Shown in pieces: positions 1 to 53,575 of a DNA stretch of 53,575 nucleotides. Under the pieces are notes generated by a model, which saw nothing but the letters and a program-made list of their open reading frames with translations, ran no database searches and had not been told where the DNA came from. This stretch comes from Gammaproteobacteria bacterium. Lineage in GTDB: Bacteria > Pseudomonadota > Gammaproteobacteria > QZLD01. A program made the translations under genes and the position numbers. The stretch lies in assembly GCA_004796365.1 (NCBI GenBank), contig QZLE01000016.1, positions 1-53,575 on the forward strand, given 5' to 3'. Numbering within the stretch: position 1 is the first letter of the stretch; the number at the start of each line of letters is the position of its first letter.

Positions 1-2
1 CT

Positions 3-185
3 ACTGATGTAATAGTAGATGATATTACTGAAGATCAACTAATCTGTCGTTCGATGTGGGATGCTCCAGAGATCGACGGGCAGGTGTTTGTTGATCTTGT
101 TGATGGTATTGAGGTTGGTGATATTGTGCCGGTATTGATTGATACCTCGGATGAACATGATCTATGGGGTAAGGTTGCGGAGTAA
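3..185 (+). CDS. rimO: Ribosomal protein S12 methylthiotransferase RimO, C-terminal TRAM region (5' truncated by window edge)
   Basis: Frame 3 translates TDVIVDDITEDQLICRSMWDAPEIDGQVFVDLVDGIEVGDIVPVLIDTSDEHDLWGKVAE*. The R-S-x-x-D-A-P-E-I-D-G pattern and the D-E-H/Y-D-L-W-G ending are typical of the RimO/MiaB C-terminus. Confidence 0.8.
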   Translation, partial: TDVIVDDITEDQLICRSMWDAPEIDGQVFVDLVDGIEVGDIVPVLIDTSDEHDLWGKVAE

Positions 186-189
186 CTTT

Positions 190-1206
190 TTATCCGGTAA
201 TAATGTTTATTAGATCTCTGATCCTTGCGTCATAACTATGATGTTTGAGCACATGCTCATACCCTGCGTCGGCGATCGTATTTCTAGCCTGGTCATTATT
301 TACGTAGAATTTGGCCTTTTCGTTCATCTCTTCAACTGACTTAAAGCAAACCACGTGCTTGTCCTGCTCGAAGTATTTGTCGATCTCTTCAACCCAATCA
401 GTTAGTAGAAATCCTCCAGCAGCAGGAACTTCATAAAGACGTAGGTTCATGGCGTGACCCTTGCCAAACCAGTTGTGGATATTAAGGTTAACCTTTGATT
501 GGTTGAAAACCAGGTTGGTATGGCGGCCGAAGGCGCCAGGATGTAGCTGAACGCTGTCGATATTGTCGTTTTTGTGCCATTGCGAAATTGAGCTGTTTTT
601 CTGCCAGCCTGGTCCAAAAATGTGTAGGCCATTGACTTCCAACTGACTTAGCATCTCTTCTCTGTAGGCTGAGTGTGTTCCCAAGAAGCTTATGTCATAA
701 CGCTTTCTGACTTTTGTTCTGGAAAAGTGCGCTGTGTTAACTGCAGATGGTAGGTGATGCACATTAGTAAGCCCTTGCTCTTTATAACTTCCAAGGGTTT
801 TTGAACAGTTGGTAAGGTATATATCATATGATGGAGCATTAACCATTGATCGTTCATGGTCGAGCGGATCATCAATCCAGTAGCCAACTGTTGTAACGCC
901 CATACTGCTGATTAGTTTTATGGTCTCAGGGTATATTTGCACCCCTTTCACAATCAAAAGAAAGTCAGGCTTGTATTTACGACACCCACTTATTAGGGTT
1001 TGATTGACAGCATAATGGTATTTGTTCTCGTAGTTTTCATTGCGCAGTGGTTTTGGATAAAGGTTTAGCGGGAAAGGACGCTTATCATAGTCAAAGTAAC
1101 GAACCTTATGCCCATCTCTTGCCAGCGCATGGCCGATATCGAGGCCTACTTTGGTTCTGGAGTCCTTAAGCGGGGTTGCGATAACAAATGAGAATTTTTT
1201 GTCCAT
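190..1206 (-). CDS. CgeB-like glycosyltransferase (GT-B fold); start probably at the internal MDKKFSF, ORF extends to 1278
   Basis: ORF 190..1278. The GYWIDDPLDH, SFLGTHSAYREEML and C-terminal RLYEVPAAGGFLLTD patterns resemble CgeB-family glycosyltransferases. Confidence 0.7.
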   Translation of the reverse strand: MDKKFSFVIATPLKDSRTKVGLDIGHALARDGHKVRYFDYDKRPFPLNLYPKPLRNENYENKYHYAVNQTLISGCRKYKPDFLLIVKGVQIYPETIKLISSMGVTTVGYWIDDPLDHERSMVNAPSYDIYLTNCSKTLGSYKEQGLTNVHHLPSAVNTAHFSRTKVRKRYDISFLGTHSAYREEMLSQLEVNGLHIFGPGWQKNSSISQWHKNDNIDSVQLHPGAFGRHTNLVFNQSKVNLNIHNWFGKGHAMNLRLYEVPAAGGFLLTDWVEEIDKYFEQDKHVVCFKSVEEMNEKAKFYVNNDQARNTIADAGYEHVLKHHSYDARIRDLINIITG

Positions 1207-1332
1207 AATACGAGTCCGGCAAGTTTCTTTTAAGCATAATACTATGATTATAGATCTAATTTGCTGATTGTTCTTCAATTTGCTTAGAAATTAAGGATCA
1301 CACCATAAATATTGTTTTTATCAAGCTGTTTT

Positions 1333-2106
1333 CTATTGGCAATAACGTATTGACCAGTAATAAATGAATGCTGAGTATTTAATTCTATAATATAGAGTTT
1401 TTAATCGGTTCTTCTGATTCTCGTGCCGCCATGTTACTGTTTTCATATTGGAAAGATCCCATTTCGTTAGTGCATTTGATTTTCGCCACTTTTTTCCTGT
1501 ATCTATTACTATAGCGCTGTCTGTAGGTTCTCCATAGTAAATAAACTTTGGATTCGGATAAGCCTTGGTTGCGCAACTTTCCCGAAATTGTTTTTCTGGA
1601 TCTTTTTCATTGTTGAATCGTTCTATTAACTCTTTGATGTATGCTGTTCTCAAAAAAGACGGGTTGAGGCTTAAGCAATCGCTATAGGTGAAATCAGTAG
1701 TTTGAAATTTTGAATTCGAAGTCAGGTTTAATCGCATACTAACTATTTTTTTGTGTTTAAAGGCGTCTTCAACTTTTGATATATTAACTCTCCTTTTCAG
1801 ACACCAGTCATCTTCCAGGTGAAAGAATATATCAGAATTTACTTGCTCCCAGCCCCACTTTACAGCCTTGGAAAAAGAAGGTTCTTTTGGAGTTCTATAA
1901 ACCACGTTATCAAAAAACTCTTTACAAATACCTATAATATCTTCTTGAGAGTATTTGTCTGTTTCGCCGCTTGGGTCTATGTTGGCTATCAGTCTGACGT
2001 TATAGTTTTTGAGCAATTTTTTTTTAAAAGAATTTAACGTAATTCTGATTATCTTAGGTCTTACTACGCCAATAAAAACTACATCAATTTGTCGTTTTGT
2101 AGCCAC
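1333..2106 (-). CDS. Putative GT-A-fold glycosyltransferase
   Basis: 257-aa ORF with a FHLEDDW motif (DxD-like), located in an LPS glycosyltransferase cluster. Confidence 0.5.
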   Translation of the reverse strand: MATKRQIDVVFIGVVRPKIIRITLNSFKKKLLKNYNVRLIANIDPSGETDKYSQEDIIGICKEFFDNVVYRTPKEPSFSKAVKWGWEQVNSDIFFHLEDDWCLKRRVNISKVEDAFKHKKIVSMRLNLTSNSKFQTTDFTYSDCLSLNPSFLRTAYIKELIERFNNEKDPEKQFRESCATKAYPNPKFIYYGEPTDSAIVIDTGKKWRKSNALTKWDLSNMKTVTWRHENQKNRLKTLYYRIKYSAFIYYWSIRYCQ

Positions 2107-3370
2107 TGCTATTCTCCAACTGTTTGTTTGTGATAAGTGTTTCCTTTTTAATACTGGTAAGACCTGCCAGCATAATTATCGATAATATCCCGTGTTCGTG
2201 GTGCAAAGTAGTGTTAACCAGCCCAACTGCGGTAATTGTTATCCAGGCTGAAGCAGCGGTACCCCAAAACAACAGCTGATCTGATGAGTCTGTTTTTTTT
2301 GGATAATACCTAACAATTCCAAAACCCGTGCAAAGGAGGAAAAATAGCAGTGAGACTAGGCCTACAGTACCCTTTTCTGCCATGGTGTTTATATAAAGAT
2401 TGTGTGCATGAGAAAAACTCATGTGGTTTTTTGGAATATACAATTTGTTTTGATTTTGTGACCACTCTTGTAGTTTTTCTGGGGTGATTTGGCTGTAGTT
2501 TTTCATCCCGATTCCCCAAGCCGGATATTCCCTCCATGCAGTTAAACCTGAGTTCCATATTTTTTTTCTTGCATATATTGTATTGCTTTTTTCCATTTTG
2601 CGAATCTGTTTTTCAATGACTGGTGGCTTTAAAGCTATTGTTCCGATAACGCTTAAGGATAATAGTGTAAATAATGCTAGCGAGGCTTTGAGATTTTGGC
2701 GCAGGTAACCTATCGAAAGTAATAGAATTATAATGAATACACCTCCAGCCGCGGCTCTGCTTTCTGTTAGAATCGATACTACAGCAAAGAACGCAGTTAA
2801 AGTTGTAAAGCAGATTTTTGTAAACAGGCTGTTTTTTTTCCAGCAGGATACTGTAAATGATAGAGATATTCCATAAGCAAGTAACAAATATATTGCGCTG
2901 TGATTAACATGGCCAACAGAATGTAATTCGAAAAGACACCTATTGGTACATTCTCTCAAATAATGCTGTTGTACCAAAGCTTCTATAATTCCAATTCCAG
3001 TTGAAACAATTGGCGTAAAGAGTATATTTGTTATTTGCTTTGGCGAGTAATTGCTTCTGTAAATCATCAAAAATAAGACACATATTAGGAGTAGGTTGTT
3101 TGGCCCGCTCCACTCCTTGTGATGTAGCTCTGTGAAAATTGCCGAGAGATAACCGCTTATAGCTAGTGCAAAAACTGATATATCTAAAAGCGAAATTTTG
3201 CCACCAAAATTCTTTGCCTTAATTCTATTTATTAACCAGCAGACCAAGAAAACTAACAGGCACAAATTTTTTGGAGCTTCTAAAAGCGGTAGAAAGAACA
3301 CGCCTGCTAGCAGAGAATAAAACTCAACTTTTTGCAACATATTACAGTTTATAAAATTCAACGTTCCCAT
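2084..3370 (-). CDS. O-antigen ligase (WaaL/Wzy-like) polytopic membrane protein
   Basis: 428 aa with many hydrophobic segments; the SHAHNLYINTMAEKGTVGL motif is typical of O-antigen ligase/polymerase proteins; cluster context. Confidence 0.8.
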   Translation of the reverse strand: MGTLNFINCNMLQKVEFYSLLAGVFFLPLLEAPKNLCLLVFLVCWLINRIKAKNFGGKISLLDISVFALAISGYLSAIFTELHHKEWSGPNNLLLICVLFLMIYRSNYSPKQITNILFTPIVSTGIGIIEALVQQHYLRECTNRCLFELHSVGHVNHSAIYLLLAYGISLSFTVSCWKKNSLFTKICFTTLTAFFAVVSILTESRAAAGGVFIIILLLSIGYLRQNLKASLALFTLLSLSVIGTIALKPPVIEKQIRKMEKSNTIYARKKIWNSGLTAWREYPAWGIGMKNYSQITPEKLQEWSQNQNKLYIPKNHMSFSHAHNLYINTMAEKGTVGLVSLLFFLLCTGFGIVRYYPKKTDSSDQLLFWGTAASAWITITAVGLVNTTLHHEHGILSIIMLAGLTSIKKETLITNKQLENSSGYKTTN

Positions 3371-3387
3371 ATGATCCTTTCTGTTGT

Positions 3388-4533
3388 CTAATGGGATGAT
3401 GCGATTTTATCATGGGATTCAATGAATATCTTTTCCATTTTTAAAATCATTAGCTCTTTGCTAAAATTTTTTATACCAAACTCATAGCCTTCTTCTGCAA
3501 GGTCTGTAGTAATATCAGATGAGTCAAGCATTGAGCTGATTGCTTTTGCAAGTGCGTTTGAGTCTTCTGGAGTTATTATAAGGCCGTTTTTTTCATGTTC
3601 GATAATCTCGGTGATGCTGCCCACAGGGGTAGAGATTACCGGTAGTTTGGTAAGCATGGCTTGCATCAGTCCTTGCGGTACTCCTTCGTTGGCATAGGAT
3701 GGCAGGGTGAATATATCCATTGCCTGAAGCCAGCGATATGGATTTTTCTGGTTGCCTGGCATGGTTGTTTTTTCTTTGATTCCGATTTCAGAGATCTGTT
3801 TTTCCAGGTTTTCTTTTTGCGGGCCATCGCCAACGATAAGAAGGTGTAAATCTTCCCGGTTTAGTTGTGCTATAGCATCTACCAGATATTTGTGACCTTT
3901 CCAACTGCGTAGCGTGGCGAGAATGCCAATGATTATTTTGTCTTGCGGCAGATTAAGCTCTTTTCTTGCTTCTGCTTTGTTGCCAGGCTTGAAGATATTT
4001 GTGTCTATGCCGGTTGGGATCGAAGTAATCATGTGCGCTGGGTAGCCATTATCATTTACCAGGGTTTCTTTGAGTTTTATTCCGGTGGTGACGATGTGTG
4101 CAGCGGCCTTGGTGTATAGCCATTTGGTGGTAAAGTGGTTGTTTATAGGTGCCGAGACATGGCGGGTGCGCACGATGGAAAACTTTCTATGGCAAAAGAT
4201 CCGAGCCAGCGAAATCATCCAACTGTCGGTAGAGCTGTGGGTATTGATCACATCTACCGGTGTTTTCTTAAGATAGTTTATTGTTGCTAGTAGTCCTTTT
4301 ATTGTCTTTTTAGCTATTGGTATCGGATAAACCGGTATGCCGCGCTCTTTGGCTTCTGCAAAGATCGGTGCATGCGACGGGCACAGAATCGATACCTCAT
4401 GACCACGCTCGATCATTCCCTTGGCTTCGGTCAGAATGCGGATTTCCTGGCCACCCCAGCCGCACGAAGATTCAGTGTGGATTATTTTGATGGATTGATG
4501 CTGTTTAGTTGTGCTTTCTTTGGTTTCGGTCAT
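3388..4533 (-). CDS. Glycosyltransferase family 4 protein
   Basis: HTESSCGWGGQEIRIL N-terminus and PSYANEGVPQGLMQAMLTKLPVISTPVGSITEII GT4 signature. ATGA overlap with the upstream gene. Confidence 0.85.
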   Translation of the reverse strand: MTETKESTTKQHQSIKIIHTESSCGWGGQEIRILTEAKGMIERGHEVSILCPSHAPIFAEAKERGIPVYPIPIAKKTIKGLLATINYLKKTPVDVINTHSSTDSWMISLARIFCHRKFSIVRTRHVSAPINNHFTTKWLYTKAAAHIVTTGIKLKETLVNDNGYPAHMITSIPTGIDTNIFKPGNKAEARKELNLPQDKIIIGILATLRSWKGHKYLVDAIAQLNREDLHLLIVGDGPQKENLEKQISEIGIKEKTTMPGNQKNPYRWLQAMDIFTLPSYANEGVPQGLMQAMLTKLPVISTPVGSITEIIEHEKNGLIITPEDSNALAKAISSMLDSSDITTDLAEEGYEFGIKNFSKELMILKMEKIFIESHDKIASSH

Positions 4534-5672
4534 TTTTTGCCTGGCTGTTTTGTATCTAGCAGTTTTGTATAGAGCTTGGTAAGTCTGAAGGACATCTCTT
4601 CAGTGGAAAATATTTTAGATTTTTCATGTGCCGCTGCGCTCATTTGAACAAGTGTTTGCGGATCCTGTAGTTGCCTCATAAAATCTGATATCGATTTGGT
4701 ATCAAGAGCATCACAGACAAAACCGTCTTTTCCTTGCTCAATAATCTCCGCTGCGCCACATTTTGTACTGGTTATAACCGGAAGTCCAGATGCAAGTGCC
4801 TCAATAACTACATTTGGAAATGGGTCGTACAGGGTTGGAAAAACAAATGCATCTGCACAGCCGTAGTAAGGAGTAACATCTTTTTTGACTCCGAGGAATC
4901 TTATTTTGTCGGAAGTTTGCAGGTCATCGGCAAGTTGTTGGTACTTTTTGCTGTGCCTGTCTTTGCCGATGACAATTAATATTGCGTTGTCGATTTTCGC
5001 GATTGCCTTGATTGCAGTGGCCAACCCTTTGCGCTCAAATCCCGAGCCAACATAAAGGAAGACGTTTTGATCTTGCGTAATATTTAACTCGGATCTTACT
5101 TTTCCCCGGTGTTGTTCCAGTCCTGGATTAAATACAGAATAATTTATACCAGAATATATCACATGAGTCTTATCTGCTGCTTTGGGGAAATAGGTTTTGA
5201 TTTCCTCAGCTACCATTTGGGAGTTACAGATTATCGCCCGTAGTTGGTCGCTGTTGTAAAGGCTTTCTTCAGCCTTTAGCGCATATTTGTGAAATGGAGT
5301 TATTTTGGTTATTGCCCTTGCTGCAGGTGAAATTACCCGGTCACGCTGTTTAAGCCATTCGCGGTGAACACCGTCACCAGCTCGATATACATCGCAGTAT
5401 GGGACGCGTTCGTGGGATTGGATTAGGTCAAACTTGTGCTTTTGGATTTTTTTGCAAACTTCTTTGGCGAAACCTTTTTCTCGTGATACTCGGCTCCACT
5501 TGGCAGGGTTACACTCAACAATATTGACTCCGTCTTGCTGCTGCCATTTACGGGTGAATATTGTCAGTTCGATATCATCTTTGAGCGCTTCTATTGCACG
5601 GGCAAGAAAACGTTCAGCACCACCATCCGGGCGGTACTTCTGTCTGATCAGAGCTAGTTTGATTGTGCTCAT
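4530..5672 (-). CDS. Glycosyltransferase family 4 protein, WaaG/RfaG-like
   Basis: IRQKYRPDGGAERFLARAIEAL N-terminus and PTLYDPFPNVVIEALASGLPVITSTKCGAAEII are typical of WaaG-like LPS glucosyltransferases. Confidence 0.85.
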   Translation of the reverse strand: MSTIKLALIRQKYRPDGGAERFLARAIEALKDDIELTIFTRKWQQQDGVNIVECNPAKWSRVSREKGFAKEVCKKIQKHKFDLIQSHERVPYCDVYRAGDGVHREWLKQRDRVISPAARAITKITPFHKYALKAEESLYNSDQLRAIICNSQMVAEEIKTYFPKAADKTHVIYSGINYSVFNPGLEQHRGKVRSELNITQDQNVFLYVGSGFERKGLATAIKAIAKIDNAILIVIGKDRHSKKYQQLADDLQTSDKIRFLGVKKDVTPYYGCADAFVFPTLYDPFPNVVIEALASGLPVITSTKCGAAEIIEQGKDGFVCDALDTKSISDFMRQLQDPQTLVQMSAAAHEKSKIFSTEEMSFRLTKLYTKLLDTKQPGKK

Positions 5673-6781
5673 TGGGGGTTTTGTTCCAACATGGTTTTGC
5701 AGGCAGATAATACTTCGTCAACAGTGATGCTGGTTAGGCAGTCGCTGATTTTGCTGCTGGCACAGCCGTCAAGTCCGCATGGACGGCAGGTGTGGTTGCT
5801 GGTTATGACCATGCTATTATCGCTCCATGGGGCCCACTGCAGGTCTCCGCTTGGGCCAAATAAACTAATGCATGGGGTGTTAAAGGCTGCCGCCATATGC
5901 ATAGGCACAGAATCAACACCGATAAATAATCTGGCTTTCTCAATAAATGCTGCTAGCTGTTTCAGGTTTAGCTTTCCGCTAAGGTTAATAATTTCTGCAG
6001 CACAGTTTTCTAGGATTTCCTCCATCATCTTAAGCTCATTATTAGCAGGTGCTGCAGTTATGATTATTTTGATGTTTTTTTCAGAAATATCTTCGTAGAG
6101 CTTATCAATAAGTGCTGCAAATTTTCTGTTTTCCCAGCATTTGAACAACCAGCGTGATGTGGGGTGTATCAGGATATAGTCAACAATGCTATGTTCCTGA
6201 AGCATTTCTTCGCGGAAACTATCGGCGTCGTTTCCGGGTACTAGGGTAAGGCTGCGTTCCAGCTGGCTTGGAATTATTCCTACTCTTCTTAAGGCATCAA
6301 GGTGCGCCTCCACCGTATGGCGCGGCTTTTGTGGTAGTGGATAGTGATGGGTGAATGATTTTTTCCAAAACCACCCGGTAAGGCCTGAGGCGCGTCTTGA
6401 GTATTTGGCGCAGACAGAATATCTGGCCTGAATATAACGGGTTATGATAACGCCGCGCCAGTGCTCAGTGAGGTGGATTACAAGGCCGTAACCTTCGGAT
6501 TTAAGTTGTTTCAGTATCTCCAGTTCTTTATTTAGCTGTCCGGATACCCCTAACTTTTTCCAGTTTCTGTCAATAGTGTGTACCTGGTTGATTGCTGGGT
6601 GCAGGGTGAGCATCTCTTGAGTGTCTTCATATACCAGGGCATCTATCTGGGTATGGGGGTGATGGTTTTTCAGTACCTGAAACACAGGTGATGTCAGTAA
6701 TACATCTCCGTGATGGCGCAGTTTAATCACCAAAACCTTTTTGATTGTGGAAAAATCTATTGCATCCTTGATTCCGTACAT
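5669..6781 (-). CDS. Lipopolysaccharide heptosyltransferase, WaaQ/RfaQ-like (GT9)
   Basis: VLVIKLRHHGDVLLTSPVFQVLK and FIGVDSVPMHMAAAFNTPCISLFGPSG GT9 motifs. Confidence 0.88.
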   Translation of the reverse strand: MYGIKDAIDFSTIKKVLVIKLRHHGDVLLTSPVFQVLKNHHPHTQIDALVYEDTQEMLTLHPAINQVHTIDRNWKKLGVSGQLNKELEILKQLKSEGYGLVIHLTEHWRGVIITRYIQARYSVCAKYSRRASGLTGWFWKKSFTHHYPLPQKPRHTVEAHLDALRRVGIIPSQLERSLTLVPGNDADSFREEMLQEHSIVDYILIHPTSRWLFKCWENRKFAALIDKLYEDISEKNIKIIITAAPANNELKMMEEILENCAAEIINLSGKLNLKQLAAFIEKARLFIGVDSVPMHMAAAFNTPCISLFGPSGDLQWAPWSDNSMVITSNHTCRPCGLDGCASSKISDCLTSITVDEVLSACKTMLEQNPQ

Positions 6782-6787
6782 GCTGTA

Positions 6788-7843
6788 TTATTCTCCTGAT
6801 TCCAAATGCTTGGTCAGTTTATCCATAACCTCACCTACACTAATTAGCTGCATAGCGCGGCTGTCATGGACTCTTGTCTTCCATGGAATATGTTGCGGAT
6901 CCTGTTTTAGGAACTGCTTGACTGCCTGTGGAAATTTATCAATTGTCAGTTGCTTTGAAAAGTAGGGGCCGGACAATTTAGATGGCGCTACTGCATATAG
7001 ACCAATCACATCTGTTTTCATTGCCGATGCGATATGGACAGCTGCAGTATCCGGGCTGATTAGGCAGTTTACCCTGCTTAATACTGCTGCGAGTTGAGTC
7101 AGGCTTAGTGTTCCGGCTGAGTTGATGACTTTTTCGGGACGGTGAACTTGCTTGATGATCTCGATTATCTGTTGCTGCTCGCTTATGTCAAATCCACCAG
7201 TTAAGATTATCTGGTAATCAAAGAGTTCTGTGATCTTGTTGATCAGCTCTGTGTATCTGGAAATTGGCCAGTTGCGCTCGTTTTTACTAGTGATCGGATT
7301 GATGGCAATCGATAAATTTGTGGTGGTTGGCGGCAATAATTCATCTGCTTTGTCTTCGTCTGATTTGTCTAGAGGTATCTCCCAATCGAGATCCGCCAGT
7401 CTGGTATTTATCTTGTAGGCAAAGGATAGGAAACTTTCCAGTAGATGTTCGTCCTTAAACTCTATTCTCTCGTTGGTAAATAGCCACTGTAGATCACGGG
7501 CGCGCTGGCGGTCAAAACCGATTTTACGTGGCGCTTTCAATGCTGGATATAGCAGGTTAATACGCATATTAGCCTGGGTAGCCAGCACTATATCAAACTC
7601 ATAATCATTGAACTGTTTGTAGAGTTTTATGTAATCACGGATGAAGCGCGGCTTTTCAATAAGGATAAATTCGATGTCGGATATGTGCTTTACCAGTTCA
7701 TATGCGGGATTACTGATAATCCAAGTTATTGTTGCCTGTGGATACTGTGTCTGTAGCGCTTTGACTGTAGGGATCATCAGGCAGACATCACCAATGGCAG
7801 AAAGCCTAACTATGCATATTTTAAGTTTTTTTGTACTATCCAT
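6788..7843 (-). CDS. Glycosyltransferase family 9 (heptosyltransferase I/II-like)
   Basis: ICIVRLSAIGDVCLMIPTVKALQ and CLISPDTAAVHIASAMKTDVIGLY GT9 motifs. Confidence 0.87.
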   Translation of the reverse strand: MDSTKKLKICIVRLSAIGDVCLMIPTVKALQTQYPQATITWIISNPAYELVKHISDIEFILIEKPRFIRDYIKLYKQFNDYEFDIVLATQANMRINLLYPALKAPRKIGFDRQRARDLQWLFTNERIEFKDEHLLESFLSFAYKINTRLADLDWEIPLDKSDEDKADELLPPTTTNLSIAINPITSKNERNWPISRYTELINKITELFDYQIILTGGFDISEQQQIIEIIKQVHRPEKVINSAGTLSLTQLAAVLSRVNCLISPDTAAVHIASAMKTDVIGLYAVAPSKLSGPYFSKQLTIDKFPQAVKQFLKQDPQHIPWKTRVHDSRAMQLISVGEVMDKLTKHLESGE

Positions 7844-7872
7844 AACCTGTGCTTATATTTTGCTTACACAAA

Positions 7873-9627
7873 TCAAGAGTCAAATTGTGCATTGTGAAGT
7901 TTAAAGTAATAGCTTTGTTTACGGATAAGTTCCTGATGCGTTCCCTGTTCCACAATTTTGCCTTTATCCAGTACGATAATGCGGTCAGAATTTTCAATAG
8001 TAGAAAGCCTGTGAGCAATTACCAGTGTTGTTCGGCTTTTTTGCAAATTCTCCAGGGCCGCTTGCACCTTGAATTCCGATTCGGTATCCAGAGCCGAGGT
8101 AGCCTCATCCAGAATTAATATTGGTGCATCTTTAAGAATAGCGCGGGCAATGGCAAGTCTCTGGCGTTGTCCGCCGGATATTTTTGCCCCGTTTTCTCCT
8201 ATAAGAGTATCGATTCCGTCTGGCATCTTTTCAATAAATTCCATTGCATTGGCTGCAGTAGCCGCAGAAATTATTGCGTCACGCTCTTTTTTATTTTGTA
8301 ACGGGCCGTAAGCAATATTAGCTGCAACAGTATCATTGAACAGAACAACATCCTGGCTCACCAGGGCAATATTATTACGTAACACCTTAAGGTCCAGCTC
8401 GGATATGTCCATCCCATCGATCTGGATAGAACCATGTTCCAATTCATAGAACCTGGGCAGCAGGCCGGCAATGGTGGTTTTGCCGCTCCCGGACTGGCCT
8501 ACAAGGGCTACGGTCTCGCCTGCTTTAACAGAAAAAGAAACATCATTGAGTGCAGATTCCTCAGAGTTTTTATAGCTGAAATTGATATTCCTGAATTCAA
8601 CATCACCACGAAGAGGTTGCTCCAGCTGTTTGCCAAGCTCATATTCAGGGGTTACGTCAATCAGATTAAATATACTTTGCGATGCAGCAAGGCCGCGTTG
8701 CAGATTTTCATTGATCTTGGTCAGACGCTTTATTGGGGAAAATAGCAGCCCCATCGCGGTAAAGAAGGCGGAAAACTGTCCGGCAGTAAAATCGCCTCCA
8801 GATATTGCATCTTTAGCTGCAATAAAAACAATTAGCGCCAGGGCTAGCGCAGTAATAAACTGTACAAATGAGACGCTGGCAGTAGATGTGATTTTGACTT
8901 TATTGGCATAGCGTCTGATCCAGTTGGAAACATCGTCGAAACGCTTTTTTTCATAATCATGACCACCGAAGACCTTTACTACTTTATGCCCAAGAACAGA
9001 TTCCTCCAGTACATGGGTCATATCTCCCATAGAGTCCTGCAGGTCTGTATTCAAGCTGCGCATTCTTTTGCTTACCGCCTTTACTGCAAAGGCGATGACA
9101 GGGAAAGAGATAAAAGAGATCAGGGTAAGCTGCCAATTGTAATATAGCATTAGGGCAATAAGGAAAGTGATTGTGAACGTGTCGCGAATAATGGTCACAA
9201 AGGTTTCGGTTGCTGCCGCGGTTACCTGGCTGACATCGAAGATGATTTTGGAAATAACGTTGCCGCTGCTGTTGTCATTATAAAACTGCACGGGCAGGTG
9301 CAGTAGGCGCTCGAACATCATTTGGCGCAGGTCCATAACGATTTTGTTGGCCACCCAGTTTATTGAGATTACCCCGCAGAAGTTCATTAGTCCGCGCACG
9401 ATAGAAATAATTACCAATGCTGCCGGAATTGCATACATATAAAGCTGCTCTTTTGCTACAAAGATCTTATCGATCATTTTTTCCAGTACTGCCGCAAATG
9501 CTGCTTCAGCAGAAGAGAGTATTAAAAGGCTGATGACAGAAATAACCATGATCTTCCAGTATGGAATTACATGCCTTAAAAGTCTTGCATAAAGTTGTCT
9601 GCTGTTTTGAGACTTGCTATTCACCAA
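7873..9627 (-). CDS. msbA: Lipid A export permease/ATP-binding protein MsbA
   Basis: 584 aa ABC half-transporter: Walker A GQSGSGKTT, signature ISGGQRQRLAIARAI, Walker B ILILDEATSALD; LPS cluster context. Confidence 0.93.
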   Translation of the reverse strand: MVNSKSQNSRQLYARLLRHVIPYWKIMVISVISLLILSSAEAAFAAVLEKMIDKIFVAKEQLYMYAIPAALVIISIVRGLMNFCGVISINWVANKIVMDLRQMMFERLLHLPVQFYNDNSSGNVISKIIFDVSQVTAAATETFVTIIRDTFTITFLIALMLYYNWQLTLISFISFPVIAFAVKAVSKRMRSLNTDLQDSMGDMTHVLEESVLGHKVVKVFGGHDYEKKRFDDVSNWIRRYANKVKITSTASVSFVQFITALALALIVFIAAKDAISGGDFTAGQFSAFFTAMGLLFSPIKRLTKINENLQRGLAASQSIFNLIDVTPEYELGKQLEQPLRGDVEFRNINFSYKNSEESALNDVSFSVKAGETVALVGQSGSGKTTIAGLLPRFYELEHGSIQIDGMDISELDLKVLRNNIALVSQDVVLFNDTVAANIAYGPLQNKKERDAIISAATAANAMEFIEKMPDGIDTLIGENGAKISGGQRQRLAIARAILKDAPILILDEATSALDTESEFKVQAALENLQKSRTTLVIAHRLSTIENSDRIIVLDKGKIVEQGTHQELIRKQSYYFKLHNAQFDS

Positions 9628-9647
9628 ATGTTCTCATGTAAGGGGGG

Positions 9648-10547
9648 TTAATATAATCCCGGTTCGTTATCCGGACGGTCTTTATACCTGCGGTGTGACC
9701 AAAGATATTGTTCTGGAGCTAATTTTACATGATCTTCGATCAGTTTGTTGATTCTATCAGTATCTTTTTGAATGTCTTCTGTCGGAAAATCAGTCAATGG
9801 CGGCAAGATAGTCAGTTGATACTTATCGTCAATTCTTGAAGAGAAAAACGGAATCACTTTAGCACCACTGATGCGTGCAAAGCGAGATGTAGCGGTATTG
9901 GTGGCTGCCGGTATTCCAAAGAAAGGGGAAAAGATGCTGTTTTTTAACCCGAAGTTCTGGTCTGGGGCGTACCATACTGTATGGCCGTCTTTCAGGGATT
10001 TGAGCATGGTTTTAACTTCGCTTCGTTTTATAGCTAGGCTAAACCTTTTTTGACGACTGTTACTCATAACCTGTTCCAGGATCGGATTTTCATGTGGGCG
10101 ATACATTACAAAGAACGGGGCGTGCATCGCCAAAAGCCTTCCCGCAATTTCTAAATGAGTGAAGTGAGCGCTAAGTAATATTATCCCCTCGTTGTTTCTT
10201 TGTGCTTGCTCCAAGTGTTCAATGCCATGAATTTGAGCCAGGTTTTTAAGTTTGCTATCAGAACCCCACCAGCAATTGGGTATCTCTATCAGGCTTATCC
10301 CAAGGGAGATAAAGTGCTCTCTTATAATATTCTGGCGCTGTTCCCGAGTATAATCTTTAAAGGCCAGATCAATATTTGTTTGAGCAATATGGCGGCGGCG
10401 TTTAGCAATAATCAAGAGAAGCCAGCCAAGAGCTTTTCCAATAGAGATTTGCAGGCTAAAAGGAAGCTTTGTGATTAGCCACCCGAGACACAGGACTAGT
10501 TTGGTCAAAAAAGCCTTTAGAGGTGAGATGGGTCGTTGATGAGTCAT
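9648..10547 (-). CDS. lpxL: Lipid A biosynthesis lauroyl/myristoyl acyltransferase (LpxL/HtrB family)
   Basis: ILLSAHFTHLEIAGRLL (HX4D/E-type) motif, FVMYRPHENPILEQ, and C-terminal PEQYLWSHRRYKDRP. Confidence 0.88.
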   Translation of the reverse strand: MTHQRPISPLKAFLTKLVLCLGWLITKLPFSLQISIGKALGWLLLIIAKRRRHIAQTNIDLAFKDYTREQRQNIIREHFISLGISLIEIPNCWWGSDSKLKNLAQIHGIEHLEQAQRNNEGIILLSAHFTHLEIAGRLLAMHAPFFVMYRPHENPILEQVMSNSRQKRFSLAIKRSEVKTMLKSLKDGHTVWYAPDQNFGLKNSIFSPFFGIPAATNTATSRFARISGAKVIPFFSSRIDDKYQLTILPPLTDFPTEDIQKDTDRINKLIEDHVKLAPEQYLWSHRRYKDRPDNEPGLY

Positions 10548-10767
10548 AAAGACGGATTATAAATAAGTTGCGGATAGAAAGAAATAACCCCTTTGTGCAA
10601 ACAAAGTCACGCTTTATCAATTAATTTGGTGCATATGTGGAAAAGAATAGGTGGATGTACCATAGTTATTGTATGAGGGGCGAGCAGCCTCGAGTTGATT
10701 TGTTAAGTAATGAAATAGGCTGGATAGCCGATGTATCATAAGATGTTAAAGATGGAGAAAGAATTTC

Positions 10768-11133
10768 ATGGCACTACCTGTTCTAGTAGTCGATGATTCA
10801 GGAATGTCGCGCAAGCTGACGATAAGGGCTTTGCCCAAAGATTGGGATATTGAGATCTCTCAGGCAGCTGATGGCTTTGAGGCTATAGAGGCATATCATC
10901 AGGGTAAGGCTCATATGATGTTTTTGGACCTGACCATGCCGGGAATGGATGGGTTTGAAGTATTGGAAACCTTGCAAAAAGAAGGTTTGGATTGTTTTGT
11001 AATTGTCGTTTCAGCAGATGTGCAGCCAGAAGCAGAAATAAGAGCAAAAGAACTGGGCGCTATGGCGTTTATAAGAAAACCAATCAATACAGAAATTGTA
11101 ACCAAGATTTTGACGGAGTTTGGAATAATATGA
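10768..11133 (+). CDS. Stand-alone CheY-like response regulator receiver protein
   Basis: VLVVDDSGMSRKL, MFLDLTMPGMDGFEVL phosphoacceptor Asp, and FIRKPI Lys. Confidence 0.9.
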   Translation: MALPVLVVDDSGMSRKLTIRALPKDWDIEISQAADGFEAIEAYHQGKAHMMFLDLTMPGMDGFEVLETLQKEGLDCFVIVVSADVQPEAEIRAKELGAMAFIRKPINTEIVTKILTEFGII

Positions 11134-11744
11134 GCATTCAGCCATATAATGAAGACCAGCGTGATGCTCTGCAGGAGATTACAAATATTGCAATGGGGCA
11201 GGCTGGATCTTCTTTGGCGCAGTTGTTAGATGTTTTTGTAATACTTTCTGTGCCGCGAGTGAGAATTGTTGGGGTTGAAGATGTGCCGGATGCTGTTGCT
11301 GAGATGGTTGATGACCCAGAGGAAGTGACAGCAGTTAGACAGGCGTTTTATAACAAGCTTCGTGGTGAGACCATGGTGATTTTTGGTCGCAAGGGCTGCG
11401 CTGATCTTGCTGACCTGATGGGGCACGAAGAAGTTCAAAACAGTGAGGATGAAGAAGAGCTACTACTTGATGTTACCAATATCCTTGTTGGTGCGGTATT
11501 AAATGGCCTTGGAGAACAGATTGAAGTTGAATTTGGATTTTCACCTCCGGCAATTATGGCGATGAACACCCCTATTGAAAAAGTATTGATCAGTGATCAG
11601 CTTGGATGGAGTCATGCGTTACTTATTGAGGTTAATTTTAGCTTGGAAGAAAGAGGCTTTAAGTGCTATCTGATAATGCTGATGCCTGAAGAATCAATTG
11701 ATATGATGCGCCAGTCGCTTGATCATATACTGGAATCGTTTTAA
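11130..11744 (+). CDS. CheC-like chemotaxis phosphatase family protein
   Basis: Starts at ATG 11130, overlapping the CheY-like stop (ATGA). DALQEITNIAMGQAGSSLAQLL and LDVTNILVGAVLNGLGEQ match CheC-type D/S-x3-E-x2-N-x21-P-like helices. The longer ORF from 10992 only extends upstream out of frame with the receiver gene. Confidence 0.8.
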   Translation: MSIQPYNEDQRDALQEITNIAMGQAGSSLAQLLDVFVILSVPRVRIVGVEDVPDAVAEMVDDPEEVTAVRQAFYNKLRGETMVIFGRKGCADLADLMGHEEVQNSEDEEELLLDVTNILVGAVLNGLGEQIEVEFGFSPPAIMAMNTPIEKVLISDQLGWSHALLIEVNFSLEERGFKCYLIMLMPEESIDMMRQSLDHILESF

Positions 11745-12724
11745 TGGCTGATGGATTAGACCCGTTATCTTTTTTAAGATTTATTGTCGATCGCGTAAAC
11801 GTTGGAATAATTGTGGTAGATAGGGAGATGGAGGTTCTCCTGTGGAATCACTTTATGGCGGTTAATAGCGGAAAAGAAGCGCATGAGATTATTGGTACAA
11901 ACCTGTTTCAAAGCTTTCCAGACTTGCCGGAAAAGTGGCTGAAAAAAAAGATCAATAGCGTATTTATTTTGAAAAACTTTGCATTTACCGGTTGGGAGCA
12001 ACGCCCGTATCTGTTCCAGTTTCGGCATAATCGCCCGGTAACTGGAAGCACCGATTATATGATGCAAAACTGCACCTTTTTGCCAATAATGGGTGAGAAT
12101 AATGATGTGCAAGCAGTTTGTATCACAGTCTTTGATGTAACGGATATTAGTATTTACCAAAATCAGCTTAAAGATGCCATGGCAAAGCTCGAGGATATGA
12201 GTATTCGTGACGGTCTTACCGAGATCTATAATCGTCGCTATATTGAGTCGCAGCTGGCAGCTGAATATGATCGCTGCCATCGCTACGGTGGGGAACTATC
12301 AGTAATTCTGTTTGATCTGGATCATTTTAAGAACGTCAATGATACCTTTGGCCATTTGGCTGGTGACGAAGTGCTGCGCTCAGTTAGTAAAAAGCTGGTA
12401 GAAGTGCTAAGAACCTCAGATATCCCAGGTAGGTATGGTGGTGAGGAATTTACCGTAATCTTGCCAAACACCGCTATTGAAGGTGCGTTAAATACTGCCG
12501 AAAGGATACGCTCCGAGGTTGAAAAACTTGAAATCGTTCATGACGGGCGGGGTATACCGGTTACCGTAAGTATCGGTGTAACCCAGATGCGAGATAGCAC
12601 TCCTTCGCACGAGGCAATGCTTCAAGAGGCTGATCTGGCTCTATATCAATGTAAGGAAGGTGGTCGAAATCAGGCGCGCGCGTTTGATCCAGCAGAGCAT
12701 CCGGATCTAGATTCAGAACAATAA
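11744..12724 (+). CDS. PAS-GGDEF diguanylate cyclase
   Basis: N-terminal PAS-like region; RDGLTEIYNRRYI, ILFDLDHFKNVNDTFGHLAGDEVL, and RYGGEEFTVILP (GGEEF active site). Start codon overlaps the upstream stop (TAATG). Confidence 0.92.
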   Translation: MADGLDPLSFLRFIVDRVNVGIIVVDREMEVLLWNHFMAVNSGKEAHEIIGTNLFQSFPDLPEKWLKKKINSVFILKNFAFTGWEQRPYLFQFRHNRPVTGSTDYMMQNCTFLPIMGENNDVQAVCITVFDVTDISIYQNQLKDAMAKLEDMSIRDGLTEIYNRRYIESQLAAEYDRCHRYGGELSVILFDLDHFKNVNDTFGHLAGDEVLRSVSKKLVEVLRTSDIPGRYGGEEFTVILPNTAIEGALNTAERIRSEVEKLEIVHDGRGIPVTVSIGVTQMRDSTPSHEAMLQEADLALYQCKEGGRNQARAFDPAEHPDLDSEQ

Positions 12725-12974
12725 TTCTTTCTTGTTCTCCAATTATTTGGGTCAGCACCTGGTGTTATAGGGTGATTTTTCTCAATATGAGCATGATTTT
12801 TAAAATTCCTGTTTTACTACAAACATCTCAGCCTTTCGCTTTTCGTGCCAACTCTCGTGTGTTGAAAATATACCGTTGGTCATGTAAATCAACAAAATGA
12901 GAAGGAAGTTGGTGTTTTAATTGCAAAAAATAGTATAATTGCAAGCTAGGGTAGGTGTAATTTAGAAATGTGAA

Positions 12975-13916
12975 ATGAATATTCATCAGCTATTAGGTCC
13001 TTCCGGATATGAAAATTCCGGAAAACATACCAAAGCCGCAGGAAATATCTCCCGCGGAACGGCCTCGGCTGACCTTGAGACCCAGAAAGATGGCATTCAT
13101 AAGGTATCCCAAGGTTCAACACCAGTACCAAGAAAGGATCTAGAGGGAACTGTATTTGGGCAAACAGCCGGAAATACTAAAGCAGATGCTTTAGCTGATA
13201 AACAGACTCGTCTTAATCAAGATAGCCATCAGTACAAAGATCTTACCGATAGTGAAAAACAGATGATCAACGAACTACGCATTCGTGATCGAGAAGTCAG
13301 AGCTCATGAGCAAGCACATAAGGCTGTTGCAGGTAATTTAGCAGGTCCGGTTCAATATTCATTTCAAACTGGTCCAGACGGGAAAAAATATGCGATTGGC
13401 GGTGAGGTAGATATCGATACCTCCAGCGTTCCTGGAAATCCAGAAGCAACTGCCAGAAAAGCTGAGCAGATAATTCGTGCAGCATATGCAGCTGCTGAGC
13501 CATCGCCTCAGGACCGCAGGGTTGCAGCAGCAGCTCAGCAAATGCTGGTACAAGCACGCCAGGAATTGCGTAACGAGGAAATTACAGAGCGTGCCTATGA
13601 GCAGGAAATGCGAGCAGAAAGGGCTAAAGAGGCGCGGGAAAAGGCTGAAGAAGAGGTTTATGAGGTATTAAAACCGGAAGAACAGGTTGATTTCTTTGAA
13701 AATGCTAACTTGATCGAGGCTGGCGGTGCTGAAGTTATTGATTTGATACAAGCAGGAAATGAAACCCGTAAGGCAGATTTACCAGATATTTTCTCCGATT
13801 CAGTTTTGGCATTTGAAGGCTCAAGTGCGGTTATTGAGCAGTTTCTGGCTACCCAGGAAATGGTAAGTATCGATGGGTTTATGAACGCTGGCGGTAGGAT
13901 GGATATATACGCCTAG
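12975..13916 (+). CDS. Putative metalloprotease, CJM1_0395/SprA-related family
   Basis: INELRIRDREVRAHEQAHKAVAG contains HEQAH (HExxH), followed by QYSFQTGPDGKKYAIGGEVDIDTS, typical of this family. Confidence 0.75.
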   Translation: MNIHQLLGPSGYENSGKHTKAAGNISRGTASADLETQKDGIHKVSQGSTPVPRKDLEGTVFGQTAGNTKADALADKQTRLNQDSHQYKDLTDSEKQMINELRIRDREVRAHEQAHKAVAGNLAGPVQYSFQTGPDGKKYAIGGEVDIDTSSVPGNPEATARKAEQIIRAAYAAAEPSPQDRRVAAAAQQMLVQARQELRNEEITERAYEQEMRAERAKEAREKAEEEVYEVLKPEEQVDFFENANLIEAGGAEVIDLIQAGNETRKADLPDIFSDSVLAFEGSSAVIEQFLATQEMVSIDGFMNAGGRMDIYA

Positions 13917-13965
13917 TTAGTCTATAATAGCCCAAGTTTTCCACCCCGGGCAAAAAAGTATAATT

Positions 13966-14364
13966 ATGTCATTTGAACAAGCATTCCCGATTGGGCTTAT
14001 AATTAGCTTTACCATTTTTTCCATATTTCGTTACTTTCAGTCAACTTGCTTAAGAGATTTTCAGGGGCTCTCAGGTGGCGTTAAAACAATGTTGGATGTG
14101 GTTTCAGTTTTTGGGATGGTGTTTGAATACGGGATCCTTGTCTATTACGGGTTTATAATTTCCCCGATGTGGTATTACGCAATCGCTCTGTTCATAATAT
14201 CTTTTGTCATCAAAAATATTCTATACAAGATGGCAACGTTGGATAAAAGCGGCAAGACCATAACCGTAATCGCAATGCTGGGATTTATCGGAATACCTTT
14301 GTCTTTATTGGGGATTTTATTCTTCTTTTATCAGGTATATGAGGGCATGGGCTACACTCTGTAA
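13966..14364 (+). CDS. Small integral membrane protein of unknown function
   Basis: 132 aa ORF with three to four hydrophobic segments between well-supported co-oriented genes. Confidence 0.55.
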   Translation: MSFEQAFPIGLIISFTIFSIFRYFQSTCLRDFQGLSGGVKTMLDVVSVFGMVFEYGILVYYGFIISPMWYYAIALFIISFVIKNILYKMATLDKSGKTITVIAMLGFIGIPLSLLGILFFFYQVYEGMGYTL

Positions 14365-14472
14365 ATAGGGATTATTTTCTCAGTATCTGCGTTCAACATC
14401 GTTTTACCGAATAGTATTAAAGGTTATGCTATGCTTCCTTAGGTTATTGTTTGTTAGTATCATCACGATATT

Positions 14473-15444
14473 ATGTTGAATGTAAAAAGAAGGCAAATTC
14501 ACGTTGTTGCCGCTGTAATCAGAAATGGTTACGGCAAGATTTTGTTGGCACAGCGCTCATTAAACTGTCCGCACCTGCCTGGATACTGGGAGTTCCCTGG
14601 AGGTAAGGTAGAGGAAGGCGAAACTGCCCTGCAGGCCCTGGTGCGCGAGTTGCAGGAAGAGCTAGCAATAACAGCAACCAAGCTAACTCCTCTGATACAG
14701 GTTCCGTATTTCTATCCAGAAAAAGATATATTTCTCGATGTATGGGAGGTGGATCAATATATAGGGGAGGTAAAGCCGCACGAAGGGCAGGATTTGGTCT
14801 TTGTTGACGTGGATGAGATAGATAATTATCAGCTGCCAGCAGCTGATATTCCGGTAGTCACAGCACTGCGCTTGCCTAATACATACCTGATTACTCCAGA
14901 GCCAGCTGATTATGATATGGAAGGGTTTGAATTATCTCTAAGGGCGTCCCTGCAATCTGGAGTTAGGCTGGTGCAGTTGCGCTCTAAAAAACTTGGTGAA
15001 CAAGAGTTGGAGCCATACTTGCAGTGTGCCAAAGATATTTGTCGGGAGTTTTCCTCCAGGCTGCTGATTAATGGAGATGTCGGTCTCTATCGGAAATATG
15101 CCCTCGATGGTGTGCACCTAACCAGTAGTCAGCTCAATAACGGTAAGCAAGATTATAAAAAGAACAATAAAGATGATTTGATAGCCGCCTCGTGCCATTC
15201 AGTTGCGCAATTACAAAATGCTGAGAAATCAGGGGTGGATTTTGCGCTCCTTAGCCCTGTTAAACATACAAAGACACACCCTGATGCTACCCCTATAGGT
15301 TGGCAGACCTTTGCTGATGCGGTTAAACAGGTTTCTCTGCCGGTTTATGCCCTTGGTGGGCTTGGGTTGCCAGATTTGAATTTAGCCAAACAATATGGTG
15401 CCCAAGGTATAGCTGCTATCCGTGGTTTATGGCGGGAAAGTTGA
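14473..15444 (+). CDS. Nudix (MutT) hydrolase fused to ThiE-like thiamine-phosphate synthase domain
   Basis: Nudix box GGKVEEGETALQALVRELQEEL; C-terminal half has ThiE-like VRLVQLRSKKLGEQEL, DGVHLTSSQL and ALGGLGLPDL. Confidence 0.88.
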   Translation: MLNVKRRQIHVVAAVIRNGYGKILLAQRSLNCPHLPGYWEFPGGKVEEGETALQALVRELQEELAITATKLTPLIQVPYFYPEKDIFLDVWEVDQYIGEVKPHEGQDLVFVDVDEIDNYQLPAADIPVVTALRLPNTYLITPEPADYDMEGFELSLRASLQSGVRLVQLRSKKLGEQELEPYLQCAKDICREFSSRLLINGDVGLYRKYALDGVHLTSSQLNNGKQDYKKNNKDDLIAASCHSVAQLQNAEKSGVDFALLSPVKHTKTHPDATPIGWQTFADAVKQVSLPVYALGGLGLPDLNLAKQYGAQGIAAIRGLWRES

Positions 15445-15490
15445 CATGTAGAAGCCGCTTACTTAGTATGCACCTTCACTTTTCTTATGT

Positions 15491-16480
15491 ATGGATACGG
15501 AAACTCAGTTGGATATAGATCAGATTCAAAAAGTTGTTGCGCAGGAGATGGATGCGGTAGATCAGGCTATTGAAACCCATCTGCGGTCAGATATCCAACT
15601 GATAAATGAAATTGGGTGCTATATAGTTGAAGGTGGTGGTAAACGCCTGCGCCCGATGTTATTGATTTTGGCAGCCAAGGCGTGCGGTGAAGTTAGCCGA
15701 GAACATATAACAGCTGCTGCCATCATTGAGTTTATCCATACTGCAACCTTATTGCATGATGACGTAATAGATATGTCGGCCTTGCGACGTGGGCGTGAGA
15801 CAGCAAATAATATCTGGGGGGATCAGGCAGCGGTGCTGGTTGGTGATTTTCTTTACTCCCGGGCATTTCAGATGATGGTACAGATAGGAGATATGCGCGT
15901 CATGCAGATACTGGCTGATGCAACCAATATCATTGCTGAAGGGGAGGTTCTGCAATTGATAAATCAGAAAAGCATCGATGCCACAGTTGAAAACTGCCTG
16001 GATGTCATCAAAAGAAAAACAGCAAAACTCTTCGAGGCATCTGGAGAGCTAGGGGTGCTGCTGGCAGGTGTTGGGCAAGAAACACAAAAAGGTATGGCGG
16101 ACTATGGGATGCACCTTGGTATTGCCTTCCAGTTGATTGATGATGTTCTTGATTATTCAGCAAAAGAAGCAGAATTGGGTAAGCAGATAGGTGATGATAT
16201 TTCAGAAGGAAAGGTCACCTTGCCACTGCTTTATGCGATGGAGGAGGTATCACCTGCAGAGTGTAGCGCCATGACTCAGGCGATAGAGAAAAATGACAGC
16301 AGCGTAGATGTCGGAACTATAGCTGCAATCGTTAAACGTACTGCTGCCCTAGAACGTACAAAGGAACTTGCGCGTGAACATATTACTTATGCCAAAGAGG
16401 CTTTGGTAGTTTTGGAAAAATCACAGGCCAGAGACATTCTTGATCTGGTAGCTGACTTTGCTTTGGCGCGCAGCAAATAA
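15491..16480 (+). CDS. ispB: Octaprenyl/polyprenyl diphosphate synthase
   Basis: GGGKRLRPML, LLHDDVIDMSALRRG (first DDxxD) and QLIDDVLDY (second DDxxD). Confidence 0.92.
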   Translation: MDTETQLDIDQIQKVVAQEMDAVDQAIETHLRSDIQLINEIGCYIVEGGGKRLRPMLLILAAKACGEVSREHITAAAIIEFIHTATLLHDDVIDMSALRRGRETANNIWGDQAAVLVGDFLYSRAFQMMVQIGDMRVMQILADATNIIAEGEVLQLINQKSIDATVENCLDVIKRKTAKLFEASGELGVLLAGVGQETQKGMADYGMHLGIAFQLIDDVLDYSAKEAELGKQIGDDISEGKVTLPLLYAMEEVSPAECSAMTQAIEKNDSSVDVGTIAAIVKRTAALERTKELAREHITYAKEALVVLEKSQARDILDLVADFALARSK

Positions 16481-16629
16481 ACCCCGACCAGTTCAAATTT
16501 CACCATAATAATGGTATTAGCGGCTGGAAATATCAGTACAAATATCCTTTAATTTAATTGAGTTGCCGCGTCCGGTATGGATGTATAGCGATTAGAATAA
16601 CAGATTTATTTATATGGAATATAATTCTA

Positions 16630-18681
16630 GTGACATTTGATCAACTGATTTTAGCTATGTTAGGCGAAGCGGTATTTTTGCTGCTGCTTTGGCTTGTGTA
16701 TTCTGTATACCGCATTCGAAAACTAAAAAACAAATCAGGTGAAAAAGTTGTAATAAAAGAGGTTACCAAAGAAGTAACCAAGGAAGTGAAACCAGATGTT
16801 GAGATCCCTACCTACCTGACTTTTTTGCACCAGGCAATGCTTGCAACCGAATTGCGCCTAGAAGAGGAACGGGAAGAAAAAGAGGTGGAAGATAAGCCTG
16901 AAGAGCCCGGAGAAGATAGCTTTGATCTTGGTGGTGGCTATGATAACCCGCTTGAATTAAGGATGGCATTTATCCGTTCAGAGATTAATGCCATCGAGGC
17001 TTCTGGTGAAGATGGCGGTGCCTATTGGAGTAGTCAGGAGCAAAGTCTAAAAGAAATTTTGGAAAGTATTCCTACCGTAGCTGTTGAGCAGCAGCCATTG
17101 GAACAAAATTATGCTCAGGATCAATCTGCAGAAGAAGCAGTGGACGCGGAAGATGTAGGTGCTATCAAAACAGAGCTAAGTGAGTTAAAGCAGCAGGCGC
17201 AAGCGCTAGAACAGTACAAAAAGCTATTCTATGGCCTAGCAGGAAAATTAAAGGATGCCTCTGAAGCTGCCCGACCAATATCTGATGAGCTAGAATCGGT
17301 AAAATCTCAGTTGGAAGATGCCTCGGCAATTGATTCGCTTACTTCAAGTTATGAATCTGAATATCGAAGCCTAAAAGGAATTCTTGATGATATTGGTGAT
17401 GGTGAGCTTGATGAGATAACACTTGAAAAACTAAGAAAGATTATGGATATGCGTACACAGCGACCTAAGGAAAAGGTTGTGTATGTTGATAAGGCCGAGC
17501 ACAAGGTAAGGCATCAAGTAGATAAAATAAAGCAGGCATCCTCTCAGCAGCAGGGCATAATAACTGAGTTGCAGGGTATGCTGGAGATGTCTGAAGATGA
17601 AGGGATGAAAGGCGAGTTTTTGTCCCGGATAAATTCTCTTGAGGCTGCGCTATCAGAATCAAAGCAGTGCATTGAGGTGCTGGAGAGTGAAAATCAGAGC
17701 AGGCAGGAACAGTTAGAAGATCTGCTGTTAACCCTTGATGATCTTACCGCAAAGGCCGAGCGCCTTGACGAGTTCGAGAGTGGTGAAGAGCCATCAGCGG
17801 GTGAAGAGCCATCAGCAGATGAAAAAACAGCCGAAGAAGAAATAGATCCTGATGATTTATTGGCGCAGGTGCAGCAAGAAGATATGGTGGAAACTGCATC
17901 AGGATCAGAATACAGTGATGAAAAGGTTGAGTTGGAGCGGGAAAAACTGGAACTTAAACGCAACCTTGAGGCGCTGGAAGAGGAGAAACGGGAGCTTGCA
18001 AAAAGTCTGGAAGAGCAACAGGCTAGGGTGGCAGAGCTTGAGGAAAAGATCTCCAAGTTTAGTCGAGAGACCGGTGATGTAATGAATGCCGTGGTTACTC
18101 TTGAGGATGAAAATGATCGTCTGATGGAAGAGGTTGATAAGATTCGTCATGAAAAAGAGGAGCTGGAGGATCAAATCAAACATGAAGATGATGTGGTTCA
18201 TGACGGTCAGGAAGATGTTAGTCCTGATGATATTGATGCACTTCTTGCAAATGCCGGGAATATACTTGATGAGGTAAATGATGATGCTGTCAAAGATAAG
18301 GCAGGCGGCATGGAAGAAGAGGAGTTTAAGCAGGTATCGGAATATATCAATAAAGAGATTGATAATGAAGTTGAGGAGCTTGAGCGTCAGAATAAAGATC
18401 TGAACGAAGAGTTGCAGCAGTCTAAAGAGTTGCTTGATACCAAGCAAGCAGAGCTTGAACAGGCGTTGGATGAATATAGGCAGAAAGAGCAAGAGTATAA
18501 GTCTTTAGTGCAACAGCTTGATGAAAAAGAAGAAAATCTTCAGAAAAAGCAGCAGGAGCTAGAGAATGTTCAGGCCGAGCTTCAGTCCATGCAGGAAGAG
18601 ATTGAGGAAAAAGACTCTTTATATGAGCGATTGAAAAAAGAGTATGCGCAGATGGAGCATGCCACGGTAGAAGAAGTGTAG
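16630..18681 (+). CDS. N-terminally membrane-anchored, acidic coiled-coil protein of unknown function
   Basis: Probable GTG start at 16630 (VTFDQLILAMLGEAVFLLLLWLVYSVY), giving one TM helix then a long Glu/Lys/Gln-rich heptad-like region to 18681. The ORF track starts at 16558. Confidence 0.7.
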   Translation: MTFDQLILAMLGEAVFLLLLWLVYSVYRIRKLKNKSGEKVVIKEVTKEVTKEVKPDVEIPTYLTFLHQAMLATELRLEEEREEKEVEDKPEEPGEDSFDLGGGYDNPLELRMAFIRSEINAIEASGEDGGAYWSSQEQSLKEILESIPTVAVEQQPLEQNYAQDQSAEEAVDAEDVGAIKTELSELKQQAQALEQYKKLFYGLAGKLKDASEAARPISDELESVKSQLEDASAIDSLTSSYESEYRSLKGILDDIGDGELDEITLEKLRKIMDMRTQRPKEKVVYVDKAEHKVRHQVDKIKQASSQQQGIITELQGMLEMSEDEGMKGEFLSRINSLEAALSESKQCIEVLESENQSRQEQLEDLLLTLDDLTAKAERLDEFESGEEPSAGEEPSADEKTAEEEIDPDDLLAQVQQEDMVETASGSEYSDEKVELEREKLELKRNLEALEEEKRELAKSLEEQQARVAELEEKISKFSRETGDVMNAVVTLEDENDRLMEEVDKIRHEKEELEDQIKHEDDVVHDGQEDVSPDDIDALLANAGNILDEVNDDAVKDKAGGMEEEEFKQVSEYINKEIDNEVEELERQNKDLNEELQQSKELLDTKQAELEQALDEYRQKEQEYKSLVQQLDEKEENLQKKQQELENVQAELQSMQEEIEEKDSLYERLKKEYAQMEHATVEEV

Positions 18682-18694
18682 GATATTTCTTACA
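18677..18694 (+). promoter_or_regulatory. GacA/UvrY/LetA-type upstream activating sequence (TGTAGG-N6-CTTACA)
   Basis: TGTAGGATATTTCTTACA differs by one base from TGTAAG-N6-CTTACA, with the correct 6-nt spacer. It lies about 60-70 nt upstream of the inferred sRNA start and overlaps the stop codon of the preceding gene. Confidence 0.75.
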
Positions 18695-18749
18695 TAACAT
18701 ATATCTAAAGTCTTATTGTTGAACTTAGCTCTTATGTCCATAATGCACA

Positions 18750-18880
18750 CATGATTTGCACAGGAAGTGCTGTCAAAGGAATAAACCCTTAAGGATGAGG
18801 GGGTTAAGGCCAGGAGGCCGGGTCAGGAAGACTACAATAAGGAAGTTAAACATAAAACCTCGGTTTATCCGGGGTTTTTG
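18750..18880 (+). ncRNA. Candidate CsrA/RsmA-sequestering small RNA (RsmX/Y/Z- or CsrB/C-type)
   Basis: Loops carrying GGA: GCAC-AGGAA-GTGC (18758-18770), AACCCTT-AAGGATGA-GGGGGTT (18784-18805), GGCC-AGGA-GGCC (18808-18819), GGTC-AGGAA-GACT (18821-18833), and a weak TAA-GGAAG-TTA (18838-18848). An unpaired AAAGGAAT lies between the first two. Intrinsic terminator at 18854-18878. The 5' end is inferred. Confidence 0.82.
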
Positions 18881-18885
18881 TTTTT
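18854..18885 (+). terminator. Rho-independent terminator of the candidate sRNA
   Basis: AAAACCTCGG-TTTAT-CCGGGGTTTT, a 10-bp stem with one G-U, followed by T-rich tract. Confidence 0.9.
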
Positions 18886-19097
18886 ATGGGGAAGTTATTT
18901 CAGTATATTATGAGCCCGCTCAGCCTACGTGTTTATTGCTTTGTATTTTCTTTGGGAAAGTAAATCAATCCGTAAGGCTGTCACATTTTTGATAACTAAC
19001 CTTGCTAAGTTGCCCTAACAGTCCTATATCTTTGTAATGGACTTAATGTGTTCAATGAACAAATAAATTCATCTTGAAAGTGAATAAGGAGAGATAA

Positions 19098-19382
19098 ATG
19101 GCAATTAAACCAGAAGTTGGATCCTGGTATCAGAATGAAACCGAAGATACCTTCGAGGTTGTCGCATTTGATCCAGAGGAGGATTATATCGAGATCCAAT
19201 ACTACGATGGGGCAGTAGAAGAGATAGATCTTGATACATGGGGTGAGATGGGAGTTTCTGCTGCTGAGCCGCCAGAAGACTGGAGCGGAAGCTATGATCT
19301 ACAGCAGGAAGATTATGGTGTAGATCTTGAGCGTCATGGCGGGGATGATGATTGGCAAAACAGCGTAGATAATATGGAGTAA
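19098..19382 (+). CDS. Small acidic protein, DUF6763-like
   Basis: 94 aa: VGSWYQNETEDTFEVVAFDPEEDYIEIQYYDGAVEEIDLDTW; good RBS (aaggagaga) upstream. Confidence 0.7.
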   Translation: MAIKPEVGSWYQNETEDTFEVVAFDPEEDYIEIQYYDGAVEEIDLDTWGEMGVSAAEPPEDWSGSYDLQQEDYGVDLERHGGDDDWQNSVDNME

Positions 19383-19398
19383 GTTCAGTTTTTCTTCG

Positions 19399-20415
19399 TT
19401 ACTCGGCCTTAGGTGGGCGATTTAGAAGATCATTTACCGCCTCTTTAGCGGGTTTGTTTTCATAGATTACCTTGTATACTTGTTCGCAAATCGGTAGCTC
19501 AATATTCAAGTTTTTGCTTAGAGAGTAAACTTCTTTTGCAGTACGCAGTCCTTCAATGGCCTGCCCGATCTCATTTTGAATCTTTTCTAATGTCTTACCT
19601 TGCCCCAGGCCAATTCCAAAACGTCGATTGCGCGACTGATTGTCTGTGCAGGTTAAGACTAAATCACCAACACCAGATAGGCCCATAAAGGTCTCTATCT
19701 TTCCGCCGAAGGCAACTCCTAGCCTGGTCATCTCGTTTAGGCCGCGGGTGATTAAACCGGCTCGGGCATTGGCTCCATAGCCAAGGCCGTCAGATATTCC
19801 AGCTGCAACAGCCAGCACGTTTTTTATAGAGCCGCCAACTTCAACGCCAACAATATCTTGGCTGGTGTATGGTCTGAAAACGCTGGAACGCAATGAATCG
19901 GCAACTGCATCCGCAAAGCTAATATCGGGCGATGCAACGGTAACAGCTGTTGGCAAACCGCTTGCTACCTCTTTGGCGAAATTTGGTCCAGAAATAATAG
20001 CCGGGATAATATTCTTGCCAAGAATATCGGCAACTGTTTGGTGAAGCAGCCCGCCAGAGGATGAGTCGAGTCCTTTGGTGGCCCAGCATATGTACTTTTT
20101 TCTATTTATGAGATCTTTAAATTCTATCAAAGTTTCTCTGAAGGCAGAGCTGGGGATTACCAAAAGCAGGATATCGCATTCATAAATAACCTGCTTTGCT
20201 GACTCCGCAGGCTGAAGGTTTTCAGGGAACTTAATTCCAGGGAGGTAAGTGTTGTTTTCCCTGTTTTTGTTAATGCTGGAAAGAAGTTGAGTGTTAATGT
20301 CCCAGATTAAAACTTTATGGTTATTTCTTGCTAATAAAATACCTAGGGCACTACCCCACGAGCCCGCTCCAAGGATTCCAAATGAAGGCTTTGTATTTTT
20401 ATTTCTTTGGGTCAT
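19399..20415 (-). CDS. gpsA: NAD(P)H-dependent glycerol-3-phosphate dehydrogenase
   Basis: GILGAGSWGSALGILLARNNHKV N-terminus, SGPNFAKEVASGLPTAVTVAS, and GLSGVGDLVLTCTDNQSRNRRFG. Confidence 0.95.
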   Translation of the reverse strand: MTQRNKNTKPSFGILGAGSWGSALGILLARNNHKVLIWDINTQLLSSINKNRENNTYLPGIKFPENLQPAESAKQVIYECDILLLVIPSSAFRETLIEFKDLINRKKYICWATKGLDSSSGGLLHQTVADILGKNIIPAIISGPNFAKEVASGLPTAVTVASPDISFADAVADSLRSSVFRPYTSQDIVGVEVGGSIKNVLAVAAGISDGLGYGANARAGLITRGLNEMTRLGVAFGGKIETFMGLSGVGDLVLTCTDNQSRNRRFGIGLGQGKTLEKIQNEIGQAIEGLRTAKEVYSLSKNLNIELPICEQVYKVIYENKPAKEAVNDLLNRPPKAE

Positions 20416-20554
20416 CTGTTGTGTTATGTGCTCAATCCATGAAGCGCTTAGCTACCGTATTTATTTCTAGCTTAAAAGCGGTGCTTTGATTACTAGAAAT
20501 AAATGCGGCAATACTATTATTGCGCCCTCCTTCAGCAGGGCGATCAATTAGCAA

Positions 20555-21019
20555 TTAGTGCTTAACGCCTTCTTCCTTGGTGGTCTGTTGTTGAAGATGC
20601 TGTGCATATAGTGCATTAAAGTCAACTGGTTGAAGATAAAAAGGAGGGAATCCGCCTTTTTGAATAAGGTCTGCGACAGCTTCTCGAGCAAATGGGAATA
20701 CAACGCTTGGGCAGTAACTACCAAGTACGCCATCTTTGGCGTCATCAGCAAAGCCATCAAGGGTGAAAATTCCAGCCTGCTTCACTTCAGCAAGATAGGC
20801 TGTTTTATCTGCAACTTTCACGGTAACAGTAACGGTCAGCTCAACTTCGTAGTTCTTGTCGTCAAGTGTATTGGCATTATTGGAAAGTTCTACGTTTACT
20901 TCAGGTTTCCACTCTTCGCGAAAAAGTTGTGGTGTGTTTGGGCTTTCAAAAGAGATATCTTTGGTATAAACGCGTTGTAGGCCCAGCTGTGGTCCTGCTG
21001 GTTTTTGTTGTTCAGTCAT
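20555..21019 (-). CDS. secB: Protein-export chaperone SecB
   Basis: LQRVYTKDISFESPNTPQLFREEWKPEVN and YCPSVVFPFAREAVADLIQKGGFPPFYLQPVDFNALY. Confidence 0.95.
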   Translation of the reverse strand: MTEQQKPAGPQLGLQRVYTKDISFESPNTPQLFREEWKPEVNVELSNNANTLDDKNYEVELTVTVTVKVADKTAYLAEVKQAGIFTLDGFADDAKDGVLGSYCPSVVFPFAREAVADLIQKGGFPPFYLQPVDFNALYAQHLQQQTTKEEGVKH

Positions 21020-21050
21020 TTTATCAAACCTTTGTGAATGTTATTGAAAC

Positions 21051-21473
21051 TTATTTTTCTATTGGATAGTTTTCGTTTGTCCAGGCGGTTAACCCGCCGC
21101 TTAAGGTAGAAATGGTGTTAAAGCCATTATCTTTTAGGACTTTGCAGCTTTTAGCTGTGCGAATTCCTGTTTGGCAATAAACAATAATTTCCTTTTCCTT
21201 AAACTTAATGAGGTCACTAATTCTTTTTTCAAGGTCTGTTTCTGGAATATTTATTGCGCCTGTAATGTGCCCGTTAGCAAATTCGTTGTTTGAGCGAATA
21301 TCTAGAAAAGTAGCTTTATCTTGGTTAAAGCGGCTGATGGCGGTGGAGATGTCTATGCTTTTTGCACCATTGATGGATCGAGTAACTTCAGAAGTTATTA
21401 GTAAGATCAGGACTAAAATTAGCATCCCGAATAGTAGAGGGTGATTGGTTATAAATTCAATGTATTGTTGCAT
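21051..21473 (-). CDS. Membrane-anchored rhodanese-like domain protein
   Basis: N-terminal TM, FLDIRSNNEFANGHITGAINIP and IIVYCQTGIRTAKSC active-site loop. Confidence 0.88.
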   Translation of the reverse strand: MQQYIEFITNHPLLFGMLILVLILLITSEVTRSINGAKSIDISTAISRFNQDKATFLDIRSNNEFANGHITGAINIPETDLEKRISDLIKFKEKEIIVYCQTGIRTAKSCKVLKDNGFNTISTLSGGLTAWTNENYPIEK

Positions 21474-21865
21474 TTCTGTTCTCTGCGAGCCTAAATAAAT
21501 TTACTCCATTACTCATTATTTTGCTGAGTAAAATATTTACAAAATAATGAGTAGCGGTACGATGCTGGAATAATAATATATCCCAGCAACATTATAAATA
21601 GATATATAGTTGCAGAATCAGCTTTTTAATCTATGAGCATAACAGGAATGCTACAAGCTTAAGTAATTGCTGTAGTTTCATAATGTGCTTTCTCAACTGG
21701 CGCTAATGCATTTACTACATGCGCATTAAAAAAAGAGGCTTATAGCAAAGCTATATATTTAGCTGAGCACGAATAATAATCAGTGCCAGCAGATGGCCGC
21801 GCATACAAGCTATCGGGTACGCTCGTTGAGGAGTCGAACCAAAACAGATTTTTAGCAGTGCGCGC

Positions 21866-22177
21866 TTACTCGCCAACAAATACGTTTTTAGCCATGTTAA
21901 TAAGGCTAACTGTGCGAGTATCTCCAAGGCGGTAATAAACCTTGTTTGCATCTTTGCGAGATGTAATGATCTCTTTGTCGCGCAAAATTGCCAGGTGCTG
22001 TGAAATATTGCTTTGTGAAGTACCTACATGGTCAACAATATCCTGCACGCTTTTTTCTGTTTCGCTAAGAGTGCATAAGATCTTTAGACGTAGAGGATGA
22101 GACATCGCTCTAAGTGATCTTGATGCTTTTTCTATTTCCTCTTCCCCAGAGAGTTGTAGCTCATCAAAAATTTTCAT
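21866..22177 (-). CDS. ArsR-family winged-helix transcriptional regulator
   Basis: SHPLRLKILCTLSETEKSVQDIVDHVGTSQSNISQHLAILRDKEIITSRKDANKVYYRL. Start likely at MKIFDEL; ORF extends to 22207. Confidence 0.85.
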   Translation of the reverse strand: MKIFDELQLSGEEEIEKASRSLRAMSHPLRLKILCTLSETEKSVQDIVDHVGTSQSNISQHLAILRDKEIITSRKDANKVYYRLGDTRTVSLINMAKNVFVGE

Positions 22178-22614
22178 TTTTTTGGTTCCTTTGATTCTTA
22201 GGCCCAATTATGTCCTGGTTGGTTATATAAGTAGCTATTGTTTTTACTTCGTATTACTGCGTATAACTGCATCATTTTAGTGTTATAGATCAAACAAAAA
22301 ACTGATTTCGTGAGATTTTTATTAAATCATGAAATAGTAAATTTGTAATCACAATTCGCATTATGACTCGAAATAAAGTAATTGTCTATTGTTAAATTAT
22401 AAAAAAGTTATTGAAACTAGAGGCTTGGGTACAGCGCTAGATCGGAAGGTGGGGACTATAGCCTGTAATGTTAAGGAAGACAAAGATCATGCATGGGCAT
22501 TGAAACTAATTGTTGGTTATAATGGTCCTTATAATTATTGATTAAATGATTAGTGGATAGTAAAAAAATGACATGTTTTGCACTGAATTGGGGTTGGAAT
22601 AAGAGAGGTGGAGA

Positions 22615-23769
22615 GTGAGTTTGTCATTTTGCCGTTTTTTTCCGGTGGTTGTTTTGTTCTTTGTGGTTGTATATCCAAATGTGTCTGGTGCAGAACCGGA
22701 TGCCCAAGAAAAGGCTAAGCAACTGCAGAAGTTGCGCACTAGTATCAAAAGCCTTCAGCAGGCATTAGAATCTGACCAGGGGGAAAAAAGTGAGCTGGTA
22801 AAGCAGTTGCGCAAAATTGAGGTCAAAGTTGGTGCTGTAAGTAAAAAAGTGCGCGGCCTGGATACAAAGATCTCTGAGAAAGAGCGCAAGTTAAAAAAGC
22901 TAAAAGATGAGTATGCACAGCAGTCTGAAAACCTTGGATTCCAAAAGGATATTTTGGCACAGCAGGTTATTGCGGCATATGCAATGGGAAGGCAGGAATA
23001 TCTTAAGTTGCTTTTGAATCAGCATGATCCGGCCACCGTTGCTCGTACCTTCGTCTACTACGAATATCTAAACTCTGCTAGAAAAGAGAGGATTGATGAT
23101 GTAACCGGGCGCCTTGAAAAACTGGCCGTTCTAAAAAGAAAAATAAATTTGCAGTTAGAATCGATCTCAAGGAATAAAAAAGCCCTGGAAACAGAACAGA
23201 AAAAATTGGTTAAATCTAGGGTGGTTAGGGAAAAATTGTTGACTGAAATTCAGGGACGTATAAAAACCAAAGGTAAAAAATTAAAAGGGATGCGTCTTGA
23301 TGAAAAGCAGCTGCTGAAGCTGGTGCAAGAACTGCAGAATGCACTGTCTGATATTCCAACTCAGCTTGATAGTGATATCAAAAAGCTAAAAGGAAGGATG
23401 AAATTGCCGGTACGTGGCTATGTTTTCAATAAGTTTGGCTCTTCCCGCGGGCGAGGTCTATCCCGTTGGAAAGGGGTGTTTATCAAGGCTAAAGGGGGCG
23501 CTGATGTGGCTGCATTGTCTCATGGGAGGGTGGTGTTTTCTGATTGGTTTAAAGGTTTGGGATTACTTACTATTATTGATCATGGCGATGGTATTATGAG
23601 TCTTTATGGGCATAACCAGAGTTTATATAAAGATGCCGGTGATTGGGTTGATGCTGGTGATGTGATTGCATCGGTAGGAAATTCCGGTGGAAATATAGAT
23701 AGTGGTTTATACTTTGAAATAAGAATTAATGGGAAACCACAAAATCCGATTGCCTGGTGCAGGCGCTAG
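22615..23769 (+). CDS. envC: Murein hydrolase activator EnvC (LytM/M23 domain)
   Basis: Signal peptide, long coiled coil, C-terminal LytM-like domain (GRVVFSDWFKGLGLLTIIDHGDGIMSLYGHN); followed by ctpA. Confidence 0.9.
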   Translation: MSLSFCRFFPVVVLFFVVVYPNVSGAEPDAQEKAKQLQKLRTSIKSLQQALESDQGEKSELVKQLRKIEVKVGAVSKKVRGLDTKISEKERKLKKLKDEYAQQSENLGFQKDILAQQVIAAYAMGRQEYLKLLLNQHDPATVARTFVYYEYLNSARKERIDDVTGRLEKLAVLKRKINLQLESISRNKKALETEQKKLVKSRVVREKLLTEIQGRIKTKGKKLKGMRLDEKQLLKLVQELQNALSDIPTQLDSDIKKLKGRMKLPVRGYVFNKFGSSRGRGLSRWKGVFIKAKGGADVAALSHGRVVFSDWFKGLGLLTIIDHGDGIMSLYGHNQSLYKDAGDWVDAGDVIASVGNSGGNIDSGLYFEIRINGKPQNPIAWCRR

Positions 23770-23783
23770 TATGGAGTTTCTGA

Positions 23784-25118
23784 ATGAGAGTTGGGATTAA
23801 AAAAATATTATTGGTTGCAACTGTTTTGTGCAGCGTGTGGTCATGGGGTGCTTTTGCTGATGAAAAAGCTGGCGGTAAGTCAGAAAGTGGCAAGACCACA
23901 GTACATCCGATTGACCAGGGGTTGCCGATAGACGAGCTGCTTTCGCTTTCTCGTTCCTTTGCTCAGATAAAGGCAGGGTATGTTGAGGATGTGGACGATA
24001 AAGCCCTATTGCAGGGAGCAATTCGAGGGATGCTGCAATCTCTTGATCCCCATTCTACATTTTTGGCTGAAGAAGAACTAAAAGAATTGCGTGAAGGTAC
24101 CAGTGGTGAGTTTGGTGGTCTTGGTATTGAAGTTGGAATGGAGAACGGATTTGTTAAGGTTATCGCACCTATTGATGATACTCCTGCGCAAAGGGCTGGT
24201 ATAAGGGCAGGAGACCTGATTATTCGTCTTGATGATAAACCGGTTAAGGGGTTGTCTTTGCATGAAGCGGTAAAAATAATGCGCGGTAAGCCTGGTGAGC
24301 CTATTGAACTAACAGTTATGCGCGAAGGTAATGGTAAGCCGTTTAAGGTTACCATTGTGCGCGATGTAATCAAGGTTAAAAGTGTTAAGAGCAAGGTTGT
24401 AGGAGAAGAATTTGGTTATGTGCGCATCACTCAGTTTCAGGCAAGGACTGGAGAATATCTGCAAACCGCATTGGATGAACTAAATAGTAAGATTAAGCTG
24501 AAGGGGCTGGTTATTGATCTGCGCAATAATCCTGGAGGAGTGCTGCAAGCCGCTGTCGATGTGTCTGATACATTTATTAATGATGGTTTGATTGTCTATA
24601 CGCAGGGACGTGAGCAAAAACCGATTATGAGTTTCAATGCTGTTCCTGGGGATCAGCTAAATGGTGCACCAATTGTAGTGCTTATCAATGGTGGTTCGGC
24701 ATCTGCATCGGAGATTGTTGCTGGTGCCCTTCAAGATCATGGGCGTGCAGTAATCATTGGTTCTAGATCTTTTGGTAAGGGGTCGGTGCAGACTATCCTA
24801 CCTTTGCCAGGTGGTAAAACTGCTGTGAAGCTGACAACGGCGCGCTACTATACTCCGAATGGGCGTTCGATTCAGGCCGAGGGTATTAAGCCCGATGTTA
24901 TTTTGGATGAATTGCAACTGTTGAGAAAGGATGCCGCAAAGGTTGGTATGGTGAAAGAGGCTGATCTGGTCGGCCATTTGAAAAATGGCAAATCGAACGC
25001 GAAAGGTGATGGAGAAGCCGTTGCGGAAAAACCTGAACTTGCCATTACTGATTATGCGTTGAGTGAGGCAATAAACTTGCTGAAAGGTATATCTATTTTG
25101 CAAAGGGCTGGCAAGTAA
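23784..25118 (+). CDS. ctpA: S41-family C-terminal processing peptidase
   Basis: PDZ region GGLGIEVGMENGFVKVIAPIDDTPAQRAGIRAGDLI; catalytic GGSASASEIVAGALQDHGRAVIIGSRSFGKGSVQ. Confidence 0.93.
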   Translation: MRVGIKKILLVATVLCSVWSWGAFADEKAGGKSESGKTTVHPIDQGLPIDELLSLSRSFAQIKAGYVEDVDDKALLQGAIRGMLQSLDPHSTFLAEEELKELREGTSGEFGGLGIEVGMENGFVKVIAPIDDTPAQRAGIRAGDLIIRLDDKPVKGLSLHEAVKIMRGKPGEPIELTVMREGNGKPFKVTIVRDVIKVKSVKSKVVGEEFGYVRITQFQARTGEYLQTALDELNSKIKLKGLVIDLRNNPGGVLQAAVDVSDTFINDGLIVYTQGREQKPIMSFNAVPGDQLNGAPIVVLINGGSASASEIVAGALQDHGRAVIIGSRSFGKGSVQTILPLPGGKTAVKLTTARYYTPNGRSIQAEGIKPDVILDELQLLRKDAAKVGMVKEADLVGHLKNGKSNAKGDGEAVAEKPELAITDYALSEAINLLKGISILQRAGK

Positions 25119-25129
25119 GAAGGTTATAA

Positions 25130-25909
25130 TTGAAAAGGTTGCATTTTTATCTTTTATTTCTGTTGCTTGTGCCATTCAATATAAATGCAGAAACCCGGCT
25201 GCCGGTTGTTAGTATTATCATTGATGATCTGGGGCAGGATCTGCAGGCCGCCCAACAAGTGATTGATCTCCCTGGATCTGTCGTTTCTGCTGTTTTACCA
25301 AATACCAAACATGCCCAGCAAGTTGCATTTTTGACTCATTATTCCGGTAAAGAAGTGATTTTGCACCAACCCATGCAGTCAGTTGCGGGTAACAGACTTG
25401 GTGGTGGTGCCATTGTGCTGGATATGACACGTCAGCAGGTGTGGAAGACTCTTGAGTCGAATTTGAATAAAATTCCGTTTGCTGTTGGTATGAACCACCA
25501 CATGGGCAGTTTGATATCTCAACACCCGGGTCATATGTCGTGGATTATGGAATACCTGAAACAGCGCAGTGACCTATTCTATATAGATAGTAGAACTACT
25601 AAGGAAACAGTGGCGCAACAGCTGGCTTCAGAGGTGGGGGTGCGTAATACCCGGCGCAATGTGTTTTTAGATCATGATGTTACGGAGCAAGCGATATCTT
25701 ACCAGTTGCACCGGATGATACGGCTTGCACGAAGGGATGGTAGTGCTGTGGCCATTGGGCATCCATTTCCAGAAACAATAAGTGTATTGCGACGCGAGAT
25801 TCCCCACTTCGCGGAGTATGGTGTCAGGTTAGTACCAGTTTCTGAGGTGATAGCTTTAAGAAATGGTGAGAAGTCCAGGGTGGTGGAAGTTGCCGGGAAA
25901 GCAAAGTGA
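25130..25909 (+). CDS. Divergent polysaccharide deacetylase family protein (YibQ-like)
   Basis: PVVSIIIDDLGQDLQAAQQVIDLPGSVVSAVLPNT and FYIDSRTTKETVAQQLASEVGV; location after envC-ctpA. TTG start assumed. Confidence 0.85.
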   Translation: MKRLHFYLLFLLLVPFNINAETRLPVVSIIIDDLGQDLQAAQQVIDLPGSVVSAVLPNTKHAQQVAFLTHYSGKEVILHQPMQSVAGNRLGGGAIVLDMTRQQVWKTLESNLNKIPFAVGMNHHMGSLISQHPGHMSWIMEYLKQRSDLFYIDSRTTKETVAQQLASEVGVRNTRRNVFLDHDVTEQAISYQLHRMIRLARRDGSAVAIGHPFPETISVLRREIPHFAEYGVRLVPVSEVIALRNGEKSRVVEVAGKAK

Positions 25910-25934
25910 GAGTTGCGCCTGTATTTGTCTTGAT

Positions 25935-26780
25935 TTAACTGCTGACAAACTCCAGAGTAAGGTTCTGCACCTGAGAACGCCACTGTTCTGAGGCGAAGGT
26001 GTGATTTGCACCTGTGATGGTCGTAATTGGGATCGGCTTGGTGCTTATTAACTGTTGCCATTTCTGTCCATTGGTGGCGGTAACAAACTCCTTTGCAGTC
26101 AGGTCATTTTCGCTTAGGACTATCTGTGTTTTCCCCTCAAATCTTTGTAGTTTTTGCAGCATCATCTCTTGCAAATAGCCTGGCTGGCTATGTTGAGGTT
26201 GATCTTTTGGGATCTGTTCGTTTTTGTTTTTTTTCATTACTAATAAATTGCTGACAAAGTCGCTAGCTGCACTGAATATCTTAACCTGACCTGTAAATAC
26301 CCGCTTCCAAAACTGCAATGAGAACATCTGTTTTTTGTAGTGGTTTTTTACCAGAGATTCTGCGGCAAGCTGCTCATTCTTTACCCATGGGTTAAGCAGA
26401 AATAGGCCAGTTATCCGAGAATCAGTTTCGCAGTACTTGGTAATTGCAGTCGCTGCGTCACAAAGTCCCCAAAGAACAATTTTTTTGATCTCAGGACATT
26501 TGAGTTGTAGGGTGTCTATGGCTTGCTTAATGCTGGTATCGATATCCATGTATGATTTAAATTCGCCACCGCTATCGCCCATTCCGGCACAGTCAAATCT
26601 AATGCTAGTGATTCCGCTGGTGGCAAGAAAACGACTTAGTTTTAAGAACTGGCGGTGGCTGCCAATTCTATATTGAGGGCCTCCCACAACAATAACCACA
26701 CCGGTTTGACTTCCTTGGGCAATGTGGATTATTCCAAGCTGTTGTTGTTCGCCGAAGATAACGGGGATTTCTCTATTCAC
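25935..26780 (-). CDS. Alpha/beta hydrolase, exosortase A system-associated hydrolase 1-like
   Basis: VVIVVGGPQYRIGSHRQFLKLSRFLATSGITSIRFDCAGMGDSGGE. Probable GTG start at 26780; ORF extends to 26828. Confidence 0.78.
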   Translation of the reverse strand: MNREIPVIFGEQQQLGIIHIAQGSQTGVVIVVGGPQYRIGSHRQFLKLSRFLATSGITSIRFDCAGMGDSGGEFKSYMDIDTSIKQAIDTLQLKCPEIKKIVLWGLCDAATAITKYCETDSRITGLFLLNPWVKNEQLAAESLVKNHYKKQMFSLQFWKRVFTGQVKIFSAASDFVSNLLVMKKNKNEQIPKDQPQHSQPGYLQEMMLQKLQRFEGKTQIVLSENDLTAKEFVTATNGQKWQQLISTKPIPITTITGANHTFASEQWRSQVQNLTLEFVSS

Positions 26781-27648
26781 TTTTAACCTCCTGCGTATTT
26801 TGCAGTAAGTGGTTGGCTGTGATTTCAATCAGGCTATCACATCTGGCTATTTCCTGACAGGCCCAGAACTGGTGTCCAGCACAGGTTGCAAAATTTAACT
26901 CAGGGTGCGATTCATTAAGTTTTTGCTGTAGTTTTTGATAAGGGATAGAGGTGGTGCCGCTGGAATTTATTTCAAAGGTCGAAATGTCAGCTGCAGTTGC
27001 CAATTTGAAATCGCTGAGATTTAGGCTGCAGATATCATTGAATAATTGTTTTGATAATGGGTAACCAGAAATCTCCAGGGGTTCTCCGTTTTGTATCGAC
27101 GCGATTATTTCACTGGTATTTTTTGGGTAGCCGGCCTTACTAATCTGGATGGTAATTGATTCTGCCAGTTTGAGGCGAATGAATTGCTTCATATAAGCAG
27201 CCATGTCCGGGATTGGTTGCCAGAGCAGAAGCTTTTGTTGCTTTGATATGGGAACGCGATTATTAAGAAAGCTGGCGGCAATATTGGCTCCAAGCCTGAG
27301 GCCACCGAGGATCAGGTTGTCGCACTGTAACTGCTTTAGAATATGGTTTATCACGTTGGAAATATCTTGATGCCAGATCTCTAAGTTGGCTTGATCAAGA
27401 TCGCCTTGGCTGTCCCCACATCCAAATAGGTCGATTAGTGTGGTTTCAATCCCATGCTTGGCCAGCTCGCGGCCTAGTGCAGAAAGTATATGACGGGATT
27501 TATTGGCTTCTTCGGCAAATGGGGGGATAAATAACAGTTGGGTATGAGAGTTATTGCTGCGAAAGGTTAGGGTAAAGATATCGCCAGCTGTGCTGGGGAT
27601 AAACTTTGGATCAGGCTGGGAGTATTTATTCGCTATCCCATCATTCAT
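26773..27648 (-). CDS. Alpha/beta hydrolase, exosortase A system-associated hydrolase 2-like
   Basis: LLFIPPFAEEANKSRHILSALGRELAKHGIETTLIDLFGCGDSQGD motif. Confidence 0.8.
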   Translation of the reverse strand: MNDGIANKYSQPDPKFIPSTAGDIFTLTFRSNNSHTQLLFIPPFAEEANKSRHILSALGRELAKHGIETTLIDLFGCGDSQGDLDQANLEIWHQDISNVINHILKQLQCDNLILGGLRLGANIAASFLNNRVPISKQQKLLLWQPIPDMAAYMKQFIRLKLAESITIQISKAGYPKNTSEIIASIQNGEPLEISGYPLSKQLFNDICSLNLSDFKLATAADISTFEINSSGTTSIPYQKLQQKLNESHPELNFATCAGHQFWACQEIARCDSLIEITANHLLQNTQEVKSE

Positions 27649-27672
27649 CGGTTTATCCCGCCAGGCTAGGTT

Positions 27673-27918
27673 TTAGCCTACTTTGCGTTCGATAAATGCA
27701 GCAAGGTTTCCTACAGTTTCAAATGCATCTGCGCTGATTTCATCGTCTTCAACGACGATGCCATACTTTTCTTCAATTGCAGTGATAAGACTAACTACTG
27801 CCATTGAGTCTAACTCGGGAATATATCCAAGTAGAGGGGTTTCTGCTGTATATGCGCTGACTTCGTCATGTATGTGTAGGATTTCAGCTAATAGCTGTTT
27901 CACTTCTTCTAAGTACAT
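27673..27918 (-). CDS. Acyl carrier protein
   Basis: 81 aa; ETPLLGYIPELDSMAVVSLITAIEEKYGI carries the D-S-M phosphopantetheine site. Confidence 0.88.
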   Translation of the reverse strand: MYLEEVKQLLAEILHIHDEVSAYTAETPLLGYIPELDSMAVVSLITAIEEKYGIVVEDDEISADAFETVGNLAAFIERKVG

Positions 27919-27920
27919 AA

Positions 27921-29024
27921 TTACCCTGCTTTTTTACTGGGGAAAAAATTCAGGCGCTTAACGAGCTTGCCGCCGAAGTGCCTGGTGGCGGCAAATATAC
28001 CATATGCAGTTCGATGATTGAAAGCAATAATGCCCCATTTTTCATCTCTTTGTGACATCCATTGTTTTTTGTAATAGTCGTCTCCGCTTAAGAAGTCCAG
28101 GATTGTGGCCTGGTCTTGATTAATGCTGTAGTCAGCCATTTTATATGTTAGCAGTGTGCCAGGTGAAAATTCTTTGTAACTCTCATCAAAGGCAAGCTTA
28201 AAAATTGATGATCTTTGACCAATGTTAAACCATATCTGCGCTGCTGCAGGTCTATTATCTATGTATAGAATGCCTAAACGCAGTTGCCCTTTTTCAGCCA
28301 GGTCCATGATTATAGCGTCGAAGAACTCTCTGTTACCTTCCTCTTTTTTCCAGCGTAGTTGGTAGAGATATTTAAACTCCTGGTATGCAGGGGCTATCTC
28401 TTCAATTTTGGTGTAAACCTTTAATTCCCATACGTGGCTTTTATCAAGCTTCTTTTGGCGGCGATTAATAGTGTTCTTCAGTTGGGTTTGTAGGTTGTTT
28501 TTGTATTCGTCAAAACTGGAAATGTCAGTGTGCAGCCAGTTGCCAAACCTAAAATAGGTATCGGTTACCATATGGTGCTTTATGCCTTTTATCAAAGGAG
28601 TTATCAATACGCCTTTGGGGTTAATAGGTTCAATGTCTATTATTTCCGGCAAGTAGTTTTTTATTGCATAGCCAATGCAGTGCGAAATTAACTCGCTATT
28701 GGACGAGTTGTTGCTAATAATTATTGGAGAAAAGTTATGGCTGTATATGGTTGTTAGTGCGCCAAGATGTTTTTTTTCATTCTTATAATAGATCTGCAGA
28801 GGTAGAATCACTGTGCTGTTGTTTTCTTCAGCGCAGATTATTATCGGGGACGCACCTGGTTTGAGGGCGTAATTTAATAGTTCTTTATACCATTCGTAGC
28901 TGCTATCAAATTCTAGTTTATTTTTATTTTGTTCTACGTGCTGTCCATGATTTCCATGCTGCCAAAGGGCCTGAAGCTTGTCAGGGATAGATCGTATATC
29001 TTCATAGACATTGATGTTAACCAT
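27921..29024 (-). CDS. GNAT/FemAB-like acyltransferase (Acetyltransf_6-type)
   Basis: YLYQLRWKKEEGNREFFDAIIMDLAEKGQLRLGILYIDNRPAAAQIWFNIGQRSSIFKLAFDESYKEFSPGTLLTYKM. Adjacent to the ACP gene. Confidence 0.78.
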   Translation of the reverse strand: MVNINVYEDIRSIPDKLQALWQHGNHGQHVEQNKNKLEFDSSYEWYKELLNYALKPGASPIIICAEENNSTVILPLQIYYKNEKKHLGALTTIYSHNFSPIIISNNSSNSELISHCIGYAIKNYLPEIIDIEPINPKGVLITPLIKGIKHHMVTDTYFRFGNWLHTDISSFDEYKNNLQTQLKNTINRRQKKLDKSHVWELKVYTKIEEIAPAYQEFKYLYQLRWKKEEGNREFFDAIIMDLAEKGQLRLGILYIDNRPAAAQIWFNIGQRSSIFKLAFDESYKEFSPGTLLTYKMADYSINQDQATILDFLSGDDYYKKQWMSQRDEKWGIIAFNHRTAYGIFAATRHFGGKLVKRLNFFPSKKAG

Positions 29025-29042
29025 AACTGAAATTGTGCAGGA

Positions 29043-29639
29043 TTATTGAGGAATGTTGATATTGCACCCAGAGGGGAGTATCTGTTTGAGTTTAGATGCT
29101 ATCGATTGTATAAGCATGAGATATCCAAGTTCGCTCAGATGTAGTCCGTCACCGATATGAAAATCGCGGTCTAGATATCCTGCCGAGTTTTTCATGCGGC
29201 TATTAGAGTCGCAGTAATGTAGGTGTTGATGGTTTTGGCAAAGCTCTTCTATTCTTTTGTTGGTTTCATCAATTTGATGGTTGTAAGGTAGTGATTCATA
29301 GTCTTCGTCTATTGGAAGAATGGAGTTTATAACGGTAGTTGTGTTTTTGGGAATAATATCTAGCAAGATTTTGTAGTAGTCGACTATCTTGTCTTTGCCG
29401 TAGAACCAAAAGTCATTGATGCCAGTGTGGATAACAATTGCGTAGGCCTTGTTAAGGATTGATATGGTATCTAGCCTGTCAATTACACCTTTGGTGGTAT
29501 CACCGGCTATGCCGTAGTTTTCGCCGTCTGGAGTTATCTGACGTATAGGCATTTCCTGAACTATGCTATCGCCGATGAACACTATTCTGTTTTTGCTGCT
29601 CATTACCAGTTTCCATCCTAATCCGTTGCTAATAAACAT
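29043..29639 (-). CDS. SGNH/GDSL-type hydrolase
   Basis: IVFIGDSIVQEMP (block I), IVIHTGINDFW (block III) and IGDGLHLSELGY (block V D-x-x-H). Confidence 0.85.
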   Translation of the reverse strand: MFISNGLGWKLVMSSKNRIVFIGDSIVQEMPIRQITPDGENYGIAGDTTKGVIDRLDTISILNKAYAIVIHTGINDFWFYGKDKIVDYYKILLDIIPKNTTTVINSILPIDEDYESLPYNHQIDETNKRIEELCQNHQHLHYCDSNSRMKNSAGYLDRDFHIGDGLHLSELGYLMLIQSIASKLKQILPSGCNINIPQ

Positions 29640-29660
29640 AGCAGAAAGAGATGGGGCTGT

Positions 29661-31862
29661 CTAAATAGTCTCCTGTGGATCCATGTCTATGTGCCAACGC
29701 ACCTTTTTTCCGAGCTTATTGTTACTAATAGCACTTAACAGTTTTTCCAATGTTTCTTGTAAAACATTGCGTTGAGTTGATTGCAGAAAAAGATTAACAC
29801 GATAATGGCGGTTACGGCGATGCAGTGAACTGGCAATTGGACCTAATATTTCCAGTTGAATTTCGGTATTAATTTCTTCATTGGTCTGTAGTTGTTCCTT
29901 GACGAAATCAAGAAACTGCTTTGGAGCTGCCTTCTCCAAGGCCTCGGCGCGAATAACCGCCATGCTGGTAAAAGGAGGTAGCAGAGTTTTCCGGCGTTGT
30001 TGCAGCTCCAGTCTGGCAAACTCTTGATAACCATTGAACAGAATGCGGTACAGGGTTGGGTTGTCCGGGTGATGTGTCTGCAGTATTACCTCTCCAGCTT
30101 TTTCACCGCGGCCGGATCTTCCTGCGACCTGAGTAACTAACTGCGCCATCTTTTCAATTGAACGAAAATCGGTACTGAAAAGCCCACTGTCGATATCCAC
30201 AATTCCTGTCAAAGTGATATTTGGCAAGTGATGCCCTTTGGCAAGCATCTGCGTGCCTAATAAAATCTGGATCTGTCCGCATTCGGCATCCTGCATCAGT
30301 TTATTAAAGCTGCCCTTGCGGGTGGTGGTGTCACGGTCGATTCTTGCAATTGATGTATCAGGGAATATCGCCTTTAGCGCTTCTTCGATGCGCTCTGTGC
30401 CTTTGCCCAGAGGGGTGATATCTTTTTCTTTGCAGTCCGGGCAATGTTGTGGAGTTCTGACGGCATAGCCGCAATGCTGGCAACGCAAAGTATTTTCGTT
30501 TTGGTACAGGGTTAGGCGCACATCGCAGTTGTTGCATTTCGCGGTCCAGCCACAGCTATGGCACATGACAACTGGTGCATAGCCCCGTCGATTCAGAAAG
30601 ATTATCGTCTGTCCACCAGATTCAATATGCTGTTTGATCTTTAAGATAAATCGGTGCGACATACCGCCTTGAAGTTTCTGATTGCGAATATCAATAATGG
30701 AAATATTTGGCTGCTTTGCCTTGCCGGCTCGCTGTGTTAATTGCAGCAGATTATAGCGTCCTTGAGATGCGTTATTTAACGATTCCAGTGAAGGGGTGGC
30801 GGAGCAAAGAACGATTGGAATATTGCGCATATGAGCGCGGGTAACTGCCATGTCACGAGCTGAATATCTGATGCCTTCCTGTTGCTTGAATGATAGGTCG
30901 TGTTCCTCATCAATAATAACTAATCCCAGATCAGCAAATGGGGTAAATAGCGCAGAGCGCGTGCCGATGACAATTTTGGCAGCGCCATCTTGTGCGGCAA
31001 GCCATGAATTCAGTTTTTCAGTTTCGCTCATCTCCGAATGGATGGTAACAATCTTTTCATGAAAACGATCGGTGAAGCGTTTTACCAGTTGCGGGGTAAG
31101 TCCGATCTCTGGAACTAGAATCAATGCTTGTTTCCCTTTTTGCAATATTTGGCGAATTACCTGAATAAAAACTTCGGTCTTGCCGCTGCCGGTTATGCCA
31201 AATATCAGGTGCGCTTTGTAGCTGTTCAGGTTGGAGCAGATTGAGTCATAGGCTTGTTGTTGCTCTGAATTTAGTTGAAGATCATGAATAGTATCAGTTT
31301 TGTATGTTTCAGGCTGCTTGCAGATTTGTATTGGTTGTTTTTTAATAGCTCCGCGCTTGGCAAGTTGGCGGATGATAGCAGCATCTTTTTTGGGGGCAGG
31401 TAGTTGTGATGTTAAAAGTCCTGACGAAGATCGTGCAATAATCTCATAGATCTCCTGCTGCCGTTTGGCTCTGCCAAAATATGGTGTTTCGTCTGTAGCC
31501 ACCCATACCATTTCACTCTTTTTAGCAGCCTCTTTACCCTTGCGCAGTGCAGTTGGAAAACAAAGTGATAAGATTTCACCTTGATAAGATTGGTAATACT
31601 TGATTGCCCATTGTGCCAGGCGCAAAGTTTCATCTTTAATTAGAGATCTATTATCCAAAATCTCGGTTATTGGTTTGAGCTTGCTGATATCAAAATCTGA
31701 ATAGTCTTTGATCGCAATAACTACACCTACCAGGTTGCGATTGCCAAAAACAACTTTAACTCTTGAGCCAATTTCTGCGCTAGCACCATCTTCAGGAGCT
31801 AAGTACTCAAAACTGCGGTAGAGAGGGGTTGGAACGGCTATTTCGTAAATGGCTTGTGTCAT
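29661..31862 (-). CDS. priA: Primosomal protein N' (replication restart helicase PriA)
   Basis: FGITGSGKTEVFIQVI, VIIDEEHDLSFKQQEGIRYSARDMA, Zn-binding Cys pairs (CHSCGWTAKCNNC, CQHCGYAVRTPQHCPDC). Confidence 0.96.
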   Translation of the reverse strand: MTQAIYEIAVPTPLYRSFEYLAPEDGASAEIGSRVKVVFGNRNLVGVVIAIKDYSDFDISKLKPITEILDNRSLIKDETLRLAQWAIKYYQSYQGEILSLCFPTALRKGKEAAKKSEMVWVATDETPYFGRAKRQQEIYEIIARSSSGLLTSQLPAPKKDAAIIRQLAKRGAIKKQPIQICKQPETYKTDTIHDLQLNSEQQQAYDSICSNLNSYKAHLIFGITGSGKTEVFIQVIRQILQKGKQALILVPEIGLTPQLVKRFTDRFHEKIVTIHSEMSETEKLNSWLAAQDGAAKIVIGTRSALFTPFADLGLVIIDEEHDLSFKQQEGIRYSARDMAVTRAHMRNIPIVLCSATPSLESLNNASQGRYNLLQLTQRAGKAKQPNISIIDIRNQKLQGGMSHRFILKIKQHIESGGQTIIFLNRRGYAPVVMCHSCGWTAKCNNCDVRLTLYQNENTLRCQHCGYAVRTPQHCPDCKEKDITPLGKGTERIEEALKAIFPDTSIARIDRDTTTRKGSFNKLMQDAECGQIQILLGTQMLAKGHHLPNITLTGIVDIDSGLFSTDFRSIEKMAQLVTQVAGRSGRGEKAGEVILQTHHPDNPTLYRILFNGYQEFARLELQQRRKTLLPPFTSMAVIRAEALEKAAPKQFLDFVKEQLQTNEEINTEIQLEILGPIASSLHRRNRHYRVNLFLQSTQRNVLQETLEKLLSAISNNKLGKKVRWHIDMDPQETI

Positions 31863-32015
31863 TAGATCGATTTCAAATATCTCTGTTTTCTATTGAGGTA
31901 GTTTAGCAGTTGCAATATATCATGGAAATATTCTAAAAATAGGTGCCTATTTTTAATGTTGTACTAAACTTAATTTAGGTAGATCTAATGTTTTAAAGGT
32001 ATTACGGAGAGAAGT

Positions 32016-33710
32016 ATGAAATGGATGGGAGATAGGGTCGAACTTTATAACAATCCCTTTATCAAGTTTATGGATCCCCTTGGTGTAGGCAAAGCAATTG
32101 CACAGACACAAGCAGGGTGGATGAATCACCCGGTAGGCAACGCAGAAAAGGCTCGCGCGTGGCTGCAGGGGGTGTCTGAATTACAAGTATATTTTCTGCG
32201 CAGAGCTTTGGGGCTGGAAATAGCTAAAGAGACCAAAGATTCGCGTTTTTCCAGTGATCAATGGTCGACAAACCTGTTTTTCGACATGCTTAAAGAATCA
32301 TTTTTATTTGCCAGTGAATTTATGTTTGATATGGCAATGGATGCCCCGGATACCCCACCTCATATTAAAAGAAAAGCAGCGTTCTGGATAGAGCAGATAT
32401 TTAATTCACTATCTCCAAGTAACTTTTTACTAACTAATCCTGATGCCTTACAAACAATGATTAATACCAGGGGCCAGAGCCTAGTCGATGGAATGAAGCT
32501 GCTAATGCAGGATATGAAAGACAACGATATCAGCATGGTAGATAAGGATGCATTCAAGGTAGGTAAAAATCTGGCAACTACTCCGGGAAAGGTGGTATTT
32601 AGAACAGATCTGTTTGAGTTGATTCAATACAAGCCGCAGACCAAAGAAGTGCGTGAGATTCCAATATTATTTGTACCGCCATGGATCAATAAATTCTATG
32701 TTCTTGATCTAACAGAAAAGAAAAGTATGATTAGCTACCTTGTCAAACAAGGGTTCTCGGTATTTCTGATTAGCTGGAGAAATGTTCCCAAAGAGATGCG
32801 TGATACTCACTTTGGCGATTATCTTGGCAGAGGTATAGATCGGGCGCAGAATGTAGTTCGTGCAATATCAGGTGCCGATAGTGTGCATGCGGTGGGTTAC
32901 TGTATTGGTGGAACCGCGCTTTCTTCATATATGGCGTGGATGAATGCAGATCCGGATAAGGATGCTCCAAAGCCAGTATCATCTTGGACTTTATTTGCAT
33001 CACTGGTCGATTTTAGTAAACCGGGAGAGATCGAGAGTTTTGTGGATCAGGATAGTTATGATATGGTCTGTGACATTATGGAAAAAGAGGGATATCTGGA
33101 TGGTTCCAAGATGAATGCAGCGTTTAGAATGCTGCGTTCTAAGGATCTGGTTTGGAGCTTCTTCGTTGATAGCTATTTATGCGGAGAAAAGCCAAAGGCA
33201 TTCGACCTCCTATTTTGGAACTCAGACCCGACGCGTCTTCCAGAAGAGATGCATCGCTTTTATCTGCGAGAGTTTTATGTGAATAATAACCTGGTACGCA
33301 AGAATAAGCTGACATTGTCTGGCAGGAAAATTGACCTAAGTATAATCGAACAGCCGCTTTATGATGTTGCTACAGTGCAGGACCATATCACACCGTGGAA
33401 AGAATGCTTTAAGTGTGACTATATTAGTGGTCCTGTGCGTCAGGTGCTTGGAAGCTCCGGACATATTCTGGGAGTGGTTTCTCCACCGGTAGATCCGCCA
33501 AAGAGAAAATACTGGGCCGGCAATGTGGGTGACTGTCGTGACCCTGACCTATGGCTTGATCAGCAGGAGGAGCAAAAAGGCTCTTGGTGGCCGGACTGGA
33601 TAGAGTGGCTTGATGGGAATTGTGGAAAAAAAGTTCCTGCTCTTAAGGTAGGAAGTGCCAAGTATAAACCGCTATGCGATGCTCCAGGGGAGTATGTGGT
33701 TGAGCCATAA
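32016..33710 (+). CDS. phaC: Class I poly(R)-hydroxyalkanoic acid synthase
   Basis: PPWINKFYVLDLTEKKSMISYLVKQGFSVFLISWRNV; lipase-box-like GYCIGGTAL; HITPWKECF. Confidence 0.93.
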   Translation: MKWMGDRVELYNNPFIKFMDPLGVGKAIAQTQAGWMNHPVGNAEKARAWLQGVSELQVYFLRRALGLEIAKETKDSRFSSDQWSTNLFFDMLKESFLFASEFMFDMAMDAPDTPPHIKRKAAFWIEQIFNSLSPSNFLLTNPDALQTMINTRGQSLVDGMKLLMQDMKDNDISMVDKDAFKVGKNLATTPGKVVFRTDLFELIQYKPQTKEVREIPILFVPPWINKFYVLDLTEKKSMISYLVKQGFSVFLISWRNVPKEMRDTHFGDYLGRGIDRAQNVVRAISGADSVHAVGYCIGGTALSSYMAWMNADPDKDAPKPVSSWTLFASLVDFSKPGEIESFVDQDSYDMVCDIMEKEGYLDGSKMNAAFRMLRSKDLVWSFFVDSYLCGEKPKAFDLLFWNSDPTRLPEEMHRFYLREFYVNNNLVRKNKLTLSGRKIDLSIIEQPLYDVATVQDHITPWKECFKCDYISGPVRQVLGSSGHILGVVSPPVDPPKRKYWAGNVGDCRDPDLWLDQQEEQKGSWWPDWIEWLDGNCGKKVPALKVGSAKYKPLCDAPGEYVVEP

Positions 33711-33739
33711 TATCTTTCAATGAGAAATAGGAAGCAGTT

Positions 33740-34138
33740 ATGCGGTCAGGGATGATTTTATTAATGATGGCATTCGTTATGGGATGCAACCAGGAGAAGG
33801 TGGAGGTGGACGATAGACCAAAGCCCCCTAAAAGTGAACAGCAGCGAAGGTTTGCTGAAGGTGAAATAATCGTGCGTTTTGAAGATGGTATTACCGAGGC
33901 GCAAGTGTTGCATAAATTAAAGATACACGGAGCATCTATCAAGCGCAGGCTTGGGGGATCACAGCAATATTTGATTAAACTTCCATTCGGGCATACGGTA
34001 GGATCTGCCTTGCCGCTATATAACGGTCTTATCGGGGTAAAGTGGGCGGAACCGAATTATATTATGCGCGTGCCGGAACAACCGGAGAATCCGGGAGCAG
34101 TCAAGGTCAGGCCAATTAAGATCAGAAAGGTCAAGTAA
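33740..34138 (+). CDS. Putative lipoprotein consisting essentially of a subtilase prodomain-like (I9/fervidolysin-N-like) domain
   Basis: Lipobox-like FVMGC; FAEGEIIVRFEDGITEAQVLHKLKIHGASIKRRLGGSQQYLIKLP...VKWAEPNYIMRVPEQP parallels the prodomain of the next gene (YVPGEILVKFKDG...VEYAEPNYYMYPL). Confidence 0.72.
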   Translation: MRSGMILLMMAFVMGCNQEKVEVDDRPKPPKSEQQRRFAEGEIIVRFEDGITEAQVLHKLKIHGASIKRRLGGSQQYLIKLPFGHTVGSALPLYNGLIGVKWAEPNYIMRVPEQPENPGAVKVRPIKIRKVK

Positions 34139-34160
34139 CATATTTAAATGGTGGAGATTT

Positions 34161-36278
34161 ATGAGTTGTAATATCAAAAACAATGGGAAACGTCAGGTGA
34201 TAAAAACAACAGGATTTATTATGTTGATGCTGTTAGTTTTGAATGAAGCAAACGCTGCACAGGGAAAGCTTGTACAGCGTCAAAGGTATGTGCCGGGAGA
34301 GATTCTGGTTAAATTCAAAGACGGAGTTGCTGACAGGCAAAAAAGCCAGGTGCGTCGTGAGAGAGTTGGTCAGCAGCAACAAAGCAGGTTCAGGGCGCAG
34401 CTGCTGAAAAAGCTCGATGCTTCTGGGATTGAGAGATGGAAGCTAGATGGAAGTCAAAGCGTTGAACAGTTGCAAAAAGAGCTAAGTAACGCCTCGGAAG
34501 TAGAATACGCCGAGCCCAATTATTATATGTACCCACTAGCAACTATCCCAAATGATCTTTACTACACCAGGCAATGGGGGTTAAACAATACCGGACAGAC
34601 ATTAAATAACGTGGCTGGAAATGCCGGCAGCGATATCGAAATGGAAGAAGCTTGGGATATCCAGACCGGTTTAAATACTGTTAATGTTGCAATTGTCGAT
34701 GATGGTGTGCAAACAGCTCATCCGGATTTGGCTGGCAATATAGGCTCTGGAAGAGACATTATTAGCTCGGATAATAACGCAAATCCCCATAACCCAACGG
34801 TTTCGACTCATGGTACCAATGTTGCCGGTGTGATTGGGGCAGTTGGAAACAACAATACTGGCATTGCAGGCGTTGCCTGGGATGTTAATTTAATGCCGGT
34901 TTTGTTTGCCGATGACAGTGGTGGCAACGTAGCAGATGCCGTTGATGCCTTTAGCTGGGCACGAAACAATGGAGCCCATATTATTAACTATAGCTATGGA
35001 GCAATGGATTTTAGTCAGTCATTGGCAGATTCTGTGGACAGCTTAGAAACCAATGGGATTCTTCTGGTTGTTCCTGCTGGCAATGGCGATGTCAATAACG
35101 AATATGTCCCGCTTTACCCAAGTAATTTTAGTAATGATAATATAATTTCTGTCGCTGCCAGTAACCAGGGGGATAATCTGGCTTCCTGGTCACAATACGG
35201 TTTTGCCACAGTTGATGTTATGGCACCAGGGGAAAATATCTGCACAACCTCAACTGCGTCTGAATATACCTGTACCGATAGTGATATTGTTGATGGCAAT
35301 GAGAATAATGATTATACGGATGGAACCTCATTTGCTGCACCTTATGTAGCAGGCCTAGCTGCGCTGATAAAATCACAGTATCCTGCCGCAGATTTCCAGG
35401 AGATAAAAGGCAGAATCATGGCTGGGGTTGATGCAAAAACCACGGCTAGGGACAGGGTTGCTGCCGGGGGTAGGATAAATGCCGAGAATTCCCTTATAGT
35501 TGCAGAATCCGAAGTGCTGGTAATTAGCTCGGTAACTGTTGATGCTTCAGGTAATGAGGTGATCGACCCTGAAGAAACAGCTGATTTGGTGATTTCAATT
35601 GAAAATGCCTGGGCAGACTCAACAAATGTATCCGCAGTCCTGAGCACAACAGACGGTGAAATATCAATTGCAGATAATAGCAAAACCTATGGGAATATAG
35701 CGGAAGGGGCTGCCGCATCTGCAACTTTCAGTATCACCCTGGGTGATGTTAGCGGTTACAGAAAGATCCCTTTTCAGCTTGACGTAACTGCAGACGGTTA
35801 TGCAGTTACCCGTTACTTTGATCTGGTAACTGGTCAGCTGGAAAATAATGTGCTAACTAACGGTACAATACAAACTGATGCCTATGATGATGTGCACTAT
35901 TATCACTTTACAGTACCTTCTAATGCGACAAGTCTTAGTGTTACCACTACTAGTGACGAAAATATCGATCTTTTCCTGATGAAGGGGGGGAAGCCACCGG
36001 TTGCATATTGGGGGGATAATTATGATTCTGATGAAAATGCAACGATTTTAGAGTCGAAAGAGGCATCTGGGGATGAAACGATCACTGTTACAGATCCTGA
36101 AGCCGGTGAGTATTTTGTTGCAGTTTATAACTATGGAGGGGTCATCAATGCCGCATATTCCATCGAAAGACAGGTAGCTACTAGCGGCTCTGGTGTTATT
36201 GGAGGTGGCGGTGGAAGTTTTCCTATTTCATTGCTGCTGGTCCTTGGTGGAATTGTACTGGTGTATCGTCGTAACTAA
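34161..36278 (+). CDS. S8 subtilisin-like serine protease with PPC domain and GlyGly-CTERM-like tail
   Basis: Asp VAIVDDGVQTAHPDL, His THGTNVAGVIGA, Ser DGTSFAAPYVAGLAALI. The C-terminus GGGGGSFPISLLLVLGGIVLVYRRN is Gly-rich, then TM, then basic. Confidence 0.9.
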   Translation: MSCNIKNNGKRQVIKTTGFIMLMLLVLNEANAAQGKLVQRQRYVPGEILVKFKDGVADRQKSQVRRERVGQQQQSRFRAQLLKKLDASGIERWKLDGSQSVEQLQKELSNASEVEYAEPNYYMYPLATIPNDLYYTRQWGLNNTGQTLNNVAGNAGSDIEMEEAWDIQTGLNTVNVAIVDDGVQTAHPDLAGNIGSGRDIISSDNNANPHNPTVSTHGTNVAGVIGAVGNNNTGIAGVAWDVNLMPVLFADDSGGNVADAVDAFSWARNNGAHIINYSYGAMDFSQSLADSVDSLETNGILLVVPAGNGDVNNEYVPLYPSNFSNDNIISVAASNQGDNLASWSQYGFATVDVMAPGENICTTSTASEYTCTDSDIVDGNENNDYTDGTSFAAPYVAGLAALIKSQYPAADFQEIKGRIMAGVDAKTTARDRVAAGGRINAENSLIVAESEVLVISSVTVDASGNEVIDPEETADLVISIENAWADSTNVSAVLSTTDGEISIADNSKTYGNIAEGAAASATFSITLGDVSGYRKIPFQLDVTADGYAVTRYFDLVTGQLENNVLTNGTIQTDAYDDVHYYHFTVPSNATSLSVTTTSDENIDLFLMKGGKPPVAYWGDNYDSDENATILESKEASGDETITVTDPEAGEYFVAVYNYGGVINAAYSIERQVATSGSGVIGGGGGSFPISLLLVLGGIVLVYRRN

Positions 36279-36299
36279 TTACCACATATTTTCATCCTA

Positions 36300-36332
36300 G
36301 CCTTCCCCCCCCCTTAAAAAGGGGGAGGCAGA
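36300..36332. repeat. C-run/G-run inverted repeat downstream of the subtilase
   Basis: GCCTTCCCCCCCCCTTAAAAAGGGGGAGGC can fold into a hairpin; similar core (CTCCCCCTTGTAAAGGGGGAG) recurs near 50615. Confidence 0.55.
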
Positions 36333-36424
36333 ATACTTAGCTTAGATTCAAAACGTCAAAAAAATTTGACTCAAAACCCTCCCGCGTGTAAATTTCCCAC
36401 CTCTTAAGGCATCACATGATGCTG

Positions 36425-36595
36425 TAAAAATTGGTTAGTAGGTGCCTGTTTGCTTATTCTTTGGGACAGGTTAAATGGGAAACTGGTAAGAACTACTAAA
36501 TTAGTTTTAGTCCAGTGCTGCCCCCGCAACGGTAGGTGTGTTTGGTGATTTTCCAATTAATTGCTGATACATAAGCCCGGAACCAGCCTTCTATA
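36425..36595 (+). promoter_or_regulatory. Cobalamin (AdoCbl) riboswitch
   Basis: GGTGCC...TGGGA...B12-box-like AGTGCTGCCCCCGCAACGGTAGG...AAGCCCGGAACCAGCC, immediately upstream of a TonB-dependent receptor. Confidence 0.93.
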
Positions 36596-36637
36596 TTATT
36601 AACTCATAATTGCGCGGGTGGGCGCTAGGAGAGCAAA

Positions 36638-38419
36638 ATGAAAAATCATTTTCTTATCCCTGTGTTATCTATTCTTTCCATTTCAACTATTTCAAATGCG
36701 GCGGAAACTAAGCTGGATGATGTTGTAGTAACTGCTACTAGAACAGCGATTTCAGCTGATGAATCGATAGTGCCGGTAGTGGTGATAACCGCAGATGATA
36801 TTAAAAAAAGTCCGGCTAATGATATTCCAACCCTTCTTTCTGGAACTGCTGGAATAAACGTTGGTCGCTCTGGTGGTTTAGGTGGCCAGACCAGCATTTT
36901 TGTGCGTGGTACAGAAAGTAATCACCTTCTAGTTTTGATTGATGGAGTAAGGGCGGGTTCTCTTTCTATAGGGGCTACAGCGATAGAACATATTCCATTA
37001 GAACTGGTAGAGCGCATTGAACTGATTAAAGGCAATAGGTCCAGTTTATATGGTTCAGATGCAATTGGCGGAGTTTTGCAGATATTCACTAAAAAGGGGG
37101 CTGATGACGGCTCAGGTTTTCATCCATCAGTTTTAATTAGTACTGGTTCAAATGAAACGCATAAGATGAGCTTTGCCGTATCCGGTGGTATGGATGGGTT
37201 TTCTATGAGTATGACAGGGGCTTTTCTACATTCAGGTGGGTATGATGTTACTTTGGATAGTAATCCGAATAATAACCCGGATGACGATAGTTATAGCAAC
37301 GACTCAGTTTCATTAAATATAGGCAAACTTTGGGATAACGGAATAAAGTTGGATCTGCTGTATATGGACTCAGATGCAAATGTTGAATTTGATGGGTGGT
37401 ATTATGAGTCTGATGTGGATAATAGTTTAAGCTCTTTGAAATTATTTGCACCGCTTGGTGATAAAGTAGATCTAACTTTTCAGGTTGCCGAATCAAAGGA
37501 TGAACTGGTTAGTTATGATAGCTTTGGATCCAGCGAAAATAAATCCCGTCGCAGGCAGCAAACCCTGCAGGTGGACTACTCTCCTACAGATGAATTGCAG
37601 TTAAGCTTGGGCCTGGAAAGGCAGCAGGATAAGCTAAATTCAACAAATTATGCAGATCAAAAAATTAAGAACAAATCTAGCTATATCCAAGGTATCTACG
37701 AAGTTGGAATTGTTGGAGTATTGGCTGGTTTCCGCAATGACGATTATGGTGTATACGGGGATGAAAACACCTGGAATATTGGTGCCAGCTTTGATATTAC
37801 TGAATCAATTAAGCTAACGGCTAACAGTGGTACTGGCTTTAAAGTACCAACGTTTAATGATCTGTTTTGGCCAGGCGGTGGCAATCCTGAACTATTGCCT
37901 GAGAAGTCTAAAAACTATGAAATAGGCGTAGGTTACGATGTCCAGCTTATTCAAATTCAGCTAAATATTTATAAAACCGAGGTTGAAGATTTGATTGCAG
38001 GGTGGCCTTCTACAAATATTAACAAGGCTAAAATTTCCGGTGAAGAGCTGATAGTTAAGCTTCCTGGGAATAAGATTGCTGACTTTGTCATTGAGCTATC
38101 TCATGTTGATGCCACAGATGATGCAACCGGAGATCAATTGCTTAAAAGACCGGTAAGAAGCGGAAAAATTTCTGCTGCCAAGACAATTGGGGCTTTTGAT
38201 ATAGCATTAACTGCTTTTGGTTATAGCAGCTCATTGGATTGGGGCGGTACAGAAGCTGCTGGATATGGAGTGTTCGGTGGTGTAATTAACTATGAATTAA
38301 ATAAGCATGTTGATTTCACATTAAGAGCAGAAAACTTATTCGATAAGAAATATTCCTCAGTATATGGCTACTCCTCTCCTGGCCGTAGCTTTATGCTGGA
38401 AATGACAGCTGGGTTCTAG
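36638..38419 (+). CDS. btuB: TonB-dependent vitamin B12 receptor BtuB-like
   Basis: TonB box-like DDVVVTATRT; plug IELIKGNRSSLYGSDAIGGVLQIFTKK; C-terminal barrel ending FMLEMTAGF; preceded by a cobalamin riboswitch. Confidence 0.92.
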   Translation: MKNHFLIPVLSILSISTISNAAETKLDDVVVTATRTAISADESIVPVVVITADDIKKSPANDIPTLLSGTAGINVGRSGGLGGQTSIFVRGTESNHLLVLIDGVRAGSLSIGATAIEHIPLELVERIELIKGNRSSLYGSDAIGGVLQIFTKKGADDGSGFHPSVLISTGSNETHKMSFAVSGGMDGFSMSMTGAFLHSGGYDVTLDSNPNNNPDDDSYSNDSVSLNIGKLWDNGIKLDLLYMDSDANVEFDGWYYESDVDNSLSSLKLFAPLGDKVDLTFQVAESKDELVSYDSFGSSENKSRRRQQTLQVDYSPTDELQLSLGLERQQDKLNSTNYADQKIKNKSSYIQGIYEVGIVGVLAGFRNDDYGVYGDENTWNIGASFDITESIKLTANSGTGFKVPTFNDLFWPGGGNPELLPEKSKNYEIGVGYDVQLIQIQLNIYKTEVEDLIAGWPSTNINKAKISGEELIVKLPGNKIADFVIELSHVDATDDATGDQLLKRPVRSGKISAAKTIGAFDIALTAFGYSSSLDWGGTEAAGYGVFGGVINYELNKHVDFTLRAENLFDKKYSSVYGYSSPGRSFMLEMTAGF

Positions 38420-38473
38420 TAATTTTTCCATACGCGTGGAAAATTTGCTCTTGTAATAAATATACTAACTGAA

Positions 38474-38498
38474 AGGCGGGCTTTGCCCGTCTTTTTTT
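38474..38498 (+). terminator. Rho-independent terminator after btuB
   Basis: AGGCGGGC-TTT-GCCCGTCT followed by TTTTTT. Confidence 0.88.
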
Positions 38499-38549
38499 AT
38501 TATAGTTCCTGAATTCTACTAGGAAATGCAATACAAAATCCCCCGCGAT

Positions 38550-38589
38550 AACCGTTCATGTTTTGATATCAAATGTGGACGGTTTTTTT
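38550..38589 (+). terminator. Second rho-independent terminator-like hairpin
   Basis: AACCGTTCATGTTT-TTGATATC-AAATGTGGACGGTT, about a 14-bp stem with G-U pairs, followed by a T-run. Confidence 0.65.
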
Positions 38590-38623
38590 CAAAGTCGTCG
38601 AGGGGGAGTGATTTGGTTTCATC

Positions 38624-38657
38624 AATTAGATTGTTCACACGTGTAAACAATCTAATT
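38624..38657. repeat. 34-bp near-perfect palindrome
   Basis: AATTAGATTGTT-C-ACACGTGT-A-AACAATCTAATT: 12-bp arms, one symmetric mismatch, 8-bp palindromic centre. Confidence 0.9.
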
Positions 38658-38854
38658 TGATAGCAGTTATAGTGTTTTTATGGCTTAAGTTCTGATATTA
38701 TCCAGGAGTTATGAATACTTGATCTACATAAGCGGTGACCGCGCAATTTTAACCTGCTTCAAGCTTGGAAGTAGGTTGTGCCTTTCTTTGTCTCCGTACT
38801 AATCCACTTTAACTTTTATTTAAGCAAGCCTTTTGGCTTTAAAGGATTACTATT

Positions 38855-39685
38855 ATGTATGATTTACTAAATGATATGGCGAAACGTCCATTACCTTTTT
38901 CTCGCTATACAACTAAAGAGTTATGGACTCGGCCACACTTATCTCAGCAGATGCTGAACTTCCACCTAAACCAAGAAACTGATCTAGCATCACGTCGATT
39001 TGAAGTTATTGACAAAGTTGTGAATTGGATTGATTCTCAATTGAGTCTGTCAGGTAAGAAACTATGCGACCTTGGCTGTGGTCCAGGGTTATATACAGAA
39101 CGTTTCGCAGCAATTAATGCAAATGTAACAGGTGTAGATTTCTCTAAAACATCAATTGAATATGCAGTTGCTATGGCTAAGCAGTCAATCCAATATATTC
39201 AAGCTGACTATCTATTGGATGATTTACCAGCAGGCTTTGATGTAATCACATTGATATATACAGATCTTTGTGTTTTATCACCCGCCCAGAGGCAAAATCT
39301 ATTGAATAGGATGAGAAAGATGCTTAAACCTGGAGGTTATATTGTTATTGATGTGGCTGCAACAGCATCCCTAGCGTCTAAGAGTGAAGTAACTTTAATA
39401 GAAGATAAATTAATGGGAGGTTTTTGGTCTGCAGGTGAATATGTGGGTATTCAAAAATCATATTTATACCCTGAAGAAAATCTATCTCTTGACCGCTATC
39501 TAATTATTGAGCCAAGTGAATCTTGGCAGATATTTAATTGGTTTCAGCACTTTACTCCACAAAGCATTGAGCTTGAGCTAACCCAGGCTGGTTTTGAAAT
39601 TGCCGAAATGGCAGGCGATTTAACTGGAAAAGGACTTCAGCCTTATGATGAATTGATTGGTGTTATTGCTAAAGCAAGGCCGTGA
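38855..39685 (+). CDS. Class I SAM-dependent methyltransferase
   Basis: KLCDLGCGPGLYTERFAAINANVTGVDFSKTSIEYA (motif I), MLKPGGYIVIDV. Confidence 0.88.
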   Translation: MYDLLNDMAKRPLPFSRYTTKELWTRPHLSQQMLNFHLNQETDLASRRFEVIDKVVNWIDSQLSLSGKKLCDLGCGPGLYTERFAAINANVTGVDFSKTSIEYAVAMAKQSIQYIQADYLLDDLPAGFDVITLIYTDLCVLSPAQRQNLLNRMRKMLKPGGYIVIDVAATASLASKSEVTLIEDKLMGGFWSAGEYVGIQKSYLYPEENLSLDRYLIIEPSESWQIFNWFQHFTPQSIELELTQAGFEIAEMAGDLTGKGLQPYDELIGVIAKARP

Positions 39686-39749
39686 AGTAGGTGTTATTTA
39701 AAAATTACGTTAAACATTTACCACACCTGTGGAAAATTGGTTGAAATAA

Positions 39750-39778
39750 AAAAGGCTCCTTTACGGAGCCTTTTGTTT
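39750..39778. terminator. Bidirectional rho-independent terminator between convergent genes
   Basis: AAAAGGCTCC-TTTAC-GGAGCCTTTT, a perfect 10-bp stem with A/T tracts. Confidence 0.9.
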
Positions 39779-39798
39779 CTTGCTTTTCAGCTAGATGA

Positions 39799-41286
39799 CT
39801 ACAGTTGCTTAATTGCCTGAATAAGTTCCCCTGCCATAGCTTGCCCGTCACCAAACAACATCTTGGTTTTATCACCAAAAAATAGTGGGTTCTCGATGCC
39901 GGAGAAACCAACTCCGCGACCACGCTTGATTACGATTACGTTGTCTGAGTCTTCAACATCGAGAATTGGCATGCCGTAGATATCGCTAGTTGGATCGTTT
40001 TTAGCGGAAGGGTTAACCACGTCGTTAGCACCGATTACCAGTGCTACCTGTGAGTTGGTGAACTCGGCATTGATATCTTCCATGTCGTAGATTACATCGT
40101 ACGGTACACCGGCTTCTGCCAGCAGTACGTTCATATGGCCAGGCATACGTCCAGCAACAGGGTGGATGGCGAATTTTACGTCTACACCACGATCGATCAG
40201 TAGCTTGGACAGTTCCCAAACCTTGTGTTGTGCTTGCGCAACTGCCATGCCGTATCCAGGTACGATGATTACCTGTTCGGCATAGGCCATCATTACACCT
40301 ACGTCCTCAGCGTCAATTGCTTTCATTTCCCCGCCGGTTTCGCTGGTGTGTGCACCTTCGCCACCTTCTGTTCCAAAGCCGCTGAACAGTACATTGGCCA
40401 GAGATCGGTTCATAGCTTTTGCCATTAGCTGGGTTAGCAATGAACCGGCAGAACCAACAACGGTACCAGCGATAATCATAGCTGCATTACCCAGAACAAA
40501 GCCTTCAAATGCCACCGCAAGACCGGTAAGTGCGTTGAATAGCGAGATGATTACTGGCATATCTGCACCACCGATAGGGGTGGTTACAGTGACACCGAAT
40601 ACTAGTGCCAGACCAAAGAAGAAGAAAAGTGCAATTGGTGAGAGGGTGTAGAAAGATAGGATTCCAAACAGGATTGTTGCGATGAACAGCCCCAGGTTAA
40701 ATAGGTTTTGTTTTGGAATTTCAAATGTCTTTTTCATGCGACCATCAAGTTTTGCCCAAGCAATGATACTACCGGAGAAGGCTATGGTGCCGATGAATGC
40801 ACCTAAAAGACCTAAGGTTAGATGCTCGCCTGAGATCGCATGGTCAATAGCAGCCTGTGATTGCTCGATCAGTTGTTTACCAATGTCAGTCTTGGCGATC
40901 TCACCCATAGCTTCTTTGGCAGGTTTTAATGAATCCTTGATGGTTCCCATTTTAAGGAGTTCTACCGCAGCGATAGCTGCTGCTGCGCCACCACCCATGC
41001 CGTTATATAGGGCGATCATTTGTGGTAAATCGGTTGTTTTTACTTTTTTACCTGAATACCATGACAAACCACCACCAATTCCAAGAGCAAGGAAAATCAG
41101 TATATAGTTGGTTACTGCACTCTCGTGTCCTGAAATATGGCCATGGAAGAAAGTGACAATTGTCGCCAGAATCATACCGTAGCCAGCCCAGCGGATACCG
41201 CCAGCGGCAGTGGTTGGTGAGCTCATCTTTTTCAGGCCAAGGATGAAAAGGATTGCGGTAAGGAAATAACATATATTGATAAACAT
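39799..41286 (-). CDS. pntB: NAD(P) transhydrogenase subunit beta
   Basis: GGIRWAGYGMILATIVTFFHGH; MMAYAEQVIIVPGYGMAVAQAQHKVWEL; VIGANDVVNPSAKNDPTSDIYGMPILDV. Confidence 0.95.
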   Translation of the reverse strand: MFINICYFLTAILFILGLKKMSSPTTAAGGIRWAGYGMILATIVTFFHGHISGHESAVTNYILIFLALGIGGGLSWYSGKKVKTTDLPQMIALYNGMGGGAAAAIAAVELLKMGTIKDSLKPAKEAMGEIAKTDIGKQLIEQSQAAIDHAISGEHLTLGLLGAFIGTIAFSGSIIAWAKLDGRMKKTFEIPKQNLFNLGLFIATILFGILSFYTLSPIALFFFFGLALVFGVTVTTPIGGADMPVIISLFNALTGLAVAFEGFVLGNAAMIIAGTVVGSAGSLLTQLMAKAMNRSLANVLFSGFGTEGGEGAHTSETGGEMKAIDAEDVGVMMAYAEQVIIVPGYGMAVAQAQHKVWELSKLLIDRGVDVKFAIHPVAGRMPGHMNVLLAEAGVPYDVIYDMEDINAEFTNSQVALVIGANDVVNPSAKNDPTSDIYGMPILDVEDSDNVIVIKRGRGVGFSGIENPLFFGDKTKMLFGDGQAMAGELIQAIKQL

Positions 41287-41588
41287 TACTTATCTCCCCC
41301 TTTGCTTTTCTTGAACATCTCCAATGTACGTTCGGTTACCACGTAACCACCCGCAGCGTTTCCAGCCGCAAGCACTACGGCCACAAAGCCGATCAGCTGT
41401 TCAACAAATCCGTCGGCACTTCCAAGCGCAATCATAGCACCTACAACTACGATACCATGTACGAAGTTAGAGCCTGACATCAGCGGTGTATGTAGAAGAA
41501 CCGGTACGCGGCTGATGATTTCATATCCGGTAAATGCTGCGAGCATAAAGATATACAGTGCGGTAAACCCTGTTATTCCTTCAACCAT
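41286..41588 (-). CDS. NAD(P) transhydrogenase subunit alpha, membrane part (PntAB-like)
   Basis: MVEGITGFTALYIFMLAAFTGYEIISRVPVLLHTPLMSGSNFVHGIVVVGAM; start at 41588 overlapping the pntA stop. ORF track extends to 41681. Confidence 0.9.
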   Translation of the reverse strand: MVEGITGFTALYIFMLAAFTGYEIISRVPVLLHTPLMSGSNFVHGIVVVGAMIALGSADGFVEQLIGFVAVVLAAGNAAGGYVVTERTLEMFKKSKGGDK

Positions 41589-42718
41589 TATTGGTCTCCT
41601 TTTTGTCTGTCTAGCACTAGTTTTGACTTGATTTCGCCGCCATGCGTCAGTGCGCTTTCTGCGATTATCTGATCTTCCCAATCTAGTGTAATCTCCCCCT
41701 CTTTGATGAACAGGGTGACAAAATTAAGCAGATTGCGGGAGTATAATTCGCTGGTGTCATTGGCTAGTGAGCTAGGAACATTAACTGGACCATATATGGT
41801 TACACCTTTTTTCTTAACATGTTTACCGGCCTTGGTTAGCTCACAGTTGCCGCCAGTTTCTGCGGCAAGGTCTACGACCACCGCTCCTGGTTTCATCTCT
41901 TCTACCACTTCTTTGGCAATGATCAACGGGGCCTTTCTGCCTGGGATGGCAGCTGTGGTGATAACGATGTCAGCAGCTTTGATGTGATTATTCAGAACCT
42001 CTTGCTGTTTTTCCATCTCCTCTTCGGTTAGTTCGCGTGCGTAGCCTCCTTCGCCGTCTGCCTGTACTCCGGTGTCTATAAATTTGCCGCCAAGTGATTC
42101 AACTTGCTCTTTAGTAGCAGAGCGTACGTCATATGCTTCTACAATGGCGCCAAGTCTTTTCGCGGTGGCGATTGCCTGCAACCCCGCAACCCCAGCGCCT
42201 ATGATTAACACTTTAGCAGGTTTGACTGTGCCTGCTGCAGTTGAAAGCATTGGGAAGAATTTGCCGCTGATTTCAGCCCCCATGATCACTGCTTTGTAAC
42301 CAGCGGCATTGGCTTGAGAAGATAGGGCGTCCATTGATTGCGCACGTGAGATTCGCGGAACAAGTTCCATTGCGAAGCTGGTGATCTTTTTTTCGCATAT
42401 TTTTTGGATACGTTCATCATCGCCGTATGGGTTCATGTACCCAACCAGAATACTGCCTTCAGGCATCTGTTCTATCTGTTCGATAGTTGGTGGCTGTACA
42501 GTGAAGATAATGTCACCGCTTTTTAGCAGTTCGGCTTCATCTTTTACGATTTCAACATCGCTGAATTGGGCATCTGGATATCCGGCGTTGTCTCCGGCTC
42601 CGTGTAACAGGGAAATATCGGCTCCTAGTTTCTGCAGGCGAGTAGCAACTGCGGGCACTAGTGCCACGCGCTTTTCCCCCGTCAGCTTTTCCTTGGGAAC
42701 TACTATTCTTGTCGGCAT
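41588..42718 (-). CDS. pntA: Re/Si-specific NAD(P)(+) transhydrogenase subunit alpha, NAD-binding part
   Basis: PKEKLTGEKRVALVP; KVLIIGAGVAGLQAIATAKRLGAIVEAYDVR; TTAAIPGRKAPLII. Confidence 0.95.
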   Translation of the reverse strand: MPTRIVVPKEKLTGEKRVALVPAVATRLQKLGADISLLHGAGDNAGYPDAQFSDVEIVKDEAELLKSGDIIFTVQPPTIEQIEQMPEGSILVGYMNPYGDDERIQKICEKKITSFAMELVPRISRAQSMDALSSQANAAGYKAVIMGAEISGKFFPMLSTAAGTVKPAKVLIIGAGVAGLQAIATAKRLGAIVEAYDVRSATKEQVESLGGKFIDTGVQADGEGGYARELTEEEMEKQQEVLNNHIKAADIVITTAAIPGRKAPLIIAKEVVEEMKPGAVVVDLAAETGGNCELTKAGKHVKKKGVTIYGPVNVPSSLANDTSELYSRNLLNFVTLFIKEGEITLDWEDQIIAESALTHGGEIKSKLVLDRQKGDQ

Positions 42719-42803
42719 TATTTTTTCTCCGATAAGTAGGCGGTTAAGTTGGAATGAAAATTTGTCCCATTCTAGCGAAAAGATATTGTTATTGCATTAC
42801 AAA

Positions 42804-43568
42804 TTACTTTTCGTCCTCAAACAGGTCTTCGTCGTCTTCAAAATCATCAATGTCATCCATCATATCTGGAACCGGTGGGTCTCCGTCGTAGATCAGTTTT
42901 ATTCTATTTTGACGGTAGAATTCGCGCATAGCCAGATAAGGGTCGGGAGATTCATCAACCATTTTGATTGATGTGTCCATGTTGGCGCGCCAGTTTATTA
43001 TGTCAAGGACTGCCAGGGGCCAAGCAATGCTTGCCTTTACATAACTTGTCGGTTTGAGCATGCGGCTGGTTATCAAGTCCGGGGCGTCGCGGGTGGTATT
43101 TGGGCCAAAGAACGGAAGTGTAAGATAGGCCCCTTCACCGCTACCCCATTCAGCAAAAGTTTGCCCCAGGTCTTCTTCGTTTTTGATAAGACCCATCGGG
43201 GTAGCAACATCAAATATGCCGACGATGCCGATTGTGGAGTTAATAAGAAAACGCCCTGAATCTGCTAAGCACTGTTCAAATTTACCCTGCAATAAGTCGT
43301 TGGCAATAGTGTTAAGGTAGCCAAGGTTATCAAAAAAGTTGGTTACACAGCGGCGAACCGGGTCTGGGGTGATATACGCATAACCGTCAGCAACCGGTTT
43401 GAGGATGTTTTTATCCAGTGAATCATTAAAACCGTAGATCGATCGGTTGGTTTCTTCGTATGGGTCGTGAGCCTCTTCTCCAACCGGGACGTGGGTGCAG
43501 CCGAAGCTGAGAGTCATTGCGGTTAGGATAAACAGAGCTTTTATTCCGTTGGGTATCGTTGTTTTCAT
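42804..43568 (-). CDS. mlaA: MlaA (VacJ) family lipoprotein
   Basis: Lipobox LSFGC; DPYEETNRSIYGFNDSLDKNILKPVADGY; INSTIGIVGIFDVATPMGL; YLTLPFFGPNTTRD. Confidence 0.93.
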   Translation of the reverse strand: MKTTIPNGIKALFILTAMTLSFGCTHVPVGEEAHDPYEETNRSIYGFNDSLDKNILKPVADGYAYITPDPVRRCVTNFFDNLGYLNTIANDLLQGKFEQCLADSGRFLINSTIGIVGIFDVATPMGLIKNEEDLGQTFAEWGSGEGAYLTLPFFGPNTTRDAPDLITSRMLKPTSYVKASIAWPLAVLDIINWRANMDTSIKMVDESPDPYLAMREFYRQNRIKLIYDGDPPVPDMMDDIDDFEDDEDLFEDEK

Positions 43569-43662
43569 GGTGTTCTTTCCTAAAACTATTCATAGCTTGT
43601 TAGTTTCGCCGTTACAATTCATGATTTGTCACTACCTAGCGCATAAATCTAGCCTTATAATT

Positions 43663-44718
43663 CTAGACTGAATTTAAGGAATTATCCTGTGGAATTGAGC
43701 GGCTGATCAACCTAAACAGAATTTTGAGTATTTTGTCTTGCTTTACAAAGGTGTTGGAGACCAGGATCGTGGCCTTTACACTATTACGCGAGATTTTTAC
43801 CTGGCGGCTATCGGAAAAGTCTTTGTTGTTACTCAGTTTGCGCAGTGTCAGTACTGCCATGCCAATAGCCCACAGGCAAAAGCGTCTGATTCCAACTTCT
43901 TCTGCTGGAATCAACAGGGTATATTCCAGTGCATTACTCAGGTGGTGGTGGGCTACTGCCAGTAGTCGTTCCAGGCCTTTTTCAAAATTCTTGTCAATGT
44001 CGTTATCTTTCAGGCGTGAAAGGTCAAAGCCGTGTTTGGCAAAGATCTCACGTGGCAGCCAGCAGGTGTTGCGTTGTTGGTCATCCCATATATCTTTGAG
44101 TATATTAGTCATCTGCAGGCCTTGCCCAAATGATACTGCCAGTTTCGAAAGCTGTTTGCGTTTAGAGTTGATTCGTTTTGAATAGTCACAGAACAGGTCG
44201 GTTAGCATCTCGCCAACCACACCTGCAACGTAATAACAGTACTTGTCCATGTCGGTCATGGTCGCTACGCCGTAGGTGTTATTTTGGATGCTGATTTCTT
44301 CCTGGCGCTCAAAAAACTCCATCCCTTCACTCATTATTTTTATGCACCGTTCCAGTGCTTGACGCTGAGTTGGGGTGAATGAGTGAGTGATGTTGATTAC
44401 TTTTTCGCTGTTTTCAATCAGCCTTAATTCATCCTGGTGCGAGTAGCCATCCAAAGAGACAGTAAGCTTCTGGGCAAATTGCTGCGCTGATTCTTCTCCA
44501 CAAACTACGTGGATAAACTGTTCATGATATTTTTCTTTTTGTTCGGTGCTGAGCAGAGTAGTATCTTCTATGGTGTCAGCGATTCGGCATAGTAGATAGG
44601 CGTTCGCAACTGCGTCCTGTATTTTTGCAGGTAGCTGGGGGATGGTAAGGGCAAATGTGCGCGAGACGCCGGGAAGTATTTCTTTTTGAAATTCGAGGTC
44701 AGCGGTCAGGTTTGACAT
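43663..44718 (-). CDS. Squalene/phytoene synthase family protein
   Basis: YLLCRIADTIEDT (first Asp-rich motif), YCYYVAGVVGEMLTDLF, GQGLQMTNILKDIWDD (second Asp-rich motif). Confidence 0.88.
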   Translation of the reverse strand: MSNLTADLEFQKEILPGVSRTFALTIPQLPAKIQDAVANAYLLCRIADTIEDTTLLSTEQKEKYHEQFIHVVCGEESAQQFAQKLTVSLDGYSHQDELRLIENSEKVINITHSFTPTQRQALERCIKIMSEGMEFFERQEEISIQNNTYGVATMTDMDKYCYYVAGVVGEMLTDLFCDYSKRINSKRKQLSKLAVSFGQGLQMTNILKDIWDDQQRNTCWLPREIFAKHGFDLSRLKDNDIDKNFEKGLERLLAVAHHHLSNALEYTLLIPAEEVGIRRFCLWAIGMAVLTLRKLSNNKDFSDSRQVKISRNSVKATILVSNTFVKQDKILKILFRLISRSIPQDNSLNSV

Positions 44719-44922
44719 ATGATCCTAATCCTTTTGGTATGCCGATAAAGTTGCGATTTTAGCATTTATGGATTTTCTCGGACAGTACTGCGAGCAAATA
44801 GATTTGTTTTTGCATACGAGCTTACGGGGATGTATTTTCCGTGCCTAAGAAAACAAATGCATTTGTATCATGACGAGCTGTGGTATGTGTTGCCAACAGT
44901 TTGGCAGGTTATAAAGGCATGT

Positions 44923-46398
44923 CTATTTGAAAACATCCTGCTCAGAAAGTGTGCATGGAAGCTCAACGTAGAATGTACTGCCTTGTTCCAGCTCAGAGTC
45001 AACCCAAATCTTACCGCCATGTGCATCGACTATTTTTTTTGCAATAGCTAGGCCGATGCCAGTGCTGGTTTCGCCAGCTGTTGGTGTTGACCCTGCTGTT
45101 TTAAACATCTCGAATAGGGTGTCGATCCTTTCCTGGGAGATCCCTTGTCCGTAATCTTTCACAGCTATTATAATTCTGCCATTTTCTGGCATCTCGGTGC
45201 TTATTAGGATCTCGCTATGTTTTTTCGAGTATTTTATAGCGTTGGTAATGAGGTTATCTATTAGCTGAGATATTCTGGCCTCATCACACATCACTGGTTC
45301 AAGTTCACCTAGTTCAGAATTGATAGAGATGTTTTTCTTACTAGCGGACGCCTGTGAGAGGACAATTCTGCTTTCAATAATACTGTTTATACTGCTAAGC
45401 GTTTTGATGATATCGAACTTGCCACTCTCGATTACTGAGACATCAAGCAGGTCATTTATCAGTTTGGTTACCTGGTGGGTGGTGTCAGAAATTACCTGAA
45501 TAAATTCGATATTCATATCTTGCGGATTGGAAAGCATTAGTTCGCACAAGCTGCTTATTCCAGAAAGTGGACTGCGTACGTCATGGGCTGCAATGGCAAG
45601 AAAGCGATTTTTTTCTTCATTCAGTTTTTTAAGTTTATTTATGGCTTCCTGGTTTTGCAGGCTGCTGTTGACTACGCTGTAAAATTCTTCTGGTACAAGT
45701 GGCTTATGTAAAAAACTATCTGCTCCTGATTTGATAAATAGAGCAGATTGATGACTGTCTGCGATACCTGATACTCCAATGATGCTGGTTTTTTCTTTTG
45801 GTGCTAATTTGCGTATTTCTTTAACTAGTACTATGCCCCCCATCTCTGGCATATTGCTGTCGGTGATTACCAGACTGATATTTGGGATAGCATTGTAAAG
45901 ATCTAATGCATGTTTTCCGTTATCTGCAATGAATACCTGAAATTGGTGAATTTCGAGCAGTTGCTTAAGCTGGGTGGATGAACTTTTGTTGTCATCAACT
46001 ACTAGGATTTTGGTATGGCGGTTTAGATCAAGACGGTTTATCACGGCGGTGATGTAGCTTATATTGTGGAAGCCTTCCTTTAATACATAATCAACCACTC
46101 CCTTGCTCCAGAATTTTTCCCTGGTTTCTGCGTTGATATTTGCAGTAAATATTACAGCGGGAATACTTTCTTTAAGTACAATATCGACAACTTCACCATT
46201 TGGAGCATCTGGTAGGTTTAAATCTAAGAGGGAGGCAAAGTATTTGTCGGCGTGTTCTTGCAGTAATAGCTTTGCTTCATTAAAAGAATAGGCAATATCG
46301 CATAGGTATCCGTGTTCGGTTTGCAATGCGCTGGCTACTGCAGCACACATTGCCTTGCTGTCTTCTACTATTAGTACTCTGTTAAAATCCATCTGCAT
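44923..46398 (-). CDS. Hybrid: two N-terminal receiver domains plus HisKA/HATPase histidine kinase
   Basis: Receivers RVLIVEDSKAM and ILVVDDNKSSS...VITDSNMPEMGG; H-box AIAAHDVRSPLSGISSLCEL; N-box DNLITNAIKYSKKHSE; G-box VKDYGQGISQERIDTLFEMF. Confidence 0.9.
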   Translation of the reverse strand: MQMDFNRVLIVEDSKAMCAAVASALQTEHGYLCDIAYSFNEAKLLLQEHADKYFASLLDLNLPDAPNGEVVDIVLKESIPAVIFTANINAETREKFWSKGVVDYVLKEGFHNISYITAVINRLDLNRHTKILVVDDNKSSSTQLKQLLEIHQFQVFIADNGKHALDLYNAIPNISLVITDSNMPEMGGIVLVKEIRKLAPKEKTSIIGVSGIADSHQSALFIKSGADSFLHKPLVPEEFYSVVNSSLQNQEAINKLKKLNEEKNRFLAIAAHDVRSPLSGISSLCELMLSNPQDMNIEFIQVISDTTHQVTKLINDLLDVSVIESGKFDIIKTLSSINSIIESRIVLSQASASKKNISINSELGELEPVMCDEARISQLIDNLITNAIKYSKKHSEILISTEMPENGRIIIAVKDYGQGISQERIDTLFEMFKTAGSTPTAGETSTGIGLAIAKKIVDAHGGKIWVDSELEQGSTFYVELPCTLSEQDVFK

Positions 46399-46540
46399 GA
46401 TCCATTATTGAGCTGTTACCCATACGTTTATTTTAGTACGGATTAAGGCTAAGTCACTATTTTATTAGGTTAATTTGTTTTAGCGTTAAGGTTTTTTATT
46501 GGTAGAAATTTCTAATCAAGTCGAAAATGACGGTGCCGAG

Positions 46541-48886
46541 CTACTGTTTTTTGATTGCATAAATTTTCTCTTTGATGCTAATAATTCGCGGATCATCAGA
46601 TGAGCTGAACAGTATCAGGATACCGGATATTACCCCATCGTCATCCAATGGGGTGCATACGAATGATACTTCAAGTTTTTGCTGGCCTTTGGTCCAGAAA
46701 ATCTCACTATTGGTGTTATTGGTTGCCCCGAGTTTTAATGAATGAAAAATTGGCGAGTCTTTAAATAGATACTCAGCCTCATCAGCATGTTTGTATTGTA
46801 TGGTTTTATGCATATTTGCACCAATCAACTCTTCCCGCTCGTAGCCCAGCATCTCTTCTGCTGTTTGGTTGATAAAGTCGATATTGCCATCCAGATCTAT
46901 GCCAATTATGCCTTCGGTCACACTGTCGATTATAAGTTCATGACGCTGCTCTAGTACTGCCAGCCTTTGCTCCATCTCTTTGGCCTTGGTTATGTCCTGG
47001 ATTTGCATAACAAAATAGAGTGGATTTTCCTCTTTGTCTTTTACAACAGAACCACTGATTAGTGACCAGAGTATATGTCCGTCTTTATGCATCAGACGTG
47101 TTTGTAGGCTAAACGAGCGGCGATTGCCCTCGATAACTGTCGCCATTTGAATAAGGCTCTTTTCTATGTCTGCAGGGTGGGATATGCTTTGAAAGTCGGT
47201 GGCACACAGCTCTTCACGGGGGTAACCACTGATTTGGCACAGTTGGTGATTGACCCGGATAATCTGGCCATCAGCATTTACTATTGCCATGCCAATAGCG
47301 GCGTCCTCAAATGCGCTGCGGAAACGTGCTTCATTTTCCAGGAGGACGGTTTCATTGTGCTTGCGCTCGGTGACGTCACGTGATACAGACTGAATCTCTT
47401 TAGGTTCGCCGCTGTTTTGGTCAAAAATACATTGGCTGCTGGCTTCAAACCAAATGTAGTGCCCCTCTTTGTGTTTGGCTCGATAGGTTATTGTAACGCT
47501 GTCTTGATAGCGAACCAGATCGGAATGGGCCTGGCGCATTATATCCATATCTTCTTTATGGATTAAAGGGTATATTGAATGCCCAACCATCTCTTCGGGG
47601 GTATAGCCTAGCAATGCCTGTGTTGCTGAAGATGCGTATAAGCATTTCCCTTCTAAATCATGGCGTGAGATTATGTCGGTGGAATTCTCTGCAAGTAAGC
47701 GGTAGCGAGATTCACTATCTATAAGTGCGGCATTGGCCTTTTTTTTCTCGGTAACATGTTGTGCGAGCATTGAGTTGGCTTTGGAAAGCTGTTCCGTGCG
47801 CTCGTTAACTTTATCTTCAACTTCTGCGGTGTGGCGTGCTAGAGATGCCAGAAAGGCATATAGAAGGGCAGTTAGTATAATTCCAACAGTGGCAGTTAAC
47901 CCAGAAATCCAGCGTATTTTTGCATCGGAAAGAGCCAGGGTTGGAGTAGTTATTAACAGTAGTTGTCGATTTGCAAAGGTGAGTTTTTTTTCGACATATG
48001 GTTCGACCATTATTAGGTTCAGACTTGGATTTTGCTTTATCGATGCACGCTTTATCGATGTATAGATAGGTATTGGTTTCTTAGGGTGAGTTATGTCGAA
48101 AAAGCTGATGTTTACATCTTTGTTATAGTTATCACGAATATTGGTTGCGTTGGCAATAAGTTTGGTGATATTTAGTCGGATAAATACAAATCCAACAAGT
48201 TCGTTTATTGTTTTTTCGCCTTGAATCACTTTTTCATAAACAGGGCGGTAAACCGAAAGAACCGTGTGTCCTGATTCGTTAGTTCTTGCCGGAGATGCGG
48301 TGGCATTTCTCCAGCGCATTGAGTCATTAATGACCTTTTGGTGTGGATCATAATCATTATATGGTGAATAGCCCATAAGGGAATGGAATGTATTAAAAGG
48401 CTCAATAAAACTAATGGGATAATAATCGTTCTTTTCAGGGGCATTGATTAAGGTTTGATTCTCTCCAAGCTCTGTTATCTGGAAGGTTTGCAGATTGTGG
48501 TTTTCTTTCATTCTCTGAATATATTCTTGTTTGTCATCTGCGCTGATATGGTCAATCCAGCCGATGGCTTCGATTTCTGTATGCTTGGCTAGAATTGAAC
48601 GGATGTATTGTTGAAGCGATGTGTGGTTAACCGTGTTGGATGAGTTGCGTAATGCGGTAACCGATTCTATCAGTTCCAGTTCCTGTTCTAAAACGATTAT
48701 CAGCGAGGTATCTCTATCTTTGGCAATTTGGTTAAAAGTGTTTTGCCAGCTGCCCTCTTCCCAGTCACGAATCAGATATGAAGCTGCGCCGGTAATCACA
48801 AGACAAACTGCCACCGCCAAAAATATGGTCAAATTCCATGTTTTCGGTTGGATATAGGTTTCGCTTCTTTTAATAAATCTTGGCAT
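46541..48886 (-). CDS. CHASE-domain membrane sensor with three PAS domains and no recognisable output domain
   Basis: N-terminal TM, extracytoplasmic CHASE-like region, second TM, coiled coil, then PAS (DIISRHDLEGKCLYASSATQALLGYTPEEM), PAS (IGMAIVNADGQIIRVNHQLCQISGYPREEL), PAS (EGIIGIDLDGNIDFINQTAEEMLGYEREEL). The ORF ends soon after the third PAS. Confidence 0.85.
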   Translation of the reverse strand: MPRFIKRSETYIQPKTWNLTIFLAVAVCLVITGAASYLIRDWEEGSWQNTFNQIAKDRDTSLIIVLEQELELIESVTALRNSSNTVNHTSLQQYIRSILAKHTEIEAIGWIDHISADDKQEYIQRMKENHNLQTFQITELGENQTLINAPEKNDYYPISFIEPFNTFHSLMGYSPYNDYDPHQKVINDSMRWRNATASPARTNESGHTVLSVYRPVYEKVIQGEKTINELVGFVFIRLNITKLIANATNIRDNYNKDVNISFFDITHPKKPIPIYTSIKRASIKQNPSLNLIMVEPYVEKKLTFANRQLLLITTPTLALSDAKIRWISGLTATVGIILTALLYAFLASLARHTAEVEDKVNERTEQLSKANSMLAQHVTEKKKANAALIDSESRYRLLAENSTDIISRHDLEGKCLYASSATQALLGYTPEEMVGHSIYPLIHKEDMDIMRQAHSDLVRYQDSVTITYRAKHKEGHYIWFEASSQCIFDQNSGEPKEIQSVSRDVTERKHNETVLLENEARFRSAFEDAAIGMAIVNADGQIIRVNHQLCQISGYPREELCATDFQSISHPADIEKSLIQMATVIEGNRRSFSLQTRLMHKDGHILWSLISGSVVKDKEENPLYFVMQIQDITKAKEMEQRLAVLEQRHELIIDSVTEGIIGIDLDGNIDFINQTAEEMLGYEREELIGANMHKTIQYKHADEAEYLFKDSPIFHSLKLGATNNTNSEIFWTKGQQKLEVSFVCTPLDDDGVISGILILFSSSDDPRIISIKEKIYAIKKQ

Positions 48887-49067
48887 AAACCAGGCTCGTT
48901 TTGTCCGCTTTGATTATAAATCTATACTGTTACGTTTTTTATCGGAAATTACCTTCTAATTATAGGTTAGGACGAGCGGTTTTCTACGAATAAACTGTTG
49001 TTAGGAGTGGAATTGCAAACGGATTTGCACTTTTTTGATGTGTATGGAATTATAAAGCGAGCTTGAG

Positions 49068-49090
49068 CATTCCCGAGAGCGCGGGAATGA
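49068..49090. repeat. ATTCCC-N8-GGGAAT inverted repeat (dRS3-like)
   Basis: CATTCCCGAGAGCGCGGGAATGA directly downstream of ubiD. Confidence 0.65.
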
Positions 49091-49094
49091 CGAA

Positions 49095-50558
49095 TCATTT
49101 TTGTATTTGCAGCCAAATCTCTTCCGCACGCCTTTTGGTCTTTGCATCAACCTCAACAGGTCTTCCCCATTCGCGAGAGGTTTCTCCCGGCCATTTGTTG
49201 GTGGCATCGAATCCAATTTTGGATCCCAGGCCGGAAATTGGTGAGGCAAAGTCTAGATAATCGATAGCGGTGTTTTCCACAATCTCGCAGTCGCGAGCAG
49301 GATCGACTCTAGTGGTAAGCGCCCAGGTTACATCATCCCAGTTGCGGATGTTTATATCATCATCGGTTACCACGATGAATTTGGTGTACATAAACTGGCG
49401 TAAAAAAGACCAGATGCCAAACATAATGCGGCGAGCATGCCCTGGGTATTGCTTTTTAATTGATATTATCGCATAACGATAGGAACACCCTTCCGGCGGT
49501 AGGTAAAAATCCATTATTTCCGGGAACTGTTTTTGCAAAATAGGAATAAATATCTCGTTTAGAGCGACACCCAGCATTGATGGCTCATCTGGTGGGCGTC
49601 CGGTATAGGTGCTCAGATATATCGGATTATTACGATGAGTTATTCGGTGTACTGTCATTACCGGGAAGGTTTCTACTTCGTTATAGTAGCCAGTGTGGTC
49701 AGCATATGGGCCTTCAGCGGCAGTATCTCCTGGCAATATCTCTCCTTCAAGCACGATCTCGGCATAGGTTGGAACCATTAAATTATTGCCAATAGATTTG
49801 GAAATGCGGGTTTTCTTGCCTCGCAGTAAACCAGCAAAACTATATTCAGATATTGAGTCCGGGATTGGTGTTACAGCGGCTAAAATGGTAGCTGGATCGA
49901 CACCGATAGCTACTGAAACCGGAAAGGGTTTGCTCGGATTTTTTTTGCACCACTCTTGATAGTCAATGGCCCCGCCGCGATGTGCCAGCCAGCGCATAAT
50001 AATTCGGTTCTTTCCAATGACCTGTTGGCGGTAAATGCCAAGATTGTGGCGTTCTTTTTCAGGCCCTTGGGTTATGGTTAGTCCCCAGGTGATCAGTGGG
50101 GCAGCATCTTCAGGCCAGCAGCGCTGAATGGGGAACATTGAAAGGTCGACTTCATCGCCTTCAATAATTACTTCCTGGCACGGAGGGTTGCTCCCCTTCT
50201 TGCAGGACATGTTCAAAGCTTGTTTTAACAGGGGGATTTTACTCCAAAGATCTTTTAGTGATTTAGGAGGTTCCGGTTCTTTGAGCTTAGCCAGTTGTTC
50301 GCCAACCCGGCGCAGTGATTTAGTTTCACTTGTGCCAATACCTAAGGCTATTCTTTCCGTGGTGCCAAAAAGATTACCAAGTAAGGGTATGGGTGAATCT
50401 TTGGGATTGGTAAATAGAATTGCCGGTCCTTTTTCGTGCAAAGATTTTCTGCAGATTTGTGCAATTTCGATATCAGGATTAATCTCTAAATCGGTCCTGA
50501 CTAGAAGTTTTTTTGCTTCCAATGCGCTGATGAATTCTCTAAGGTCTTGGTATGGCAT
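49095..50558 (-). CDS. ubiD: 4-hydroxy-3-polyprenylbenzoate decarboxylase
   Basis: [93 protein letters not shown]. Confidence 0.95.
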
Positions 50559-50613
50559 TCAAGGATAGTAGCATAGATATTGTCTTAATGGCTAAGGTTC
50601 AGAGTGGTGCAAA

Positions 50614-50675
50614 ATTCCTCCCCCTTGTAAAGGGGGAGTTAGGAGGGGGTAATAAATAGTCAGGAGGGGGATATT
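50614..50675. repeat. G/C-run inverted repeat with extra AGGAGGGGG copies
   Basis: CTCCCCCTTGTAAAGGGGGAG hairpin followed by TTAGGAGGGGGT and TCAGGAGGGGGAT. Similar core at 36300-36332. Confidence 0.6.
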
Positions 50676-51210
50676 ATCCAACAACCAGCTTTAATTGTGG
50701 CTTGGCATGGTTTAGCGTATTTTTGAACTTTTCTTTGTTGATTATCTGGATGCAGTGCCCAGCTGCACTGCTTTTGCAGTTGCTTATCTCATTTTCAAGC
50801 GCTTGTAAAAAGGTAGTGCTCTCACCAATCTCAATCTGTGACATTTTAATAACCATATCAGATGCCAGATCAGAACGGCGAAAATCAACTTTTGCTAATA
50901 CCTCAATAAATGCGTTAAGGTATTCGTTGCCCATAAATTTGCAGAATGTATCTATGGTAACCTGATATGCGCCGCAATCATCTTCCATGCGGATAGAGTT
51001 TGCCATGGTATGTAAAATCTCAGGGGGTTCATTTCCCTCAACCATTTCCAGTAGCTCTACATAACGGTCGAAGCGCGTTTCTGCCTGCCTTAGAAGGTTA
51101 AGAGATCCAAAATCGGGGATAAAACTGCTATTTAAAACCAGTTCAGCCGACCAAGCTTGAAGATCTGTAATCATGTCTTGTCCTGCGGGTAGTTGTCCAT
51201 AAACATACAT
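50674..51210 (-). CDS. Conserved-looking protein of unknown function
   Basis: 178-aa ORF in a gap between two well-supported genes; no family recognised. Confidence 0.55.
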   Translation of the reverse strand: MYVYGQLPAGQDMITDLQAWSAELVLNSSFIPDFGSLNLLRQAETRFDRYVELLEMVEGNEPPEILHTMANSIRMEDDCGAYQVTIDTFCKFMGNEYLNAFIEVLAKVDFRRSDLASDMVIKMSQIEIGESTTFLQALENEISNCKSSAAGHCIQIINKEKFKNTLNHAKPQLKLVVG

Positions 51211-51330
51211 AACAGTGACTTGCAGTTAGAGCTATAGGGGAATAGCGTCTAACGAAGCCAATCAACGTATGGGGGATTTTATATTACCCTGGAGTGTGTT
51301 GCAAGGCAGCATTTTGAGTTGGCTTGTTGG

Positions 51331-53367
51331 TCAAGCCAATCCGCTATGCCTAAGCAGAGCATCTATCTTTGGTTCTCGTCCGCGGAAGTCTATAAACATT
51401 TGCATCGCATCGCGTGAGCCACCGTTTTGCAGAAACGTGGTGAGAAATTGCTCGCCAGTTTTTTGGTTAAATATTCCGTTCTCCTCAAACTTAGAGAAGG
51501 CATCGGCAGACAATACCTCAGCCCATTTGTAGCTGTAGTATCCCGCGGAATAGCCTCCGGCGAATATATGGCTAAACGAGTTGGCAAAGCGGTTAAATGC
51601 AGGTGGAATCATGACTGCTACCTGCTCACGTACTTCGCGTAAAATATCTTCAACCTGTGTTGTGCTGTCGGAAGTAAATTCGGTGTGCAGACGCATATCG
51701 AATAGGGCAAACTCTATCTGACGCACCATCTGCATTGCGGCCTGAAAATTTTTGGCCTTGAGCATCTTATCGAACAATTCATTCGGAAGCTTTTCATCGC
51801 TCTCATAATGGCCAGATATCATATCCAGAGTTTCTTTGTTCCAGCACCAGTTTTCCAGAAATTGGCTTGGTAGTTCGACTGCATCCCACGGAACGCCATT
51901 GATGCCGGAAACACTTGGGTGATCAATAACTGTTAGCATGTGGTGTAAACCGTGGCCAAATTCGTGGAATAGCGTGGTGACGTCGTTATGGGTGAGAAGT
52001 GATGGTTTGTCGCCGACCGGAGGAGCAAAATTGCAGGTCAGGTAGGCAACCGGTGTTTGATTAATTGAATTTGATACAAAGCGCTTTTTACATTCGTCCA
52101 TCCAGGCTCCACCGCGTTTGTTTTGACGCGCATAAAGATCGAAGTAAAAGCGTCCTATCTGATTGTCGCTTAGATCATTGATTTGATAAAACGACACGTC
52201 TTTATGCCAACTGTCAAAATCACTAATCTGTTCGATTTTTATTGGGAATAGTTTTTCAACAGTGGTGAATAGTCCCTGAATTACTTTAGGAGCTGGGAAA
52301 TAAGGGCGCAGGTCTTCCTGGGAAATTGCGTATTTTTTTTGCCTTAGTTTTTCCGATGCATAGCTTACATCCCAGGCTTCTAGTGTGTTGATTCCGAACT
52401 CTTCCTGGGCGAATTGCTCTAGTTCAGCATACTCGGCTTTTGCCTTTGCTGTGGAATGGTTGGCAAGGTCGTTAAGGAAGTTGATAACCTGCTGCGGATT
52501 TTCTGCCATCTTGGTAGCCAGTGATTTTTCAGCGTGGTTGTTAAAGCCGAGGATTTTGGCGGCCTCTAACCTCTTTTCCAGGGTGTTATAGATTACCTCA
52601 GTATTATCCCATTTGCCTGCATCTGGACCCTGGTCGGAGGCGCGGGTGCAAAATGCCTCGTAGGCTTCGTGCCTTAGCTCACGATTGTCGGCATAGGTTA
52701 TAACTGCAAAGTAGGACGGGAACTCTAGGGTTATGGTATAGCCTTCTTGCTCACGTTCTGCGGCTGCTTGTTTAGCCATTGCGATGCTAAATTCCGGAAG
52801 CCCTTTTAGGGCCGATTCATCGGCAAAATTCTTATTCCATGAATTGGTAGCATCCAGCAGATTTTGTTCAAACTTGGCGCTGAGACTAGATAGTTCTTGC
52901 TTTATCTCTTTGAAAGCTTCTTTTTTTGCAGAGGGTAAATCAACTCCAGATAGGTGGAAGTCGCGCAGGGCGTACTCGATGGTTTTTTGTTGCCCTTCAT
53001 CTAACTCTTTGAATTCAGCTGAGTCGGCTATCTGTTTATAGGCGCGATATACGGATTCGTTTTGTCCAAATTCAGTGGCGTATTTGCTTAAGATTGGAAG
53101 GCAGGCGTTGTAGGCATCACGTAATTCCGAGGTATTTACCACTGAATTCATGTGCCCCACTGGTGACCACGCTTTGGAAAGTTTATCCTCGTCCTTTTCT
53201 ATTTTGGCGATAAAATTATTCCAAGTGAATTGTTTTGTACTTTGCAATAGCTGGTCTAGATTGGATTTATTGCTTTCGATAATCCCCTCTATTGCCGGTT
53301 GGATATCGGCAGGGTTGATTTTGCTGAATTGTGGTAGATCGGTGGTTTCAAGAAGTGGGTTGGTCAT
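51331..53367 (-). CDS. prlC: Oligopeptidase A (M3 family metallopeptidase)
   Basis: TLFHEFGHGLHHMLT (HExGH zinc site); MTNPLLETTDLPQFSKINPADIQPAIE N-terminus; FSHIFAGGYSAGYYSYKWAEVLSADAF. Confidence 0.95.
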   Translation of the reverse strand: MTNPLLETTDLPQFSKINPADIQPAIEGIIESNKSNLDQLLQSTKQFTWNNFIAKIEKDEDKLSKAWSPVGHMNSVVNTSELRDAYNACLPILSKYATEFGQNESVYRAYKQIADSAEFKELDEGQQKTIEYALRDFHLSGVDLPSAKKEAFKEIKQELSSLSAKFEQNLLDATNSWNKNFADESALKGLPEFSIAMAKQAAAEREQEGYTITLEFPSYFAVITYADNRELRHEAYEAFCTRASDQGPDAGKWDNTEVIYNTLEKRLEAAKILGFNNHAEKSLATKMAENPQQVINFLNDLANHSTAKAKAEYAELEQFAQEEFGINTLEAWDVSYASEKLRQKKYAISQEDLRPYFPAPKVIQGLFTTVEKLFPIKIEQISDFDSWHKDVSFYQINDLSDNQIGRFYFDLYARQNKRGGAWMDECKKRFVSNSINQTPVAYLTCNFAPPVGDKPSLLTHNDVTTLFHEFGHGLHHMLTVIDHPSVSGINGVPWDAVELPSQFLENWCWNKETLDMISGHYESDEKLPNELFDKMLKAKNFQAAMQMVRQIEFALFDMRLHTEFTSDSTTQVEDILREVREQVAVMIPPAFNRFANSFSHIFAGGYSAGYYSYKWAEVLSADAFSKFEENGIFNQKTGEQFLTTFLQNGGSRDAMQMFIDFRGREPKIDALLRHSGLA

Positions 53368-53575
53368 ATCTGTCCTGTGAGCTGAAAATTATCTCGATAT
53401 TTTATAGCACTTGTGGTGTTGGGTAACAACCAAATTCATGGTCTATAATCAGGTTGGCTGTAGCTATATACATATAAAAATTACAAAAATATGAATATAT
53501 GCTCGCAATCTATAACAGTTTTTTTTATTATATCGACCTTTGTTAATATCTGTCGACAGGTGAAAATGAATATAC

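Follow-up and report, generated by a model that had tools for sequence, protein, structure and literature searches.

Does the GGA-rich stretch that follows a coiled-coil gene in this gammaproteobacterial genome (2.77 Mb in 201 contigs, 83% complete) specify a CsrA/RsmA-sequestering small RNA (sRNA) with a GacA-type box of its own, as a sequence-only reading had proposed? Based on the analysis of the window (i.e. the whole 53,575-nt stretch of DNA under study), we consider it highly probable that positions 18751-18885 encode a ~135-nt non-coding RNA of the CsrB/CsrC/RsmX/Y/Z type, which would be activated by UvrY via the box and would titrate CsrA, and which is one of three in the genome. The proposal draws its support from the GGA-bearing hairpins, the genes of the regulatory circuit, the layout of the orthologous locus in a relative and the affiliation to an Rfam clan.

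Architecture of the locus

The box was present as claimed, over the end of the coiled-coil gene, whose stop codon (TAG, 18679-18681; ORF 16558-18681) sits inside it. The features of the locus are the following:

16558-18681, plus strand: coiled-coil gene preceding the RNA and not part of it (listed with 707 aa), a conserved neighbour used as synteny anchor
18677-18694, plus strand: GacA/UvrY-type box TGTAGG-N6-CTTACA (N6 = ATATTT), an 18-bp inverted repeat
18739-18744, plus strand: -10-like hexamer CATAAT, its first base at position 63 from the box start
18751-18885, plus strand: predicted sRNA of ~135 nt, its start placed from the -10 and its end at the T-run of the terminator
18759-18771, plus strand: GGA hairpin 1, GCAC-AGGAA-GTGC (exhaustive hairpin search and RNAfold MFE, as for hairpins 2 to 4)
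18778-18780, plus strand: unpaired GGA between hairpins (CAAAGGAATAA; sequence and RNAfold fold)
18784-18805, plus strand: GGA hairpin 2, AACCCTT-AAGGATGA-GGGGGTT
18808-18819, plus strand: GGA hairpin 3, GGCC-AGGA-GGCC
18821-18833, plus strand: GGA hairpin 4, GGTC-AGGAA-GACT
18841-18843, plus strand: unpaired GGA (AATAAGGAAGTT) directly 5' of the terminator (sequence and RNAfold fold)
18854-18885, plus strand: intrinsic terminator AAAACCTCGG-TTTAT-CCGGGGTTTT with T-rich tail (10-bp stem, hairpin 18854-18878)

The six GGA motifs (starting at 18763, 18778, 18793, 18813, 18826 and 18841) are packed into 81 nt (18763-18843), the first of them 68 nt past the box, in agreement with the ~60-70 nt and ~85 nt given by the sequence-only reading. 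All four GGA-loop hairpins that it had drawn were recovered by the exhaustive search, and the 10-bp intrinsic terminator said to close the block was confirmed at 18854-18878.

The number of GGA motifs alone is not rare, at least six in 110 nt being reached by 10.7% of dinucleotide shuffles. Four GGA-loop hairpins in 110 nt were reached by 0.05% of 2000 shuffles (0.2% when the run was repeated with hairpins defined more loosely; overall about 1 in 1000), and a scan of the 53.6 kb in 10,694 sliding windows, covering both strands, turned up no second four-hairpin cluster. Furthermore, all four hairpins are part of the RNAfold MFE structure (-42.3 kcal/mol, z = -3.05 vs shuffles), i.e. the folding that had been suggested as a check came out three standard deviations better than that of shuffled sequences. 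An open frame (18756-18992, 78 aa, TTG start) does run through the stretch and, together with the unexceptional GGA count, might suggest that the locus encodes a short protein or reflects chance composition; however, this frame has no Pfam match and crosses the terminator stem, and neither version explains the excess of hairpins or the conserved layout of the ortholog (see below). We regard both as exceedingly improbable and share the earlier view that the ORF is spurious.

Relation to known RNA families

At gathering thresholds, Rfam yielded no match at the locus. At relaxed thresholds the best specific match was CsrC (RF00084; 18760-18941, E 1.1e-5 for 801 bases scanned), with the GGA hairpins in register, which places the locus, below threshold, in the CsrB/RsmB clan. 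The Infernal/Rfam comparison proposed for the locus was thus borne out as far as clan affiliation is concerned and failed at the level of the family, the score (25.8 bits) not reaching the gathering value of 61; CsrC proper was rejected on these grounds. As no named Rfam family reaches its threshold, we do not file the RNA as CsrC or RsmY proper. Sub-threshold matches to rimP, ohsC, sroD and BSnc120 were discarded as terminator resemblance only. A search of 274 genomes of the class with the DNA of the RNA returned, elsewhere, terminator-like fragments only, and the CsrC model, applied under strict filters to 56 genomes, failed to recover even the window locus, which makes its negatives uninformative. 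Elsewhere in the window, a cobalamin riboswitch (36423-36605, plus strand) lies above the Rfam gathering score (71.2 bits).

The likeness to CsrC of Enterobacterales consists of several aligned GGA hairpins (including GCCAGGAGGC and CAGGAAGAC) and an intrinsic terminator, whereas the predicted RNA is shorter (~135 nt vs a model of 255 positions) and occupies a different genomic place. With RsmX/RsmY/RsmZ of Pseudomonas it shares short length, several GGA loops, several copies per genome and an upstream 18-bp activating sequence of the TGTAAG-N6-CTTACA type; that of rsmY is placed at about -75 (PMC4950607), and the box described here starts ~74 nt before the predicted transcription start. In contrast to these RNAs, no Rsm family was reported at the locus and the neighbouring genes differ. 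The inferred principle, sequestration of CsrA by multiple GGA sites, is that of CsrB (RF00018), although the E. coli RNA has 22 GGA (PMC7652899) and the one described here six; no separate CsrB match was listed at the locus, the scan leaving out overlapping matches of the same clan.

The locus very probably represents, judging by its sequence, a lineage-diverged RNA of the CsrB/RsmXYZ type (Rfam clan CL00106), a kind that is itself already known. Several GGA motifs mostly in loops, a terminator, an upstream box, CsrA, and UvrY together with a BarA-type kinase are features of that clan found here.

Conservation of the locus within the order

Conservation was assessed in one relative of the same order (G001), i.e. 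in two genomes of the order in all. The coiled-coil gene has an ortholog there (BLASTP 32% over 517 columns, E 3e-51), whose stop codon TAA lies within a box (TGTAAGCCTGATACTACA; L095 2040-2023) bearing one mismatch to the pattern; in both genomes the first letter of the box lies two bases 5' of the stop codon, so that the register is kept. After the box come GATAAT at position 62, five GGA motifs, GGA-loop hairpins (among them AGAAAC-AGGAA-GTTTCT and AGGC-AAGGATA-GCCT) and a terminator nearly identical to that of the window. The sequence at the locus has drifted to about half identical between the genomes, the transcribed parts otherwise align poorly, and the stems cannot be aligned base by base (one ortholog): as far as the letters of two genomes tell, layout rather than sequence has been kept. 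The GGA conservation in relatives by which the sequence-only reading was to be judged is therefore found as a retained order of box, -10, GGA hairpins and terminator.

The coiled-coil protein is conserved in the order and has a weak ERM_helical match below cut-off. Its weak homologs in two other genomes of the class (G137 and G345) have a globin-like gene ~70 nt on their 3' side, which leaves no room for an sRNA; weak homologs in two other gammaproteobacterial genomes (L124 and L125) adjoin a gene whose product is probably VWA-like. As a synteny anchor, ispB failed because gene order differs in G001, and DUF6763 was rejected likewise, the gene being widespread and not linked to the sRNA even in G001.

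The downstream neighbour is DUF6763 in the window and P-II in G001, and this difference indicates that the element is tied to the gene on its 5' side and is a unit by itself. It also bears on the possibility that the array acts in cis on the DUF6763 gene (19098-19382), as a leader or attenuator, its GGA sites marking a CsrA-controlled 5' UTR. DUF6763 is indeed the next gene downstream on the same strand, but the terminator and ~215 nt lie in between, the G001 array precedes the P-II gene while DUF6763 resides elsewhere in that genome without an array, and the DUF6763 loci of other class members have no Rfam Csr match; such a leader is hardly credible.

Sibling genes and a probable dedicated promoter

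Across the two genomes, the box with up to one mismatch is no commoner than its reversed control pattern, so that the box alone is weak evidence; perfect sites outnumber the control (seven distinct vs one). The force of the box comes from its fixed spacing to the -10 and the GGA block: a box followed by ATAAT at 40-48 nt occurs at 10 sites (the reversed control gave a single one), and the stretches downstream of control sites hold no comparable cluster of GGA hairpins with a terminator. Six of the 10 sites are Csr-type arrays with terminators, three per genome, a count that stems from a box-based search and could miss copies with a different box. They fall into three pairs (G000 being the genome of the window):

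Pair A: the window locus and G001 C291; pairing firm, by synteny
Pair B: G000 C167 (L093 minus strand, box 2134-2117) and G001 C158 (L094 from 1648); pairing by elimination only
Pair C: G000:C19:6382 (L130 from 1501) and G001:C92:6395 (L129 from 1501); pairing firm, by near-identical box and flank

In all six genes the -10 hexamer starts at position 62 or 63 from the box start. GGA counts (G000 then G001) are 6 and 5 in A, 5 and 6 in B, and 7 and 13 in C, and GGA hairpins number 4 and 3, 3 and 4, and 3 and 7, respectively, each number being attained in at most 0.7% of shuffles (the G001 C158 array ends near position 240). Pair C combines the box TGTAATCC(C/T)(A/G)GGACTACA with a -10 at the fixed spacing and a terminator, and its G000 member (L130) contains the 12-mer of hairpin 3. 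That member is the only sibling in this genome to match RsmY, weakly (29.1 bits vs a gathering score of 57), and for pair B Rfam gives no match from the CsrB clan at a relaxed E-value either. Rfam thus sees two of the six RNAs, faintly (as CsrC and RsmY), and none at gathering score, as anticipated by the earlier suggestion that diverged members may escape standard covariance models.

The recurrence of the spacing speaks against another explanation, in which the GGA array lacks a separate promoter, forms chiefly the 3' UTR of a message from the coiled-coil gene (or from ispB and the coiled-coil gene together) and acts as a CsrA sponge only within this message or once processed from it. Since the box lies on the stop codon and the terminator points in the same direction, a read-through mRNA would carry the array, and 3'UTR-derived RsmA-binding sRNAs have been predicted in Vibrio fischeri by machine learning (PMC5568370). 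Nonetheless, the box and ATAAT recur at fixed spacing at two other gene pairs, which fits a dedicated promoter, and we hold the array to be improbable as chiefly a 3' UTR.

In G001 a further perfect box (C172; L096 minus strand, box 517-500) is spaced in like manner from a TATTCT that resembles a -10, and precedes a GGA-rich stretch that has no terminator and runs into a small ORF; going by this arrangement, it is possibly a UvrY-activated, CsrA-bound mRNA leader.

The Csr circuit and the proposed mechanism

The absence of csrA would have counted against the sRNA, as the sequence-only reading had pointed out. The genome encodes one CsrA (G000 C110, 87.2 bits), adjoining lysC, in which L4 and R44, two RNA-binding residues described as critical (PMC7652899), are both present. 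It further encodes UvrY/GacA (316.5 bits vs the NCBI curated cut-off of 280) and a BarA-like histidine kinase carrying the BarA sensor domain sCache_4 (53.2 bits); the three proteins are likewise encoded in G001.

Following the precedent of CsrB/C and RsmX/Y/Z (PMC7652899, PMC4950607), we infer a route in which phosphorylated UvrY (of the BarA/UvrY, i.e. GacS/GacA, system) would bind the box at 18677-18694, and RNA polymerase would start transcription at ~18751 from the promoter with the CATAAT -10. The six GGA sites of the RNA, four of them in hairpin loops, would then bind CsrA dimers, and CsrA would be drawn off its mRNA targets by titration, relieving its effect on them. Read-through from the coiled-coil gene could append the same array to the 3' end of that mRNA. 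The notion of a master post-transcriptional switch, which the sequence-only reading had attached to the locus, is overstated: with two further such sRNA genes in the genome redundancy is to be expected, and we tone the notion down to one of three likely redundant decoys.

Implications

The order may possess a set of three decoy RNAs for CsrA that is peculiar to it and stands under a rigid promoter (box to -10 within one base). As the box of pair A coincides in either genome with the stop codon of the conserved coiled-coil gene, read-through and UvrY may jointly set decoy levels, and at least one GGA-rich mRNA leader (G001 C172) may be under direct UvrY control as well; as a whole, we offer this extended scenario as a rather unlikely one. 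With CsrA, UvrY, a BarA-like kinase and three probable decoy RNAs, a complete Csr/Rsm circuit can now be proposed for a gammaproteobacterial order of which few genomes have been sampled, and whose six candidate RNAs all escape the curated RNA models at cut-off. Diverged members missed by Rfam are recovered when a box at fixed spacing to the -10 is combined with GGA hairpins, a practical recipe for use elsewhere.
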